From Chthoniobacterales bacterium (GTDB lineage Bacteria; Verrucomicrobiota; Verrucomicrobiia; Chthoniobacterales; JACTMZ01): a stretch of 64,000 nucleotides of DNA. The position numbers and the translations under genes are program-made. Numbering within the stretch: position 1 is the stretch's first letter; each line of letters begins with the position of its first letter. The notes beneath the pieces are model-generated. The model was not told the DNA's origin. It searched no databases and saw nothing but the letters and a program-made list of their open reading frames with translations. The stretch lies in NCBI GenBank assembly GCA_014879535.1, contig JACSRX010000047.1, positions 1 through 64,000 of the forward strand, written 5' to 3'. Positions 1-64,000 of the stretch are shown piece after piece.

Positions 1-73
1 CTTCTGGCATTTCGCCTGCGGAGCAGGCTCGGATGCCAGAAGCAAGCGGGATAGGTGACTGGGGACGTTGGGC
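1..73 (+). other. Partial integron attC-like site (3' part)
   Basis: The window opens inside a hairpin-forming element. An outer stem pairs 1-10 with 33-42 (CTTCTGGCAT / ATGCCAGAAG) and an inner stem pairs 14-19 with 23-28 (GCCTGC / GCAGGC). It ends with GTTGGGC at 67-73, which fits the integron R' core GTTRRRY. The bases before R' (GGTGACTGGGGAC) resemble the same part of the complete site at 826-885 (GGCTGACCACGGAC). The L'' and R'' arms would lie left of the window, so this is read as the end of the preceding cassette's attC. The call depends largely on the complete site downstream. Confidence 0.55.
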
Positions 74-879
74 AAAAATAAATTAATGAATAAAGAACAC
101 ATAATGGCCGAGATCAAGCGCACAGCCGAGGCCAACAATGGAGTTCCGCTGGGTCGACAGAGATTTCATGCCGAAACAGAAATTAAGAAATCAGATTGGT
201 ATGGTAGATACTGGGCATGTTGGAGTGACGCACTGAGCGAAGCCGGGTTCACACCCAACCAAATGGCTGAAGCCTATTCCTCCACAGAAATAATCGAAAA
301 GTTTGTAGGGCTTATCAGAGAACTCGGCCATATCCCAGTAGATGCAGAGCTGATAATGAAGGCTCGGCAAGATCGAGACTTCCCCAGTCGCACTGTATTT
401 AGCCGTCTCGGACCAAAGCAGAAATTAATTTTAAAAGCGGCAGAATACTGTCAAGAGCACAAAGGTTTTGAAGACATTCTCTCTTTATGCTTAGCCGCAA
501 AGAAATCCGAAAAAACACCCTTACCAGAGGAGTTGCTGCCCAGCATTAAAGTCGGATATGTTTATCTGATCAAACATGGTTCCAGAAAGGAATATAAGAT
601 TGGCAAGACATTCAATCCCCTCCGAAGAGAAGGGGAAATTTCCCTCCAGCTTCCAGAGAAGCTCGAACCCATTCATTACATACAGACGGACGATCCGTCT
701 GGCATCGAAGCCTATTGGCATACACGCTTTGCATCTAAGCGTAAGGAAGGAGAATGGTTTGCTCTTACTTCTTTGGACATTCAAGCATTTAAGAAATGGA
801 AACGCATATATTGAGCGATCCAAAAGCCCAACAAGGTGGTCCAGCCAATGCCGCTACGCGGCATGGCTGACCACGGACG
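68..879 (+). mobile_element. Integron gene cassette (one ORF plus attC)
   Basis: The cassette runs from the recombination point in GTTGGGC (G67/T68) to G879. It holds one ORF that starts 18 bases after the boundary and an attC that begins 11 bases after its stop codon. The cassette start (GTTGGGC) is the exact reverse complement of the R'' box of its own attC (GCCCAAC, 826-832), as expected for a cassette that circularised and inserted as a unit. The ORF is clearly more AT-rich than the rest of the window, which fits horizontal acquisition. Orientation suggests the integrase and attI lie to the left, outside the window. Confidence 0.7.
86..814 (+). CDS. GIY-YIG/T5orf172 (MUG113-type) nuclease-like protein with homing-endonuclease-associated repeats
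   Basis: 242 aa from the ATG at 86; TTG at 68 and ATG at 104 are in-frame alternatives and no clear Shine-Dalgarno decides. The N-terminal half has two copies of a short helical unit of the homing-endonuclease-associated type (around SDWYGRYWACWSDALSEAGF and FPSRTVFSRLG). The C-terminal ~90 residues look like a T5orf172/MUG113 GIY-YIG domain: GYVYLIKHG, then YKIGKT with a downstream Arg, a Glu in GIEAYWHTRF, and GEWFAL near the end. Such proteins are probable DNA-binding endonucleases, but the biological role is not established. It is cargo of an integron cassette with base composition unlike the neighbours, so defence or selfish-element biology is possible (inference). Confidence 0.8.
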   Translation: MNKEHIMAEIKRTAEANNGVPLGRQRFHAETEIKKSDWYGRYWACWSDALSEAGFTPNQMAEAYSSTEIIEKFVGLIRELGHIPVDAELIMKARQDRDFPSRTVFSRLGPKQKLILKAAEYCQEHKGFEDILSLCLAAKKSEKTPLPEELLPSIKVGYVYLIKHGSRKEYKIGKTFNPLRREGEISLQLPEKLEPIHYIQTDDPSGIEAYWHTRFASKRKEGEWFALTSLDIQAFKKWKRIY

Positions 880-885
880 TTCGAG
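826..885 (+). other. Integron attC recombination site
   Basis: R'' is GCCCAAC (826-832, matches RYYYAAC). The left arm 836-854 pairs with the right arm 858-874 (loop TAC 855-857) in a long imperfect stem. There are exactly two unpaired bases, both on the left arm: a C at 841/842 and an A at 847/848. On the folded bottom strand these are an extrahelical G and T, the pattern known for attC recognition by integron integrases. The site ends in GTT (879-881) followed by CGAG, so the R' box is imperfect, as is common where a cassette is followed by non-cassette or decayed DNA. Confidence 0.7.
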
Positions 886-1019
886 AATTATATGTCCTCC
901 CGACATCAATCGACCTCTCTGAAGAATTTCCCGTCGGATTTGCACATTCTATCGGGCTTGCCTTTCGTGGCGATTTTCTTGGCGGCTTCGTCGTGAACCC
1001 ATCCAGCTCGCCCGAGATT

Positions 1020-1181
1020 GGCATCCCGACCCGGGACCCTGAGGGTGTTCCCATTGTTTCCTTTGCCGTCGCCGTCCCGGCCGATGTCTTGGTGACTGGA
1101 GATCGTGACCTCTTGGACATCGCCCAACTTCCCATACGCGTTGTTTCGCCGAGAGGGTTTTACACACAGCAACAGGCATAA
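1020..1181 (+). pseudogene. PIN-domain toxin C-terminal remnant
   Basis: A reading frame of about 50 codons carries the typical C-terminal signature of PIN-family toxins: an RDPEG stretch, then ADVLVTGDRDLL with the conserved acidic residues, then PIRVVSPRGFY and a stop. The upstream two thirds of a PIN domain (about 130 aa expected) is missing; sequence before about 1030 does not match the family in this frame. It is therefore a 5'-truncated remnant. It lies directly after the attC at 826-885, so it may be the decayed cargo of a following cassette, since toxin-antitoxin genes are common integron cargo (inference). Confidence 0.6.
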
Positions 1182-1234
1182 CGGACGTCGACGAAGTTGG
1201 CTGCGTCCGCGGATCCCGGAGGTGGGCCGACTTC

Positions 1235-1256
1235 GGGCGTGTGAGGACACACGCCC
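1235..1256. repeat. Perfect 9-bp inverted repeat
   Basis: GGGCGTGTG (1235-1243) and CACACGCCC (1248-1256) form a perfect 9-bp stem with a 4-base loop, between the PIN remnant and the 3' end of the converging esterase-like gene. There is no T-run on either side, so an intrinsic terminator is not supported. It could be a dispersed palindromic repeat or a decayed part of the cassette array. Confidence 0.5.
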
Positions 1257-1272
1257 CTACCAAAAAATGCCG

Positions 1273-2646
1273 CTATGGTTGCTCCTGATCCGGCTTGGCA
1301 TCCCAGGTTTGCAGTGGCGGACCGCCGAGATTGTAGGTGGTGTTCGCGAACCAGGCGATCCAGTCGAAGTTGGTCGCGGCCTTCGCGTCGAGCGGGACAT
1401 ACGTCGGATTTTTCATGCTGCCGCTGCGAGTTGGCACCTCTCCGAAGTCGGCATCACGGATGGGAACGAGGAGGGTGTCATGTCCGCTGGCGGCAAGCTT
1501 GGCCTCGAGGGTTCCGGGCTCGGGCTCGCCGATGCCGTTGTCGGGGGACACGCCGACGGCGGACGCGATGACGGCGTAACGCGGACCGAGGATTTCCGCG
1601 AGGTGGGCGCCGGCGGGCCACCAGCGGCAATCGTCGTCGGTGCCCCAGTATTTTTGTCCGGGCCATGACGCAAGGCCGCGCTGGAGGTGGCTGTTGTGGG
1701 CGAAGACGAGGACTTTCCCGCGCGGCCGTTCGCGGTCCGCGATGTAAACAAGGTTGTCGGCCATGGAGGCGTCGCGCGTCCCGAGGACGACGGCCGGGGA
1801 CTGCCCGGGCTTCCGTGAACCCATCGCGGCATGGAAATTGAGCAGCTCGCGGGCGATCTCCGCATGGCGGAGCGCTTCACGGTAGGCGTCATCGCCGCCT
1901 GCGGCGACCAACTCGGGGCGGCGGGAGCGGAGTTCGGCGATGAGTTCCTCGGTCTCGACCCGCAGCGCGGCGGCGGAAGGCGAGAGAGCGATGGATTTGG
2001 AGGGGTCCATGTAAACCGCCGAATTTTCCCATGCCGCGTCGTCACCGAGATGCTTGCGGATGTTTTGGCGGAAGCTTTCCGCCCGTTCGGCATCGGCGGT
2101 GCCGAGGTAATCGACCACGAAGGAAAGCACCTTCCCGGGGCTGGCGATGCCGGCATTTCCCGAGGGAATGTCAAAGCCGTAGAAGTTGAGCTTGGTCGCA
2201 TGGGTGGGATCGAGGTTGTAGGCGCGCATCCACTCCACGAGGTCGCGGTTCGCCTCAAGCTGACCCATGCCGTTCCCGAAGCCGGTGTCCAGCAAGTCCT
2301 TGTAGTCGGCGGGGCCGCGTCCGTGGATGTAGGCATTGACCAGCCTCGCACGCGGAAAACTGCTCTCGATGGCAATGGCCGTGTAGCCGTGCTTTTCGAC
2401 AAGCTGTTGGAAGATCCGGTTGCGCATCCGGAGGATTTCCTCACCCCCGTGCAGGGCCTCGCCGAACCCGAGCAGCTCCACCTTGTCCCCGAGCGCCGCA
2501 ACAACACGATCGGCGGCGGCAGGAAATTCCTCCAAGGAGGCGACGGGAATCCGCTTGTCGGTGATCCAGGAGTCGGAGGATTTTGGAGGAGTTGCGGCAG
2601 CCATGGTCATGAAGGGGAAAAGCGCGAAGGAAAGGAAAGTCTTCAC
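1273..2646 (-). CDS. Erythromycin esterase family protein (secreted)
   Basis: 457 aa with a GTG start and an N-terminal signal peptide (hydrophobic residues 3-18, probable cleavage after AAA). The family signature is clear: GFGEALHGGEE (residues 61-70) with the conserved His, then IAIESSFPRAR (about 91-101) with the conserved Glu, and a second histidine motif FAHNSHLQRG in the C-terminal half. Members include macrolide esterases (EreA/EreB), but most homologues have no tested substrate and act as generic esterase-like hydrolases. Length is normal for the family. Export to the periplasm would be unusual for a true macrolide esterase, so resistance should not be assumed. It is divergent from the GGQ-factor gene at 2747. 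Confidence 0.85.
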   Translation of the reverse strand: MKTFLSFALFPFMTMAAATPPKSSDSWITDKRIPVASLEEFPAAADRVVAALGDKVELLGFGEALHGGEEILRMRNRIFQQLVEKHGYTAIAIESSFPRARLVNAYIHGRGPADYKDLLDTGFGNGMGQLEANRDLVEWMRAYNLDPTHATKLNFYGFDIPSGNAGIASPGKVLSFVVDYLGTADAERAESFRQNIRKHLGDDAAWENSAVYMDPSKSIALSPSAAALRVETEELIAELRSRRPELVAAGGDDAYREALRHAEIARELLNFHAAMGSRKPGQSPAVVLGTRDASMADNLVYIADRERPRGKVLVFAHNSHLQRGLASWPGQKYWGTDDDCRWWPAGAHLAEILGPRYAVIASAVGVSPDNGIGEPEPGTLEAKLAASGHDTLLVPIRDADFGEVPTRSGSMKNPTYVPLDAKAATNFDWIAWFANTTYNLGGPPLQTWDAKPDQEQP

Positions 2647-2746
2647 AGCCCGCGCAAGATGCCGCAGCCATGGAGGAACATCAAGGGCTGCATCACGGAG
2701 CAGCGAAGTGCTTGCCCGCAGGGAGGCTCCATCCCCACAGTTCTCC

Positions 2747-3142
2747 GTGGCCTACGATGAAAAGCTCCTGCGTCGCATGCAGATGGCGGGTCTCCAACCG
2801 GAGGATCTGAAGGAAACCTTTTCACGGTCCGGCGGTCCCGGCGGCCAGCATGTCAACAAGGTGAGCACCGCCTGCACGATCCGGCATGTCCCGACCGGCA
2901 TGTCGGTGACGGCTTCGGACAGCCGTTCGCAGTCCATGAACCGGCAACTCGCGCTTGAGCGGTTGGTGGAACTCTTCGAAAAGCGGCGGGAGGAGAAGCG
3001 GCAGGAGCGGCTGGCCGAGCTATCCAAGTCCCGCCGGCAAAAGGCCAAACGTTCCCGCGCCACGAAACGCAAACTCGTCGAAGGCAAACGTCGCCGCGGT
3101 GAGACGAAGAAATTTCGCGGCAAGGTGCGGGAGTCGTCCTGA
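2747..3142 (+). CDS. Peptide chain release factor-like protein (ArfB/RF-1-domain ribosome rescue type)
   Basis: 131 aa from GTG at 2747; GTG at 2708 and ATG at 2777 are alternatives. The catalytic GGQ tripeptide is at residues 32-34 in the context SRSGGPGGQHVNKVST, the hallmark of class-I release-factor domain 3. The C-terminus is a long Lys/Arg-rich tail (KSRRQKAKRSRATKRK). There is no codon-recognition domain, so it should hydrolyse peptidyl-tRNA on stalled ribosomes without reading a stop codon, as ArfB and its mitochondrial relatives do. A fragment of a close paralogue lies about 2 kb downstream at 5229-5366. Confidence 0.85.
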   Translation: MAYDEKLLRRMQMAGLQPEDLKETFSRSGGPGGQHVNKVSTACTIRHVPTGMSVTASDSRSQSMNRQLALERLVELFEKRREEKRQERLAELSKSRRQKAKRSRATKRKLVEGKRRRGETKKFRGKVRESS

Positions 3143-3169
3143 TCGCAGCGCCGGGCGCGGCGGTCGGCG

Positions 3170-4042
3170 TCAACCCTCGCCAAGCCAGAGAGCCATCAGG
3201 GCGGCGCGGCTGTTCACGCCGAATTGCTCGTAGATCGTCTTCACGTATTTGTGCACGGTGGCCGGAGTCTGCTTCAGCGCGACGGCGATTTCCTTTTCGG
3301 GCGAACCGGAGAGCAGCCGCTCCAGCACGCGGCGGCCGACAGGACTGAGCGGACGCTCGGCGATCAGCAGGCCGTGGTTGAGCAGGAGCTTCCTTTGGAA
3401 ACCCCGGCTGCGCCGAAAAAAGACCTCTGCCAGCCCGGCGTCGGACTCCGTGAAGCGCGCCCCGCCGCAGCGGTCGATGAGGAAAACCGACTCGGCGCTG
3501 GCATTGAGCGGAATGCCGACCCAGATGCGGTCGGTGATGCCCAGCTCGGTGTAGTGGAGGCGGTAGTGCTCGCTGCTCCGAAACTTCGCGAAGGGGATCC
3601 AGCCATCGCGCATCCGATGCACGCGGAACTTCCCGGCGCCGGCAATCATCGCCTGCGTGGCCAGCCCGATTTGGAAATCGGGATCGACGCGGTTGTGGCT
3701 TTGAAACCACCACGCAATGAAGTCCCGGTATTCCGGCGGATCGGGCACGAGATCGTAACTGGCGCGCAACCGCCAGCCGCGGAGCGAATCACGGCGATTT
3801 TGCCGGGGAGGCAACACCCGCACCGCCGCCATCCAATGGACGTTATCCGCCCGGAACAGACCGCGAAGACCCGCGGCAAGGGTCGCGAGTGCCGCGTCCA
3901 TGCGGTTCGGCGAGATGGCCTCCACCTCGCTCCAAAGCGCATCGACCGCTTCGAGCCCGCCCGGTGGAAACGACTGCTCCCGGGTGGGTTTCCCTCTCTT
4001 CGCAGCGACTGGTTGTGGCAGGACGCCCCCGTTTTTTTTCAT
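3170..4042 (-). CDS. LuxR-family (HTH) transcriptional regulator
   Basis: 290 aa. The C-terminal ~60 residues (about 230-288) form a LuxR-type HTH: LSPVGRRVLERLLSG, then EIAVALKQTPATVHKYVKTIYEQFGV. The N-terminal ~220 residues have no recognisable receiver domain. They may be a sensor-like module (Trp- and Arg-rich, with RIWVGIPL in a GAF-like strand), but I cannot name the ligand. The gene is divergent from the PEP-CTERM gene starting at 4094, with only 51 bp between them, so regulation of that gene is a natural guess (inference). An A/T-rich stretch sits right at its start codon. Confidence 0.85.
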   Translation of the reverse strand: MKKNGGVLPQPVAAKRGKPTREQSFPPGGLEAVDALWSEVEAISPNRMDAALATLAAGLRGLFRADNVHWMAAVRVLPPRQNRRDSLRGWRLRASYDLVPDPPEYRDFIAWWFQSHNRVDPDFQIGLATQAMIAGAGKFRVHRMRDGWIPFAKFRSSEHYRLHYTELGITDRIWVGIPLNASAESVFLIDRCGGARFTESDAGLAEVFFRRSRGFQRKLLLNHGLLIAERPLSPVGRRVLERLLSGSPEKEIAVALKQTPATVHKYVKTIYEQFGVNSRAALMALWLGEG

Positions 4043-4093
4043 CCAGAGAAATACCTTCAGGTCCTGTTTAGGGGGTATTCACCCAAACTCAAG

Positions 4094-5218
4094 ATGTGTA
4101 TCGATCAGATATCCATGATCCAACCTCAGGCCGTTTTGCCCAAACCCACGCTCCGCCTTTTTGGCCTTGGCCTCGCGCTGGCGCTGGGCGGTATCGTCGC
4201 ACCCAGGGCTGCAGCCCAGACACCGAACCCTTCCATCTCCTACGTCCGCACCCTCGAATTCTCGCCATACGGTTACATCTTTGACACGTCCTTTGCGCCC
4301 GTCGTTTCCACGGACCCGATCAACGCGTCACCATCAATCAACTGGATACTCGACTCCGATAATGGATTGTGGAATTACACCGCCACTCGTGATCCGGACT
4401 TATTCACTCGACTCCCCGCCGACTTCAAGCTCAGCAGTTCGCTTGAATTTAACCATGTTACCACGATTCGCCAAGGCACGGAAAACCGCGAACAGCTTCT
4501 GATTTGGAGCGCTACCTTAAATCTTCTTTATCGGTATTTTACTGACACTCAAGAATTCAATGGGGTCTTCGTGCCCGTGGGCCACATTGTGGGCACTTCC
4601 GTCCGCTATTCGTCCACAGAGGCAAATCCGGTAATGCTCATTTTCACCCAGATTTTCCCTTCCGAGGGGAGTTACTTGGTGGACATCAATACGGGCGATA
4701 TCACCCCCGCTTTTGGCTTTGGCGGCACGGGCTCGGCCCCCGGGCAGTTCAGCGACATGAAATACACCAGCTTTGGACCCGACGGCCTGCTCTATGCGCT
4801 GGATTTTGGCAATAACCGGGTGCAGAGCCTGGATCCGGACAATGCCTTCGCCCCAGTCGCGCAGTTCACCCTGGAGGCAAGCAGCAACCTGGTGAACATG
4901 CAGTTTGCCATCGGCCCCACCGGCACGATGTATCTGGGGGATGGGCTGGGAGGCTTCTCCGCCTACGACAGCAGCACCGGGGAATACCTCGGCGCCACCA
5001 CCACGCCGGAGCCGGTCACGCCCGACGCCTTCCCCATGGGGATCTCGCCCTACATCAATGCCGATCCGCAGGGCAATATCTTCGTCTTCGACGAAACCGG
5101 CATCCACCAATACTTCGACGCCTCCGTGGTGCCGGAGCCTTCCACCGTGGTCCTCACCGGCTTGGCCCTTCTCGCCCTCGGAGGTCGGGCAGTGAGCAAA
5201 CGGCGTTCCCGTCAATAA
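4094..5218 (+). CDS. PEP-CTERM sorting domain-containing beta-propeller-like protein
   Basis: 374 aa from ATG at 4094; ATG at 4115 is an alternative. It has an N-terminal signal peptide ([14 protein letters not shown], then an AAAQ cleavage region). The C-terminal ~30 residues are a canonical PEP-CTERM tail: VVPEPST, a hydrophobic segment, then Lys/Arg-rich KRRSRQ. The middle contains repeats of the NHL/SMP-30 kind (for example [23 protein letters not shown] and [14 protein letters not shown]), suggesting a beta-propeller. PEP-CTERM proteins are exported, cleaved and anchored by an exosortase, often with exopolysaccharide genes; no exosortase is in this window. Base composition is somewhat less GC-rich than the surroundings. 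Confidence 0.85.
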
Positions 5219-5228
5219 AACGGAGTCA

Positions 5229-5366
5229 GCCATCGAGATCACGCACCTGCCGAAGGAATTTTCAGCTATCGCTTCGGACAGCCGCTCGCAGCACACGAAC
5301 CGCCAACATGCCCTCGAACGGCTGGTGGAAAAGTTCGAAATCCCGCGTGTCGAACAGCACCTGATT
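5229..5366 (+). pseudogene. Fragment of a second release-factor-like (GGQ family) gene
   Basis: One frame reads [19 protein letters not shown], then [18 protein letters not shown]. This aligns with the part just after GGQ in the intact gene at 2747-3142 (VTASDSRSQSMNRQLALERLVELFE). The GGQ-bearing first half and the basic tail are absent, there is no start codon and the frame runs on without a tail. It is therefore a remnant of a paralogue, left between the PEP-CTERM gene and the converging SDR gene. Confidence 0.65.
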
Positions 5367-5402
5367 TTTAGATTGTGGCCTCCGCCGACGCCACCTGTTC
5401 AC

Positions 5403-6200
5403 TCAAACCGTCGGGATGGTTCCTCCATCAATCACGAACTCCGTGCCGTGAATCGAACCTGCACGGGATGAAGCAAGGAATCCGACCAGATCGGCCACTT
5501 CCTCCGGATTCGCAGGCCTGCCGATGGGAATGCCGCCCAGAGCATCCAGGATCTCCTGCCGCGCGGCTTCCTCCCCCACGCCTTTCTCCTCGCCGATCCT
5601 CCGGACGAGAGCCTCGGCGGCGGATGTGTAAATCCAGCCCGGAGCCACCGAGAGCACACGCACGCCCTTGGGGCCGAGTTCCTTCGACAAGGATTTGCTG
5701 TAGGTGGTGAGTGCCGCCTTGGCCGCGGCGTAAGCCGTGGTCGATGCCGGAAGGGGCAGGCTGCGCTGGATGGACGTGATATGGATCACGACGCCACGCC
5801 CACGCCCGATCATGTGAGGCAGCAGCGCGCGGTCGAGCCGCACCGCCGCAAGCAGATTGATGTTCAACTCCTGTTCCCAGAGCTCATCCGTGATCACGGA
5901 AAATCCACCGCCCGGTGTGGAAGAGCCCCCGACATTGTGGACCAGCACATCGACGCCGCCGAATTTCTCGAGGACACGGTCCGAAACGCTTGCGACACCG
6001 GACGCTGTCGTCATGTCAGCCGGGATGTAAAGTTCGCAAGGCAGGCCCTCCGGACAGGCCGACGCACGCGCTGTCGTCGCCACCCTTGCACCCGCCGTTG
6101 CAAAGCGGCGGACCATGGCCGCACCCGCACCTTTCGTGCCCCCGGTGACGAGCACCCGTTGGCCGGCAAATTCCTGCGAATGCGTCGGCTCGGGATTCAT
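5403..6200 (-). CDS. SDR family oxidoreductase
   Basis: 265 aa classical short-chain dehydrogenase. It has the nucleotide-binding motif VTGGTKGAG (residues 18-26), the NxGG-like HNVGG, and the catalytic triad Ser143, Tyr157 and Lys161 (YAAAK). The C-terminus [11 protein letters not shown] is typical of the family. Substrate cannot be read from sequence. The start codon overlaps the stop of the upstream NTF2-like gene (ATGA, 6197-6200), so the two are translated together. Both are divergent from an HxlR regulator that probably controls them. Confidence 0.9.
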
Positions 6201-6517
6201 TGGATGGAAAGTCTGGAGATTTTGTTTCCAGAAAGGATGAAGTCGAAATCGAGCGTCACCGGGCTCCCGGGGAAGCTGCCTTTCAGCCGGCAGCCAGCCA
6301 TGACGTGCTCCCCGGATTGCCGGAGATCAAGCGGAGTGACCCGGAACTGATATTTTCCGGCCGTCTCTGCAACCCAAGCGCCGATGGCTGCGTGTCCGCG
6401 GTGTTCAGCGTCCTCGTCGTGGACGACGGCGTTCTCCGTGAAAAGAACGGCTGCAGCCGCGCCGTCCGCGGCGTTGAGCGCTTCGAAATAGTTTACGAGA
6501 GTTTGAGGAAGTTTCAT
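6197..6517 (-). CDS. SnoaL-like/NTF2-like family protein
   Basis: 106 aa. A small alpha+beta barrel protein of the SnoaL/NTF2 type: NYFEALNAADGAAAAVLFTENAVVHDE is the usual first helix and strand, followed by GHAAIGAW and a C-terminal beta-sheet ([18 protein letters not shown]). Such proteins act as small hydrolase/isomerase-like enzymes or ligand carriers; function here is unknown. It is the first gene of a two-gene operon with the SDR enzyme and shares a 44-bp divergent promoter region with the HxlR regulator. Confidence 0.85.
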   Translation of the reverse strand: MKLPQTLVNYFEALNAADGAAAAVLFTENAVVHDEDAEHRGHAAIGAWVAETAGKYQFRVTPLDLRQSGEHVMAGCRLKGSFPGSPVTLDFDFILSGNKISRLSIQ

Positions 6518-6561
6518 GGGTTTGAGGTTGCGATCCGGGGAGCCTAATCCATGCTTTCGGA

Positions 6562-6951
6562 ATGGGAAGAACCCACAAAAAAGTAAGCATCTCCCCTGCG
6601 GGAATCCCCTACACGCCGGAGACGGCTGCAGCGGACGTGGAAAAGACCCTCAAAATGCTCGAAGGGCGATGGAAACTGCTCATTCTTTTCCAGCTCTTCG
6701 ACGGAGGCATTCGTCGATTCTCGGAGCTCGAGCGGGCGATCCCGGCCGTCACGCAGAAGATGCTCGCACAGCAACTTCGACAGCTGGAGAAGGACGGGAT
6801 TGTCGCCCGCAAGGTCTATCCGGAAATTCCGCCGAAAGTTGAATATTCCCTGACGCTGTGGGGACAGTCGCTGTGTCCCGCCTTGGACGCTCTTTTGAAA
6901 TGGGCCGCAACGAGCCCCAACTGTCCACAGCCTCCCCGGGAACACTGCTGA
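6562..6951 (+). CDS. HxlR-family winged-helix transcriptional regulator
   Basis: 129 aa. The HxlR signature is complete: an N-terminal ETAAADVEKTLKMLEGRWKLLIL segment, FDGGIRRFSELERAIPAVTQKMLAQQLRQLEKDGIV (helix-turn-helix) and VEYSLTLWGQSL (wing). Members act as dimers, and several sense reactive electrophiles or aldehydes. Divergent placement against the NTF2-like/SDR operon 44 bp away suggests it regulates those genes (inference). Confidence 0.9.
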   Translation: MGRTHKKVSISPAGIPYTPETAAADVEKTLKMLEGRWKLLILFQLFDGGIRRFSELERAIPAVTQKMLAQQLRQLEKDGIVARKVYPEIPPKVEYSLTLWGQSLCPALDALLKWAATSPNCPQPPREHC

Positions 6952-7032
6952 CACCCGGCTTCAGGATCTTGCTCCTCAGGCACAACAAATCGCACGGACG
7001 CCGTCCGTCGAATATGCCCGGGCACCCTCCGA

Positions 7033-7422
7033 TCAACTTGGAAAGGGTTCGACGAACGAGTCTCCGTGTCGGCCGAAGTAGATCGCTCTGCGACCTTTGG
7101 GATGCACGGTGTAATACACGACTCCGGCCTCGGCGACGCGCTTCAGGAATTCCCGATAGTCGATCTGCCGGGCCTGGCTGGCCCGGATGGCGGCGCTGAC
7201 GCTCTCCGCGCAGAATGCGTCGGCAACGGGAGGCACGTCATAGTCAGGCCACGGAGTCTGATGGTGACTCAGATCCGGTCCGTAATAGGTCTTCATGCCA
7301 AGGATCAGGTTGGCGGAATACCACTCGACGCCATCGTCGGTGATTCTTCGGATGGTTTCCGGGAAAGGAACGGAGCCATCGAAGGCCCCCGCGGTGCATT
7401 GATCGAGGATTTTGGGTGTCAT
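7033..7422 (-). CDS. DUF1398 family protein
   Basis: 129 aa. Matches the DUF1398 (YbcV-like) pattern: DGSVPFPETIRRITDDGVEWYSANLI, then RASQARQIDYREFLKRVAEAGVVYYTVH, then RRAIYFGRHGDSFVEPFP at the C-terminus. No biochemical function is known for the family. It follows the MarR-type gene by 21 bp on the same strand, so both are probably one transcript. Confidence 0.85.
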   Translation of the reverse strand: MTPKILDQCTAGAFDGSVPFPETIRRITDDGVEWYSANLILGMKTYYGPDLSHHQTPWPDYDVPPVADAFCAESVSAAIRASQARQIDYREFLKRVAEAGVVYYTVHPKGRRAIYFGRHGDSFVEPFPS

Positions 7423-7443
7423 GGTATTTCTGCGCCTGCGGAC

Positions 7444-7902
7444 TCAAGCGATGGGACTGCGTCCGTCGCTTTGGTGTTGGCTGAGAAGGGCCTGAATCGT
7501 CCGAAGAAATTTTTCGCGTTCCGTCCTGCGGAGTCCGGAAAAGAAGGCCTTGTCATTGGCATCCGCCTCGGCCGCGAGTTTGGGGACAAGACACCGCCCC
7601 TCCCTGGTGAGGGAAATGGCCACAGCCCGCCGGTCTGTGCCGTCCGCGTCGCGCCGGACCCAGCCGCGGGCGATCAACCGGTCCACCATGCGCGACAGCG
7701 AGCCCTGATCCACCTCGACGCGGGCGACGATCTCCTTCAGCGGGAGGGAACCGCCGTCGAAAAGCACACGCAGCACCACCCATTGCGGAACGGAGACATC
7801 ATGAATGGCGAGGCGCTGGGCAAAGGATCCGCTGACGGCGTTCGACAGCTTCCTCAGCCAATAGCCAAGATGATCCGGCAAGGCGCTTGGTTCTTTCTGC
7901 AT
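7444..7902 (-). CDS. MarR-family transcriptional regulator
   Basis: 152 aa from ATG at 7902; an in-frame TTG at 7911 is possible. It has a typical MarR winged helix: SVPQWVVLRVLFDGGSLPLKEIVARVEVDQGSLSRMVDRLIARGWVRRDADGTDRRAVAISLT, where the DxRR wing residues are present. It is the first gene of a probable two-gene operon with the DUF1398 gene and is divergent from the serine hydrolase. MarR proteins usually repress their own operon and respond to small aromatic ligands; the ligand is unknown here. Confidence 0.9.
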   Translation of the reverse strand: MQKEPSALPDHLGYWLRKLSNAVSGSFAQRLAIHDVSVPQWVVLRVLFDGGSLPLKEIVARVEVDQGSLSRMVDRLIARGWVRRDADGTDRRAVAISLTREGRCLVPKLAAEADANDKAFFSGLRRTEREKFLRTIQALLSQHQSDGRSPIA

Positions 7903-7909
7903 GAAGTTC

Positions 7910-7937
7910 AAATTAATGCCCAGACAATGTATGTCAA
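7910..7937 (-). promoter_or_regulatory. Possible sigma70 promoter of the marR-like operon
   Basis: Read on the minus strand, TTGACA (7937-7932) is followed after 16 bases by TAATTT (7915-7910). Transcription would start next to the ATG at 7902, giving a leaderless or nearly leaderless message. This would explain the absence of a Shine-Dalgarno sequence. Prediction from sequence pattern only. Confidence 0.35.
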
Positions 7938-8082
7938 GGCATATAATAGCACTTCCGTTTTTGTGTGTGTCGCCGAGGTCGGTCCATTGACTCGGTTTCC
8001 GCGATGGGAGACCGGCTCACCTCCATGGCATGGCGTCAGAAGGCCATTTTCAAACACAGCGGAAGATTTTAGCGTCAGTGCC

Positions 8083-9609
8083 ATGAACACACGCATCCCC
8101 CTGACCATTCTCCTTCTTGTCGTTGGCGGGACATGCAATTTCTCTTCTGCCGCCGAGCTTCCCGGCTACGAGCCCGGCGCGGGCGTGGATGAGGCCTCGC
8201 TGGAGCAGATTTGCCGGTGGGCACTTGAGGAATACAAGGTTCCCGGGACGGCGGTCGCCGTGGTGCGCGACGGGAAGCCGTTCTTCGCCGCGGGATTCGG
8301 GGTGCGCGACCTCGATTCCGGCGAGCCCGTGACCGAGGACACAATCTTCCAGCTCGCGAGCGTTTCGAAGACATTCGCGGCCGCGGCCGTTGCCGCGATG
8401 GTGGATGAAGGCAAGCTCCAGTGGGAGCAGCCTGCCGCGGAGGTCCTCCCGTCCTTCGCCATGCACGAGGCCTACGCGACCCGATGGGTGAATGCCCGCG
8501 ACTTTCTCGTGCACCGGGCGGGCTTCCCCGGATTTTTCGGCGATCTGTTCGACCACCTCGGCTACAGCCGCCCGGACATCATCCACCGCATCCGCTTCGT
8601 CAAACCGGGCTATTCGTTCCGGGATCACCCGGAGTATTCGAACATCGGATTCTTCCTCGCGGGGGAGATGGCGGCGGCCGCGGCGGGCGCGCCGTTCGAT
8701 GAGATCGTGCGCAGCCGGATTTTCGAACCGCTCGGGATGAAACGCTCCGGCGTGGCGTCGGTGCTTTTTTCGGACGATGACAACATCTCGCGATCCCATG
8801 CGGGGAAGGAGGGCTCGCTGCGCGTCGTCCCGTCCAATCTCAGCGCCGTGTTCATCGCCGCCGGCGGGCTCGCCTCGTCGGCATCCGACCTCTCGGACTA
8901 CCTTGTGATGCTCGCCAATGGCGGGGAGTCCGGGGGACGGCGCATCCTTTCACCGGAAGCGGTGCACGCGATCTTCGAGCCCGTGATCGCCGAGGAACCG
9001 GGCTTCGCCGAGTTCCCCCCCATCGACGGGAACTCCGGCTTCGACTACACGCCGGGATGGGGCGTCTATCACTACAACGGCCTGAGAATCCTGGAAAAGG
9101 GCGGGGCGCTGGACGGCATCCGAACGATCCTCGTCCTCGTGCCGCAGAAAAAATTCGGCATCGCCGTCCTCGCGAACCGCAACCTCACGGCGCTGCCCGA
9201 GGCCATCCGGGCAGCCATCCTCCAGCGGGAATTCGGGCGGGATGGCGAAGAGGATCTCCAACCCGCGATCCGCGAGAAATCGCACAAGATCGAGGAGCTC
9301 CTCCTCGCTCCCCAAGAACGCCCGGAGAATCCGGCACCGCCCGCGCATCCGCTCGAGGCCTACACGGGTGTCTTTACCAACGATCTTTTCGGGCAATGGG
9401 AAATCGCCGTGAAGGACGCTGCCCTCGAGGTCATCGCGGGACCGGCGCGTTACCACGGCGCGCTCACGCCTTGGGACGGCGAGGTTTTCCACCTGCTCTG
9501 GCCCGGGGTGATTTCGGCGCCTGTGGACGTGCGGTTCGCCGTCGATGACCGCAAACGGATCGTGTCCTTCGACTGCATGGGTTACGAGTTCCGCCGCGTG
9601 GGCGAATGA
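8083..9609 (+). CDS. Serine hydrolase, beta-lactamase class C/penicillin-binding protein family
   Basis: 508 aa from ATG at 8083, chosen because it gives a proper signal peptide (TRIPLTILLLVVGG, cleavage near SSAA). Active-site motifs are SVSK (residues 93-96, SxxK), YSN (186-188, YxN) and a GG-rich third box (LEKGGALDG). A C-terminal extension of about 120 residues (ending VSFDCMGYEF) resembles the DUF3471-type beta domain often attached to these hydrolases. Periplasmic location is expected. Substrates range from D-amino-acid peptides to esters; a true beta-lactamase role is not implied. Confidence 0.9.
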   Translation: MNTRIPLTILLLVVGGTCNFSSAAELPGYEPGAGVDEASLEQICRWALEEYKVPGTAVAVVRDGKPFFAAGFGVRDLDSGEPVTEDTIFQLASVSKTFAAAAVAAMVDEGKLQWEQPAAEVLPSFAMHEAYATRWVNARDFLVHRAGFPGFFGDLFDHLGYSRPDIIHRIRFVKPGYSFRDHPEYSNIGFFLAGEMAAAAAGAPFDEIVRSRIFEPLGMKRSGVASVLFSDDDNISRSHAGKEGSLRVVPSNLSAVFIAAGGLASSASDLSDYLVMLANGGESGGRRILSPEAVHAIFEPVIAEEPGFAEFPPIDGNSGFDYTPGWGVYHYNGLRILEKGGALDGIRTILVLVPQKKFGIAVLANRNLTALPEAIRAAILQREFGRDGEEDLQPAIREKSHKIEELLLAPQERPENPAPPAHPLEAYTGVFTNDLFGQWEIAVKDAALEVIAGPARYHGALTPWDGEVFHLLWPGVISAPVDVRFAVDDRKRIVSFDCMGYEFRRVGE

Positions 9610-9618
9610 ACCCGGACC

Positions 9619-10035
9619 CTACTCCCCGATGATTTTCACCAGCACGCGCTTGCGGCGCATGCCGTCGAATTCCCCGTAGAAAATCTGCTCCCACGGACCG
9701 AAGTCGAGCCGGCCATCCGTCACGGCGACCACGACCTCGCGCCCCATGATGGAGCGCTTGAGGTGGGCGTCGGCGTTGTCCTCGGCGCCGTTGTGGTGGT
9801 ATTGGTCGTGGGGTTTCTCGGGCGCGAGCTTCTCGAGCCACCTTTCAAAATCAAGGTGCAGCCCCCTTTCATCGTCGTTGATGAAGACACTGGCGGTGAT
9901 GTGCATGGCATTGACGAGGCAAAGGCCCTCTCTGATGCCGCTGTCCCGCAGGCATTTTTCCACCTGCGGGGTGATGTTGATCAGCGCCCGTCGTGCCGGC
10001 GCCTCGAACCACAGTTCCTCGCGATGGGATTTCAT
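9619..10035 (-). CDS. YjbQ family protein (UPF0047, thiamine-phosphate synthase-like)
   Basis: 138 aa, the usual family length. Conserved features include [30 protein letters not shown], the His-containing [18 protein letters not shown] and [11 protein letters not shown]. The family has secondary thiamine-phosphate synthase activity in vitro, but its physiological role is unclear. The start codon overlaps the hflX stop by 4 bases, making it the last gene of the miaA-hflX-yjbQ operon. Confidence 0.9.
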
Positions 10036-11321
10036 GCGGGGGCTGACGAAGCTTCCGCAAAGCGCGCGAACTTCGCTTCTGAGGCGGGGGGGATGTGGGC
10101 GGTGACAAGGGCGTCATCCCCCTCGTAGCGGACCTCGACGACATGGCCGACGCGGTGCAGTTCCGCAAGCGCGGCGCTCTCGGACTGCGGGATGCGGAAT
10201 TTCTGGCGCATGCGCCATGCGGAAAGCTGGTTCTGCAGTTCCTCGACGAACGCCCCCAGGTTCTCCCCGGTCTTGACCGAAACCGCAACGCTGTTCGGAT
10301 GCCGCGCGAGCGCCGCCTCGACGGCCTCGGGGTTGTCCGCGCGGTCGATCTTGTTGAAGACAAGGAGGGTGTGCTTTCCGCCGGCTTCGAGTTCACGGAT
10401 GACCTCCTCGGTCGCCGCGATCTGCTCGGCGTATTGCGGGTGGCTGACATCGACAACATGGACGAGCAGGTCGGCGCTTCGCAATTCCTCCAGCGTGGCC
10501 TTGAAAGACTCGATGACGGTGTGCGGGAGCTTGCGGATGAAGCCGACCGTGTCGGTGAAAAGGACCTTCAGCTTGTTCGGCAGCACGAACTGCCGCGTGG
10601 TCGGGTCGAGTGTGGCGAACAGCTTGTCCTCGGCGAGGACGCCTGCCTTGGTGAGGCGGTTGAGCAGCGAGGACTTGCCGGCATTCGTGTAGCCGACGAT
10701 GGCCACGACCGGCCACTGGTGGCGAGCCCGGCCCTCGCGCTGGATGGCGCGGTGCTTGCGCACTTCCTCGAGGTCGCGCTGCAGGCGGGAGATGCGCTCC
10801 TGCACGCGGCGGCGGTCCACCTCGAGCTGGGTTTCGCCCGGCCCCCGCGTGCCGATGCCGCCGGTCTGGCGCGAAAGGTGCGTCCACATGCGGGTCAGCC
10901 GCGGGAGAAGATACTGCAGTTGGGCCAGCTCGATCTGCAGGCGCCCCTCGCGGCTGCGTGCGCGGCGGGCGAAGATGTCGAGGATGAGCTGCGTGCGGTC
11001 GAGAATCTTGCGGGAGGTGACGCTCTCAAGGTTCCGCCCCTGCGCCGGAGAAAGCTCGTCGTCGAAGATGATGGAACCCGCACCGTGCTCGGCGCACAGC
11101 CCGGCGATTTCCTCGGCCTTGCCCTTGCCGATGTAGTAGGGCGCCGTGGGGTGGTCCAACTTCTGCGTCACGGTGTCCACCACCTTGGCCCCCGCGGTGG
11201 AGGCGAGTTCGCGCAGTTCGGCCAGCGAATCCTCCAAGTCCCAGCGGGTCACTCCATCGTGTTCGAGGCCGACGAGGACGGTCTTCTCGGTGGCGGAAGG
11301 CGGGGGGGCGCTGACAATCAT
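10032..11321 (-). CDS. hflX: GTPase HflX
   Basis: 429 aa ribosome-associated GTPase that splits stalled 70S ribosomes. The N-terminal HflX domain ends with the Gly-rich [15 protein letters not shown] linker. The G domain has [15 protein letters not shown] (G1), [11 protein letters not shown] (G3) and NKID (G4). Start and stop overlap both neighbours by 4 bases (miaA upstream, yjbQ downstream). The miaA-hflX linkage is common across bacteria. Confidence 0.95.
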
Positions 11322-12232
11322 GGCAGCCCCGGCAAACGGGCGGTGCGTTCCAAAATCTCGGGCGTCACAGCGGTTGGATCAACTGGGGGCAATGTGAGTT
11401 TGCTTCGAAACCACGTCAACTGCCTTTTGGCGTAGCGCCGGGTGGCGGACGTGAGTTGCTCGCGGCATTCCTCCAGACTGATGCTCCCGTCCAGGAGCCC
11501 GGTGATCTCGCGCCAGCCGAGGATTTGACGGGCTGTAAGCCCGGCCGACTGCCGGACCGCCCTCACCTCCTCCACCGCGCCGCCGGACAAACGCTCCCCG
11601 ACGGCCCGGGCAATGCGGTCATGCAAATCCTCGCGTCGCGGCGCAAGCACGACACCGCGCAGTCCGGCGACCGGAGGATTCGGGGCCAGGACTTCCGAGG
11701 CGGGGCGTCCGGACTTCAGACAGATTTCCAACCTGCGGGCAACCCGCCGCGGGTTGCGGGAATCGATGATGTCCAGCGCGGCGGGATCGAGCTCACCCAG
11801 TGCCCTCACCATGTCCCGCAACTTCATGGCTCGCACCCGCTCACGGATCTCCGGATCAATGGCCGGCACATCCGGCAGCCCGGATGTGAGGGCGTGGATG
11901 TAAAGACCGCTTCCACCCACCACGAACGGGATTCTTCCGCGGGCAACGATTTCCGCGATGACCGCGAGGGCCATCTGCGCGTAGCGCGCGGCATCCATCG
12001 CATCCGCGCAGCCCGCAGCCCCGAACAAATGGTGCGGAACCCGCGCACGCTCGGCCTCCGACGGCTGGGCGCTCAACACGGGAAATTCGCGGTAAAGCTG
12101 GAACGCGTCGGCGCAAACGATCTCCCCGCCATGGCGGCGAGCCCATTCGACGGCGAGCGCCGATTTCCCGGAGGATGTCGGACCGGCGATGAAAACCGCG
12201 CGCTTCAGAACCTCGCGGCCGGGATCGTTCAT
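11318..12232 (-). CDS. miaA: tRNA dimethylallyltransferase MiaA
   Basis: 304 aa. Transfers the dimethylallyl group to A37 of tRNAs that read UNN codons. The P-loop GPTSSGKS is at residues 17-24. DAFQLYREF corresponds to the conserved substrate-binding D(S/A)xQxY, and GSGLYIHAL and QILGWREI are family landmarks. Length is normal. It is first in the three-gene operon with hflX and yjbQ; the terminator of the RRM gene lies just upstream at 12246-12276. Confidence 0.95.
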   Translation of the reverse strand: MNDPGREVLKRAVFIAGPTSSGKSALAVEWARRHGGEIVCADAFQLYREFPVLSAQPSEAERARVPHHLFGAAGCADAMDAARYAQMALAVIAEIVARGRIPFVVGGSGLYIHALTSGLPDVPAIDPEIRERVRAMKLRDMVRALGELDPAALDIIDSRNPRRVARRLEICLKSGRPASEVLAPNPPVAGLRGVVLAPRREDLHDRIARAVGERLSGGAVEEVRAVRQSAGLTARQILGWREITGLLDGSISLEECREQLTSATRRYAKRQLTWFRSKLTLPPVDPTAVTPEILERTARLPGLP

Positions 12233-12245
12233 GGGGAAAAGAAAA

Positions 12246-12276
12246 GTCCGCTCCCCGCACGAGGCAGGGAGCGGAC
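12246..12276 (-). terminator. Rho-independent terminator of the RRM gene
   Basis: A perfect 10-bp stem (GTCCGCTCCC 12246-12255, GGGAGCGGAC 12267-12276) with an 11-base loop. On the minus strand it is followed by TTTTCTTTTCCCC. It lies between the RRM gene and miaA and separates their transcripts. Confidence 0.8.
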
Positions 12277-12299
12277 GTGATGAGCTATCGGGGCCACCT

Positions 12300-12965
12300 T
12301 CAGGCCTGCGGGGCCGACTCGTCCTCGGCCGGACCGCCGACAGGGGCTTCCTCCTCCGCGGAGGCGGCGGGCGATTCCTCGCGGCCGATCGGGCGGTCCG
12401 GCGGCAGCTTGGCGCCGCTGACCACGAGTTTGCGGCCCATGTAGTCCTTGTCGTGCAATTCCTCCACGGCGCGCTTGGCCTCGGACACGCTCGTCATCTG
12501 CACGAAGCCGAATCCCTTCGAGCGCTGGGTGTGCTTGTTGGCGATGATCTCGACATTGGCCACCGTCCCGACGCCGGAGAACAGCTCGAACAGGTCGCTC
12601 TCCACCGCATCGTAGGAAAGGTTGCCGATGTAGAGGCGCGGTGTGGTCACCTCCACCGCCTCGGGTTTGCGGGACTCACGCGGCTCACGCGGCTCGCGCG
12701 GTGTGCGCTGACGCGGTTCGCGTGCCTCCTCGCGGGGCGGACGGCTCTCGCGGTTCTCGCGGCGCGGGTGACCGTTGGTGGACGGCTGGGCGGAGGCAGG
12801 CTGCGACGCCAGACCGAAGAACTGCTTAACTTTGTCCCAGAAACCGGCGGGTTTGCGGGGCTCGCGACGGACGTGGAAGGTGTCGCCCGAGCGGGGACGG
12901 GACGAATTGCGGGAACGGCCGCTGCGACGGCGGCGCGAACCCGAACGGGAAGGACGTGAATTCAT
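12300..12965 (-). CDS. RRM-domain RNA-binding protein with Arg-rich N-terminus
   Basis: 221 aa. A single RRM spans roughly residues 107-185, with RNP2 LYIGNL and RNP1 KGFGFVQM, as in bacterial RRM proteins thought to be RNA chaperones. The first ~100 residues are low complexity: an SR-like start (SGSRRRRSGRSRNSSR) and imperfect REP repeats (PREPREPRES). The tail is acidic. The RRM is longer and more decorated than the ~100-aa cyanobacterial Rbp proteins. It has its own terminator and stands alone. Confidence 0.9.
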   Translation of the reverse strand: MNSRPSRSGSRRRRSGRSRNSSRPRSGDTFHVRREPRKPAGFWDKVKQFFGLASQPASAQPSTNGHPRRENRESRPPREEAREPRQRTPREPREPRESRKPEAVEVTTPRLYIGNLSYDAVESDLFELFSGVGTVANVEIIANKHTQRSKGFGFVQMTSVSEAKRAVEELHDKDYMGRKLVVSGAKLPPDRPIGREESPAASAEEEAPVGGPAEDESAPQA

Positions 12966-13362
12966 GGAAACGATAACAGGTTGTGGTGAACCGCGGGGCG
13001 CGGCGGACGCGCATCAAATGGATCCCGCGGAGAGTTGACGGAAGCGATGCCATCGCGGCATCTGGCCCCGCCCACGCCGGACATGCTGGCGAGCGGAAGG
13101 GATTATCCGTGTGCTTTTCGAGGCGGGTCAGAGGTCGGCTTTTCCCATGGCTTCCAGAAGAAGCCAAGAGGCGCAACAGGGCGGCAAGCAATCCGTGGAA
13201 GGGGGATCCGGACTTGCAAGTGGCCAGCAGCCAAGAGGAAGCGACAACCATGACAATTGCCTCGAGAGGACGCGGGAATCTATACCGAAGGCGCCCCTCC
13301 TGCAACAAAGAAATCGCCGCCCGGACGGGCGGCGACCTCTGTGTTGGGTGTTGATTGATGCC
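12966..13362. other. 397-bp intergenic region without a recognisable gene
   Basis: Lies between the RRM gene (start 12965) and the 3' end of the secreted-protein gene at 13363. I see no tRNA, no convincing ORF and no mobile element. It contains a GGCTTC/GAAGCC hairpin (13149-13165) and the terminator at 13314-13335. The part next to 12965 should hold the RRM promoter and leader on the minus strand. Confidence 0.5.
13314..13335 (-). terminator. Rho-independent terminator of the kinase/secreted-protein operon
   Basis: A perfect 9-bp stem TCGCCGCCC (13314-13322) / GGGCGGCGA (13327-13335) with a GGAC loop. On the minus strand it is followed by TTTCTTTG. It sits 27 bases past the stop of the gene at 13363. 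Confidence 0.75.
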
Positions 13363-14019
13363 TTACTGGCCGTCCATCTCCTCGGGCGGCGGTCCCATCG
13401 GGGGCCCCCCGGGGCCACGGGGACCGTTCGGGGGAGGTGGACCAAGCTTCTCGAGCAAGGGAGCCAATTCGGGGCTCTGTTTGGTCATGGCCGCCTTCAT
13501 GGCTTCATGCATCGCGTCGCGTGCCGCGCGGCGTTCCTCCGGTGATTTTGCGGATTCCATTTTCTCGCGTGCCGCGACCACCCCGGGATCGTCCTTCGCC
13601 GCCTCACGCGCCGATTTGAGCGACTCCTTCTGCTCGGGCGTCAGGGACTCGAAGCGGTCGCGCATCCCCTTGGCGCGTCCTTTCGATGCCTTGATCTTCT
13701 CGATTGTGGGCGCGAGCGAGGGGTCGGCCGCAAGAACGGCGGCGTCCATCGCCGCCTCAAGCTGTTTGTCAAGGGCCTCGCGGGCTTCCTGCAGGGAACG
13801 GACGGTCGGGTCTTCCATGGCTTTGTCGCGCGCTTTGGCGAGACGATCGCGCTCTTCACGGCTGAGATTGCCTGGCGGCCCTCCTTTGTGCTTTCCGGGT
13901 TTGCTCGGCCCCATGCTGGGCGCGGGTCCGGTGCCGTCGTTGTCCTGCGCCGCAACAGGCAGGCTGCCAAGGCAGATTGCGACCGCACAGAGCAGGCTTG
14001 GGATGATGGGATGTTTCAT
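13363..14019 (-). CDS. Secreted Glu/Arg/Ala-rich helical protein of unknown function
   Basis: 218 aa from ATG at 14019. N-terminal signal peptide (IIPSLLCAVAICLGS, cleavage near VAAQ). The mature protein is highly charged and helical, with the repeated pattern AREALDKQLEAAMDAA, EKIKASKGRAKG and FESLTPEQKESLKSAREAA, and ends in a Pro/Gly-rich tail. The LTPEQ motif recalls periplasmic Spy/CpxP-like LTxxQ proteins, but similarity is too weak to assign. It is 53 bp downstream of the sensor kinase on the same strand, so a link to envelope sensing is possible (inference). Confidence 0.7.
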   Translation of the reverse strand: MKHPIIPSLLCAVAICLGSLPVAAQDNDGTGPAPSMGPSKPGKHKGGPPGNLSREERDRLAKARDKAMEDPTVRSLQEAREALDKQLEAAMDAAVLAADPSLAPTIEKIKASKGRAKGMRDRFESLTPEQKESLKSAREAAKDDPGVVAAREKMESAKSPEERRAARDAMHEAMKAAMTKQSPELAPLLEKLGPPPPNGPRGPGGPPMGPPPEEMDGQ

Positions 14020-14072
14020 AACAACAGGTTCAACCCCGCCGCGGGCTGCGCGTTGCGCGCGTCGTGGAAAAT

Positions 14073-15353
14073 TCACTCCGCCCCTCTCGGTTTCGCGGTG
14101 TTTGCAGGCCACGCGACAAGAAATGTGGAGCCCTCGCCCGGGGTGCTTGTCACGGAGACCGTGCCGCCATGCGCGGCGACGACGTTCTTGACGATCGACA
14201 ACCCCAGCCCGGTGCCCCCGCTGTCGCCTGAGCGGTGTTTGTGCACGCGGTAAAACCTCTCGAAAATGTGTTCCTGGTCCTCGTGGGGAATGCCCGGACC
14301 GTTGTCGCTCACCTCCACCTGCACGTCCGGGCCGGATCGTCCGATGCGGAATGTCACCGTCAACCCGGGCCGGTTCCCGTATTTGAGGGCATTCTCGAGC
14401 AGGTTGAGAAAGACCTGCTCCAACCGCACGGCATCGCCCGTGCATGGAAGGCTGTCCGATGCGGAAACGATGCGCACTTCCGCACCTTGCGAGCGGACAG
14501 GCTCGTCGAATTGTTCGATGACGCGGCGCACCAGTCCGCACAGGTCGATCTGCTGGAGGTCGAGAGGAACGGCACGCGACTCCGCCTGCGAAATGATGAG
14601 AAGGTCATCCACGAGATGCTGAAGGCGGTCGGCATGCTTGAACATGACCTGCAGGGCCGTCTCGGTCGTCCGGGCATCCTCCATCCCTCCCTCGATCAGG
14701 GTCTCCAGGTAGCCGCTGATGATGGTCAGGGGTGTGCGCAACTCATGCGAAACATTGGCGACAAATTCACGGCGCACCCGCTCCAGCCCCTTGATCCTGC
14801 TGATGTCATGCACCACGACCACCGCCCCGGTCCGGGCGCCCTCCATGGGCAGCGGAGAAACATTCAGTTCGAAAACCTTCGGGGATTTTCCCCCGTCGAC
14901 CGGCACCTCCCCGCGTTGCGGCCGCCCGCCGGAGATCCCCTGCTGCACGAGCCGTTGGATTTCGAGGTTTCGGAAGGCCTCCATGAGCGTGCGTCCGGTC
15001 GGTGACTCCCCGAGATCGAAAAGCCTCTCGGCTCCGCGGTTGGACAAACGGATGCGCATGCTGCCATCCACGATGAGAACACCCTCGCCGATGGTGCCGA
15101 GCACCGCGTCGAGGCCAAACCGTTCCCGGGACGCGGTTCGGTCGAGATCATCCATCCGCGCCGCGACGGCCCTGAGATCGCGGCCGACGGTCTGCCATCC
15201 CCCCGGCAGATCGGCCAGCAGAGGCATGTTCGGTTCCCCGCATGCCAGGCGGTGCAGCGCGCGCCGCAGATGCACGAGAGCTGCCACATGGCGCCATCCG
15301 AGCACGACCAGCGCCGCAAGCACACCCCCGGCGACAACGAACCAGAACGTCAA
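14073..15353 (-). CDS. Sensor histidine kinase, PhoR-like
   Basis: 426 aa from TTG at 15353. This start was chosen because GGAGGAGGAGGG lies directly upstream and the first transmembrane segment (residues 3-20) follows at once; the frame is open to 15539 but without support. Domains in order: one membrane segment, a PAS domain (about 78-185), a HisKA domain with phospho-acceptor His203 in VSHELRTP, and an HATPase with N box LLENALKYG, DNGPGIP and GGTGLGLSIVKN. There is no periplasmic sensor loop. No response regulator is adjacent, so the partner is elsewhere; the next gene encodes a small secreted protein. Confidence 0.9.
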   Translation of the reverse strand: MTFWFVVAGGVLAALVVLGWRHVAALVHLRRALHRLACGEPNMPLLADLPGGWQTVGRDLRAVAARMDDLDRTASRERFGLDAVLGTIGEGVLIVDGSMRIRLSNRGAERLFDLGESPTGRTLMEAFRNLEIQRLVQQGISGGRPQRGEVPVDGGKSPKVFELNVSPLPMEGARTGAVVVVHDISRIKGLERVRREFVANVSHELRTPLTIISGYLETLIEGGMEDARTTETALQVMFKHADRLQHLVDDLLIISQAESRAVPLDLQQIDLCGLVRRVIEQFDEPVRSQGAEVRIVSASDSLPCTGDAVRLEQVFLNLLENALKYGNRPGLTVTFRIGRSGPDVQVEVSDNGPGIPHEDQEHIFERFYRVHKHRSGDSGGTGLGLSIVKNVVAAHGGTVSVTSTPGEGSTFLVAWPANTAKPRGAE

Positions 15354-15698
15354 CCCTCCTCCTCCCCGGCAACAGCGGTGAGAATTCCACTGGGGATTGG
15401 CATCGACCCGATCACGCACCGACGCTAAAAACCCCGCGCCTCCTGTCGAATCAAAAAAAGTGAGCCGCCGGCTTCTCCGGACAGAAAACAAATAAACTGA
15501 CCGGGCCGGCGGCTCTAGGCGCAAACCAAACCGATTCATTCGACCACCCCCCGGACATGTTGTTCAAAATATTTTTCAATCAGCCGCACAATTATCCCAA
15601 CAAAAAGGGATAATATCTTATCATATTTCAATGATCTTCTGTCCGACCGGGCTTGCGGTTTCCGCTGCGGTGGTTCCGTGATACCCTGACGCGTTGCC
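15354..15698. other. 345-bp divergent intergenic region with hairpins
   Basis: Separates the sensor kinase (minus) from the L,D-transpeptidase (plus). It holds the terminator-like hairpin at 15462-15515 and a perfect 8-bp inverted repeat ATTATCCC (15591-15598) / GGGATAAT (15607-15614) in an AT-rich patch (about 15555-15635). That patch is the likely promoter/operator area. No ORF in it is convincing. Confidence 0.55.
15462..15515 (-). terminator. Terminator-like hairpin in the kinase 5' region
   Basis: An 11-bp perfect stem GAGCCGCCGGC (15462-15472) / GCCGGCGGCTC (15505-15515) with a 32-base loop. On the minus strand it is followed by ACTTTTTTTGA (15461-15451). It therefore looks like an intrinsic terminator, yet no minus-strand gene ends just before it. 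It lies about 110 bp upstream of the kinase start, so it may be an attenuator in the kinase leader or the end of a small RNA. Confidence 0.5.
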
Positions 15699-16304
15699 AT
15701 GACTCGTTTCCACCTGCTTGCTTGGGCCGCTCTTCTCGCCGCGCTGTCCGGATGCACTCCACTCGACAACCGCCACGTCATGCATATCAGCGTGGCCGAT
15801 CAGAAGATGCTTGTGACCGACAAGGGCCAGCCCGTGGCGGTGTATCCGGTGTCCACGTCGAAATTCGGCCTGAGTTCCTCGCCCGGAAGCTACGGCACTC
15901 CGGTGGGACGCCACCGTGTGGTGAAAATGATCGGCGACGGGCTCCCCTCCGGTGCGGTTTTCAAATCCCGGAGATTCACCGGCGAGGTGTTGCCGGTCGA
16001 TGCGCCCGGACGCGATCCGATCGTGACCAGGATTCTCTGGCTCGACGGCCGGGAGTCGCGCAACCGCAACAGCTACGAGCGTTTCATCTACATCCACGGA
16101 ACCCCCGAGGAGCGCAACATCGGCATCCCCTCGAGCTATGGCTGCATCCGCATGCGTTCGCGGGATGTGATCGCGCTTTACGAGCGCGTCGGCGTCGGGG
16201 CCAAGGTGGACATCTTCAACGAACCGCTCGCCCGCAGGTTCCCCCAACTCGAGGAGGCTCCCGCCGGGGTATCCTCCATTCCTCCAGAGAACCACGGACA
16301 CTGA
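15699..16304 (+). CDS. L,D-transpeptidase family lipoprotein (YkuD domain)
   Basis: 201 aa. Lipoprotein signal with lipobox LSGC (Cys19), so it is membrane-anchored in the periplasm. The YkuD catalytic motif is present: IHGTPEERNIGIPSSYGCIR, with His133 and the nucleophile Cys149. These enzymes form 3-3 peptidoglycan cross-links or attach proteins to the wall. No peptidoglycan-binding domain is present. It is followed by a hairpin-rich gap and then VanZ. Confidence 0.9.
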   Translation: MTRFHLLAWAALLAALSGCTPLDNRHVMHISVADQKMLVTDKGQPVAVYPVSTSKFGLSSSPGSYGTPVGRHRVVKMIGDGLPSGAVFKSRRFTGEVLPVDAPGRDPIVTRILWLDGRESRNRNSYERFIYIHGTPEERNIGIPSSYGCIRMRSRDVIALYERVGVGAKVDIFNEPLARRFPQLEEAPAGVSSIPPENHGH

Positions 16305-16345
16305 GTCCGCCCATGCGTCTGCGGGGGCTCTCCCCGGAGACAAAA

Positions 16346-16419
16346 CAGCCTGGCCGGATCTACAATTGAGTTCCCCCCGGACTCGCAATGACCCGACCAG
16401 GCTGCGGGGCCGTAGCCCC
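16346..16419 (+). other. Stacked hairpins between L,D-transpeptidase and vanZ-like genes
   Basis: CAGCCTGG (16346-16353) pairs with CCAGGCTG (16397-16404), enclosing a 43-base region. Directly after it, GGGGC (16406-16410) pairs with GCCCC (16415-16419) and is followed by TTTGTCT. On the plus strand the second hairpin could be a weak terminator for the transpeptidase, or the whole could be a structured leader of the downstream operon. Confidence 0.4.
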
Positions 16420-16575
16420 TTTGTCTGGGTCCGCTGTGTGCGGACGACACTTTCCAAAGCAACCCGCGTGCCAACATCGCCCGAGCCTGTCGCCGTCTCT
16501 GTAGAAAATCTCCCGGACGTCGCAAAATCTCCGATGGTGCTCACTTTTCGACACCGTCAGATGCCGCTTGCGGGA

Positions 16576-18976
<2,401 letters not shown>

Positions 18977-19002
18977 GCCGCTCCGGATACACACATCCGC
19001 CC

Positions 19003-19761
19003 ATGAAGCTCGTTTCTTGGAACGTCAACGGCATCCGCTCGATCCTCGGCAAGGGCCTCCTCGATTTCTGGGCTGCCGAAAAGCCCGACGTCCTCTGCCT
19101 GCAGGAAACCAAGGCGCGCCCCGAGCAGGTCGCGGGCGTGGAATGGCCCCGCGGATTCGATGCGCACTGGAACAGCGCCGAAAGACCCGGCTACGCCGGC
19201 GTCGCGTCCTTCGTCCGCCGCGCCCCCGGAGCCGCAACGACCGGCATCGGGGAAGACGACCATGACCGCGAAGGACGCGTGATCACGCTCGAATACGACG
19301 GCTTCTTCCTTGTCAACGTCTACACTCCGAACTCCCAGCGCGAGCTGACCCGTCTCGAATACCGCACGAAATCCTGGGAGCCGGCCTTCCGCCATTACCT
19401 CACACAACTCGAAAGGAAGAAGCCCGTCGTGGTCTGCGGAGACCTCAATGTCGCCCACACCGAGCTCGACCTCGCCAACCCGAAAACCAACCGCCGCAAT
19501 GCGGGGTTCACCGACGAGGAGCGCGGGCAGTTCCAGGCGCTGATCGACGCGGGCTTCGTGGACACCTTCCGCCTCTTCACGCAGGGCAACGGGCACTACA
19601 CGTGGTGGAGCTACATGAACAATGCCCGCCCGCGGAACATTGGGTGGCGTATCGATTACTTCCTCGTCTCAGCCGCCCTTGTGCCCCGCGTCAAATCCGC
19701 CCGCATCCTCCCCCACATCCCGGGATCCGACCACTGCCCGGTCGTGCTCGAACTGCGCTGA
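19003..19761 (+). CDS. xth: Exodeoxyribonuclease III / AP endonuclease
   Basis: 252 aa from ATG at 19003, 26 bp after ligA. Signature motifs of the ExoIII/APE1 family are all present: SWNVNGIRS, LQETKA (metal-binding Glu), NVYTPNS, GDLNVAHTELD, GWRIDYFLVS and GSDHCPV (catalytic Asp-His). It cleaves at abasic sites in base excision repair, so the ligA-xth pair forms a short repair block. Confidence 0.95.
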   Translation: MKLVSWNVNGIRSILGKGLLDFWAAEKPDVLCLQETKARPEQVAGVEWPRGFDAHWNSAERPGYAGVASFVRRAPGAATTGIGEDDHDREGRVITLEYDGFFLVNVYTPNSQRELTRLEYRTKSWEPAFRHYLTQLERKKPVVVCGDLNVAHTELDLANPKTNRRNAGFTDEERGQFQALIDAGFVDTFRLFTQGNGHYTWWSYMNNARPRNIGWRIDYFLVSAALVPRVKSARILPHIPGSDHCPVVLELR

Positions 19762-19770
19762 CCCCGGAAG

Positions 19771-20622
19771 CTACGAACCTCCCGCGGGAGACTCCGCGGT
19801 CGCCGCAGCCTGGATGTGGCTCCGGAAAAATTGGTCCTGCAGCATGGTCTGCATGTCCCCGGCACCGGCGCGTTTGCCGGCCTGGCGCAGCTTCTCACGC
19901 GCGTCCTCGGGCTTGCCGTCATGGAAATCGATGGCCGCCGCCACGACATAGACCGCAGCGGAGGCATTGCCGGTCTGGATGGCCGAGGCCACCTTGTCGC
20001 GCCGCTCCTGGGGCAAATCCCCGGCCACATCCGCCATCGCCCGTTTGAAGACGAAGAAATCATCCCCGGGATTCTTCACAAGATAGAGGTCGATCAGTGC
20101 GGCCGCCTCGTCCGGACGTTTCTGAAGGCGCCGCAGTTCCGAGAGATTCTGAAGGAGATCCCGGTGGAGCGGTGCCACCTGCAGCGCCGCGGTCAACGTC
20201 TGGTCGGCCCCGTCGTAATCGCGGGTCAGGATCTGCGCCGCCCCGAGCAGCGTGGACACCTGCGCATCGTTGGGTTGGTTTTTGAGGTGCTCGCGCGCGG
20301 CGGTCATCGCCTCGAAATGCTGCCCGGTCATCATGCGGACAACCGCGCGCCGGCGCCAGAGATCCGGTGTCCCGGGGTCGAGCTCGGCGGCCTCCTCCAG
20401 CATCGCCTCCGCCTCGGCCCCGGAGCCGGCCTTGATGAGGACATCCACCCGGTCACTCAACACCATCGCCCGCAGTTCGCGGTTCGCGGATCGCTGCCCG
20501 AGGAAGAGAAAAAACAGCACAACCACGCCGGCCAGCGCCAGCGAAGCGAGCACCACCGGAAGACAGGAGCCGGACCGAGATCCGGGGAGATCATTGCCGT
20601 TGTCCAAGACGCCGGGAATCAA
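19771..20622 (-). CDS. Membrane-anchored TPR protein
   Basis: 283 aa with a TTG start; no ATG exists before the membrane segment. One hydrophobic helix (VVLASLALAGVVVLFFLFLG, about residues 23-42) anchors a tetratricopeptide-like region: AGSGAEAEAMLEEAAELDPGTPDLWRRRAVV, then EHLKNQPNDAQVSTLLGAAQIL, then LQVAPLHRDLLQNLSELR. It is a scaffold or interaction protein by fold; partners are unknown. It converges with xth and is divergent from the TMTC-like gene at 20712. Confidence 0.75.
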   Translation of the reverse strand: MIPGVLDNGNDLPGSRSGSCLPVVLASLALAGVVVLFFLFLGQRSANRELRAMVLSDRVDVLIKAGSGAEAEAMLEEAAELDPGTPDLWRRRAVVRMMTGQHFEAMTAAREHLKNQPNDAQVSTLLGAAQILTRDYDGADQTLTAALQVAPLHRDLLQNLSELRRLQKRPDEAAALIDLYLVKNPGDDFFVFKRAMADVAGDLPQERRDKVASAIQTGNASAAVYVVAAAIDFHDGKPEDAREKLRQAGKRAGAGDMQTMLQDQFFRSHIQAAATAESPAGGS

Positions 20623-20711
20623 AAGTCACGCGGCCGCGAAGTTCGAGGAAAAATCGGATGCACATTTCGGAAAGATGGATTTGGCACCCCTTGTTGTGAG
20701 AGAAAGCCGGG

Positions 20712-22346
20712 ATGCAGGAAACCGGGAAACAGGCAGCCGGGATGCCTGCGTGGGCATGGGGTGCGCTGGTGGTGATGGTGTGCCTGATTGTCTTTCTCCC
20801 GGCCGTGCGGTTCCCGTTCATGCCGTTCTGGGACGACGATGTGCATGTGCATGCCAACCCGCATCTGGCGAATCTGTCATGGTCGGGCATCGCGGCGTTC
20901 TGGTCTGGTCCGTGGCAGCAGCTTTACATCCCGGTGACCTATTCGACTTGGGCGGCGCTGGCGGCACTCTCCCGCATGGCGGACGGATTGCCCGTCTCCT
21001 CAGGTGCCCTCAATGCCGCATGGTTCCACGGCGCCAATGTGCTGGTCCATGCGGCCTCGGCCGCGCTGGCTTTCGCGCTCTTGCGGCGGCTGGTGCAGAG
21101 GCTCTTCCCCGCGGCGGATTCCGGGCGCGTCAATCTGGCCGCGGCGTTGGGCGCGGCATTTTTCGCGCTGCACCCGCTGCAGGTCGAACCGGTGGCGTGG
21201 ATCTCCGGCCTGCGCGACGTGCTCGGCGGATGCCTCGGCTTGGCGGCCTTGGTGGTGTTGTTTGGAGGCGCACGCATGACACCCCTTCGCTGGACGGCTT
21301 CCACGATCCTTTATCTGGCCTCGCTCGCCGCCAAGCCTGCGGGCGTCGCCCTCCCGCTGGTGGCCTTGTTGCTCGCCTTCGTTCCGTTCCGGTGGCCGTG
21401 GCGACGCATCGCACTCGCGCTGGGTCCGTGGCTGCTTGCCGGCGCGCTCTGGGTGCTGGTGACGAGCAACGCCCAGTGGGCGGCGGAGCTGGCCAGGGGC
21501 CTGGTGCCTTCATGGATGCGTCCGCTGGTCGCCGCGGACGCGCTGGCGTTCTACCTCGGGAAAGCGCTGTGGCCTGCGGGACTGGCGGCGGACTACGGAC
21601 ACTCGCCCGATTTCGCGCGCGAGGCGGGCCTGCTGTGGTGGATGTGGATCTTTCCCGCCGCGCTGGCGGGGATTCTCGCGGTCGTGAAACCCTGGCGCAT
21701 TTTCCTCCTGCCGCTGGGGATGTTCACCGCCGCGCTGCTGCCGACGCTCGGGCTTGTGCCCTTCAACTTCCAGGTTGTGAGCACCGTGGCCGACCGCTAC
21801 GCCTATTTCGCGCTGCTCGGACCCGCCCTCGCCCTGGCCATGATCACGGCGCGCGCCGACCACGCGTGGATCACAGCGGGCGCCGTAGTCTGGGTGGCGG
21901 TTCTTGGGTTCCTCTCCGTGCAGCGTCTCCCTCTCTGGTCCGAGGACCTCCGTCTCTTTGCTGCGACGCTCGAGATCAATCCGCGCAGTTGGAAGGCGAT
22001 GCACAACTATGCGTCGGCACTCGATGACCGCGGACGCCCCGCCGAGGCGGAGCCCATGCTGAGGAAAGTCATTGCGTTGCGGCCGGACAGCTCGGAAGCC
22101 CACAACGACCTTGCCGTGATCCTGTGGAACCTGAAACGTCCGGAGGAAGCCGTCGGGATGTTGCGCCGCTCGCTGAATCTCCGACCGACATCCCCTGCAG
22201 CTCACAACCTGGTCCAGATGGAGGCGGCACTCGGCAACATGCCCGGCGTGATCGAGGCGCTGAGGGCCGTCGTCGAACTCGAGCCCGGCAACACCGAGGC
22301 CGCGGCCCAGCTTTCGCGTCTTCTCGTCGAACAACAGGGTCGCTGA
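20712..22346 (+). CDS. TMTC-like multi-pass membrane protein with C-terminal TPRs
   Basis: 544 aa. About ten membrane helices are followed by TPR repeats (about residues 420-540: NPRSWKAMHNYASALDDRGRP, RPDSSEAHNDLAVILWNLKRP, RPTSPAAHNLVQMEAALGN). The first loop has the acidic motif FWDDDVHVHANPHL, like the DD/DE motif of GT-C glycosyltransferases and of eukaryotic TMTC O-mannosyltransferases, whose order (multi-pass then TPR) is the same. The bacterial homologues are uncharacterised. A glycosyl-transfer role on proteins is plausible but not shown. Confidence 0.75.
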   Translation: MQETGKQAAGMPAWAWGALVVMVCLIVFLPAVRFPFMPFWDDDVHVHANPHLANLSWSGIAAFWSGPWQQLYIPVTYSTWAALAALSRMADGLPVSSGALNAAWFHGANVLVHAASAALAFALLRRLVQRLFPAADSGRVNLAAALGAAFFALHPLQVEPVAWISGLRDVLGGCLGLAALVVLFGGARMTPLRWTASTILYLASLAAKPAGVALPLVALLLAFVPFRWPWRRIALALGPWLLAGALWVLVTSNAQWAAELARGLVPSWMRPLVAADALAFYLGKALWPAGLAADYGHSPDFAREAGLLWWMWIFPAALAGILAVVKPWRIFLLPLGMFTAALLPTLGLVPFNFQVVSTVADRYAYFALLGPALALAMITARADHAWITAGAVVWVAVLGFLSVQRLPLWSEDLRLFAATLEINPRSWKAMHNYASALDDRGRPAEAEPMLRKVIALRPDSSEAHNDLAVILWNLKRPEEAVGMLRRSLNLRPTSPAAHNLVQMEAALGNMPGVIEALRAVVELEPGNTEAAAQLSRLLVEQQGR

Positions 22347-22392
22347 CGGGCGAGGCTTTACTCGCCGCCGCCGCACTGCTTGGCTCATCGGC

Positions 22393-23172
22393 ATGGGTTT
22401 GATCGTGCGCTCGATGGCGGGGAAGACCGGCGTGCTGCAGTTGAACCGCGAGGAAAAGCGCAATTGTCTGAACCGCGCCCTCATGGAGGAACTCACCGCC
22501 GGCTTCGACTCGCTGGAGAAGGACGGCGCGCGGGTCATTGTCCTGCGCGCCTCCCCCGGCGTCAAAGTCTGGTCGGCCGGCCACGACATCGGTGAGATCC
22601 CCGAACCGCGGCGCGATCCGCTCGGCTACTTCGATCCTCTGGAAACACTCCTTCGGAAGGTGCAGGACTGCCCGGTCCCGGTCATTGCCATGGTCGAGGG
22701 GTCCGTCTGGGGCGGAGCCTGCGACCTGTGCTGCTCGTGCGATCTCGTGATCGCGGCGCACGGGGTGACCTTCGCCATGACCCCCGCCAAGATCGGCATC
22801 CCCTACAACGCCTCGGGTGTGATCCATTTCACCAACCTCATCGGCGTGAACAAGGCGAAGGAGATGTTCTTCACCGCGCAACCGGTGAGCGTGGACGATG
22901 CGTGGAACAACGGGTTGGTCAACCACGTGGTGCCCGCGGAAGACCTCGAGAAGTTCACCATGGACATGGCGGAAAAGATCGCCGCCAACGCCCCGCTCGC
23001 CGTGCGATCGATCAAGGCGGAGTTCCGGCTCCTCACGCTCGGCCACAGCATCAGCGCGGAAACGGCGGAGGAAATCCAGGCGATCCGCCGCCGCGTCTAT
23101 GACAGCGAGGATTACGCCGAGGGCATCCGGGCCTTCCGCGAGAAACGGCCGCCGCGCTTCCAGGGGAAATGA
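22393..23172 (+). CDS. scpB: Methylmalonyl-CoA decarboxylase (ScpB/YgfG), crotonase fold
   Basis: 259 aa. Crotonase-superfamily enzyme that resembles E. coli ScpB along its length: VWSAGHDIGE(I/L)P, MVEGSVWGGA (oxyanion hole), FAMTPAKIGIPYN, VNHVV and the C-terminal RRRVYDSEDYAEGIRAFREKR. It would convert (R)-methylmalonyl-CoA to propionyl-CoA and CO2. Its stop overlaps the start of the uracil-DNA glycosylase-like gene by 4 bases; no methylmalonyl-CoA mutase is nearby. An enoyl-CoA hydratase of another specificity is the main alternative. Confidence 0.8.
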   Translation: MGLIVRSMAGKTGVLQLNREEKRNCLNRALMEELTAGFDSLEKDGARVIVLRASPGVKVWSAGHDIGEIPEPRRDPLGYFDPLETLLRKVQDCPVPVIAMVEGSVWGGACDLCCSCDLVIAAHGVTFAMTPAKIGIPYNASGVIHFTNLIGVNKAKEMFFTAQPVSVDDAWNNGLVNHVVPAEDLEKFTMDMAEKIAANAPLAVRSIKAEFRLLTLGHSISAETAEEIQAIRRRVYDSEDYAEGIRAFREKRPPRFQGK

Positions 23173-23825
23173 CGGACGACGCGCTGCGGGCGCATGTCGC
23201 GGCCTTGCATGCCTGCCGCCGCTGCCCGGGAATGGAATCGGCCCCGGTTTCCGGCGGACCCGTGCGCAGCGAGGTGATCCTCGTAGGGCAGGCGCCGGGG
23301 GTGAAGGAACCCGTGCTCGGACGTCCGTTCGCATGGACGGCAGGCAAGACGCTCTTCCGCTGGTTCGAGCAGGCCTGCGGATTCGGCGAGGCGCACTTCC
23401 GCGCCCACATCTACATGGCCGCCGTCTGCCGCTGCTTCCCGGGCAAACACCCCAAGGGCAGCGGGGACCGTGTGCCGGATGACAAGGAGATCGCCAACTG
23501 CAGCCCGTGGCTGACCCGTGAAATCTCCCTGCTCCAGCCCAAGCTGGTCATCCCGGTCGGGAAGCTCGCCATCGGGCGGTTCGTCGCCGCGGACAAACTT
23601 GCCGATGTCATCGGCAAACGCCTCACGCTCCAACGCGAGGGAGTCACCTTCGACGTGGTGGCCCTGCCCCATCCTTCCGGCGCCTCCACATGGCACCGCA
23701 TGGAACCCGGCAAGACCCTGCTGCAGGATGCGCTCGGGTTGCTCGCCCGCGACCGCTCCCTGCAAGCCATCGCCGAAAAGAACCGTGCCGACGACGGTGC
23801 AAGAAAGGTAGAACAGGACCGATGA
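23169..23825 (+). CDS. Uracil-DNA glycosylase family protein
   Basis: 218 aa. Motif A is GQAPGVKEPVLGRPF (from residue 40), and the C-terminal motif is LPHPSGASTW (HPS). Cysteines at CRRC (16, 19), CRCFPG and NCSPWL could ligate a 4Fe-4S cluster as in family 4/5 UDGs. The catalytic residue context differs from Ung, so the exact family (4, 5 or a related branch) is open. It overlaps scpB upstream and coaX downstream by 4 bases each. Confidence 0.8.
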   Translation: MTDDALRAHVAALHACRRCPGMESAPVSGGPVRSEVILVGQAPGVKEPVLGRPFAWTAGKTLFRWFEQACGFGEAHFRAHIYMAAVCRCFPGKHPKGSGDRVPDDKEIANCSPWLTREISLLQPKLVIPVGKLAIGRFVAADKLADVIGKRLTLQREGVTFDVVALPHPSGASTWHRMEPGKTLLQDALGLLARDRSLQAIAEKNRADDGARKVEQDR

Positions 23826-24565
23826 CCAGCCGGGACACCTACCCCATGCTCGTGGCGGATGCCGGCAACTCATCCGTGAAGATCGCGCTCGTGGCGAGGG
23901 CCGGTGCAAAACCGCGCCTGCTCGCGACGCTGGCCCACCGCGACGCGGGCAAATTCCGGACCCTGTGGAAATCCGCGCAGCCGCGGACGGCATGCGCCGC
24001 GTGCGTGGTGCCGGAGGTCGCATCCACCCTGCGCCGGGCGTGCCCGCCGATGATCTTCATCGGACCGGAATCACCGCTGAATTTTTCCACGCCTGTGGAT
24101 CGCTGCACGGTCGGCGCCGACCGTCTGGCCAACATGGCCGAGGCCGCGAGGGAATACGGACGAAGCGTGCTGGTGGCGGATTTCGGGACGGCTGCGACCT
24201 TCGACCTCCTGGATGCCCGCGGCATTTTTGCCGGAGGGGCGATTGCCCCGGGGCTGCGCACCATGGCCCGCTCCTTGGCCGGCGCCACGGCGCAGCTTCC
24301 GGAAGCCGTGCTCGCCATGCCGCGCCGTTTCACCGGACGCAACACCGCCGAGGCCCTGCGCGCCGGAGTGGCCGGGGGCTTCACGGGCATGGTGCGGCAC
24401 CTGATCGGACATCTGGCAGGGGGTGGAGCGCGGGTTGTCTTCACCGGCGGCGACGCGCGCATCGCGGCCAAGCTGGCGAATTCCACGGTGACCATCGACC
24501 CCCTGTGGACACTGAAGGGAATCGCCGTCCTCGGGGAACTCGCCGCCCGCGAAGCAAGTAAATAA
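23822..24565 (+). CDS. coaX: Type III pantothenate kinase
   Basis: 247 aa from ATG at 23822, which overlaps the stop of the upstream gene (ATGA). First step of coenzyme A synthesis. Type III features: DAGNSSVK near the N-terminus (P-loop-like, residues 13-20), TVGADRLANMAEAA, VADFGTAATFD and GGAIAPGL, with FTGGDA near the end. It is slightly shorter than average but complete. Coupling to scpB, which uses a CoA thioester, may be coincidental. Confidence 0.92.
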   Translation: MTSRDTYPMLVADAGNSSVKIALVARAGAKPRLLATLAHRDAGKFRTLWKSAQPRTACAACVVPEVASTLRRACPPMIFIGPESPLNFSTPVDRCTVGADRLANMAEAAREYGRSVLVADFGTAATFDLLDARGIFAGGAIAPGLRTMARSLAGATAQLPEAVLAMPRRFTGRNTAEALRAGVAGGFTGMVRHLIGHLAGGGARVVFTGGDARIAAKLANSTVTIDPLWTLKGIAVLGELAAREASK

Positions 24566-24663
24566 GGGCCTTGGCGGCCGGCACTTCCAACGGTCCGGCT
24601 TGCCATCGGATGCCGGGCGGCTAAATTGGAGCCAGCCGACGACACGGGTCGGAGGCGGAATTT

Positions 24664-25890
24664 ATGGCAAATGCAATGGTCATCGGAATGGGCGGCGTGG
24701 GTTCGGTGATCGCCCAGAAACTCCACGAATACGACTGCATCGACCGGATTGTCTGCGCGGACCGCGACCCGGTGTTCGCGGAGCAGCTCGCCCAGCGGAT
24801 TCCGAACAACCGCTTCGTCGTGGTCAAGGCCGACGCCATGGACGTGAAGGCGACGACCGCGCTGATGCTGGAGCACAAGGTCAAGGTCACCTGCAACGCG
24901 GCCATCTGCGCGACGAACCACTCCGTGCTCACCGCCTGCGCCGAAGCGGGCTCGCATTACCTCGACATGGCGGCGGACATCTACGCGCCGCCCGGCGCGC
25001 GCCGCACGTCGAAGAACTCCTTCGACACGGAGATCGAGAATTTCAACGACACGTTCAAGGACAAGGGACTCGCGGGCATCCTGTGCATGGGCATGGACCC
25101 GGGCGCCGTCAATGTGTTCGCCCGCTGGGCGATGGACCGACTGGACACGGCGACCAGCATCCGCGTGCTTGATGCGGACAACGCGGAGGTCAAGGGCTAC
25201 CGCTTCGCCGTGCTTTTTTCGCCGGAAACGTTCTTCGAGGAGCTGGGGGCAACGCCGTATTTCGTGAAGAACGGACGCGTCACCTCCGGCAAACCGCTCG
25301 AAGCCGAGTTCGAATGGGTGCGTTTCCCCGAGCCGATCGGCCTGCAGCCGACCTACGCCGTGGCGCACGAGGAAGGCGTGAGCCTCGGGATTTATCCGCC
25401 GTTCGTGCAGAAGGGCGTGCGCTACTCGGTCTTCAAATACAGCGTCAGCGACAAGGTGAAGCACCTGAGCAAGTCGCTCGCCCTGCTCGACCTCGACACA
25501 TGGAAGAAGGTCAAGGTGGACGGCGCGGAGGTTTCGCCGGTGCGCGTGGCCACCCACGCGCTGCCCAAGCCGGCCCAGCTCGGCCCGACCGTGGACGGCT
25601 ATTCCTGCGTGGGCACCGAGGTGCGCGGGACGCTCGGGCGCCGGCGCGTGGAGTATTTCATCTACACGATGGACAACCATCGCGACTGCTACGAGAAGCA
25701 CGGCTACTCGCTCACGCTCGTCCAGACGGGCATCCCGCCGGCGCTCACCGCGCGCCTGCTCGTCGAGGGCAAGATCAAGGAGCGCGGGGTCATGATGCCC
25801 GAGGCGCTCGATCCGAACGAGCTGATGAACCATTTCAGCCACGAGGGGCTGCCCATCTTCGTCGAGAAGCGGGAAACCGAGCGCATATGA
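24664..25890 (+). CDS. Saccharopine dehydrogenase-like NAD(P)-dependent enzyme
   Basis: 408 aa. N-terminal Rossmann motif IGMGGVGSVIAQKL, then ADAMDVKATTALM and CNAAICATNHSVL typical of the saccharopine dehydrogenase NADP-binding domain, then the C-terminal catalytic domain (GMDPGAVNVFARWA, GTEVRGTLGRRRVEYFIYTMDNH, YEKHGYS, TGIPPALTARLL). The same fold includes carboxynorspermidine dehydrogenase. The next gene overlaps by 4 bases and is an aldehyde dehydrogenase, which favours release of alpha-aminoadipate semialdehyde in lysine catabolism (inference). A GGAGGCGG ribosome site precedes ATG 24664. Confidence 0.85.
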   Translation: MANAMVIGMGGVGSVIAQKLHEYDCIDRIVCADRDPVFAEQLAQRIPNNRFVVVKADAMDVKATTALMLEHKVKVTCNAAICATNHSVLTACAEAGSHYLDMAADIYAPPGARRTSKNSFDTEIENFNDTFKDKGLAGILCMGMDPGAVNVFARWAMDRLDTATSIRVLDADNAEVKGYRFAVLFSPETFFEELGATPYFVKNGRVTSGKPLEAEFEWVRFPEPIGLQPTYAVAHEEGVSLGIYPPFVQKGVRYSVFKYSVSDKVKHLSKSLALLDLDTWKKVKVDGAEVSPVRVATHALPKPAQLGPTVDGYSCVGTEVRGTLGRRRVEYFIYTMDNHRDCYEKHGYSLTLVQTGIPPALTARLLVEGKIKERGVMMPEALDPNELMNHFSHEGLPIFVEKRETERI

Positions 25891-27317
25891 AGCCGAGACC
25901 CTTCCTGCTCGACGGACGCCCCGTGTCCACGGCGGAGACCGCGGACGTCACCAATCCCTACGACGGGTCGCCGGTGGCAACCATCTGCATCGCCGGGGAA
26001 AAGGAGATCGAGGCGGCGCTGGATTCCGCGGAAGCGACGTTCGCCAAGACACGCCGGACGCCATCCATCGAGCGATCCCGGCTCCTGCGGAAGATTTGCG
26101 ACGAGATCGGGCGTCGTGCGGATGACTTCGTCGCCCTGCTCGTGGCCGAGGCGGGCAAACCGGTCACCTTGGCGAAGATTGAGGTGCAGCGCGCCCAGGC
26201 GACTTTCGAGCTGGCGGCGGCCGCGGCGCTGGAGCCCACCGGTCACCCGATCGAAATGGAAGCCACCGCGGCCGGCGCCGGCCACAGCGGCATCGCGCGG
26301 CGTTTCCCCCTCGGGGTCATCCTCGGCATCACGCCCTTCAATTTCCCCCTCAACCTTGTGGCCCACAAGGTCGCCCCCTGCCTCGCCACGGGCAATACGA
26401 TGATCCTCAAGCCGGCACTGAAAACGCCGCTGTGCGCCCTCCTGCTCGGCGAGGTGCTGGCTGACTGCGGCGCGCCGCCGGGCCAGGTCGCCTTCCTCCC
26501 CTTCGGACACCGGCATGTGGATGCCCTGCTCCGCGACCCGCGCGTGAAGATGCTCTCGTTCACCGGCGGCGTGGAGGTCGGCTGGAAGCTCAAGACCGAG
26601 GCGGTGAAGCAGAAGGTCACGCTCGAACTCGGCGGCAATGCGGCCTGCGTCGTCGAACCGGACTCCGATTGGAAAAGGCACGCCGCCAAGATGGCTGTCG
26701 GGGCCTTCGCCTACGCCGGACAATCGTGCATCAGCGTCCAGCGCATCTTCGTTCAGCGCGGCATTTACGACGCGTTCCGGGACGAATTCGTCGCCCAGGT
26801 GCGGCAAAAGGCCAAAGCCGGCGACCCGCGCGATCCGGAGACGCTGGTCGGCCCCATGATCACGGCAGACGCCTTGGACCAGGCCGTGGCGCGGATCGAG
26901 GACGCCTGCGCGCGGGGGGCGAAGCTGCTCACACCGCTGAAGGTCGAGGGACGCGTGCTGCACCCCGTGGTGCTGGAAAACGCTCCGCGCGACACGGCCG
27001 TTTCCTGCGAGGAAGCCTTCGCGCCGGTCGTTGTCCTCGAGTCCTACACGGCGTTCGCCGACGGACTGGCCGCGGTCAATGACTCAAGGTTCGGACTGCA
27101 GGCCGGGGTCTTCACCCATGATCTCGGCAAGGCGTATCTCGCCTACGACACGCTCGATGTCGGCGGCGTCCTGATCAATCAGGTGCCGACCTTCCGCACC
27201 GAGAACATGCCCTACGGCGGGCTGAAGGACAGCGGGTTCGGCCGCGAGGGCGTGCGCTACGCGATGGAGGACATGACCGAGCTGAAATCCCTCGTCATCA
27301 ACGAGCGCGACGCTTAG
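25887..27317 (+). CDS. Aldehyde dehydrogenase family protein
   Basis: 476 aa from ATG at 25887 (ATGA overlap with the upstream gene). Catalytic residues are Cys281 (AGQSCISVQR), Glu247 (TLELGGNA), Asn152 (TPFNFPLN) and Lys175 (ILKPA). NAD(P)-dependent oxidation of an aldehyde is certain in kind. The probable substrate is alpha-aminoadipate semialdehyde or a related amino aldehyde, judged only from coupling to the saccharopine dehydrogenase-like gene. Confidence 0.93.
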   Translation: MKPRPFLLDGRPVSTAETADVTNPYDGSPVATICIAGEKEIEAALDSAEATFAKTRRTPSIERSRLLRKICDEIGRRADDFVALLVAEAGKPVTLAKIEVQRAQATFELAAAAALEPTGHPIEMEATAAGAGHSGIARRFPLGVILGITPFNFPLNLVAHKVAPCLATGNTMILKPALKTPLCALLLGEVLADCGAPPGQVAFLPFGHRHVDALLRDPRVKMLSFTGGVEVGWKLKTEAVKQKVTLELGGNAACVVEPDSDWKRHAAKMAVGAFAYAGQSCISVQRIFVQRGIYDAFRDEFVAQVRQKAKAGDPRDPETLVGPMITADALDQAVARIEDACARGAKLLTPLKVEGRVLHPVVLENAPRDTAVSCEEAFAPVVVLESYTAFADGLAAVNDSRFGLQAGVFTHDLGKAYLAYDTLDVGGVLINQVPTFRTENMPYGGLKDSGFGREGVRYAMEDMTELKSLVINERDA

Positions 27318-27323
27318 CGCGCG

Positions 27324-27788
27324 ATGCTGCACGTCGTCCTCATCGAGCCGGAAATCCCCCAGAACACCGGCAATGTCGCCCGGACCTGCCTGGCTGCGGG
27401 GGCGCGCCTGCATCTCGTCGAGCCGCTGGGCTTCACGATCGACAGCACCGCGCTGCGGCGCGCGGGCATGGATTACTGGGAGCAATGCGACGTGCGCCGG
27501 TGGCCATCCTTCGAGGCGCTGCGCACGGAGGCCGCCCCCGGGGCGCGCTTTCATTTCCTCACGACGAAGTCCTCCCGAAGCTACTGGGATGCCCGTTTCA
27601 TGGACGGGGATTATCTGGTATTCGGACGCGAGACACGCGGGCTTCCGGAGAGCCTGTTGGCGGTCGAGACGGAACGTTTGCTGACCATCCCCATGCAACC
27701 GAGTGCGCGAAGCCTCAATCTCGCCACATCGGTTGGTGTTGTGCTTTACGAGGCGTGCAGGCAACTTCGCAGTTCGCAGTCACCATGA
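27324..27788 (+). CDS. trmL: tRNA (cytidine(34)-2'-O)-methyltransferase TrmL
   Basis: 154 aa SPOUT methyltransferase. Landmarks: EPEIPQNTGNVARTCLAAG at the start, LVEPLGF, then YLVFGRETRGLPE and IPMQPSARSLNLATSVGVVLYEA forming the knotted SAM site. It modifies the wobble base of tRNA-Leu isoacceptors. Its stop overlaps the start of the phosphatase gene (ATGA). Confidence 0.93.
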   Translation: MLHVVLIEPEIPQNTGNVARTCLAAGARLHLVEPLGFTIDSTALRRAGMDYWEQCDVRRWPSFEALRTEAAPGARFHFLTTKSSRSYWDARFMDGDYLVFGRETRGLPESLLAVETERLLTIPMQPSARSLNLATSVGVVLYEACRQLRSSQSP

Positions 27789-28306
27789 TGAGTTCCGACC
27801 GGAAAAAGCGCGTCCTGTTCGTCTGCAGCGGCAATTACTACCGCAGCCGGCTGGCGGAAATTTTGTTCAACCACGAGGCGTCCCTCCTCGGACTGGACTG
27901 GGAGGCGGAATCACGCGGGCTTCTGGAATCCTCCGGAGACCTGAAGGGAATGTCGGAGCACACCCGGACCTATCTGCGCCTGATGGAACTCGGCGATCTG
28001 GCGGCCAACCCGCGGGACCCCCTTTCCATGACGGTGGAGGATCTCACGGAGGCCGACCTTGTGGTGGGCCTGTGCCGCACGGAACACAGGCCCATGATGG
28101 AAAAGAAGTTCCTGGCCCTCGCCAAGGCCCTGCACAAGGCGGGGAAAATCCGTTACTGGAACATCTACGATATTCCGGGGCGTCCCCACTCGATCGTGAG
28201 GCTGCTCGGCGGCGGCCATAAGGGTCCCCACCAGCCCGCGGACAGCGGAACAGAACATATCGCCTTGGCCATCAAAGTCTTGGCGCAAGAACTGAGAGCC
28301 GGTTGA
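27785..28306 (+). CDS. Low-molecular-weight protein tyrosine phosphatase-like protein
   Basis: 173 aa from ATG at 27785. The P-loop VCSGNYYRSR has Cys14 and Arg20 (C-x5-R), followed by the conserved Ser. A C-terminal Asp lies in NIYDIPGRPHS where the general acid is expected. The tyrosines in the P-loop replace the usual I/C-C residues, so substrate choice may differ (arsenate-reductase-like members share the fold). It is coupled to trmL. Confidence 0.8.
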   Translation: MMSSDRKKRVLFVCSGNYYRSRLAEILFNHEASLLGLDWEAESRGLLESSGDLKGMSEHTRTYLRLMELGDLAANPRDPLSMTVEDLTEADLVVGLCRTEHRPMMEKKFLALAKALHKAGKIRYWNIYDIPGRPHSIVRLLGGGHKGPHQPADSGTEHIALAIKVLAQELRAG

Positions 28307-28399
28307 TTTCCCGGTTTCCCCTCAGGGGAAGGTTCTCCGGACACTGGAAAAGCCACTTTTTACTGGTCAAATCCGGCAGGTTTGGTAAGGTGTTCCACT

Positions 28400-28699
28400 A
28401 TGCCGATTCAGAGAAAAAGTGCGTTCTCACGTCGCCTTCCCGACTTGGTTACCGAGGAATTGGTGAGTGTCCTGTCGAAGAAGAGCTCTTTCGAGTTCAA
28501 GCAACTCTTCGACCTCGTGCACGAGAAACTCCGCAAGCGCAATGCTGCCAGCGGCGGGGAAGAAATGCTCCGCCTCCGTGCCTACGAGAAACTTCAGAAT
28601 CTCGTCTCCCGCGGCATGGTCAAGAAGACCGGGAAAAAATACCGCGGACTCGCTTCCTTGGCCAACGCCTTGGAGCCTGCTGACGCTTCGGCGCGCTGA
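28400..28699 (+). CDS. Small basic winged-helix-like protein of unknown function
   Basis: 99 aa from ATG at 28400, with TAAGGTG upstream. Helical and charged: LVTEELVSVLSKKSSFEFKQLFDLVHEKLRKRN, then MLRLRAYEKLQNLVSRGMVKKTGKKYRGL, which reads like a winged helix ending in a beta-wing. The spacing recalls the C-terminal part of the AT-hook protein at 58347. I do not recognise a named family. It is followed 11 bp later by nuoA. Confidence 0.7.
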   Translation: MPIQRKSAFSRRLPDLVTEELVSVLSKKSSFEFKQLFDLVHEKLRKRNAASGGEEMLRLRAYEKLQNLVSRGMVKKTGKKYRGLASLANALEPADASAR

Positions 28700-28710
28700 C
28701 GTCCGGAGCC

Positions 28711-29088
28711 ATGCTCACCGAGCAATACCTGCCGCTCGCCCTGCACATCTTGGTCGGGGTGGGTCTGGCTGCAGCCATCTTTGTGGCCAGCCTTCTTTTG
28801 GGCCGTGTCGGCAAGCGGACACCGGCCAAGGACATGGCCTACGAATGCGGGATGCCCGTGGGGGAAGCCGCGACACCGCGCTTCAGCGTGAAGTTCTACC
28901 TGGTCGCGATGCTGTTCATCCTCTTCGATATCGAGGTGGTCTTCATGTATCCTTGGGCCGTCGTTTACCGCGACTTTCTGGCACAGCACGGCTCCATCAT
29001 CTTCTGGAGCATGACCGGGTTCATCACCGTGCTGACCATCGGCTACGTTTACGCAATCAAGAAGGGCGCGTTGGACTGGCGCAACTAA
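28711..29088 (+). CDS. nuoA: NADH-quinone oxidoreductase subunit A
   Basis: 125 aa, three membrane helices. Conserved signature: AYECGMPVGEAATPRFSVKFYLVAMLFILFDIEVVFMYPWA, which includes the loop Cys and the acidic residues of helix 2. A GGAG ribosome site precedes the ATG. No other nuo subunit gene is in the window: the next gene is convergent and overlaps its end by 4 bases. The complex I genes of this genome are therefore dispersed, or this is a second copy. Confidence 0.93.
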   Translation: MLTEQYLPLALHILVGVGLAAAIFVASLLLGRVGKRTPAKDMAYECGMPVGEAATPRFSVKFYLVAMLFILFDIEVVFMYPWAVVYRDFLAQHGSIIFWSMTGFITVLTIGYVYAIKKGALDWRN

Positions 29089-30449
29089 GCGAGGGACCTC
29101 TCCAGAAGTTCCGTCAGGAATCGGGTTTCGTCCGGGGAAATGTCAAAAGGCGGCGTGAAGGAGAGAACATTCCCGTGCCGGCCTCCGGCCAGAAGAAGAA
29201 TGCCGGATGTGAGGGCTTCCTGAACGCACCGCGCTGCAGTCACGGAGGCTGGGGACATTCCCGGACCTGTGAGTTCCACCCCCACCAACAACCCCAAGCC
29301 ACGCACCTGCCCGATCGAAGGTGCCTTGATCTCCTGCAACGCCATCCGCAACCCGCGTCCGGCCGCATGCACCTTCTCCGCAACTCCGGGCTGCGCGTGC
29401 TGCCTGAGTGAGGCCACCGCCATGGCACATCCAAGCGGATTGCCGAGAAACGTGCTGGTATGGAGGGCTTCCCCGGACGATTCGGGCCACACATCCATGA
29501 CCTCCTCACGACCGACACAGGCGGAGAGCGGAAACCCCGATGTGAGCGCCTTGCCCAGGCAGATGATGTCCGGCACCACCCCGGAGTGTTCCACGGCAAA
29601 GAGCCGCCCCGTGCGGTTCAGTCCGGTGTAGATCTCATCGACCACGAGGAGAATTTTTTCCTCGTCGCAAATGCGGCGCAGGAGCCGCAAAAAATCCTTC
29701 GGAGGGACGATCTCGCCGCCGCGTCCCTGCACCGGCTCGACCAGAATGGCGCCGATCTCCCGCCGCTCGATCTCGGCCATGATCTTCCCGTGCAAACTTT
29801 CGAGGCAACCGCTGCTGCAGTTGGGAAACTCGCCGCCCTCGAGGGCAAACCCTCCGCCGTGGCCCAGCGGACAGCGGTAGCAATACGGATAGGGCACCGC
29901 GACGGCGAAGCGGCCCAATTGCGATTGGAACGGCGTGCGGAAGAAATCCATCGCGGAGACCTCGAGCGCGCCGTATCCGAGTCCATGATAAGCCCCTTCA
30001 AAGACCAGCACACCGGGCTTGCCGCTGTGCAACATCGCCGTCTTCAGGGCGGCCTCGATGGCATCCGAACCGGAGTTTCCAAGGATGACCTTTCCAGAGC
30101 CAACACCCCACCGCTCAAAGGTCATTTCCACGAGCATTTCGCAAAGTTCCACCTTGGCCTCCGCGGGATGCACGTCTCCCATCACATGGAGGAGACGCGA
30201 GGCCTGAGCCCCAAGCGCCTCGCACACCGGTCGTGCCGAATGCCCCAAACCCGCCACGCCGAAGCCCGACGTGAAATCCAGAAAACGGTTGCCATCCACA
30301 TCCCACACGTTGACCCCCTCGGCACGTTCCCAGAAAACCGGCCAACCGGCGTTGACCATCGTCACATTGCGGGACTCGGCGCGCCTCAGCCGCGCCCCGA
30401 GTTCGCGCGAGCGCGGACCGGGAATCTCCGTTCGCAGCTCCGGCAGCAT
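29085..30449 (-). CDS. Class III PLP-dependent aminotransferase
   Basis: 454 aa from ATG at 30449. Fold-type I class III features: DFTSGFGVAGLGH, LGNSGSDAIEAALKTAM (phosphate binding), YHGLGYGALEVS, LVEPVQGRGGEIVPP, LVVDEIYTGLNRTG and the PLP lysine in LGKALTSGFPLSA. An internal Cys-rich stretch (YCYRCPLGHGG, NCSSGCLESL) is unusual. The substrate is unknown; 4-aminobutyrate/ornithine/glutamate-1-semialdehyde types all share these motifs. It lies 2 bp after the GT5-like gene, so the two are one operon. Confidence 0.88.
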   Translation of the reverse strand: MLPELRTEIPGPRSRELGARLRRAESRNVTMVNAGWPVFWERAEGVNVWDVDGNRFLDFTSGFGVAGLGHSARPVCEALGAQASRLLHVMGDVHPAEAKVELCEMLVEMTFERWGVGSGKVILGNSGSDAIEAALKTAMLHSGKPGVLVFEGAYHGLGYGALEVSAMDFFRTPFQSQLGRFAVAVPYPYCYRCPLGHGGGFALEGGEFPNCSSGCLESLHGKIMAEIERREIGAILVEPVQGRGGEIVPPKDFLRLLRRICDEEKILLVVDEIYTGLNRTGRLFAVEHSGVVPDIICLGKALTSGFPLSACVGREEVMDVWPESSGEALHTSTFLGNPLGCAMAVASLRQHAQPGVAEKVHAAGRGLRMALQEIKAPSIGQVRGLGLLVGVELTGPGMSPASVTAARCVQEALTSGILLLAGGRHGNVLSFTPPFDISPDETRFLTELLERSLA

Positions 30450-30451
30450 GG

Positions 30452-31837
30452 TCAGCGCTGGACGACGTGGCGGAACAGGTCCGCGTGGCGCATGGCAACC
30501 GCCTCCCAGGAGAAATCCGCAGCCGCTGCCCGGACGGTCAAACCGTCCCAAGCGCCGGCACGCCTCAAGTCCATCGCGCGGACGAAATTGTCCCACAACG
30601 CCTCGGGATCATGGCTGTAGAAAACCAGTCCGTTCCCCGGGGCGCCCGCCGGATCGTGGTTTTGGACAATCTCACGCAACCCGGGGCAGGATTGGGCCAA
30701 GGGCACCGCACCGGAACGCATCGCGCAGGCCAAACGCGTGTCGGACGGTTCCAGCGCGTCGGGAAGCAGGACCGCATCGGCCGCCCCGCACACCGCGTGC
30801 CAGTCGGAGGCGTCATCCCTTTCATCCACCAGGAACTTCCCGGGATGCCTCAGGCTGGCGAGCTGCAAAGCCGGCGCCATGGCAAGTCCCGGGGCGCCGA
30901 GAACCACCACTCTCAACGGAAACTCCATCAGCCGGTCGAGCACCGGCAGCAGGATGTCGAGTCCGCGACCTGAGCAAAGACCGGTCGGACAAACGACGAG
31001 CATTCCCTCGGGGCCGAGCGGATCAAGTTTCACGGACGCCAACCAGGATTGACGTGCAGAGACCTTCCGCGCCCGGCCAGCCTCGGATCGCGCATCGATC
31101 CATCCGTTGTAATCGACCCCGGACAAAATCCCGTGAATTTTCGATTCTTCGGATGCCGCCACGCCTTCCAGCCCGCATCCTGCGCCCGGCGTCCGAACCG
31201 CATAAGCCATGCGGGCTCCGGGGAGAACGACGGCAGCGGAGGACAAAATGCCGGCCTTGAGGACGTTGCCCCGACCGTAGAACTCGAACTGCCCGAAGTC
31301 ATCCCACGACAGTCCGGTTTGTGGAAACCTGACAGTGGAAAAATCTCCCTGGAACAGGAAATTGTGAAGCCCCAGCGTGACCGGGACCCCGTCCAGCATC
31401 CTCCACACCGCCACAAGCGCTCCGGGCCAATCGAACGCGTGGAGGACATCCGCAGAGACCGCCTTCGCGATCTCCTGCACGGCACGGGCGAAAAAGGAAA
31501 AGCGCGCGAGGTTGTCCTCGTAGGGCTCCCCGGCAGTGCCGTAAATTCCGGCACGGTCGAAAAACTCGGGCTTCTCCACGAGCGCAAGCTTGAGCCCTCC
31601 CGACTCGGCTTCGGTCCATGCGCCGCGCAGGGTTCCGGACGGTGTGCCGAGCTTGAGGACCCGTCGCCGTCCCCTTGCCAATCCGCGCATTCCCGAAAGC
31701 ACGGGGTAATCGGGCACCGCCACGACGGCTTTCTCACCGACAGCCACGAGCCCGCGGGCCAACCCGGCAACCGTGTCCGCGGTCGCGCCCTCGCTCGCCC
31801 ATGGAGCGATCTCAACCGTGGCCAGCAACACCTTCAC
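30452..31837 (-). CDS. Glycogen/starch synthase-like (GT5) protein, degenerate active site
   Basis: 461 aa from GTG at 31837, chosen because the first strand then begins VKVLLATVEIAPW as in GT5 enzymes; GTG at 31858 is possible. The fold pattern is that of ADP-glucose glycogen synthase: VEIAPWASEG, SADVLHAFDWPGA, and HGILSGVDYNGWID. The KTGGL nucleotide-sugar motif is replaced by SEGATADTVAGL, and the C-terminal E-x7-E region is altered (LEPSDTRLACAMRSGAVP). It may be a non-catalytic or differently specific paralogue. It is cotranscribed with the class III aminotransferase. Confidence 0.75.
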   Translation of the reverse strand: MKVLLATVEIAPWASEGATADTVAGLARGLVAVGEKAVVAVPDYPVLSGMRGLARGRRRVLKLGTPSGTLRGAWTEAESGGLKLALVEKPEFFDRAGIYGTAGEPYEDNLARFSFFARAVQEIAKAVSADVLHAFDWPGALVAVWRMLDGVPVTLGLHNFLFQGDFSTVRFPQTGLSWDDFGQFEFYGRGNVLKAGILSSAAVVLPGARMAYAVRTPGAGCGLEGVAASEESKIHGILSGVDYNGWIDARSEAGRARKVSARQSWLASVKLDPLGPEGMLVVCPTGLCSGRGLDILLPVLDRLMEFPLRVVVLGAPGLAMAPALQLASLRHPGKFLVDERDDASDWHAVCGAADAVLLPDALEPSDTRLACAMRSGAVPLAQSCPGLREIVQNHDPAGAPGNGLVFYSHDPEALWDNFVRAMDLRRAGAWDGLTVRAAAADFSWEAVAMRHADLFRHVVQR

Positions 31838-31925
31838 GGCGCCTGATGTAGCAGGCACGGCCCGTGGTGTCAGTCATGCACTGTGCCGGGGGAAATCCCT
31901 CTTGCCATGCCACGCCTCGTTGGTA

Positions 31926-31942
31926 GCCTAACCTGCTTAGGC
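31926..31942 (+). promoter_or_regulatory. Hairpin abutting the start codon of the PTS IIA gene
   Basis: GCCTAA (31926-31931) and TTAGGC (31937-31942) form a perfect 6-bp stem with loop CCTGC. It ends two bases before the ATG at 31945, where a ribosome-binding site would be. TTGCCA (31902-31907), 16 bases and TAGCCT could be a promoter whose transcript starts in or next to this hairpin. Confidence 0.35.
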
Positions 31943-31944
31943 GC

Positions 31945-32412
31945 ATGACTCTGTCCAGTTTGCTCAAGGTCGGGCAGATAATTCCCGAAATGAAGGCCAC
32001 CGAGCGGTGGCCCGCGATCACCGAAATCGTGGATCTTCTGGTTTCCACACAGCGCATTGATCCGAAACACCGCGACAGCATCCTGGCGGCCCTGAAACAG
32101 CGCGAGGAGACCATGAGCACCGGCATCGGTTTCGGGATCGCCATCCCCCATGCCTCCTCCGAACATGTCACCGAGGTCGTCGCCGCCTTCGGCCGGTCCA
32201 CCGGCGGGATCGAGTTCGACTCGCTCGACAACGAACTGGTCCACTTCATCGTCCTGTTCATCGTGCCCCGCGACCAGTTCCAAGTGCACCTGCGCACGCT
32301 GGCCGCCATCGCCAAGTTCCTCAACGACCGCACCGTGCGGGAGGAGTTGGCCGTCGCGCCGGATGCCGAGGCCATCCTGCAGGTTTTTGCCAGCCGCGGC
32401 GCCCATCGCTGA
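31945..32412 (+). CDS. PTS EIIA-like protein (fructose/PtsN type)
   Basis: 155 aa. EIIA fold with the phosphorylatable His69 in GFGIAIPHASSEHV, preceded by LKQREETMSTGIG, as in PtsN (EIIA-Ntr) and fructose EIIA. No EIIB, EIIC or HPr gene is adjacent, so a regulatory rather than transport role is likely. The stop is followed at once by the argS start codon, so the two are cotranscribed. Confidence 0.88.
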   Translation: MTLSSLLKVGQIIPEMKATERWPAITEIVDLLVSTQRIDPKHRDSILAALKQREETMSTGIGFGIAIPHASSEHVTEVVAAFGRSTGGIEFDSLDNELVHFIVLFIVPRDQFQVHLRTLAAIAKFLNDRTVREELAVAPDAEAILQVFASRGAHR

Positions 32413-34125
32413 ATGAACACCACGCCGCAGGCCGAGCTGACACGGCGGCTCAGGGCGGCGCTTGCCGCCTGCGGTCTTCCCCCGGAGCGCGGGGACGTTG
32501 TCGCCGCCGCCGACACCCGTTTCGGCGACTACCAGGCCAACGCGGCCATGGTGCTCGCGAAGGAGGCGAAGGCCAACCCGAGGCAATTGGCTGCGCAAAT
32601 CTCTGAAGCCTTCGACGGTGGCGGCGTCTGTGCGCGCCCCGAGATCGCCGGGCCCGGCTTCCTGAACTTCCGCCTGAATCCGGAGTGGACCGCCCGTCAA
32701 CTTCTCGCCCTGGTCGGCGATGCACGCTGCGGGGTGCCCGCGGCGGAATCTCCCCAACGGATCATCATCGACTTCAGCTCGCCGAACATCGCCAAGCCGA
32801 TGCACGTGGGCCACATCCGCAGCACCATCCTCGGCGACACCCTGGCACGCATCGCGCGCTTCCTCGGCCACGAAGTCGTCACCGACAACCATCTGGGCGA
32901 CTGGGGCACGCAGTTCGGAAAGGTCCTCTACGGATGGAAACACCTGCTGGACCGCGACGCCCTCCAACGCGATCCCGTGGGAGAGATGACGCGTCTTTAC
33001 CGCGACGTCAACGCCCTCGAACAATCCGATCCGGATGTCCATCGCGCAGCCCGCGACGAGCTGGTCAAGCTGCAGCAGGGCGATCCGGAGAACCGCGCCA
33101 TCTGGAACCAGTTGGTCGAGCTTTCCTGGGCCGAGTTCCAGGACATCTACGACCGCCTCGGCGTGCGCTTCGACGAGCGCCTCGGCGAAAGCTTCTACGA
33201 TCCGGCCCTCGGCCCCTTGGTGGACAAGCTCCTCGACGCGGGCATCGCACAGAAAAGCGAGGGCGCGGTTTGCGTTTTCTTCCCCGAGATCCCCGCGCTG
33301 GCCGACAAACCGTGCCTGATCCGCAAAAGCGACGGCGGATTCCTTTACGCCACCACCGACCTCGCCACGATCGAATACCGGGTTGAGCGTTGGGCCCCGC
33401 ACGCCGTCTGGTATGTGACGGGCGCGCCCCAGCAATTGCACTTTCAGCAGGTCTTCGCCGCGGCAGCACGCATGGGCATCCCCACGCGGCTGGAGCACAT
33501 CGCCTTCGGCAGCATCCTCGGCGAGGACCACAAGCTCATGAAGACGCGGTCCGGCGACAACGTGCCGTTGCGGGATCTCCTCGATGAGGCCGTCGCCCGC
33601 GCCCGCGCGATGATCGAGGACAAGAATCCCGAGCTTCCGGATGCGGAAAAGGACCGCATTTCGCGCATCGTCGGACTCGGCGCGGTCAAATACGCCGAGC
33701 TGTCGCAGCACCGCATGACGGATTATGTCTTCTCCTGGTCGAAGATGCTTTCCCTCCAGGGAAACACGGCACCGTATCTGCAGAATGCCTATGTGAGGGT
33801 GCGGTCGATTTTCCGAAAACTCGGAACCGTTCCCGTGGAGGCGAAGGAAGTCCGCTTCACCGAAGCGACGGAGCTGGCACTCGCCCAAAAGCTCCTCCAG
33901 TTCGGCGAGGTTGTCCCGCTCGTGCTCCACGAGTTCCGGCCGAACCTGCTCGCCAATCACCTGTTCGAGGCGGCAAACGCCTTCCACGCGTTCTACGAGG
34001 CATGCCCCGTGCTCAAGGCGGAGGGCATCACCAGGCATTCCCGCCTCGTGCTGTGCGACGCGACGGCACATGTCCTGAAGAAGGGCCTCGACCTCCTCGG
34101 AGTCGAGGTGCCCGAGCGGATGTAG
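32413..34125 (+). CDS. argS: Arginine--tRNA ligase
   Basis: 570 aa class I synthetase. The N-terminal Add-1 domain is followed by the catalytic domain with HIGH-type HVGH (131-134, in SSPNIAKPMHVGHIRS) and a KMSK-equivalent region HKLMKTRSGDNV. The C-terminal anticodon-binding domain ends LLGVEVPERM, the typical ArgS terminus. The ATG directly follows the stop of the PTS IIA gene. Confidence 0.97.
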   Translation: MNTTPQAELTRRLRAALAACGLPPERGDVVAAADTRFGDYQANAAMVLAKEAKANPRQLAAQISEAFDGGGVCARPEIAGPGFLNFRLNPEWTARQLLALVGDARCGVPAAESPQRIIIDFSSPNIAKPMHVGHIRSTILGDTLARIARFLGHEVVTDNHLGDWGTQFGKVLYGWKHLLDRDALQRDPVGEMTRLYRDVNALEQSDPDVHRAARDELVKLQQGDPENRAIWNQLVELSWAEFQDIYDRLGVRFDERLGESFYDPALGPLVDKLLDAGIAQKSEGAVCVFFPEIPALADKPCLIRKSDGGFLYATTDLATIEYRVERWAPHAVWYVTGAPQQLHFQQVFAAAARMGIPTRLEHIAFGSILGEDHKLMKTRSGDNVPLRDLLDEAVARARAMIEDKNPELPDAEKDRISRIVGLGAVKYAELSQHRMTDYVFSWSKMLSLQGNTAPYLQNAYVRVRSIFRKLGTVPVEAKEVRFTEATELALAQKLLQFGEVVPLVLHEFRPNLLANHLFEAANAFHAFYEACPVLKAEGITRHSRLVLCDATAHVLKKGLDLLGVEVPERM

Positions 34126-34128
34126 CCC

Positions 34129-34836
34129 TCAGCGCCGCCTGGCGGTGAGATCCATCCAGAGCGATTGCCTGAAATACGGCTGGCGCCGGTGGCGGAACCC
34201 CCACCAACCCGCCGCCACGGCCAGCTTGGCCGCCTCGGCGAAGGAAAACGCCCGCTCGGACGACAACCTTGCATCATGGCGCGTCATCGGCTCGCGGTAA
34301 AACAGGCCGGTGAGCGCGAAGATCGCCGCCTGCGCGAGGCGCGACCGGCGCAAGTCCGTGACCAGCGCGGCACCCCTTGTCAGTTCGCGGCACCGCCGCA
34401 GCAGACGGATGGCGTCGGACTCCTCGAGATGGTGCAGGACGAGATTGCTCATCACGACGTCATAAAGCGTCCCGTCGTCGAACGTGAGCATGTCGGCGCG
34501 CACGAACCGGATTTCCGGGAAGGCTTCCGACCGACGCTCCGCGATCACGACCGTCGGTTGCTGGCGCTCCACGGCGGTGACCAAAACGGGGCAGCCCAGG
34601 AGCCGTGCCCTGGCCACAATCGCCCGGGGGATGTCGCCCGCGCCGGTTCCGAGATCGAGAAGGTGCACGGGACGTCCGCGCCTGAGCAGCGGGGTGAGGA
34701 TGTCGAGCACGGTCTTGTGTGCTCCGAAACGGCGGTTGAGCGATTCGAGGTTGGCCAGATCACGCTCCAGCTCGGGCGTCACCGCCTCGGCCACGTCCAT
34801 CCACTCGGGATGGCTTTCTTCAAAGTTGCGGATCAT
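34129..34836 (-). CDS. Class I SAM-dependent methyltransferase
   Basis: 235 aa. SAM motif I is VHLLDLGTGAGDIPRAIV; motif II/III DMLTFDDGTLYDVVMSNLVLHHL is typical of UbiE/Coq5-like small-molecule methyltransferases, and a C-terminal hydrophobic patch (ALTGLFYREPMTRHDA) suggests a lipid-like substrate. It overlaps pgeF by 4 bases as the last gene of the long minus-strand operon and converges on argS with a 3-bp gap. Confidence 0.85.
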   Translation of the reverse strand: MIRNFEESHPEWMDVAEAVTPELERDLANLESLNRRFGAHKTVLDILTPLLRRGRPVHLLDLGTGAGDIPRAIVARARLLGCPVLVTAVERQQPTVVIAERRSEAFPEIRFVRADMLTFDDGTLYDVVMSNLVLHHLEESDAIRLLRRCRELTRGAALVTDLRRSRLAQAAIFALTGLFYREPMTRHDARLSSERAFSFAEAAKLAVAAGWWGFRHRRQPYFRQSLWMDLTARRR

Positions 34837-35471
34837 CGGGAAAGGGTCAACGCGGCCAGCATCCGCCCGGTGCGGCCGCGTTCGACGCGGTAGGAATAAT
34901 AACGGTCAACATGGCGCCCGGTGCAAATTCCGTCATCCAGGACTTCCCGCACACCACGGGCCCGGGCTTGGGCGGCGATGGCCGCCGCAAAGTCGGTCTC
35001 GTAAAGAGGCGGACGGATGCAAGGGCTCAAATGCACCGTGAGATCGGCCGGATCGGCGCCGAAATTTTCCTGCATGACTCCGATCACCTTGCCCGTGATG
35101 TCGAGTGCGGTGCCCGCGCGTCCGGAATGCACAAGCCCGACAGCACGGCCGCGCCGGTCCGCAATGTAAACCGCCGCGCAATCGGCCACGTAAATTCCGA
35201 GCACCAGTCCCGGCTCGGCCGTGACGAGTGCATCGACCTCTGCATGAAAACCAGGGGTTGTCACCACGGCGATCCCGTTCCCATGCACCTGCTCCGCCGT
35301 GGCCAGGAGCTCAGGATCGAAGCCGCGGTCCGCGAGGATTCCCCGATGCGCGGGGGCCAGCCGTGCCAGCGCCGTCTCCCGATCCGTCGCCACATCGACA
35401 CCCGGGATGCGCGGGACAAAAGCGGCACGCGCGCCCTGGACGGATCCCAAGGGCTCGAAGTCCACCGCCAC
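34833..35471 (-). CDS. pgeF: PgeF/YfiH family laccase-domain protein (purine nucleoside phosphorylase)
   Basis: 212 aa with GTG start. Family landmarks: TAEQVHGNGIAVV (first zinc His), VADCAAVYIADRRG (Cys ligand), GLVHSGRAGTALDITGKVIGVM (second His), then LSPCIRPPLYE and HVDRYYSYRVERGRTGRMLA at the C-terminus. YfiH proteins edit peptidoglycan precursors or act as purine phosphorylases/deaminases. The usual H(A/S)GWRG reads HSGRAG here, lacking the Trp. It starts 2 bp after the TolC gene stop. Confidence 0.88.
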   Translation of the reverse strand: MAVDFEPLGSVQGARAAFVPRIPGVDVATDRETALARLAPAHRGILADRGFDPELLATAEQVHGNGIAVVTTPGFHAEVDALVTAEPGLVLGIYVADCAAVYIADRRGRAVGLVHSGRAGTALDITGKVIGVMQENFGADPADLTVHLSPCIRPPLYETDFAAAIAAQARARGVREVLDDGICTGRHVDRYYSYRVERGRTGRMLAALTLSR

Positions 35472-35473
35472 GG

Positions 35474-37444
35474 TCAGCGATTCGCCCCGCTCGGCTGGTT
35501 TGTCGCTCCCGGCGGCGTTGACCTGGCCCGGTGCTTCGCGCCGCGAAGCGTGTCGTTCTTGCGGGGAACCTTCCCTTCGAGCACACCGGGATTCGGGTTG
35601 TCGGTGGAGTTGAGGAGGTCGTTGCGCCGACGGTCACGCAGCGTGAGCATCGGATCGTCGTAGGTGTCCGCATAGACGGTGTCCAACGAGAGCACACGGT
35701 TGTATTCGGCAAGTGCGGTGATGTAGCGGTAGGTCCCCTCCAGTTCGGTCGTCTGCGACTGGAGCAGCGACACCTGGGCGTTGAGGACATCCAGCTGCGT
35801 TCCCGCTCCGGCATCCAGCCGCTCGCGGGAAAGCCGCAACGCCTCGGTTGCCTGGACGACATTCGCGCGCTGGCTGTCGATGACCTCCTGGGCCTCGATG
35901 AGGTTCGATATGGCTCGCTGGACGTCGAGTTCCACCCCGCGGGCGGAGTTGTCATAGTTGATCTTGGACTGCTCCAGTGCGGCGCGTGCGGACTGGGTGG
36001 CGCCCACCGTGGCCAGGCCGTCGAAAATGTTCCAGCTTCCCGTCACGCCGAAGAACCAGCCGTTCACGGTTTCATCGAGCTGCGCCGCCGTGGGGATGTT
36101 GAATGCCTGCCAGCCGGCCGTCGCATTCAGCGTCGGCTGGAATCCGGACATGGCCGCTTTCAGGTTTTCGGCGCTGATGAGGATGTTCTGCCGCTGGATC
36201 TTGAGCGACGGGTTGCGGGCGAGGGCCGTGAAGACCGAGTTGGCGAGATCGATCTTGATCGGGTCGTAGTCCAGCTGGCCGGTGACATCGATCGGGATTT
36301 GCGACGGATTGCTGGGGTAGTCGAGCCCGAGCTGCTTGACCAGGGCGAACTGCGCGATGCGCAGCTGGTTGCGCGCCTGGATCACGGGCGGAATGGCGTT
36401 GGCCAAGGCAACCTCCGCCTGCAGGACATTGAAGCGCGGCACGGTTCCCGCCTCGAATCGGCTCTGCTGGTCCTGCAATTGGGACTGCAGCACGGCGACG
36501 GATTCCTCGCGGACACGGATGAGCGCGCGGTTGAAGATCACCTGGTAAAACAGAACTTTCGTGTCGGCGACGACTTGGTCGATGGTCTGGCGCAGCGAGT
36601 AGAACGCGCTCTCGTTGGCCAGCCGTGCGGCGGAGAAATCCGCCTGGTTCTTCCACCCGGACCAGATGGATTGGTTCACTTGGAGCGTGACGTTCCATGC
36701 CGAGTTCTGGTTTTGGATCAGGGATCCCGCGGGCCGCCCCGGGTTGGCCAGATTATCGTCCTGCCATTGGTAGGAAGAACCCGCCTGCAGGGTCGGCAGC
36801 AATGCAGCGCGCACCTGCACGACTTGGCCGCGTGTCAGACGGATCTGCTGGATGGCCGTGAGGATTTCCGGATTCTTCGTGAGCGCGGTGCGGACCGCAT
36901 CATTGATCTTAAGGGTCTTGGCATCGGGGGCGAGTGTGAGCTCCAGCGATGTCGCGGGAGGGAGCTTGATGCTTGTGACCGGTGAATTCGTCTGCGAAAC
37001 GGCGGGCTCCGGGATGTCCGGCACCGTGGGAAACGTCATCTGCATCGGGTTGGGAATCCCCGCCTCGATGGTTCCATCCAGTTGCGGATCCAATCCCGGG
37101 ACATTCGTGTTCGTGATGGCCGGGAACGGGGACGCCGTCGGGCTCGGCATCGGCGTCGGCATCCCCGCAGGCATCGGCGCCAGCGCGACCGGTGTCGGAG
37201 CAGGGACGGGAGTCGGAGGCGGCGCGGGTGCCGCAGAAGGCACTGGTGATGCCGCGGGAGCGGACGCCGAATTCTTTTCGGGGCCGAGGATTTGATCCGA
37301 AGTCGGGAACGACTCCGTCATCATCTCCGACGCGTTCTGTCCTGCGGCAGCCGGAGACGGTGCCGGAGTCTGGGCGCGGAGAAGCCCGGATGCCCCCGAC
37401 AGGAAAACCACCGCGGTCAGGACAACGCCGGGAGCGAGTTTCAT
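35474..37444 (-). CDS. TolC-family outer membrane channel protein
   Basis: 656 aa from ATG at 37444 (TTG at 37450 possible). Signal peptide near APGVVLTAVVFLSGASG. Residues about 30-120 are an unusual Pro/Ala-rich stretch (PAPPPTPVPAPTPVA and similar). The rest is a duplicated outer-membrane efflux domain: long helices such as DQVVADTKVLFYQVIFNRALI, then RLDAGAGTQLDVLNAQVSLLQSQ and YRYITALAEYNRVLSLD. It would form an outer-membrane exit duct. Most TolC proteins have 430-500 aa, so the proline region explains the extra length. It lies in the operon with an ABC transporter. Confidence 0.9.
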   Translation of the reverse strand: MKLAPGVVLTAVVFLSGASGLLRAQTPAPSPAAAGQNASEMMTESFPTSDQILGPEKNSASAPAASPVPSAAPAPPPTPVPAPTPVALAPMPAGMPTPMPSPTASPFPAITNTNVPGLDPQLDGTIEAGIPNPMQMTFPTVPDIPEPAVSQTNSPVTSIKLPPATSLELTLAPDAKTLKINDAVRTALTKNPEILTAIQQIRLTRGQVVQVRAALLPTLQAGSSYQWQDDNLANPGRPAGSLIQNQNSAWNVTLQVNQSIWSGWKNQADFSAARLANESAFYSLRQTIDQVVADTKVLFYQVIFNRALIRVREESVAVLQSQLQDQQSRFEAGTVPRFNVLQAEVALANAIPPVIQARNQLRIAQFALVKQLGLDYPSNPSQIPIDVTGQLDYDPIKIDLANSVFTALARNPSLKIQRQNILISAENLKAAMSGFQPTLNATAGWQAFNIPTAAQLDETVNGWFFGVTGSWNIFDGLATVGATQSARAALEQSKINYDNSARGVELDVQRAISNLIEAQEVIDSQRANVVQATEALRLSRERLDAGAGTQLDVLNAQVSLLQSQTTELEGTYRYITALAEYNRVLSLDTVYADTYDDPMLTLRDRRRNDLLNSTDNPNPGVLEGKVPRKNDTLRGAKHRARSTPPGATNQPSGANR

Positions 37445-37498
37445 AGTCAAACGCCCATTTAAACCCCGGTCCCCTGCGCACGCAAAACCTTTCCGAAC

Positions 37499-37858
37499 TC
37501 AGTCGGCAGGCATCGCCTCGGGTGGGTGGCTTTCATCGAGCGCCACTTGGTCCCCCGTGGCGGGCATGCCCTCGGTGATCTCCAAGGCGAGAAACGGGGG
37601 TTTGATGTCCGCTGTCGCCAGAAGGGACGCCGTTCGCCGCTGGTCCCGGAAGGAGAGCAACCGTGCGCCGGGCGCAAGCTGGACGGGTGCCCCGGTGTCA
37701 ACCAAGGCAAACCGGTGGGCTGCATCGACCATCACCACACGCCCCAGCCATGAAGGCAGCGTGGCCTCCGGAGCCTCCGGCTCTTTCTCCTTCTTGCCAA
37801 AAATCCCGCAACCGGCGGACAACACCGTGGCGAGCAGCAAAATGCGTGTCGGCTTCAT
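37499..37858 (-). CDS. Small lipoprotein of unknown function
   Basis: 119 aa from ATG at 37858. Lipoprotein signal: ILLLATVLSAGCG (lipobox Cys at residue 17), then a charged linker KKEKEPEAPE and a small beta-rich domain (LGRVVMVDAAHRFALVD, PGARLLSFRDQRRTA) like an OB or SH3 fold. It lies between the glycosyltransferase-like gene (11 bp away) and TolC (54 bp), so it may be an accessory part of the export machinery (inference). Confidence 0.75.
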   Translation of the reverse strand: MKPTRILLLATVLSAGCGIFGKKEKEPEAPEATLPSWLGRVVMVDAAHRFALVDTGAPVQLAPGARLLSFRDQRRTASLLATADIKPPFLALEITEGMPATGDQVALDESHPPEAMPAD

Positions 37859-37869
37859 GCCGGCAACTA

Positions 37870-39042
37870 TCACACGCCCGCGCGATCCAGCAAGGATGCC
37901 AGGACTCTTTCCGCTTCGAAATGCTCCCGGGCGATGTCCGCCGCGGCCTTTGCATGGCGCGGGTAATCCGCACGCACCGCTTCCGCGGCGGCGGCCACGT
38001 CATCCATGGTCCGGAAAGGCAGCAGACCCTCCCCGCGGCCGTAAAACTCGCTGAACCCCGTCTCCTGGGTGATGACCGGCCTCCCCGCGGCAAGGTAACA
38101 GGCCGAGCGATCGCTGAACCATCCGGTATGCAGGCGCGTGTATTGGTCCTTGGCCACGGTGAATTCGCCCCTCGAATCGCGGATGTAGCCGCGGTAACGG
38201 TTCCAATCGATGCTCAACTCGTGGGGGCACTCCAGCCGCCAACCGTTCTTTTCGAAAAGAGCGCTCTCGGTCTCCTCCTTGATATCCGTCGCCAACTCGA
38301 ACGTCTCCCCGCAGCGCCTGGGGGCCTCGACGAACTTCAAAAACTCGAGCGATTTGCTCCAGAGGTAGTTGCTGCCCCGCCATTCGATGTCCTTTCTCCC
38401 GCTTGTGGACCAGTTGCAGATCGAGGTGTAAACCGCGCCGGTCGGCGGCGCCTCGGAGGCACGCCAGAGATCGGTCACCACGGGCTGCCTGGTGGGAAGC
38501 CATTCGAGGCCGTGGAGTGGCACCGGGAAACGGTCGGTGCCCACCGCCTCCCCGAAGGTGAAAAGCACCGCGTGACTCGACAGATAATCGCGCACGCCCT
38601 CATCGCCTTGGTCGATCTTGATCTGCTCCACGCCGGGATCGCTTTCCACATAGATCAGGCGGCTGATCGCAAGCAGATCGTCGTTCATGTCGTGGCTCCC
38701 GCAGACATTCAGCGCGGCATCGCAAGTCCGGTAGAGGTCGCGCAGCTTTTCGAGACTGAGCCCTGCCGTGCGAGGTTCGTCACCATAGCGGGCACAAAAG
38801 CACCATCGCCCCTCGAACCCGTGTTCGCGCGCCAACCGGTCGAGCACGCCCGCGGCATAGCTGAAATCCTCCGTGATCGTGAAGGCCTGCGGGTCGTAGG
38901 GATAACGCAGCCCGTCCTCCACGTAGTAGACGTCGTGCCCGAGCCTCTGCAGCCCGACGATGTAGTGGATGTGCTGCCAGATGACACCGGCAATCGGGCA
39001 GCCGCCCATGAAACCCAGCACGATGATTTTCTTGCGACTCAT
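37870..39042 (-). CDS. Glycosyltransferase-like protein (GT-B fold)
   Basis: 390 aa. Begins IIVLGFMGGCPIAGVIWQHIHYIVGLQRLGHDVYYVED, the usual N-terminal Rossmann strand and helix of GT-B glycosyltransferases. The C-terminal part has TGWFSDRSACYLAAGRPVITQETGFSEFYGRGEGLLPF, where Gly-rich nucleotide-sugar and E-x-x-G-F features occur. Sugar specificity is unknown. ATGA overlap with the ABC transporter gene upstream suggests both act on the same product. Confidence 0.75.
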   Translation of the reverse strand: MSRKKIIVLGFMGGCPIAGVIWQHIHYIVGLQRLGHDVYYVEDGLRYPYDPQAFTITEDFSYAAGVLDRLAREHGFEGRWCFCARYGDEPRTAGLSLEKLRDLYRTCDAALNVCGSHDMNDDLLAISRLIYVESDPGVEQIKIDQGDEGVRDYLSSHAVLFTFGEAVGTDRFPVPLHGLEWLPTRQPVVTDLWRASEAPPTGAVYTSICNWSTSGRKDIEWRGSNYLWSKSLEFLKFVEAPRRCGETFELATDIKEETESALFEKNGWRLECPHELSIDWNRYRGYIRDSRGEFTVAKDQYTRLHTGWFSDRSACYLAAGRPVITQETGFSEFYGRGEGLLPFRTMDDVAAAAEAVRADYPRHAKAAADIAREHFEAERVLASLLDRAGV

Positions 39043-40820
39043 GATTCGTAGTGCCCCGCGGTGAACATGGATGCATAGACGCCTCCCGCGGCAAGCAAAT
39101 CCGGCCCGCTGCCGTCCTCCACGATCCGCCCGTGTTCCAGCACGATGATCCTGTCAAGACGGTGCGCCGTGTTCAAGCGGTGGGTGACGAGGAACGTCGT
39201 CCTTCCCCGCATCAGCTCGGTCACCGTCTCCATCACGCACTGTTCGGTCGTGGCATCGAGGGCGGATGTCGGTTCGTCGAGCAGGAGGATGGGCGCGTTC
39301 TTCAGGAACGCCCTCGCGATGCCGATGCGCTGCCGCTGGCCCACGCTCAAGTGACCCCCGCGTTCCCCCACCTGGCTGGCGAAACCGTCGGGCATCGCCA
39401 TGATGAACTCGTAGGCTTGGGCGCGCTTCGCCGCCTCGATGATGTCCTCCTCGCCGGCGTCAGGACGCCCGTAGGCGATGTTCTCCCGCACGGTGGTGGA
39501 AAACAGCAGCGTGTCCTGCAGGACCATGCTGATCTGCGCACGCAGGGATTTCTTGGTCAGTGAGCGCAGGTTCATTCCGTCGAGTGAGACCTCCCCGGCC
39601 ACGGGGTCGTAGAACCGCGGAATCAGGCTCAAGAGCGTGCTCTTTCCTGCGCCGGTCCCCCCCACGAGCGCCACGCTCGCCCCGGGTTCCACCCGCAGGG
39701 AAATTCCCCGCAGGATCAGCCGGTCCGGATCGTAGCCGAAATCCACCCCATGCAAATCCAGGGACCCCGCGGCATTTGTGATGGTCTTTGCATCCGGCGC
39801 GTCAACGACATCGTCCGGGCGGTCAAGGACCTCGAAGCACCTTCTCGCCCCTGCAGCGGCTCCTTCCATCGCCCATGCCGTGTAGGTCAACTGCTCGAGC
39901 GGCGCGTAAAGCATCAGGAGATAGGAGGAAAACACCAGCAGATCCCCGAGCGTGAGCTTGCCTTCGAGCACATGCATCGATCCGACGAAATACAGCACCG
40001 CCGTGCCCCCCGCCATGAGCGTGCCCACAACCAGCGCGCTGGAGACCGTCGTGAATGTCAGGCGGAGATTGGCCTTCAGGCTTTCGCCCGCGCGGCGGTG
40101 GAACTGACCGACCTCGTGTTCCTCGCGGCCGAAGGCGTGCACCATGCGGATCGAGGACAAGCCTTCCTGCACCGTGACGAGCAGGTCGCTCTCCCGTTCC
40201 TGGATCGTCGTGCTCTGCGCGCGGATCTTCTTCGCGTAGTAATAGATCGCCCCCACGATGAGCGGAACGACCGCCAGCGACAGAAGCGTGAGCCTGGCAT
40301 CGATGCGGACCATCACCGCGAACGTCGCGACGAGCATCACGGCCGAGGAAAATATGTTCGTGAATCCCCGGTTGTAGATCGTCTGGATCGACTGCGTGTC
40401 GTAAGCCACCCGGAAACTCGAATCCGCACTGCGCCGCGCATCGTGGAACTTGAGGGAAAGCCCCTGCAGGTAGGCGTAGAGTTCGGTGCGTATGCGAAGC
40501 AGCGACTTGAGGCCCACATTGATCAGCAGGTAGTTCGACCCGAGGTTCACCAGCCCCGCAAGGAAGGTGATCAGCACGAGTGCGACGCAAAGCGCGAGAA
40601 CCATGAGCGTGTCGGGGGTCCCGGTGCCGAACCATGCCGTCAACTGTTCGCGCGTCGCCGCCGCCGCGGGCTCTTTCGTGAGCACTCCGTCCACGATGTA
40701 TTTGAACGGCCACGGCTTCAGCAGACTCAAGCCCGTGACCAGCAGGGTCAGGCCCAAGGCTGCCACCGTTTCCCACAGGAACGGCCGGTAGTAGGCGAGC
40801 GTGCGGCGGTAGATGCCCAT
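39039..40820 (-). CDS. ABC transporter, fused permease and ATPase (MsbA-like exporter)
   Basis: 593 aa from ATG at 40820. Six membrane helices (first at about 20-35) are followed by an ATPase: Walker A GGTGAGKS (387-394), Q-loop VLQDTLL, signature LSVGQ (491-495), Walker B ILLLDE (511-516) and the H-loop in VTHRLNT. It exports lipids, glycolipids or peptides as a homodimer. The context of glycosyltransferases, a sulfotransferase and TolC suggests a glycolipid or glycan substrate. A 6-bp hairpin (40842-40858) lies in the 52-bp gap to the sulfotransferase gene. Confidence 0.93.
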   Translation of the reverse strand: MGIYRRTLAYYRPFLWETVAALGLTLLVTGLSLLKPWPFKYIVDGVLTKEPAAAATREQLTAWFGTGTPDTLMVLALCVALVLITFLAGLVNLGSNYLLINVGLKSLLRIRTELYAYLQGLSLKFHDARRSADSSFRVAYDTQSIQTIYNRGFTNIFSSAVMLVATFAVMVRIDARLTLLSLAVVPLIVGAIYYYAKKIRAQSTTIQERESDLLVTVQEGLSSIRMVHAFGREEHEVGQFHRRAGESLKANLRLTFTTVSSALVVGTLMAGGTAVLYFVGSMHVLEGKLTLGDLLVFSSYLLMLYAPLEQLTYTAWAMEGAAAGARRCFEVLDRPDDVVDAPDAKTITNAAGSLDLHGVDFGYDPDRLILRGISLRVEPGASVALVGGTGAGKSTLLSLIPRFYDPVAGEVSLDGMNLRSLTKKSLRAQISMVLQDTLLFSTTVRENIAYGRPDAGEEDIIEAAKRAQAYEFIMAMPDGFASQVGERGGHLSVGQRQRIGIARAFLKNAPILLLDEPTSALDATTEQCVMETVTELMRGRTTFLVTHRLNTAHRLDRIIVLEHGRIVEDGSGPDLLAAGGVYASMFTAGHYES

Positions 40821-40872
40821 GCGGGATGGATGATGCCCGGCTTTGCCTGGTTGGCAAAATCTTCCGTGCGTC

Positions 40873-41712
40873 TCAGTAGATCTTCGCCAGCCCGATTTCT
40901 TCGAGCAATTCCCGGCAGGAGGCCTGCGCGCCGCCAAGCAACACCTCCAGCTGCTCCCGGGAATCCGGTGGTATGGCCTCCCCCGAAGTCACATTCTGCC
41001 GGGTGAACACATGACGCTTGCTGGCCCCGCCGATCCGGCCCACCCCGAGGAACCCGCTGATGTCGTCCAGGAGCCCCTCCGGATCGGCGCCGATGCGCGC
41101 GTAAGGCGCGACAAGAAGATGCCCGGGCCGAAGGGCCTTCCTCCAACGCGCCATGATCCCCACATAATCCGCGCGCTCCAATTGCTCCGCGGAGCGGCAG
41201 AATTCCACCATCTGCGCGGGGGACGCGGGCTGGGCCCTCCCTCGCACGAGGTCCTTCTTCGCGTGAGACCATGCCCTGTCGATCGGGTCGCGGACAAGGA
41301 TGATGCCGCGCAAAGCCGGTTGCAGGCGGATGATTTCCGCGATCACATCCGGCGGCAACACTCCGTAGGACGCCGTGAACTCGCCGCGGATTTTCGGGCG
41401 GTAAAGCCGGCCGCAGCGACGCAGGGAGTGGTAGTTCTTGGCAAGCAATTCGGTCGGCGTCTCCCGGAAGGAGCCGAGATAGTCCTCCAAAAATGCGAAG
41501 CGGTATCGCGGGTGATCCGGCCGCCCCAGCGTGGAAAAATAGAATGTTTCCTTGTCGCGGTGGAGATGGATCTCCGGGTGCCGCACCATGTTGGCATGCA
41601 ACCAAGTCGAGCCCGTCCTCTGCGGGCCGAGGTAGAACAGGTTGGGGAAATGCGACAAATCCGGCGCCGCAGTGCACATCCTGACCAGGCTTCCTTCCAT
41701 GTCTCCCGTCAT
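40873..41712 (-). CDS. PAPS-dependent sulfotransferase
   Basis: 279 aa from ATG at 41712 (ATGA overlap with the upstream gene). The 5'-phosphosulfate loop is YLGPQRTGSTWLHANM (about 27-42), and the 3'-phosphate site is ILVRDPIDRAWSHAKK. Heparan/NDST-type sulfotransferases share this arrangement, including the Lys in DKETFYFS. It transfers sulfate from PAPS to a sugar or lipid hydroxyl. Embedded among glycosyltransferases and an exporter, it probably decorates a surface glycan (inference). Confidence 0.9.
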   Translation of the reverse strand: MTGDMEGSLVRMCTAAPDLSHFPNLFYLGPQRTGSTWLHANMVRHPEIHLHRDKETFYFSTLGRPDHPRYRFAFLEDYLGSFRETPTELLAKNYHSLRRCGRLYRPKIRGEFTASYGVLPPDVIAEIIRLQPALRGIILVRDPIDRAWSHAKKDLVRGRAQPASPAQMVEFCRSAEQLERADYVGIMARWRKALRPGHLLVAPYARIGADPEGLLDDISGFLGVGRIGGASKRHVFTRQNVTSGEAIPPDSREQLEVLLGGAQASCRELLEEIGLAKIY

Positions 41713-43529
41713 TTGGTCGCGTCCTTTCCCCCCTCCACTTTCTCGGGGAGTGCATACACCCTGATGTCCTCGAAGAAGCTTCCCACCGGCATGTAATTCT
41801 CGGTGATCAGGGTGTAAAGCGGAGCCGCCCAATTGCGGAAGCGCGAGAACTCGGTGCGGTTGATCGCACGGTCGTTGATCACGATGACAGCCGGGCGGAA
41901 TTTCAAGATCTCCTTCCCGGCGCCCTCAAGGAATCCCGGTGTGGCGGTGGCATTGTCGGTGTAGAGCATCCATTGGTAGCTCGGCCGGTTGCACATCACG
42001 TTGACAATGGGCACGTAGGGGAAGGTGACAACGTTTTCGCCGGGCAGCGAATGGGCCAGCACCGCATCGCGCAGGCCTTCCCAGTCGGAGAGTTCCCCGG
42101 CTTTGACGCGGGACCTCACCCCGTTGAGCGCGCGGAACTCCGCATCCAATCCCCGCGCCGAGCGGATGCTCCCGGAGGCGGCGCGCCCGAAAAGGCCATT
42201 GAAAGAAACCACCATTTGCATGGTCACCAGGACCGCCACCGTCCACGCCCAGATTTCCGGAAGGCGGCCCATCCTCCGCCTTTCCCAAACCATCCATCCG
42301 GAGCACAGCATGGCGGGCCAGAACGCCACCATGAATTCGCCGAGATGAACGGCATCAGGACGGAAGAAGAAATACTGCGGGAACAGCGTGAGAGCACAAC
42401 CCGTGGTGACGAGGATGACAAGTGCCCGCTGTTTGAGGGACGAATCCGAGCGGACCATGGCCGCCACCAGCATGACTGTGCCGGTCAATACCAGCACCCC
42501 GGCCATCAGCGGAGGAAACCAGATGGCAAGATTGAGGAAATATATCCTTCCACCAACCACATCCCCCAGTGTCCTCGACAGTGAGGGGCGCATCTGGCGT
42601 CCGTCACGGCTCCCCAATCCGGTGTCACCGCCGGGGCCCGCATCCTCGGCTGCTTTCAAGGACTCCATCCCTCCGGACCCTGCGGAATTTTCCGGGGGAG
42701 GCTTCGCCTGCAGCCCCGCGATTTCCTGTTCCAACTCCCACCGCAGGAGTCCGATGAACGCGGTGTATTGGCCGACGAACTCCGGCCCGAACCCGCGCTG
42801 GTAGGAGTGGATGACGAAAGGGGCATGAACTGCCGCAAACGCCGCCAGGGCGGCGGCTGTTCCGAGCGCCACCGTCCGCAACCTCGCCACAAACCGACCT
42901 CTCTCACCGAGGGGGAAAAGCACCGTCAATCCCAACCAAATGACCCCCAGCAGCAGCCCCGGCTCGATGCGGATCAGGAAACACAGGGCCAAGCCCCCCC
43001 CCGCCGCTGCCATCCATGCGATCTGCCGGCGTTCCGAGGGCGCCGGAAGAACATACGCCCGGACCAACAACACCGAAGCGAGCACGGCAAGAAATCCCAT
43101 GTAATTCCGGAAAATCATTCCGGGCATCAAAATCATGAACACTGCCGCCAGCACCGCCAGCCAGCCCTGTCCTGTCACGCGCCGGACGAGGCAAAAGCCC
43201 ATGAGGCCCGTGATCAAAGCCAGCAGGAGGAAGTAGATCCTCATCGCAAGCCAATGGGTGCCGGTGAACTTGAAGATGGCCGCAATCGGATAAAACCACA
43301 TCAGGTTGTAGCCGAGGAATGTGTCTGCAATCGGCCTCTTACCCTCGAGAATCCGGGCGGCGAGCAAGGCGTTGCTCCCCTGTTCGCCGGTGAGCTGCAA
43401 TCCCGTGTCGTAATACAGCGCGTAATAGATCAGGCCGAACACGAGCACGGCCCAGAACCCATGACGGTTCAGCCATCCTTCCACCTCGGCCACCGGCGCC
43501 GCCAAGCTGCGAGGCCAATGCGTGCTCAC
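41709..43529 (-). CDS. Multi-pass membrane glycosyltransferase (GT-C/ArnT-like)
   Basis: 606 aa, GTG start. About 11-12 membrane helices. The first loop has LTGEQGSNALLAARILEGKRPIADTFLGYNLMWFYP, the acidic loop expected in GT39/GT83-like lipid-linked sugar transferases. The soluble C-terminal part (about residues 480-600) contains LSDWEGLRDAVLAHSLPGENVVTFPYVP. The sugar donor is probably polyprenyl-linked. It overlaps both neighbours by 4 bases. Confidence 0.8.
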   Translation of the reverse strand: MSTHWPRSLAAPVAEVEGWLNRHGFWAVLVFGLIYYALYYDTGLQLTGEQGSNALLAARILEGKRPIADTFLGYNLMWFYPIAAIFKFTGTHWLAMRIYFLLLALITGLMGFCLVRRVTGQGWLAVLAAVFMILMPGMIFRNYMGFLAVLASVLLVRAYVLPAPSERRQIAWMAAAGGGLALCFLIRIEPGLLLGVIWLGLTVLFPLGERGRFVARLRTVALGTAAALAAFAAVHAPFVIHSYQRGFGPEFVGQYTAFIGLLRWELEQEIAGLQAKPPPENSAGSGGMESLKAAEDAGPGGDTGLGSRDGRQMRPSLSRTLGDVVGGRIYFLNLAIWFPPLMAGVLVLTGTVMLVAAMVRSDSSLKQRALVILVTTGCALTLFPQYFFFRPDAVHLGEFMVAFWPAMLCSGWMVWERRRMGRLPEIWAWTVAVLVTMQMVVSFNGLFGRAASGSIRSARGLDAEFRALNGVRSRVKAGELSDWEGLRDAVLAHSLPGENVVTFPYVPIVNVMCNRPSYQWMLYTDNATATPGFLEGAGKEILKFRPAVIVINDRAINRTEFSRFRNWAAPLYTLITENYMPVGSFFEDIRVYALPEKVEGGKDATK

Positions 43530-44740
43530 GCGCGCCCCCTCTCGGCGATCAACTCCTCGTAGAGTCGGGCATACGCCTCCGTGAGCACGGGCCAGCTGTA
43601 TCGCCGGGCTGTCTCCCGCGCCGCATCGGCAAGCCTCCTGCGAAGCTCCGGATGCTCGACGATGTCGCCCATGGCCTTCGCCAATGCCACGGCATCGCCG
43701 CAGGGCACGAGCATCCCTTCGACATCCGGACGCACGACCTCGCGGATGCCGGGTGCGTCGGTGGCCACCACAGGCAGTGACGCCGCCATGGCCTCGAGCA
43801 GGGCCGAACTGAATCCCTCCAGCAGCGAGGACAAAACAAAGGCGTCGGCCGCCCGGTAGAGATCCACCAGTTCGGGCGGCGGCATCACGGGGGCGGCATT
43901 GCCGCAGGGTGTTCCGCCGAATTCGAAAAAGTGCACGGTATCTGTCAGCCCTGCAGCCTTCGCCTCATTCCGCAGGGACGGCACACTACGACCGGCCACC
44001 GCGAGATGGACCTCATGCCCCGGCATCCTCTCCCGAAGAGACCGGAACGCGCGGAACAGCGTGGGAAAATCCTTCTGGGGATGGTTGCGGGCCACGCAAA
44101 GAAAAACAAAGGCATCCGGCGGCAGGCCCAACCGTCCCCGGACTGCCTCGCGCCCCGGGAACGTCCCCTCGAAGCGTGCGCAATCGACGGCATTCGGCAT
44201 GGTGCGGATTTTCCGGCGGGGCACACCGAGGGTGCTGAGTTCATCCGCCATCCCGGCGGAGAGAGCGACGACCGATTGCGCCCGCGGCAGTTTGTCGTGC
44301 AGCAGGCGCTTCATCCATTCCTGATGGCCGTTGCCGGGCAACCCTCCGACATCGTCCCCAACGGCCCGGACAAGTCCCGGAACGCGGGAACGGCTCTGCC
44401 AGTCCGCGAAGGAAACCCCGGATGGATAAAGCACCACGGTGTGCCAGACATCGAAGCGGTGCTTTTGCTGCAGACGCGAGAGGGCGCGGCGGTTGAGCCA
44501 GAGTGCAACCCCGACATGGTGCTTCATGAAGCCCCAAAATTGTGCCGGATAAGCATCCAGCTCGTAGGGAAGCTTCCAGCCGCATGAATGCAGCCGGCGG
44601 ATGCGCGAACGCGGCGCAAGGACCACCGGACGATGCCCCGCCTTGACCAGATGTCCCGCCAGATTGTGGTGGAAGACCTCCGCCCCCGAACATTTCGGGA
44701 GAAAAGTTGGCGTGAGAATGCCGATGCGCCGTGACTTCAT
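43526..44740 (-). CDS. Glycosyltransferase family 4 protein
   Basis: 404 aa from ATG at 44740. GT-B/GT4 pattern: GILTPTFLPKCSGAEVFHHNLAGHLVKAGHRPVVLAP at the N-terminus, VVALSAGMADELSTLGVPRRKIRTMPNAVD, FVFLCVARNHPQKDF, and the donor-binding E-x7-E in SLLEGFSSALLEAMAASLPVVATDAPGIREVV. It starts 4 bases into the preceding GT4 gene. The reading frame stays open far upstream (to 46150), but only this part carries GT4 motifs. Confidence 0.92.
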   Translation of the reverse strand: MKSRRIGILTPTFLPKCSGAEVFHHNLAGHLVKAGHRPVVLAPRSRIRRLHSCGWKLPYELDAYPAQFWGFMKHHVGVALWLNRRALSRLQQKHRFDVWHTVVLYPSGVSFADWQSRSRVPGLVRAVGDDVGGLPGNGHQEWMKRLLHDKLPRAQSVVALSAGMADELSTLGVPRRKIRTMPNAVDCARFEGTFPGREAVRGRLGLPPDAFVFLCVARNHPQKDFPTLFRAFRSLRERMPGHEVHLAVAGRSVPSLRNEAKAAGLTDTVHFFEFGGTPCGNAAPVMPPPELVDLYRAADAFVLSSLLEGFSSALLEAMAASLPVVATDAPGIREVVRPDVEGMLVPCGDAVALAKAMGDIVEHPELRRRLADAARETARRYSWPVLTEAYARLYEELIAERGRA

Positions 44741-45846
44741 GCGAGAGCCGTTTGATACACGGCTTTGAGCAATGATGCCACCTCCCGGCTGTAGGGAACG
44801 GGCGAATTTCGCTGATGTTCCAGCAGGTTCCCGGCGAAATCCGGATCCTTCATGGAAGCCGCGATCAGCCTGGCCAACTGCGGGGCGTCCGCCGGCGGAA
44901 AAAGACCCGGATGGCGGGAACCGAGCACGGCGGTGTTCCCCTCGATGGCGCTGGCCAGCACGGGCAGCCCGCAGGCAACGGCCTGCAGGAGCGCCAGCGG
45001 CTGCCCCTCCCAGATCGAGGGCAACACGAACACGTCGAGGGCCTGCAACCACGGGGCGACAGGCCGGCGGCGACCGGCGAAATGCACACGGTCTGCCACG
45101 GCTTTCTCCACAGCCAGTCTCTCGAGATCCGCGCGCAGCGGGCCATCCCCGAGGAAGAGGGCCCTCACATCGGTTCCCCGGGCCTGCAGCAGCGCCAGCG
45201 CCTCGATGATCACCGCGTGGTTCTTGTGCGGGTGGAGCCTTGCCGCCGTCCCCATCAACAGACCGCCCTGCGGCAGCCCCAATTCCCGGCGGATTGCGGC
45301 ACGATCGGGTGCCGGGAAGAACTGGCCCCGGTCGATCGCATTCGGCACCACGGAAATTTTCCCGACAGGCACATGGTAGGCCGCCGCCAAATCGCGGGCC
45401 GTGTCTGGCGAAAGGGCCAGCACCCGGTCGGCACGCCGCAGGCTTCCACGCAACTGCAGACGGCGGCGCCAAGGCATCGCCTCCAGGGTCTTCTGCTGAT
45501 GGACAACGGCGGGGATGCCTGCTGCGCGGGCTGCGCGGGTGGCGAAAATGTGGGCGTGGTGATTTTGGGAATGAACCAGCGAGATCTTTTCGCGTCGGAG
45601 CCAGTCGGCCAACCGGCGGCTCCCGAAGGGATTGAGGCCCCGCGACCGGTAAACCGGAACAAGATGGACCGGCAAGCCGGCCGCCTTGGCCTCCTCCCCG
45701 AGGAGCCCCAACTCCCGAAGGCACACGAAGTGCGCCTCGAACTCGGGCCCGAGGTGCGTGGCGACCGAGAGCGCAAAATCCTCCGCCCCGCCCACGGGCA
45801 TGCTGACAAAGACAAACGCCACGCGCCGCGGAGAATTTGTGATCAC
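44737..45846 (-). CDS. Glycosyltransferase family 4 protein
   Basis: 369 aa with GTG start. GT4 pattern: [90 protein letters not shown], and E-x7-E in [23 protein letters not shown]. It overlaps ruvB by 4 bases (GTGA), so the glycan genes are translationally coupled to a recombination gene. Confidence 0.92.
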
Positions 45847-46874
45847 CGGCTGAAAAGGTCTCCCGTGGATGAGGACGCCGGGGGCGTCGTTCCCAGTTTG
45901 CCGTAGGCGGACGGCATGGCGACGCGGCCCTGCGGGGTGCGTTGGAGATAGCCTCGCATGATGAGAAACGGCTCGTGCACCTCCTCGAGTGTTCCGGATT
46001 CCTCACCCACCGCAACGGCGAGAGAATTGAGCCCGACCGGCCCCCCGCCGAACCGGAACACGATCGTCTCGAGGATGCGCTTGTCCATCTCGTCCAGGCC
46101 GTCCCCGTCGATGTCGAGCATGGCCAGCGCCGCGGAAGCGGCCTCCGCATTGATCAATCCGCCGGCACGCACCTGTGCATAGTCGCGGCACCATTGGAGG
46201 AGGTTGTTGGCGATGCGCGGGGTTCCTCGGGAGCGGTTGGCGATCTCCCGCGTGCCCCCGGTGTCGATCTCCACGTTGAGCAGGCCCGCGCTGCGCCTGA
46301 CGATCGAACCCAGTTCCTCCGCGGCGTAGTAATCGAGACGGCACGTCATGCCGAAACGCGAACGCAGGGGTGCGCTGATCATGCCGGACCTTGTGGTCGC
46401 ACCCACCAGGGTGAATTTCGGGAGGTTCAGGCGCACGCTGCGCGCGTTCGGTCCCTGGTCGATGATGATGTCCACCTTGTAATCCTCCATCGCCGGGTAG
46501 AGGTATTCCTCGATGGCCGGCTGGAGACGGTGGATTTCGTCGATGAACAGGATGGCCCCCTCGGGCAGCGTGGTGAGCAATCCGGCCAAGTCGCCCGCCT
46601 TTTCGATCGTGGGACCGCTCGTGCTCTTGACCTCGACGCCCATCGCGTTGCCGAGGATGAGGGCCAGCGTGGTCTTGCCGAGGCCCGGGGGCCCCGAAAG
46701 CAGGATGTGCTGCAGCACGTCCCCGCGCTGACGTGCGGCATCCACCATCAACTGCAGTCGTTCGACCACCCGCGCCTGCCCGGCGAACTCGGCGAACATG
46801 GGGGGGCGCAGCGACACATCCAATGCCGTTTCCGGCGCCTCCGCCGTTTCGCGCAAAAAGTCCTTGCCGGCCAT
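45843..46874 (-). CDS. ruvB: Holliday junction branch migration helicase RuvB
   Basis: 343 aa from ATG at 46874, chosen because GGAG precedes it with good spacing; a TTG at 46898 overlapping trpC is possible. AAA+ motor: Walker A GPPGLGKT (61-68), Walker B IDEIH (111-115), sensor [19 protein letters not shown], and the C-terminal winged helix ([19 protein letters not shown]). It drives Holliday-junction migration with RuvA. Neither ruvA nor ruvC is adjacent. Confidence 0.97.
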
Positions 46875-46894
46875 AATCGCTCCAAGGATGAGGT

Positions 46895-47722
46895 TCAACC
46901 CGCCCCGCGGGCAAGCGCCCGCGCAAATTCTTCAAGCGGCGCGCGAACCCCGCGTTCGTCGCGAAGCAGCGACGTCCCGACCAAGGCGGCATGGAAATGC
47001 CGGGCCAAGGGGGCGACCGTGGACGGCGTGACGCCGCTCTCGGCGATGCGGATGCACCCGTCGGGCAGGCGCCGGGCAAGTTCGAAGGCCGAAAAGTCCA
47101 AAGTGAAGTCCTCCCTGGCATTCTCCCCGGCCGCGACGAATCCCTCGTGCGACTTGAATCTGCGGCTGTTGATTCCCACCACGCGGGCGGACGGCGGCAA
47201 TGCCTCGATTTCCGCGGCTTCGTGCACCTCGAAGAGGGACTCCATTCCGAGATCCGACACCACGCCATGCAGGTCGCGGAGCTGCTCCGCGGAGAGCACA
47301 TTGGCCATGAGCAGGACGGCGTCGGCCCCCGCCGCGCGGGCCGCATAGATCTGGTAGGGATCGAGGATGAAATCCTTGCGCAGAACGGGTTTGGTAGAAT
47401 TCGAGGTCACCGCCGCCAGCGTCTCCATCCCCTGGCCGAAATGCGTCCGGTTCGTGAGCACCGAGACCGCCTTGACCACGGGGCTGTCCTCATAGGCGGC
47501 CGCCGCGTCGTCGGCATTCTCGGCAATCATGTCGCCCATGCTTGGCGAACGGCGTTTGACCTCGGCAATGAGTCCGAAGCCCCTGGCGGTGAGGGCTCCG
47601 GCAAAATCCCTCGGAGGACGCGCATCGGCCGCGCGCCTTTTGACTTCCCCCAGCGGCACGATCGCGCGCGCCTCGTCCAGTTCGCGGCGCACATCGGGAA
47701 GAATTCTTTCGAGGATGGTCAT
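46895..47722 (-). CDS. trpC: Indole-3-glycerol phosphate synthase
   Basis: 275 aa TIM-barrel enzyme of tryptophan synthesis. Catalytic motifs: [73 protein letters not shown] and IAESGVTP. No other trp genes are adjacent. The next gene is ruvB on the same strand. Confidence 0.95.
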
Positions 47723-47767
47723 GGGATCGATCCAAGGATGTGGCCCGGCGCGAGGCCGGCCAGACCA

Positions 47768-48085
47768 TTAATCCGCACTCGCGGCGGATGCAACCCATGC
47801 GGCATAGGGCTTGGCGACCGCACCGGGTTCCCAGGCAACGATTTCAGGAACCTCGTAGGGGTGGAGTTTGGCCAGCCGCTTCTCCAGCTTGGCGTAGAGC
47901 GCCGCCTCCGTCTTGATCAGCACGGCGACTTCCGGGGCGTCCTCGATCGTTCCTTTCCAAGGATAAATGGATCGCACACCCGGCAGGATGTTGCCGCATG
48001 CGGCAAGCTTTTCCCCGACCAGCACCCGCACCACGGATGCCGCCGTATCCGCATCCGGAAATGTGCTGAGAACCAGCAGGACCAT
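47768..48085 (-). CDS. cutA: Divalent-cation tolerance protein CutA
   Basis: 105 aa from ATG at 48085; the start overlaps the lpxD stop by one base. CutA1 pattern: VLSTFPDADTAASVVRVLVGEKLAACGNILPGVRSIYPWKG, IKTEAALYAKLEKRLAKLHPYEVPEIV. Forms a stable trimer; linked genetically to copper tolerance but the molecular role is unclear. Confidence 0.93.
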   Translation of the reverse strand: MVLLVLSTFPDADTAASVVRVLVGEKLAACGNILPGVRSIYPWKGTIEDAPEVAVLIKTEAALYAKLEKRLAKLHPYEVPEIVAWEPGAVAKPYAAWVASAASAD

Positions 48086-49098
48086 CAGCCGGCGCGCTCC
48101 TCGAGCCGTTTGACCCTCTCGTAAAGTTCGGCAAGGCGGTCGATGCGCACGACAGTCCTCTTCCATTCTCCGATCGGGCGCGGCGGACTGCCGACAAGCC
48201 GGGCCTTCGGTTCCACATCGTTGCTCACGCCGCTCTGTGCGCCGATGATGGCCTGATCGCCGATCTTGATGTGGCCGACAATGCCAGCCTGGCCGGCCAG
48301 AATGACATAGTCCCCGACCTGCGTGCTGCCAGAGATTCCGACCTGCGCACAGATGATGCAGTGGCGGCCGATGATCACGTTGTGGGCGATCATCACGAGA
48401 TTGTCGATCTTGGTGCCCTCGCCGATGACCGTGCGCCCGAAACGGGCGCGGTCCACCGTGGTGTTGGCCCCGATCTCGACATCATTGCCGATGACGACAT
48501 GGCCGCTCTGGGCGATCTTGTGGTGTCGTCCCTCCCTCGTGTCGTAGCCGAATCCGTCCGATCCGATCACCACGCCACAGTGCAGGATCACACGGTCCCC
48601 AAGCACACATTCCTCGCGCACGACGACATGCGGGTGCAGCAGGCAGTCCCCGCCGATCACCGCGTTGCGTCCGACGCAGGAGCCCGCGCCGATGACCGAT
48701 CGCGGACCGATCACGGCCCCCGCCTCGACAACGGCTTGGGCCTGCACGCTGGCATCCGGGGAAACTTTCGCCCCGGGATCCACGGACGCCGACGGGTGGA
48801 TTCCCGCCGGCAAGGCCGAGGGCGCGGGATGAAACTGTTCCGTGATCCGCGTGAAGGCCGACGAGGGGTTGTCCACGCGGATGCAGATTGCGGGGGTCTC
48901 GCCTTGGAAGTCGCGGGGGACGAGCACCGCGGAGGCGCGGGTCGTGCGCATCTCCGCCGCGTAGCGCGGGTGCCCGAAGAAGGAAATTTCCCCGGGCTGC
49001 GCATCGGCCAGCGGCGCCGGGCCGGTGATCTGCACCGCGGCGCGGTCCGGCGGAAATTCACCGCCCACGCAGGCGGCAAGCTCGGCGACTGTCAGCAT
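48085..49098 (-). CDS. lpxD: UDP-3-O-acylglucosamine N-acyltransferase LpxD
   Basis: 337 aa. N-terminal uridine-binding domain ([22 protein letters not shown]), then left-handed beta-helix hexapeptide repeats ([22 protein letters not shown]). The catalytic His region ([42 protein letters not shown]) is intact. Third step of lipid A synthesis, so the organism should make lipid A. It follows bamA and ompH in the conserved gammaproteobacterial-like order bamA-skp-lpxD. Confidence 0.96.
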
Positions 49099-49131
49099 GA
49101 TGGCGGCGCGCGGAATGCGCGCGCGTCAACC

Positions 49132-49725
49132 TCAGTTGGTGGCCGGTTTTTTCGGCGCGTTCTTGTTCAGCTCGGTGATGATGCTGTCGCTGAAGTCCAT
49201 CGAGGGGGCGGAGAACAGCACGACTTTGACCTGGCTGATTCCGAGTCCGGAGGCGTCGAACACGAGGTCGTATCCCTCGGATTTCACGCGGGCCTCGACG
49301 ACCTTCATGATGTCCTGGACAATGTCTCCGCGCATGCGCATGAACTGCTCCTGCAACTGACGCTCGCGCGTCTGGCGGAACTCGGCGATCTCGCGGTCGA
49401 GGTTGCGCACCTCGTTGATCTTCTCGTCGCGCTGTTTGATGGCGGCCTCCTTCTTGTCGGCGGCGATCTCGGGCTTCTTGGTGTCGGCTTCGAGTTTGTT
49501 GATTTCTTCCATGTTCGCCTTGAGCGTCTCGAGGCGGCTGTCGAGGTCTGTCTTGGCTTGGGCGCGGGCATCATTCAGGCGGGCCTCGGCGTCCTTGGTC
49601 TTGTAGTAGCTGGTGAAGACCTTGTTCATGTCCACGATTCCCACTTTCATCTGGGCGAAGGCCGGGGAGGCGCCCAGAAAGCAGGACATGGCGAGGACGG
49701 TGATGATCGGGAGCAGTTTTTTCAT
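49132..49725 (-). CDS. OmpH/Skp family periplasmic chaperone
   Basis: 197 aa. Signal peptide (LPIITVLAMSCFLGASPAFA), then KVGIVDMNKVFTSYY typical of the OmpH/Skp start, followed by a long coiled coil (roughly residues 45-125, rich in Asp/Lys/Glu) and a C-terminal beta strand part. It escorts unfolded outer-membrane proteins to BamA, the upstream gene. Confidence 0.9.
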   Translation of the reverse strand: MKKLLPIITVLAMSCFLGASPAFAQMKVGIVDMNKVFTSYYKTKDAEARLNDARAQAKTDLDSRLETLKANMEEINKLEADTKKPEIAADKKEAAIKQRDEKINEVRNLDREIAEFRQTRERQLQEQFMRMRGDIVQDIMKVVEARVKSEGYDLVFDASGLGISQVKVVLFSAPSMDFSDSIITELNKNAPKKPATN

Positions 49726-49804
49726 AGGTTGAAGTGAGGTGGATGTTCTTGGATTGGCCGCAAGAGTAAAGCCTTTAGATCAGACGCTCCGGGTGGCCCG
49801 GCGT

Positions 49805-52099
49805 TCAAAACTGGTAGCCGATGTTGAACTGGATCTGCCCGGAACTGTTGTTGTTGCCATCGTTGGCGAACGGAATGCCGTAATCGATCCGGATCGGGCC
49901 GATCGGAAGATCGAGGCGGATGCCGAAACCATAGTCGGCGTTGTAGCCGGCGCTGTTGAAGTCCCAAGGCGACACGTTGACAAAACCCCAGTCCGTGAAC
50001 AACGCCCCGCGGACCCGGGTGATGATGGGGAATGTGACCTCCAAGGTCATGTATCCCAAGGAGTTGCCGCCATAGTAGTCGCCGTCAACATTGGGGCCCA
50101 CCTCGCGGAACTGGAAGCCGCGCAGGTTGTTGGCACCGCCGAGGAAGAGGCGATCGAAGATCGGCACGTCGTTGGAGTCCCCCCAGGTGTCGACCGTGGC
50201 CAATTGCCCGCGGAACAGGAAAATCAGGTCCCAAGGCAGAAGGATGTGCTGCGACCCTTCGAGCGAGAGACCGTAATCCTGCACGTCGCCGCCCAGACCG
50301 CCGCCGGCAACGAAGCCGGTGAGGTTCAGGTAGGTGCCGCGGCGCGTGAGAAAGAGGTTGTCGCGGGAATCGAACGTGAGGCCGCCGGATACGGCGCTCC
50401 GGGTGTAAAGCCCCTCCTGCGACGTGATCTGCTCGGGGGCGCTGTTGCTCACGTCGAAGATATCGATGCCCTCGAGCCGGTATTCGGCGTTCACCGCGAT
50501 GAACTCGGTGATCGGCTTGCGCAATTGGACGGCACCGCCGTAGTTCGACTGGTTGTAGAGCGGACTCAGGAAACTCGCCTCCCGGTAGAACAACTCGGTG
50601 CCCAGTGAGAGTTGGTAGCCGAGGAACCACGGTTCGGTGAACGAAATCACCGCGTCCGCGCGCTCGATGCCGTATTGACCCCGGATGCGGAGGCGTTGCC
50701 CCCCGCCCACGAACCCCGGCCAGCCGAAGATGTCGAAGTTCGTCTGCTGGATCTCGGCGAAGCCGACCAGGCTGTCGATCGTGCTGAAGCCCACGCCGAA
50801 GTTGAATGATCCGGTGCGTTTCTCCTCGACGATCACGTTGAGGTCCTTGCGGCCGGGGATCATCGTGTCCGTCGGCACGGTCTGCACCTGCGAGAAGTAG
50901 TTGAGGTTCTCCAGGCGCTGGCGGCTCACATCGACCAGCACCGTGTCGTAGACATCACCCGGGGTCACCGCGAGTTCGCGGCGGATCACATGGTCCTTGG
51001 TGCGCGTGTTGCCCTGGATGCTGATGAGGTTGATGAATGACTGCGTGCCCTCGTCGATGCGGTAGTTCACGTTGACGCGGCCGGGACCCGCCGGGGAAAT
51101 CTCTGGCACGATCGAGGCTTCGATGTATCCCTGGGTCCCGTAGAAGTCCCGGATGGTCTTGAGGTCGCCGGTGAGGCCGTCGGGCGTGTAGAGCGAACCG
51201 TCGCTCATCTGCAGCTTGGCCTTGAGTTCGTCGGGGGAGATGACATAGACGCCCGAAACATCCATGTTGCTGACACTGTATTGGATCCCCTCCGAGACGG
51301 TGAAGATCAGTTCGACGGCATCTCCCCGGAGCGGAATGACCTGCACGTCGGTGACTTGGGCATCGGCAAACCCCTGATTCTGGTAGACGCCCCGGATGGC
51401 TTCCCGGTCTTCCTGAAGTTGCGAGGGGATGAGGCGCCCGCTCTTGTTGAACAGCGAGAGGAGGTTGTGCGTCTTGGTCTTCATCGCCCGGCGCAGGTCC
51501 TTGGCATCCACCGAGTCGTTGCCGACGAAATCGATGCGCCGGACCACCTGTTTGGTGCCCTCGTTGATGGTGTAGATCACGCGCGCATCGCCGGTCTGTT
51601 CGTCGAGATCGATCTTGTAGGTGATTTCCACCCCGCCGAAGTTGCGGTCCTGGAAAACCTCCAGCATCGACTGCCGCGAACGCTCGACCTGCTCCTCGCT
51701 GAGGCGGTCCCCCACCTTGAAAGTCAACTCGCGCCGCAGACGTTCCGGCCGGATCGACGTGGCTCCCTCGATGAGGATGTCCGTCACCACCGCGCGTCCC
51801 TGCAGGAGCACGACGACACGCACGCCGTCGGCCACCGGCTCGGCGAAAATGCGCACGTTGGCCACATCCCCGGTCGCGAAAAGGGCGCGGACATCATCCT
51901 CGGCGGCGCGCTCGGAATACGGGTCGCCCACCTTGGTCTTCAAGTTCGCCATCACGCGCTCGCGGCTGATCGTTTCCGCGCCGACATACTCGATGGAGAT
52001 GGTCCGGACGGTCGGCCCTGCGGGCGGCGCCATCTGCGAAAATGCGGGCGCGGCAACGGCCAGGAGCAGGAAAAAACAGGAAAGCGGACGAAATCTCAT
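49805..52099 (-). CDS. bamA: Outer membrane protein assembly factor BamA
   Basis: 764 aa from ATG at 52099, which starts a clear signal peptide (RPLSCFFLLLAVAAPAFS). Five POTRA domains follow (for example TVRTISIEYVGAETISRERVMANLKTKVGDPYSE), then the Omp85 barrel with FLGGANNLRGFQFREVGP (lid-loop VRGF/Y equivalent) and a C-terminal NIGYQF with the terminal Phe. First gene of the 16-gene minus-strand run; its promoter should lie in 52100-52231. Confidence 0.96.
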   Translation of the reverse strand: MRFRPLSCFFLLLAVAAPAFSQMAPPAGPTVRTISIEYVGAETISRERVMANLKTKVGDPYSERAAEDDVRALFATGDVANVRIFAEPVADGVRVVVLLQGRAVVTDILIEGATSIRPERLRRELTFKVGDRLSEEQVERSRQSMLEVFQDRNFGGVEITYKIDLDEQTGDARVIYTINEGTKQVVRRIDFVGNDSVDAKDLRRAMKTKTHNLLSLFNKSGRLIPSQLQEDREAIRGVYQNQGFADAQVTDVQVIPLRGDAVELIFTVSEGIQYSVSNMDVSGVYVISPDELKAKLQMSDGSLYTPDGLTGDLKTIRDFYGTQGYIEASIVPEISPAGPGRVNVNYRIDEGTQSFINLISIQGNTRTKDHVIRRELAVTPGDVYDTVLVDVSRQRLENLNYFSQVQTVPTDTMIPGRKDLNVIVEEKRTGSFNFGVGFSTIDSLVGFAEIQQTNFDIFGWPGFVGGGQRLRIRGQYGIERADAVISFTEPWFLGYQLSLGTELFYREASFLSPLYNQSNYGGAVQLRKPITEFIAVNAEYRLEGIDIFDVSNSAPEQITSQEGLYTRSAVSGGLTFDSRDNLFLTRRGTYLNLTGFVAGGGLGGDVQDYGLSLEGSQHILLPWDLIFLFRGQLATVDTWGDSNDVPIFDRLFLGGANNLRGFQFREVGPNVDGDYYGGNSLGYMTLEVTFPIITRVRGALFTDWGFVNVSPWDFNSAGYNADYGFGIRLDLPIGPIRIDYGIPFANDGNNNSSGQIQFNIGYQF

Positions 52100-52231
52100 G
52101 GTGGGTTGGTTTGCGGCGCGACCGAACCGCGCGAAAAGGAGTTTTAGTGCTGGATTCATGGCGGCAGGTCAAGCCGGAAACAGGCGCGGCTTGGCCCGGA
52201 GGCGATCGCCCTCTATACTCCGCACACCGAC

Positions 52232-52786
52232 ATGATGCCGGCACTGAAAGAATGGGATGTTGTCTGCGAGGCTCTCGGCTGCGGCCGCCAGGTGGTGGTC
52301 ATCCGCAAGGGGGGTATCGCCGAGGGGAAGGACGGGCTGACATTCCAACACGCGGAGTTCGCCCTGCTGCCGACATTTTTCCACCAGCAAACCGAGCGGG
52401 TTGTGCCGGATTTCGACGTGGCGGTGCGCAGCAGCGAGGCACCCGGGGAACACGAGGGGGTGGAAGTCCGGCATGCCGCAACCCTCGTCTGGCACCGGAC
52501 AGTGTCCGACCGTGCCGTCCTGGCCAAATTGCAGGCCTACCACATCCTCACGCCCGAGGAGGTCGGGGCCCGGTTCGACCAAGGGACATCCGCTGGTGTG
52601 CAGGTCGCCCTCCTGAGGGTTTACCGGATCGATCCGCCGTGCCGGGTGGCGTGGAACAAGTCGTTCGGCGGTTGCCGATCCTGGGCGGAAATGGACGCGG
52701 ATATTGAGTCTTGCACCCTCGTTTCCGTGCTCAGCGACGAGCGCTTCGCCGAGATCGATTCCGAATTGCGCTCACTTCTCGACTGA
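52232..52786 (+). CDS. DUF1802 family protein
   Basis: 184 aa. Matches the DUF1802 pattern: ALKEWDVVCEALGCGRQVVVIRKGGIAEG, FALLPTFFHQQ and LLRVYRIDPP. The function is unknown. It is divergent from bamA across a 132-bp gap. Confidence 0.85.
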   Translation: MMPALKEWDVVCEALGCGRQVVVIRKGGIAEGKDGLTFQHAEFALLPTFFHQQTERVVPDFDVAVRSSEAPGEHEGVEVRHAATLVWHRTVSDRAVLAKLQAYHILTPEEVGARFDQGTSAGVQVALLRVYRIDPPCRVAWNKSFGGCRSWAEMDADIESCTLVSVLSDERFAEIDSELRSLLD

Positions 52787-52831
52787 ACCCTCTTGGCCGC
52801 CCCCCCCTCCTCGGCTAAGCTTTCCGGCTCC

Positions 52832-53752
52832 ATGGAAAAAGTCGTCATCGTCGGCACCGGCTGCGCGGGGCTCACCGCAGCCATCTACGCGGCCCGCGCC
52901 TCGCTGTCCCCGCTCGTTCTCGAGGGACGCCAGCCCGGCGGCCAGCTCACCACCACCACTGCGGTGGAGAATTTCCCCGGTTTTCCCGAGGGCGTGGACG
53001 GACCTGACCTCATCATGAAAATGCACGAGCAGGCGGAAAAATTCGGGGCGCGCTTCCAATACGGCACCCTCGAGGAGTTCAAGCCCGGCGACGATCATCA
53101 CCGCATCAAGGTGGACGGCCAATGGATCGAGACCGGGACCCTCATCATCGCCAGCGGCGCCGCCGCCCGGTGGTTGGGACTGGAGAACGAAAAGCAACTG
53201 GTCGGCCGCGGCCTCACATCCTGCGCCACCTGTGACGGGGCGTTCTACCGCGATGTGCCGGTGTGTGTGATCGGCGGGGGCGATTCCGCCTGCGAGGAGG
53301 CCGGATTTCTCACGCGCTTCGCCTCGCAGGTTTACCTTGTCCACCGCCGCGACACATTGCGTGCCTCGAAGATCATGGCCGACCGCGCCCTCGCGAACCC
53401 GAAGATCACCCCCTTGTGGAACCGCAAGCCGGTGGCCTACCTCGTGGACGACACGGGCCACATGCGCGGGATCGAACTCGAAGACACCATCACCGGCGCC
53501 CGCGAGGAGCTTTCCGTGAAATGCGTCTTCGTCGCCATCGGCCACACACCGAACACGGAGCCCTTCCGAGGCAAGCTCGACATGGACGGGAACGGCTACC
53601 TCATCCAGCACGGGGGCACACGCACCAATGTCCCGGGCGTCTTCGCGGCCGGCGACGTGGCCGACCATGTTTACCGTCAGGCCATCACCGCCGCCGGACA
53701 GGGTTGCGCGGCGGCCATCGAGGCGGAGCGCTACCTTGCCGCGCGCGAGTAG
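52832..53752 (+). CDS. trxB: Thioredoxin reductase
   Basis: 306 aa. FAD-binding GTGCAGLTAAIYAARA at the start, active-site disulfide Cys131-Cys134 (CATC), NADPH motif GGGDSACEEAGFLTRF, and GVFAAGDVADHVYRQAITAAGQGCAAAI at the C-terminus. It reduces thioredoxin with NADPH. ATG at 52832 is chosen by homology. It is followed 34 bp later by a GT4 gene. Confidence 0.95.
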   Translation: MEKVVIVGTGCAGLTAAIYAARASLSPLVLEGRQPGGQLTTTTAVENFPGFPEGVDGPDLIMKMHEQAEKFGARFQYGTLEEFKPGDDHHRIKVDGQWIETGTLIIASGAAARWLGLENEKQLVGRGLTSCATCDGAFYRDVPVCVIGGGDSACEEAGFLTRFASQVYLVHRRDTLRASKIMADRALANPKITPLWNRKPVAYLVDDTGHMRGIELEDTITGAREELSVKCVFVAIGHTPNTEPFRGKLDMDGNGYLIQHGGTRTNVPGVFAAGDVADHVYRQAITAAGQGCAAAIEAERYLAARE

Positions 53753-53786
53753 CCCGAGTCCTTGTTCCGCGGCGGGCGGCCGCCCC

Positions 53787-54956
53787 ATGAAGATCTGTGA
53801 CCTCACCCAGTTTTACTCGCCGGTCAGCGGCGGGGTGAAGCGTTACATCTCCGAGAAGATCGCGTGGATGCGGCGCGCGCGGTCGGACGACCGGCATGTG
53901 CTCATCATCCCCGGCGAGAGCACCGATTGCCGAGAGGACGGGCTTTCGCGGGTTTACACCATCCGTTCGCCGCTGGTCTCGCGCACCGCCCGCTATCGCG
54001 CCCTGCTCAATCTCACCGCCATCGAGGAAATCCTCGAGAGCGAGCGGCCCGATGTCATCGAATCCGGCGACCCCTACCAGGTCGCTTGGAAGGCCCTGGC
54101 CTCCGGGGACGCCCTCAACATCCCCGTCGTCGCGTTCTACCACTCGCACTTCCCCGAGGCCTACCTTCGGACGATCGAAAGGTTCTTCGGTCCGATCGCC
54201 GTCGAGATCACGCGCGATGTGGCGCGACGCTATGTGCGGGAACTCTACACCCGCTTCGCAGCGACCATCGTGCCGTCACCCGCGCTGGCCAAGGTCCTTC
54301 GCGACTGGGGGGTGGACAACACCCGTCTGGGCGAGTTGGGTGTGGATACGCGCCTGTTCCACCCGGACGGCCCGGACGGCGAGGCCGCCGACGTGCGGCG
54401 AGCCTTGGGAATTCCCGGAGACACGACCCTCCTGCTCTACGTCGGCCGTCTTTCGCCCGAAAAGAACGTGGCGACCATGTTCGAGGCATTCAGACTGCTG
54501 ACACGCGGGGGGAACAAACGCTTCTCCCTCCTGGTCACGGGGGACGGCCCCGGGCGCCGGCAATTGACCGACCTCTGCGAGCGGAATGCGGGCGTCCACT
54601 GGCTGCCGTATCAGGGGGACGGACGGCAGCTTGCACGGATCTACCGCGCCGCCGATCTGTTCGTCCATCCCGGCGTGCAGGAGACCTTCGGCCTCGTTTC
54701 GCTCGAAAGCCAGGCCTGCGGCACGCCGGTTGTCGGCATCCGCGGAAGCTACATGGACCGCATCATCTTCACCGATCAGGGCCACTGGGCCGCGGAAAAC
54801 TCCCCCGCTTCGCTCGCTGCCGCCATCCACGCGATGTCCTCGCGCGATCTCGCCGCCGAAGGCGCGGGCGCCGCCGCGAGGGTGCGCCAGTTTTACGACT
54901 GGGATCGCGTGTTCGAGCGGCTTTTTGCCGTTTACGGCGATGTGGTGCGGAAGTAA
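53787..54956 (+). CDS. Glycosyltransferase family 4 protein
   Basis: 389 aa from ATG at 53787. GT-B: FYSPVSGGVKRYISEKIAWM (acceptor-side loop), FYHSHFPEAYLRTIERFFG, LLYVGRLSPEKNVATMFEAF, and E-x7-E in GVQETFGLVSLESQACGTPVVG. It resembles mannosyl- or glucosyltransferases acting on lipid acceptors. Followed 14 bp later by a GNAT gene. Confidence 0.9.
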   Translation: MKICDLTQFYSPVSGGVKRYISEKIAWMRRARSDDRHVLIIPGESTDCREDGLSRVYTIRSPLVSRTARYRALLNLTAIEEILESERPDVIESGDPYQVAWKALASGDALNIPVVAFYHSHFPEAYLRTIERFFGPIAVEITRDVARRYVRELYTRFAATIVPSPALAKVLRDWGVDNTRLGELGVDTRLFHPDGPDGEAADVRRALGIPGDTTLLLYVGRLSPEKNVATMFEAFRLLTRGGNKRFSLLVTGDGPGRRQLTDLCERNAGVHWLPYQGDGRQLARIYRAADLFVHPGVQETFGLVSLESQACGTPVVGIRGSYMDRIIFTDQGHWAAENSPASLAAAIHAMSSRDLAAEGAGAAARVRQFYDWDRVFERLFAVYGDVVRK

Positions 54957-54970
54957 TCTCCGCGGACGTC

Positions 54971-55645
54971 ATGTCCGCTGATGCCGTCATCAGGCCCTAC
55001 CGGCCGTCCGACCGCGAGACTCTGCGCCGTCTCTGTTGCGAAACCGGCTACCTCGGCCGGGCAATCGATCCCGTCTTCGAGGACCGGGAGCTGTTTTCCG
55101 ATTACCTCACAAGCTTCTACACGGATTGGGAGCCCGAGTCGTGCTTCGTGCTGGAGCAGGAAGGCGAGGTCAAAGGCTACCTCATGGGTTCGCGCCGCCC
55201 CTTCCTGCACCAACTTCACAGTTTTCTGCTCAACATCAGCCTCCTCGCCCGCGGCATCTTCCGCTATCCGCGATACAATGCGTCCTCGAAGGCGTTTGTG
55301 CGCTGGATCCTGCTCAACGCCTGGCGCGAAGTTCCGGCCGCGCCGCGCCGCGTTCCGCATTTCCATTTCAACATGCTCCCCGAGGCCCAGGGGATCGCGG
55401 GCACACGCGAACTGCTCGTCCATTACTTCAACCACCTCCGCGCCCACGGCGAGAAGCAGGTGTTCGGTCAGGTGGTCACCTTCGAGGACCGGCGCGGCGC
55501 CCGGGTCTTCGAGCGCTACGGCTTCCAGGTCGTCGCCAAGAAGGAGATCACCAAATACCGCGCCCACCGCGACGAACCGGTTTACCTGTGCACCGTCATC
55601 AAGGACCTCAACGACGGGAAACTGATGGAGTATAGCCGGGGCTGA
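54971..55645 (+). CDS. GNAT-type N-acetyltransferase
   Basis: 224 aa from ATG at 54971. Starts IRPYRPSDRETLRRLCCETG, the standard GNAT opening. The core has SCFVLEQEGEVKGYLMG and a C-terminal RGARVFERYGFQVVAKKEITKYR typical of the acetyl-CoA-binding alpha/beta end. The acceptor is unknown. Downstream of a GT4 gene, it may acetylate an amino sugar or a protein. Confidence 0.8.
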   Translation: MSADAVIRPYRPSDRETLRRLCCETGYLGRAIDPVFEDRELFSDYLTSFYTDWEPESCFVLEQEGEVKGYLMGSRRPFLHQLHSFLLNISLLARGIFRYPRYNASSKAFVRWILLNAWREVPAAPRRVPHFHFNMLPEAQGIAGTRELLVHYFNHLRAHGEKQVFGQVVTFEDRRGARVFERYGFQVVAKKEITKYRAHRDEPVYLCTVIKDLNDGKLMEYSRG

Positions 55646-55706
55646 CACGCCCGGGTTCCCCTTGCGGCTTGCCGGGAACGGCCGCGCCGCGTTTCTTTGA
55701 CGTCCT

Positions 55707-56852
55707 GTGACCTACGATTTCACAACCTGCCCGCCGAGGCACGGCACCGGCAGCCTCAAATGGGAGCGCTACGCCGGTCGCGATGTCATCCCCATGTGGG
55801 TCGCCGACATGGATTTCCTGTCGGCGCCGGAAATCATCGGGGCGCTCGGGCGGCGCGCGGACCACGGTGTCTTCGGCTACACGGTGCCCCCGGCCACGAC
55901 GATCGAGGCCGCGCGGGACTACCTGCACACGCGGCACGGGGCGGAGGTTTCCGCCGAACAGATTGTCTGGTTCCCGGGACTCGTCCCGGCCCTCAACATC
56001 GCCTGCCGGGCTTTCGTGCAACCCGGAGAAGAGGTGCTGACATGCACGCCCGTGTATCCCCCGTTCCTCGGCGCGCCGGGGAATACGGGGGTCGGACTGC
56101 GCAAGGTCGATCTTGTTCCCTCCGAGGAGGGTTGGGAGATCGACTTCGACGCCCTCGAGCGGGCGGTCACCGGCGTCACCCGTCTCTTCATCCTCTGCAA
56201 TCCGCACAACCCGGTGGGCAGGATCTTTCCGAGGGCGACCGTCGAGAAAATCGCGGAATTCTGCCGCAGGCACGATCTGGTCCTCGTCTCGGACGAGATC
56301 CATTGCGACCTGCTGCTCGACAGCAAGCCGCACACCAGCGGGCTCGCGTTCCGGGGTGCGGACGCCCCGCGCACCGTGGCCATGTTCGCCCCGAGCAAGA
56401 CGTTCAACCTGGCCGGCCTCGCCTGTGCCTTCCTCGTCATTCCCGACCCAGCCACCCGGAGCACGTTCGAGCGCGCCGCCCGCGGCATCATCACGGAGGT
56501 CAATGCCTTCGGCTATGCAGGCTGTGAAGCCGCCCTGCGACACGGCTGGGCATGGCACCGGCAATTGATCGACTTCCTGCGCGCCAACCGCGACCGGCTG
56601 GAGACGTTCGTGGCCGCGTCGCTGCCCGGCGTCCGCACATGGCACGTCGAGGCGACGTATCTCGCGTGGCTGGATGTGCGCGGAACAGGCATCGGGAACC
56701 CGGCCCGCTTCTTCGAGGATCACGGGGTCGGCTTGTCCGACGGCATCCCCTTCGGCGCCCCCCCCGGATTCCTTCGATTGAACTTCGGCTGTCCGCCCTC
56801 CCAACTCGAGGAAGCCCTGCGGCGCATGGCCGCCGCGTTGCCGCACGCATGA
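55707..56852 (+). CDS. PatB/MalY-type PLP-dependent C-S lyase (cystathionine beta-lyase type)
   Basis: 381 aa with GTG start. Fold-type I: VIPMWVADMDFLSAPEI and PVYPPFLGAPGNTGV are MalY/PatB landmarks, then LCNPHNPVGRIF, VSDEIHCDLLL and the PLP Lys231 in APSKTFNLAGL. It cleaves C-S bonds of cystathionine and related thioethers to release a thiol, pyruvate and ammonia. Its stop overlaps the start of the cystathionine gamma-synthase gene, so the pair could run cysteine to homocysteine. Confidence 0.88.
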   Translation: MTYDFTTCPPRHGTGSLKWERYAGRDVIPMWVADMDFLSAPEIIGALGRRADHGVFGYTVPPATTIEAARDYLHTRHGAEVSAEQIVWFPGLVPALNIACRAFVQPGEEVLTCTPVYPPFLGAPGNTGVGLRKVDLVPSEEGWEIDFDALERAVTGVTRLFILCNPHNPVGRIFPRATVEKIAEFCRRHDLVLVSDEIHCDLLLDSKPHTSGLAFRGADAPRTVAMFAPSKTFNLAGLACAFLVIPDPATRSTFERAARGIITEVNAFGYAGCEAALRHGWAWHRQLIDFLRANRDRLETFVAASLPGVRTWHVEATYLAWLDVRGTGIGNPARFFEDHGVGLSDGIPFGAPPGFLRLNFGCPPSQLEEALRRMAAALPHA

Positions 56853-58294
56853 ACCACCCGCTCCACGCAAAACCGCTCTGCCATGCGGAGGATCTCGGTG
56901 AGCCCATCCCGGACTCCCCGCACGCGGTCTCGGTGTGTCTTCCGTCATGGGCGGATGTCATCGGCTATGAGGAGAAGGAGCCCCGCGTCATCACCCGCAT
57001 GCAGACCGGATATCCCCGGTTTTTTTTCCATCCGCTGGTGGAAAAGGTGCGAACCCGGCTGCGGGAAGATCACGGAACGGAAGGGTCCGACTTGCTTCCT
57101 TTCCCGGATGAGGAGGCCGCGCGCGAGTGTGCCGCTTTCACGGGAAAAGGAGCCCGCGGCATCCACGGCGGCGGCGGCTTGTGGGCCTCGGTTTTTCCCC
57201 GAGAGTCCTTCCCTCGCGCATTCTCCTACTGGCAGCACGCGGGACGCATCCTTTCGTCGCGTGCAGCCGGGGATTGGCTCCGCGATGGAAAGTTGAGAGC
57301 AGCGGATTCCCTCCTCGAAACGAAGATCAAGGAACGCCTCTCGGGATGGAGCGGCGCGCCGGCGGACATGGTCAGCCTGCATCCGAGCGGCATGGCTGCC
57401 ATCTTCGCCGCATTCCAGGCTGTCACCGTGCGCAGACCCGGACAACGCACGGTCATGTTCGGATTCCCCTACACCGACACGCTCAAGATCCTCGAGAAGT
57501 TCGGATCGGGCGTGGAATTCTTCCCGCGCGGGGATGCCGACGATCTCGACGCGCTCGCGGACCTGCTCCGCAACGAGCCGGTTGCCGCGGTCTTCTGCGA
57601 GTTTCCCAGCAACCCGAAGCTCGTGGTCCCCGACTTGCCCTCCATCCATGCCGCGGCCTCCGCCGCGGGCGTGCCCGTGGTTGTCGATGACACCATCGGG
57701 ACGTTCTTCAACGTGGACGTGCTCCCGTATGCCGATTTGGTGGCCACGAGCCTCACCAAGGCCGTCTCCGGCGAGGGCGACGTGATGGCGGGTTGCCTGA
57801 CGGCCAACCCCCGCGGTTTGTTCGGCAGCGGTGTGCCCGCAGCCGGCGGTGGCGGCATCTACGAGGCGGATTTGTCGGTGCTGGAAACCAACTCACGGGA
57901 TTTTCCCGGGCGCATGAAAGCCGGCAACGAGGCCGCCCTCGAACTGGCCCGTTTCCTCGCCGCCCATCCCGCCGTGGAAAAGGTTTGCTATCCGGGTCTC
58001 GGCACTTCGCCGGTTTATGAAGCCCTGCGCAAGCCGGACGGCGGTTACGGCGGCCTTTTGTCCTTCATCCCCCGCGACGCCGCGACCAATTCCCCGCGCA
58101 TCTACGAGAAGATCGCCCTCAACCGCGGCATCAGCCTGGGGACCAGCTATACTCTCGTGTGCCCCTACGTCCAACTCGCCCACTACCGCGAACTCGACTG
58201 GGCGCGGCGCTGCGGGATCGATCCGTTCCTGTTGCGGGTCGCCGTCGGGACCGAACCCGATCTCATCGCACGGTTCGCCGCGGCACTGGAATGA
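56849..58294 (+). CDS. Cystathionine gamma-synthase, long fungal-type
   Basis: 481 aa from ATG at 56849. Cys/Met-metabolism PLP enzyme with Lys304 in ATSLTKAVSGEGD. The N-terminal ~150 residues (SVCLPSWADVIGYEEKEPRVITRMQTGYPRFFFHP) match the longer cystathionine gamma-synthase found in fungi and scattered bacteria, rather than the ~390-aa MetB type. It joins cysteine to an activated homoserine. Coupled to the C-S lyase upstream; serine acetyltransferase is encoded nearby. Confidence 0.82.
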   Translation: MNHPLHAKPLCHAEDLGEPIPDSPHAVSVCLPSWADVIGYEEKEPRVITRMQTGYPRFFFHPLVEKVRTRLREDHGTEGSDLLPFPDEEAARECAAFTGKGARGIHGGGGLWASVFPRESFPRAFSYWQHAGRILSSRAAGDWLRDGKLRAADSLLETKIKERLSGWSGAPADMVSLHPSGMAAIFAAFQAVTVRRPGQRTVMFGFPYTDTLKILEKFGSGVEFFPRGDADDLDALADLLRNEPVAAVFCEFPSNPKLVVPDLPSIHAAASAAGVPVVVDDTIGTFFNVDVLPYADLVATSLTKAVSGEGDVMAGCLTANPRGLFGSGVPAAGGGGIYEADLSVLETNSRDFPGRMKAGNEAALELARFLAAHPAVEKVCYPGLGTSPVYEALRKPDGGYGGLLSFIPRDAATNSPRIYEKIALNRGISLGTSYTLVCPYVQLAHYRELDWARRCGIDPFLLRVAVGTEPDLIARFAAALE

Positions 58295-58322
58295 AAAGGG
58301 CGGGAATTTCTTCCCGCCCTTT
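58295..58322. terminator. Bidirectional rho-independent terminator
   Basis: AAGGGCGGGAA (58296-58306) and TTCCCGCCCTT (58311-58321) form a perfect 11-bp stem with loop TTTC. A run of A's precedes it and T's follow, so it can stop the plus-strand synthase operon and the minus-strand AT-hook gene (ends at 58347). Confidence 0.8.
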
Positions 58323-58346
58323 CCGATAGGATGGTGGATGTTCCCG

Positions 58347-58802
58347 TCAACCGCGGCTGACGAGATCGAACAACCCCGGCCCGGTCTTCTTCACGCCGGC
58401 CAGCTTGTAGATGCGGGCGGAAAGGTTCTTCTTCGGATCGGAAACATTCCAGATGTAGTTGTCCTGTGCCAAGCCCTGCAGCACGGCGTCCACATTGAGC
58501 GGACCGCCGGAGCGCTCCATCACCTTCACCACCGCATTGGCCAAGGGACCGCTGGGCGAGGAGGGACGCTTTTTCCCCTTGAGCGGAGAGACGCGCTTTT
58601 TCTTCGGACGGCCGACCTTGGCGGCCTTCGGTTTGCGGCCCGGTTTGCGACCGCGGCGTTTCCCGCCGGCAACACCCGCAAGGGTGCCGGGGGCGGCTGG
58701 GAGTTCCGTGCCCAGAAGCCGGGCGAGCTCGCGCTGCATGGATTCTATTTTGACCTGCAGCTCCAACGCGCGGCGCAGGTTCGATGTAGTAACGTTTAAC
58801 AT
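58347..58802 (-). CDS. AT-hook/histone-H1-like DNA-binding protein
   Basis: 151 aa. An N-terminal helical part (LRRALELQVKIESMQRELARLLG) is followed by a basic Ala/Lys/Pro stretch with AT-hook-like GRKPGRKPK and GRPKKKR. The C-terminal ~70 residues read as a winged helix (GPLANAVVKVMERSGGPLNVDAVLQGLAQDNYIWNVSDPKKNLSARIYKLAGVKK). It is probably a nucleoid or regulatory DNA-binding protein, with the H1-like order globular plus basic region. I know no assigned function. Confidence 0.75.
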   Translation of the reverse strand: MLNVTTSNLRRALELQVKIESMQRELARLLGTELPAAPGTLAGVAGGKRRGRKPGRKPKAAKVGRPKKKRVSPLKGKKRPSSPSGPLANAVVKVMERSGGPLNVDAVLQGLAQDNYIWNVSDPKKNLSARIYKLAGVKKTGPGLFDLVSRG

Positions 58803-58823
58803 AGCACTTCACATATCCGCCAT

Positions 58824-58846
58824 TTCCAAGTGTGGAACAATATAAT
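58824..58846. promoter_or_regulatory. Inverted repeat and TATAAT between the AT-hook gene and cysE
   Basis: TTCCA (58824-58828) and TGGAA (58833-58837) form a 5-bp palindrome, followed by TATAAT (58841-58846) on the plus strand. It lies in the 109-bp divergent gap. TATAAT could be the -10 of cysE and the palindrome an operator overlapping its -35 side. No good -35 is visible. Confidence 0.3.
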
Positions 58847-58911
58847 TCCGTGAAATCCCGCTCGGGTTGCCGCCTCGACAGCGGCAACGGCGGCGTCCAT
58901 CATCCCCCGCC

Positions 58912-59817
58912 ATGCAGTTTTCGACAGAGGATTGGTCCCGGAGGCTCCTCGATTCCTACCGGGACCACAAGGGGGTGAACATCGGCGACCACACGGGGTT
59001 GCCGTCCAAGCCGGAGGTCGCGTCCCTGTGTGTCGGACTGCTGCAGTTGCTCTTTCCCGGATACCACGACGGGGGCGCCTTGGCGAAACTCGAGGTGGGG
59101 CAGATCACCCGGGATCGGGTCGCCACATTGGCGGACGATTTTCACCGGATGCTTCTTGCCGTGCTCGGCGGCCGGGAGGAAGCCGGTCCGGTGGCGGAGG
59201 CGCGCGTGAAACACCTGTTCGAGCAACTGCCCCCGATCCGCGCGGTCCTGAAGACCGATGTCGAGGCCGCCTTTGAAGGAGATCCCGCCGCGGCCACAAG
59301 GGACGAGATCATCCTCTCCTACCCGTTTCTCGAGGCCATAGGAATCCAGCGCGTGGCCCATCTTCTCTACCGGCAGGAGATTCCCCTGATCCCGCGGATG
59401 ATGACGGAGTGGGCGCACGCACAGACCGGCATCGACATCCATCCCGGCGCGTCCATCGGCAGCCACTTTTTCATCGACCACGGCACAGGCGTGGTCATCG
59501 GCGAAACGTGCAACATCGGGGCCCGCGTCAAGCTTTACCACGGCGTGACCCTCGGGGCCCGCAGCTTCGCCAAGGACGAATTCGGCCGCATCAAGAAGGG
59601 CGGAAAACGTCATCCGGATGTCGAGGACGGTGTCACCATTTATCCGAACGCCACCGTGCTCGGGGGCGGGACGGTGATCGGCCGCAACAGCACGATCGGG
59701 GGCAACGTCTTCCTCCTGCACAGCGTCCCGCCGAATTCCCTCGTTTACAACGCGGAGGCGCAGATGCACGTGGTGGACAAGACATCGAAGGCACCGCACC
59801 CGGGATGCTCGATCTGA
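58912..59817 (+). CDS. cysE: Serine O-acetyltransferase
   Basis: 301 aa from ATG at 58912. EpsC/CysE-type: an N-terminal helical domain, then left-handed beta-helix repeats with HPGASIGSHFFIDHGTGVVIGETCNIG and VKLYHGVTLGA, including the catalytic His residues. It makes O-acetylserine for cysteine synthesis. The C-terminus (HVVDKTSKAPHPGCSI) extends past the helix and ends in Cys-Ser-Ile, near the typical CysE tail that CysK recognises. It fits the sulfur-amino-acid neighbourhood. Confidence 0.9.
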   Translation: MQFSTEDWSRRLLDSYRDHKGVNIGDHTGLPSKPEVASLCVGLLQLLFPGYHDGGALAKLEVGQITRDRVATLADDFHRMLLAVLGGREEAGPVAEARVKHLFEQLPPIRAVLKTDVEAAFEGDPAAATRDEIILSYPFLEAIGIQRVAHLLYRQEIPLIPRMMTEWAHAQTGIDIHPGASIGSHFFIDHGTGVVIGETCNIGARVKLYHGVTLGARSFAKDEFGRIKKGGKRHPDVEDGVTIYPNATVLGGGTVIGRNSTIGGNVFLLHSVPPNSLVYNAEAQMHVVDKTSKAPHPGCSI

Positions 59818-59822
59818 AGGCC

Positions 59823-60416
59823 ATGCCGGCCCGCGCCTTCCAACGCACCGCCGCCGATCCCGCGGAGACGGCACGTCACCTGCAGGACGAAGCGCGCGCA
59901 TGGGCGACGCGCCTCGACCTGCCGTCCCTCGCTTCCGTGCTGTGCCTCCGATGGAATCCCCGCCTGCGGACCACGGCCGGCGTGGCGTATGCACGCGATT
60001 CGCTCATCCTCCTCAATCCGCGCCTGCTCGCGTTCCCCGAGGAGCTTGCGCGCACGTTCCTCCACGAGCTCGCCCACCTCGTCGCCCACGCCCGGCATCC
60101 GCGCCGCCGCATCGGACCGCACGGGCCCGAGTGGAGGCGGGCCTGCCGCGATCTCGGACTCCCCGGGGAAAAACGATGCCACTCGGTTCCGCTCGCCGCC
60201 CCCCGCAAAATCGTCCGCAGGCACCTCTACCATTGCCCGCACTGCCGCAGGGAGGTCGCCCGCGTGCGACCGTTCCGGCACCGCGAGGCCTGCCTCGCCT
60301 GCTGCCGCAATCATGCGGATGGCTGTTACGACGGCCGCTTCAGATTCGAGCCGGGACGCGCGCCCCGTCAGCCGGACCCGGACTCGGTCGGCCAACTGGA
60401 GCTTTTTCGGTTGTGA
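59823..60416 (+). CDS. SprT-like zinc metalloprotein
   Basis: 197 aa from ATG at 59823 with GAAGG just upstream; ATG at 59805 is in frame and would overlap cysE. The HExxH motif is HELAH (81-85), followed by the third ligand region with HPRRR. The C-terminus has a zinc-finger-like CPHC and CLACC pair. SprT/Spartan-like proteins are putative metallopeptidases linked to DNA-protein crosslink repair in eukaryotes; the bacterial role is not established. Confidence 0.82.
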   Translation: MPARAFQRTAADPAETARHLQDEARAWATRLDLPSLASVLCLRWNPRLRTTAGVAYARDSLILLNPRLLAFPEELARTFLHELAHLVAHARHPRRRIGPHGPEWRRACRDLGLPGEKRCHSVPLAAPRKIVRRHLYHCPHCRREVARVRPFRHREACLACCRNHADGCYDGRFRFEPGRAPRQPDPDSVGQLELFRL

Positions 60417-60460
60417 AGCCGTTCCCATGACCGTAACACTCGGCCCTCTCCATCACCCTC

Positions 60461-62407
60461 ATGAGCCAGAACATCGAATCCCACCTTGTCGAAAACCGCG
60501 TCATCAAGCCGACGCGTGAATTCAGCAAACATGCCCGCATCGGCAGCATGGCGGACTACCGACGGATTCACGCCGCCTCGGTCAGGAACCCGGCGAAGTT
60601 CTGGGCCGGCGAAGCCTCCGAACTCGTCTGGGGGCGGAAATGGAAGTCGGTCCTGAAATGGAAGGCCCCGTTCGCCCGCTGGTTCGACGGCGGCACGGTC
60701 AATGTCGCGGAAAACTGCGTCGACCGCCACGCCCGGGGCGACCGCCGCAACAAGGCCGCCATCATCTGGGAGGGCGAGCCCGGCGAAAAACGCACCCTCA
60801 CCTACGGGCAACTCCAGCGCGAGGTCTGCCTCTTCGCCAACGTCCTCAAGCGCAACAAGGTCAAGAAGGGCGACCGCGTCATCATCTACATGCCCCTCAT
60901 CCCCGAGGCGGCCGTCGCCATGCTTGCGTGCGCCCGCATCGGCGCCGTGCATTCGGTCATCTTCGGCGGGTTCAGCGCGGACAGCATCCGCGACCGCATC
61001 GCCGACAGCGGTGCGACCTGCGTCATCACGGCCGACGGGGGCTACCGCCGCGGTTCCATCGTCCCGCTCAAGCACAACGTCGATGCCGCCCTCACCGGCG
61101 ACACGACCGTGAAGCGCGTCATCGTCTTCCGCCGCGCCAACAACGAGATCCACATCGAGGAAGGCCGCGATGTGTGGTGGCACCGCGAACTGGATTACGT
61201 CACCGCCGACTGCCCCGTCGTCCACCACGACAGCGAGCATCCCCTCTTCATCCTCTACACCAGCGGATCGACCGGGAAGCCGAAGGGCATCCTGCACACC
61301 ACCGGCGGCTACCTCGCCCAAGCCTACGCCACGACGAAATACATCTTCGACCTCCGCGAGAACGACATCTACTGGTGCACCGCCGACGTCGGATGGATCA
61401 CCGGCCACACCTACCTCGTTTACGGACCCCTCGCCAACGGCGCCACGTGCATGATGTATGAAGGCGCCCCGAACTGGCCCGATCCGGACCGCTTCTGGCG
61501 CATCATCCAGAACTACGGCGTCACCGTCTTCTACACCGCCCCCACCGCCATCCGCGCCTTCATCAAATGGGGCGACGAATGGGTGGACAAACACGACCTT
61601 TCCTCGCTGCGCCTGCTCGGCACCGTCGGCGAACCCATCAATCCCGAGGCATGGATGTGGTATCACCGGAAGATCGGCGGCGGACGCTGCCCGATCGTGG
61701 ACACATGGTGGCAGACCGAGACGGGAGCCATCATGATCTCGCCGCTGCCCGGCGCGACGCCGGTCAAGCCCGGCACGGCCACGCTTCCGTTCTTCGGCAT
61801 CGACGCCGCCATCGTCGATGACAACGGGAAGGAGGTCGGCCCGAATGTCGGCGGCAAGCTCGTCATCCGCAAGCCGTGGCCCTCGATGCTCCGCACGATC
61901 TACGGCGACCGTGCGCGCTACAAGAAAACCTACTGGAGCGAGTTCCCCGGGTATTACCTCACCGGCGACGGCGCGCGCCGCGACAAGGACGGCTATTTCT
62001 GGATCGTCGGCCGCATCGACGACGTCCTCAACGTCGCCGGTCACCGCCTCGGGACCTCCGAGATCGAGAGCGCGCTCGTCAGCCACCACTCCGTGGCCGA
62101 GGCCGCCGTGGTCGGCCGCCCCGACGAGATCAAGGGCCAGGGCGTCGTCGCCTTCGTCACGCTCCGCGAGGGTGAGAAGCCGACCGCCGAACTCCGCGAG
62201 AAGCTGCGGCGCCATGTCGGCGCGGCCATCGGCGCGATCGCAAAGCCGGACGACATCCATTTCGCCGAGGCGCTGCCCAAGACCCGCAGCGGCAAGATCA
62301 TGCGGCGCCTCCTCAAGGAGATCGCCGGCGGCGGCGACGTGAAGGGCGACACCACCACCCTCGAAGACTTCAGCATCCTCTCCAAGCTCAAGCTGCGGGA
62401 TGCCTGA
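60461..62407 (+). CDS. acs: Acetyl-coenzyme A synthetase
   Basis: 648 aa, standard length. AMP-forming ligase: [10 protein letters not shown] (267-276), [18 protein letters not shown] and the acetylation-controlled Lys in [11 protein letters not shown]. It activates acetate to acetyl-CoA. It probably supplies acetyl-CoA during growth on acetate or after acetyl-ester hydrolysis, which fits the CE7 esterase gene at the right edge only loosely. Confidence 0.96.
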
Positions 62408-62423
62408 CGGCGCGGACCGAAAC

Positions 62424-62855
62424 ATGGCATCCAACGGGTGGTTTTTCTGGGCGATCCTCTCGGCGTGCTTCGCCGCGCTCACGGCGATCTTCGCCAAGGT
62501 GGGCATCCGCGGCGTGGACTCCGATCTCGCCACGCTCGTGCGCACCCTCATCGTCGTCACCCTCCTCGCCGGGTTCGTGTTCGCCACGGGAAAGTGGAGC
62601 AATCCTTTTTCCCTGCCCGGCAGGACCCTCGCCTTCCTGTTCTTGTCCGCCACCGCCACCGGCGCCTCGTGGCTGTGCTATTTCCGGGCCCTGCAGATCG
62701 GCGACGCCTCCAAGGTCGCACCCGTTGACAAATTCAGCCTCGTCCTCGTCGCCGTGTTCGCCGTGGTTTTCCTCGGTGAGCGCCCGTCGCTGCAGGACTG
62801 GCTCGGCATCGGCCTCGTGGCATCCGGCGTGCTGGTCCTGGCCGCCAAACTCTGA
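62424..62855 (+). CDS. EamA/DMT-type membrane transporter, half-size
   Basis: 143 aa from ATG at 62424, 16 bp after acs. A single EamA repeat with about five membrane helices: FFWAILSACFAALTAIFAKVGIRGVDSDLATLVRT, then FLSATATGASWLCYFRALQIGDASKVAPVDKFSLVLVAVFAVVFLGERPSLQDWLGIGLVASGVLVLA. Full DMT transporters carry two repeats, so this should work as a dimer. Substrate is unknown. Confidence 0.85.
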   Translation: MASNGWFFWAILSACFAALTAIFAKVGIRGVDSDLATLVRTLIVVTLLAGFVFATGKWSNPFSLPGRTLAFLFLSATATGASWLCYFRALQIGDASKVAPVDKFSLVLVAVFAVVFLGERPSLQDWLGIGLVASGVLVLAAKL

Positions 62856-62872
62856 TCGCTGCGGTCTCCGCC

Positions 62873-63586
62873 TTACCCGTGAAAGGCAGGGCGGGACCTC
62901 CGGGGCCGCCGCGTTGCATCAGGTCCCGCCCATCGGATTGCATTCGCAATCACCCGCTGCACATTCGCATCGTGGTAGGTCGGATGCGTCTCGTGCCCCG
63001 GACGGAAATAAAACACGCGACCGCGGCCGCGCTGCCACGTGGCCCCGCTGCGGAACACCTCGCCGCCGCTGAACCATGAGATGAAAATCACCTCGTCCGG
63101 TGCGGGGACGTCGAAGGGTTCGCCATACATTTCCTCCGCAGGGAGATCAAAATGGTCCCCGATCCCGGCGGTGATCGGGTGCTTCGGTGCAGTGTTCCAA
63201 AGGCGCTCCCTGTCTCCCGACACGCGCCACTTGAGAGAGCAGCTCGTGCCCATGAGCCGTGTGAAGATTTTCGAGTAGTGGCCCGAGTGCAGGACGATGA
63301 GCCCCATCCCCTCGAGGACCCGGCCCTGCAGGCGGTCCACAATCTCATCCGGAATCTCTGCATGCGCCCGGTGTCCCCACCACACGAGCACGTCGGTCGC
63401 GGCGAGCCGCTCCCGGCTCATTCCGTGCTCCGGCTGGCCGAGGCAGGCGGTGTCCACCGTGAAGTCCGGCTCGCGGCGCAGGGCGGCCGCGATCGTTTCA
63501 TGCATCCCGTCGGGATAGATCGCGGCGACTTCGGGTTGCGATTTTTCCTGGAGAAACTCCCCCCAGACGATGACACGCGTGCTCAT
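62873..63586 (-). CDS. ThuA-like (trehalose utilisation type) domain protein
   Basis: 237 aa from ATG at 63586. Class-I glutamine-amidotransferase-like fold: [56 protein letters not shown], and [34 protein letters not shown]. It is a glucoside 3-dehydrogenation-pathway-like protein by family. It converges with the EamA gene and is divergent from the esterase at the window edge. Confidence 0.88.
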
Positions 63587-63676
63587 GAACACGGCGACTA
63601 TGACGCGCCGCGCGGAACTTGGCATCCTTTTGCGGCGGCCTTGCCACGCACGCGGAAAGTTCCTCTACTCCTCCCC

Positions 63677-64000
63677 GTGCCACTGATCGACAAACCACTC
63701 GACGAACTGCGGGTTTACCGCGGGATCAACCCGAAGCCGTCCGATTTCGACGATTACTGGGCGGCAGCGCTGCGCGAACTCGACGCCACCGACCCGCAGG
63801 CCGAGCTGGTCCCGACCGGCGACATCCATCCCCCGCAGTGCGAGGTCTTCGACCTCTGGTTCCGCGGGGTCGGCGGCGCGCGCCTCTACGCCAAGTATGC
63901 GCGTCCGAAGGTCCGCCCCGCCCCCGGGCCGGCCGTCCTCATGTTCCATGGTTACAGCGGGAGCAGCGGCGATTGGATGGACAAGATCGCGTATGCCGGG
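63677..64000 (+). CDS. CE7 acetyl esterase (acetylxylan esterase/cephalosporin deacetylase family), partial
   Basis: The first 108 codons from GTG at 63677, cut by the window end. The frame is open: IDKPLDELRVYRGINPKPSDFDDYWAAALREL matches the N-terminus of AXE1/CE7 esterases, and ends with VLMFHGYSGSSGDWMDKIAYA, the HGY loop before the catalytic Ser domain. It would deacetylate xylo-oligosaccharides or similar esters. It is divergent from the ThuA-like gene; both suit plant-polysaccharide use. Confidence 0.82.
   Translation, partial: MPLIDKPLDELRVYRGINPKPSDFDDYWAAALRELDATDPQAELVPTGDIHPPQCEVFDLWFRGVGGARLYAKYARPKVRPAPGPAVLMFHGYSGSSGDWMDKIAYAG

Follow-up and report, generated by a model that had tools for sequence, protein, structure and literature searches.

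Whether a single hairpin close to the edge of a contig is a true integron recombination site, and which integrase could act on it, is the question raised by the locus described here. The window, a stretch of 64,000 nucleotides whose base 1 is base 1 of contig C21, carries near its start an ORF followed by a 60-bp hairpin (positions 826–885, forward strand), which the initial annotation had read as a complete attC site whose R'' box complements the start of an integron cassette. From the sequence, we conclude that positions 68–879 are very probably a gene cassette of an integron, located distally in a small array on the chromosome, and we assign this reading a probability of about 95%. As a kind, the finding is ordinary, integrons being known in the phylum; the multi-attI layout of the genome is the part worth following.

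The attC site was delimited by sequence reading, folding, a geometry scan, alignment and a covariance model. Direct reading places the R'' box GCCCAAC at 826–832 and two unpaired spacers, AAG (833–835) and GGAC (875–878), on either side of the stem; the R' box GTTCGAG (879–885), assigned by direct reading and R-box comparison, is the distal end of the array in the window contig. The left arm (836–854) and the right arm (858–874), all on the forward strand, were recovered by reading, folding and scanning alike. Along the top strand, the 17-bp stem runs GTGGT/ACCAC, a bulged C (841/842), CAGCC/GGCTG, a bulged A (847/848) and ATGCCGC/GCGGCAT, with the loop TAC. Both bulges lie on the left arm, so that the bottom strand has an extrahelical G and T. 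The cassette start GTTGGGC (67–73), read as its reverse complement, matches the R'' box at 7/7 positions. On re-reading, the site described in the initial annotation was correct to the base, and its stem with just two left-arm bulges, as well as the extrahelical G and T, was reproduced when the bottom strand was folded as DNA.

The terminal GTTCGAG complements R'' only in part, the last R' of the array pairing poorly; this is expected because six R' bases come from whatever sits after the cassette. A separate interpretation of this box, as an insertion at a non-canonical, attG-like site, was considered and dropped as unproven: when R boxes were compared across the attC sites of the genome, R' began most often with GTTCG, and a distal R' always has foreign bases.

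In the bottom-strand DNA fold, the 3' arm of the 17-bp hairpin carries the extrahelical T and G (z = −3.3), and none of 200 shuffles was equally good. A strict geometry scan of the 64-kb window (AAC, spacer, 4–7 bp, bulge, 4–7 bp, bulge, stem, spacer, GTT) picked out the 826–885 site and a single further match, weak and spurious; by chance, 0.05 per 64 kb would be expected in random sequence with matched dinucleotide composition. The covariance-model search that had been suggested as a check also called the site, at 60 bits (E = 2e-14), with the site itself one of the 15 training sequences; because of this training, the geometry scan and the genome-wide regularities serve as the independent tests. 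Rfam contained no model matching the attC site, and hits to a plain R''...R' pattern across the genome were no more numerous than in a reversed control.

The genome (3.17 Mb in 97 contigs, 95.9% complete, 0.37% estimated contamination) supplied nine of the 15 aligned attC sites, and the related genome L028 supplied the other six. Across this alignment, 95.8% of the cells in the predicted stem are paired and no shuffle was as good, while sliding the register by one to three columns lowered pairing to 24–48%; compensatory changes on both sides occur in 14 of the 19 stem pairs. The model built from the 15 sites identified 25 attC sites genome-wide. In selected regions it identified at least 28 full-length sites on 16 contigs, the window site included, together with truncated halves at contig ends. 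The further copies of the motif that the initial annotation had called for were thereby found, in the form of at least 27 other full-length sites. In most consecutive attC pairs, R'' is the exact reverse complement (7/7) of the preceding R', and this match provides independent support because it includes sites on C12, C15, C46 and C83 that were not used for training and the outer four R'' positions are unpaired in the model.

These attC sites are partly alike, with a long type shared by C5, C93 and C19, and partly unlike, varying in terminal structure and in length from 56 to 127 bp. The arrays are short and scattered, and lie on large chromosome-like contigs. In the long sites (L027 1189–2536, L024 17764–17870 and L025 13644–13757), the terminal structure includes a conserved second small hairpin, giving a three-way junction. 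A REP-like palindrome, GGGGCGTGTG...CACACGCCCC, is also dispersed through this genome at contig ends and between genes, with copies at 1234–1257 of the window, near L014 4179–4217 and L015 11467–11505, at the end of L016 and near 50500 of C46.

The window cassette (68–879, forward strand) comprises one ORF and its own attC, and is bounded by the IntI cleavage points G^TT in the R' boxes at 67–73 and 879–885, with the 7/7 R'' match linking its two ends. The window start falls inside the upstream attC, whose right half (1–73, forward strand) is cut by the contig start and ends in the R' box GTTGGGC; the covariance model scored it at 35 bits as a 5'-truncated site. Contig C93, which holds the left attC half, has at its right end a copy of bases 1–68 that is identical over all 68 bp, and these bases recur at the ends of C19 and C1 with 88–90% identity. 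The composite C93–C21 attC, 112 bp long, has a fold of −34 kcal/mol in which both bulges reappear. C21 probably comes after C93, because the attC left arm on C93 can pair with the right arm common to the two contigs, again with these bulges; we therefore infer the join and the array order, in an assembly fragmented into 97 contigs, with C93 as the likely contig to the left of C21. Similarity among attC sites is one stated reason for the breakage of integrons in draft assemblies (PMC9024848). The local order would then be the 5' end of a decayed intI, attI, cassette 1, attC, cassette 2 encoding a GIY-YIG nuclease, attC and chromosome, which would make the window cassette the second cassette of a platform that lost its own integrase. 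Directly past the last attC, positions 909–1181 hold what is left of the C-terminal part of a gene for a PIN-domain toxin, apparently decayed (TIGR00305, 0.0019, below cut-off).

The cassette ORF (86–814, forward strand) encodes 242 aa with a C-terminal GIY-YIG nuclease domain of the MUG113/T5orf172 type, identified by profile search (MUG113, 4e-14, 53 bits against a cut-off of 22; T5orf172, 4e-7, 31 bits against a cut-off of 20). Its N-terminal part shows a weak homing-endonuclease-associated repeat (HNH_repeat, 0.0024, below cut-off). The conserved GIY-YIG residues are present (YVYLIKHG, YKIG, R, EAYWH and GEWF) and are common to two homologs at 43–50% identity. Homologs occur in two other genomes of the 388 sampled, and neither adjoins a recognisable attC. 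The protein matched no anti-phage defence model in PADLOC, nothing in a phage search and no solved structure searched by sequence; a plasmid search returned a single weak match, on a Nostoc plasmid. As a guess, it could be a nuclease directed against foreign DNA. A second cassette of the host (C5:1857–2408) combines helix-turn-helix and GIY-YIG domains, with a borderline score. GIY-YIG cassettes are known from Aeromonas (PMC10609294), where a class 4-like integron carries a cassette for a protein with this nuclease domain; the likeness to the window protein is at the level of the domain description.

A genome search with TIGR02249 (curated cut-off 265 bits) identified two integron integrase genes, at C38:2445–3389 (417 bits) and C70:11562–12503 (399 bits), the latter truncated at its 5' end by the contig end. 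Both retain the complete catalytic R/K/HxxR/H/Y motifs and an RRHH stretch that aligns with Vibrio cholerae IntI4, the closest solved relative (E = 1.7e-82), the match spanning this stretch and the catalytic motifs. Both lie on contigs other than C21. The initial annotation had named an intI to the left of the cassette as the supporting outcome of a search: integron integrases do occur in the same genome, but the likely left neighbour, C93, has a truncated 5' remnant only. At the nucleotide level, the C38 and C70 genes are 51–70% identical over most of their length and about 90% identical in the last 150 or so bases (L014 3220–3379 and the 3' end of L015), a pattern suggestive of gene conversion or recombination between the two at the C-terminal end. 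The C38 integrase also has an N-terminal extension of about 150 residues ahead of the usual integron-integrase domain (L014 1983–2445), and many IntI matches in relatives likewise lie in open frames of 400–500 codons.

Five attI sites were found in the genome, on C38, C93, C83 and C46, and in two end pieces, on C88 and C5, that make up the fifth. The C38 site, which is nearly the same as that of C88/C5, adjoins an intact intI, so that C38 holds a complete integron; it is the only attI seen beside an intact intI. Upstream of the C93 attI only IntI residues 5–76 are left, upstream of the C88 attI lies a frameshifted 5' remnant of intI, and on C83 and C46 no recognisable intI was found upstream of attI. 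In the first cassette after each attI, the attC has an R'' that matches the attI GTTNNNN. The attI core of about 68 bp is conserved and includes a palindrome such as TTGAACAACCGTGTTGTTCAA, which overlaps a promoter-like site facing intI (e.g., L024 17303–17325) and is kept where intI has decayed; it is a candidate operator or integrase-binding element. Taken alone, the window locus is a cassette array lacking its own integrase: there is no intact intI on C21 and only the 5' remnant on C93, and its assignment to an attI depends on the C93–C21 join. Several attI sites in one genome, most of them apart from an intact integrase, are the unusual feature, and presumably they are served in trans. If the at least five platforms, each with a small array, are kept active by the surviving integrases, the chromosome would carry a distributed multi-port system rather than a single array, a proposal that we advance tentatively and rate somewhat short of even odds.

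Site anatomy and strand preference of attC are described in established integron biology (PMC11641012), and by analogy the cassette would move as follows. When the bottom strand becomes single-stranded, attC would fold into its hairpin, which IntI would bind through the extrahelical G and T; IntI would then cut the bottom strand within the R-box AAC, that is, between G and TT in the top-strand reading, and exchange with attI or another attC would insert or excise the cassette, always in the same orientation. With its own intI truncated, the window locus could be active today only through one of the two intact integrases in trans. Such activity would be plausible. Functional IntI is said to mobilise CALINs (attC clusters that have no integrase) in trans (PMC12444791).

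A variant of this explanation, differing from it solely in present activity, is that the array is a former integron now frozen as an immobile CALIN, its intI decayed and neither remaining integrase recognising it. The survival of only IntI residues 5–76 on C93 is in line with this view, and Xanthomonas offers a precedent of intI loss with stable arrays (PMC12444791); the good preservation of attI and attC, the two intact IntI genes in the genome and the trans mobilisation noted above speak the other way. We give the frozen state a substantial minority share of belief. A different doubt concerns the five attI loci, which, rather than being parts of one genome, could stem from different strains or from mis-binned contigs that the assembly has merged. 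The assembly is fragmented and metagenomic-looking, the attI of C38 and C88/C5 are almost identical, and the same attC half lies at the ends of C19 and C1; however, the estimated contamination is 0.37%, the attI loci of C93, C83, C46 and C88 lie in different contigs of 59–103 kb with different flanks, and attI copies compared at full length differ in sequence, so merging appears unlikely. Finally, although hairpins are common after genes and unrelated REP-like palindromes, such as that at 1234–1257, do occur in this genome, a terminator or palindrome at the ORF 3' end that resembles attC by chance has a negligible probability; against it stand the two bulges at fixed spacing, the AAC/GTT boxes, the R'' match to a cassette start 750 bp upstream, the 0.05 occurrences expected per 64 kb, the covariation among homologous sites, and the integrases of the same genome, and it is refuted by the recurrence of this architecture beside IntI and attI.

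The integron system of this genome resembles a sedentary chromosomal integron such as the Vibrio superintegron (IntI4/VCR) in its IntI family, in its order of attI followed by a cassette array, and in its attC hairpins, which have R and L arms, a pair of extrahelical bases and a terminal structure that varies. It differs in that the host, in place of a single long array, has small ones spread over several loci, with attI in more than one copy, and in that its attC sites range in length and terminal structure across 56–127 bp. Like a CALIN as classified by IntegronFinder, the window contig has attC but no intI; unlike one, its probable neighbour keeps attI together with a truncated intI, and the host genome has intact copies of intI elsewhere. 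The integron of L028 is also similar: the best segment of its IntI is 68% identical, its attC sites share the CAGCCAA arm, and one of them is 83% identical to the window attC over 59 positions, whereas L028 yielded 71 attC matches against 25 in the host in the same kind of search, and has one longer array beside intI. L028 (JAAUTS010000001.1) is labelled a 'Blastochloris sp.' SM1_596_0 MAG; its RpoB is 75% identical to that of the host genome, against 53% for a proteobacterium, and the alphaproteobacterial name is probably wrong.

A verrucomicrobial host, as initially proposed, is borne out by RpoB, which is 80–81% identical to that of MAGs named Chthoniobacter, Spartobacteria, Udaeobacter and Verrucomicrobia, against 53–62% in long matched pieces of Nitrospira, Pseudoduganella and Nodosilinea. 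The accompanying remark that such cassettes are little described in this lineage is only partly right: descriptions are scarce in the literature found, yet Verrucomicrobiota were already on the list of integron phyla in a 2021 review (PMC8618304), and of 388 genomes sampled from the phylum, 109 (28%) had IntI above the curated cut-off. Closed genomes of the same class also have intI with attC nearby, for example G140, with 14 sites at 1.29–1.30 Mb and intI at 1.3056 Mb. Taxon-specific attC models exist for other taxa only (PMC8352920).

The bare sequence was sufficient to confirm an isolated 60-bp hairpin at a contig edge as a true attC site. The integron system described here looks functional and belongs to a phylum in whose sampled genomes integrons are common (109/388), although few descriptions were found in the literature. 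If the attI sites lacking an intact intI are indeed kept active in trans, this genome would allow one to examine, in a natural setting, whether selection maintains attI once intI is lost.
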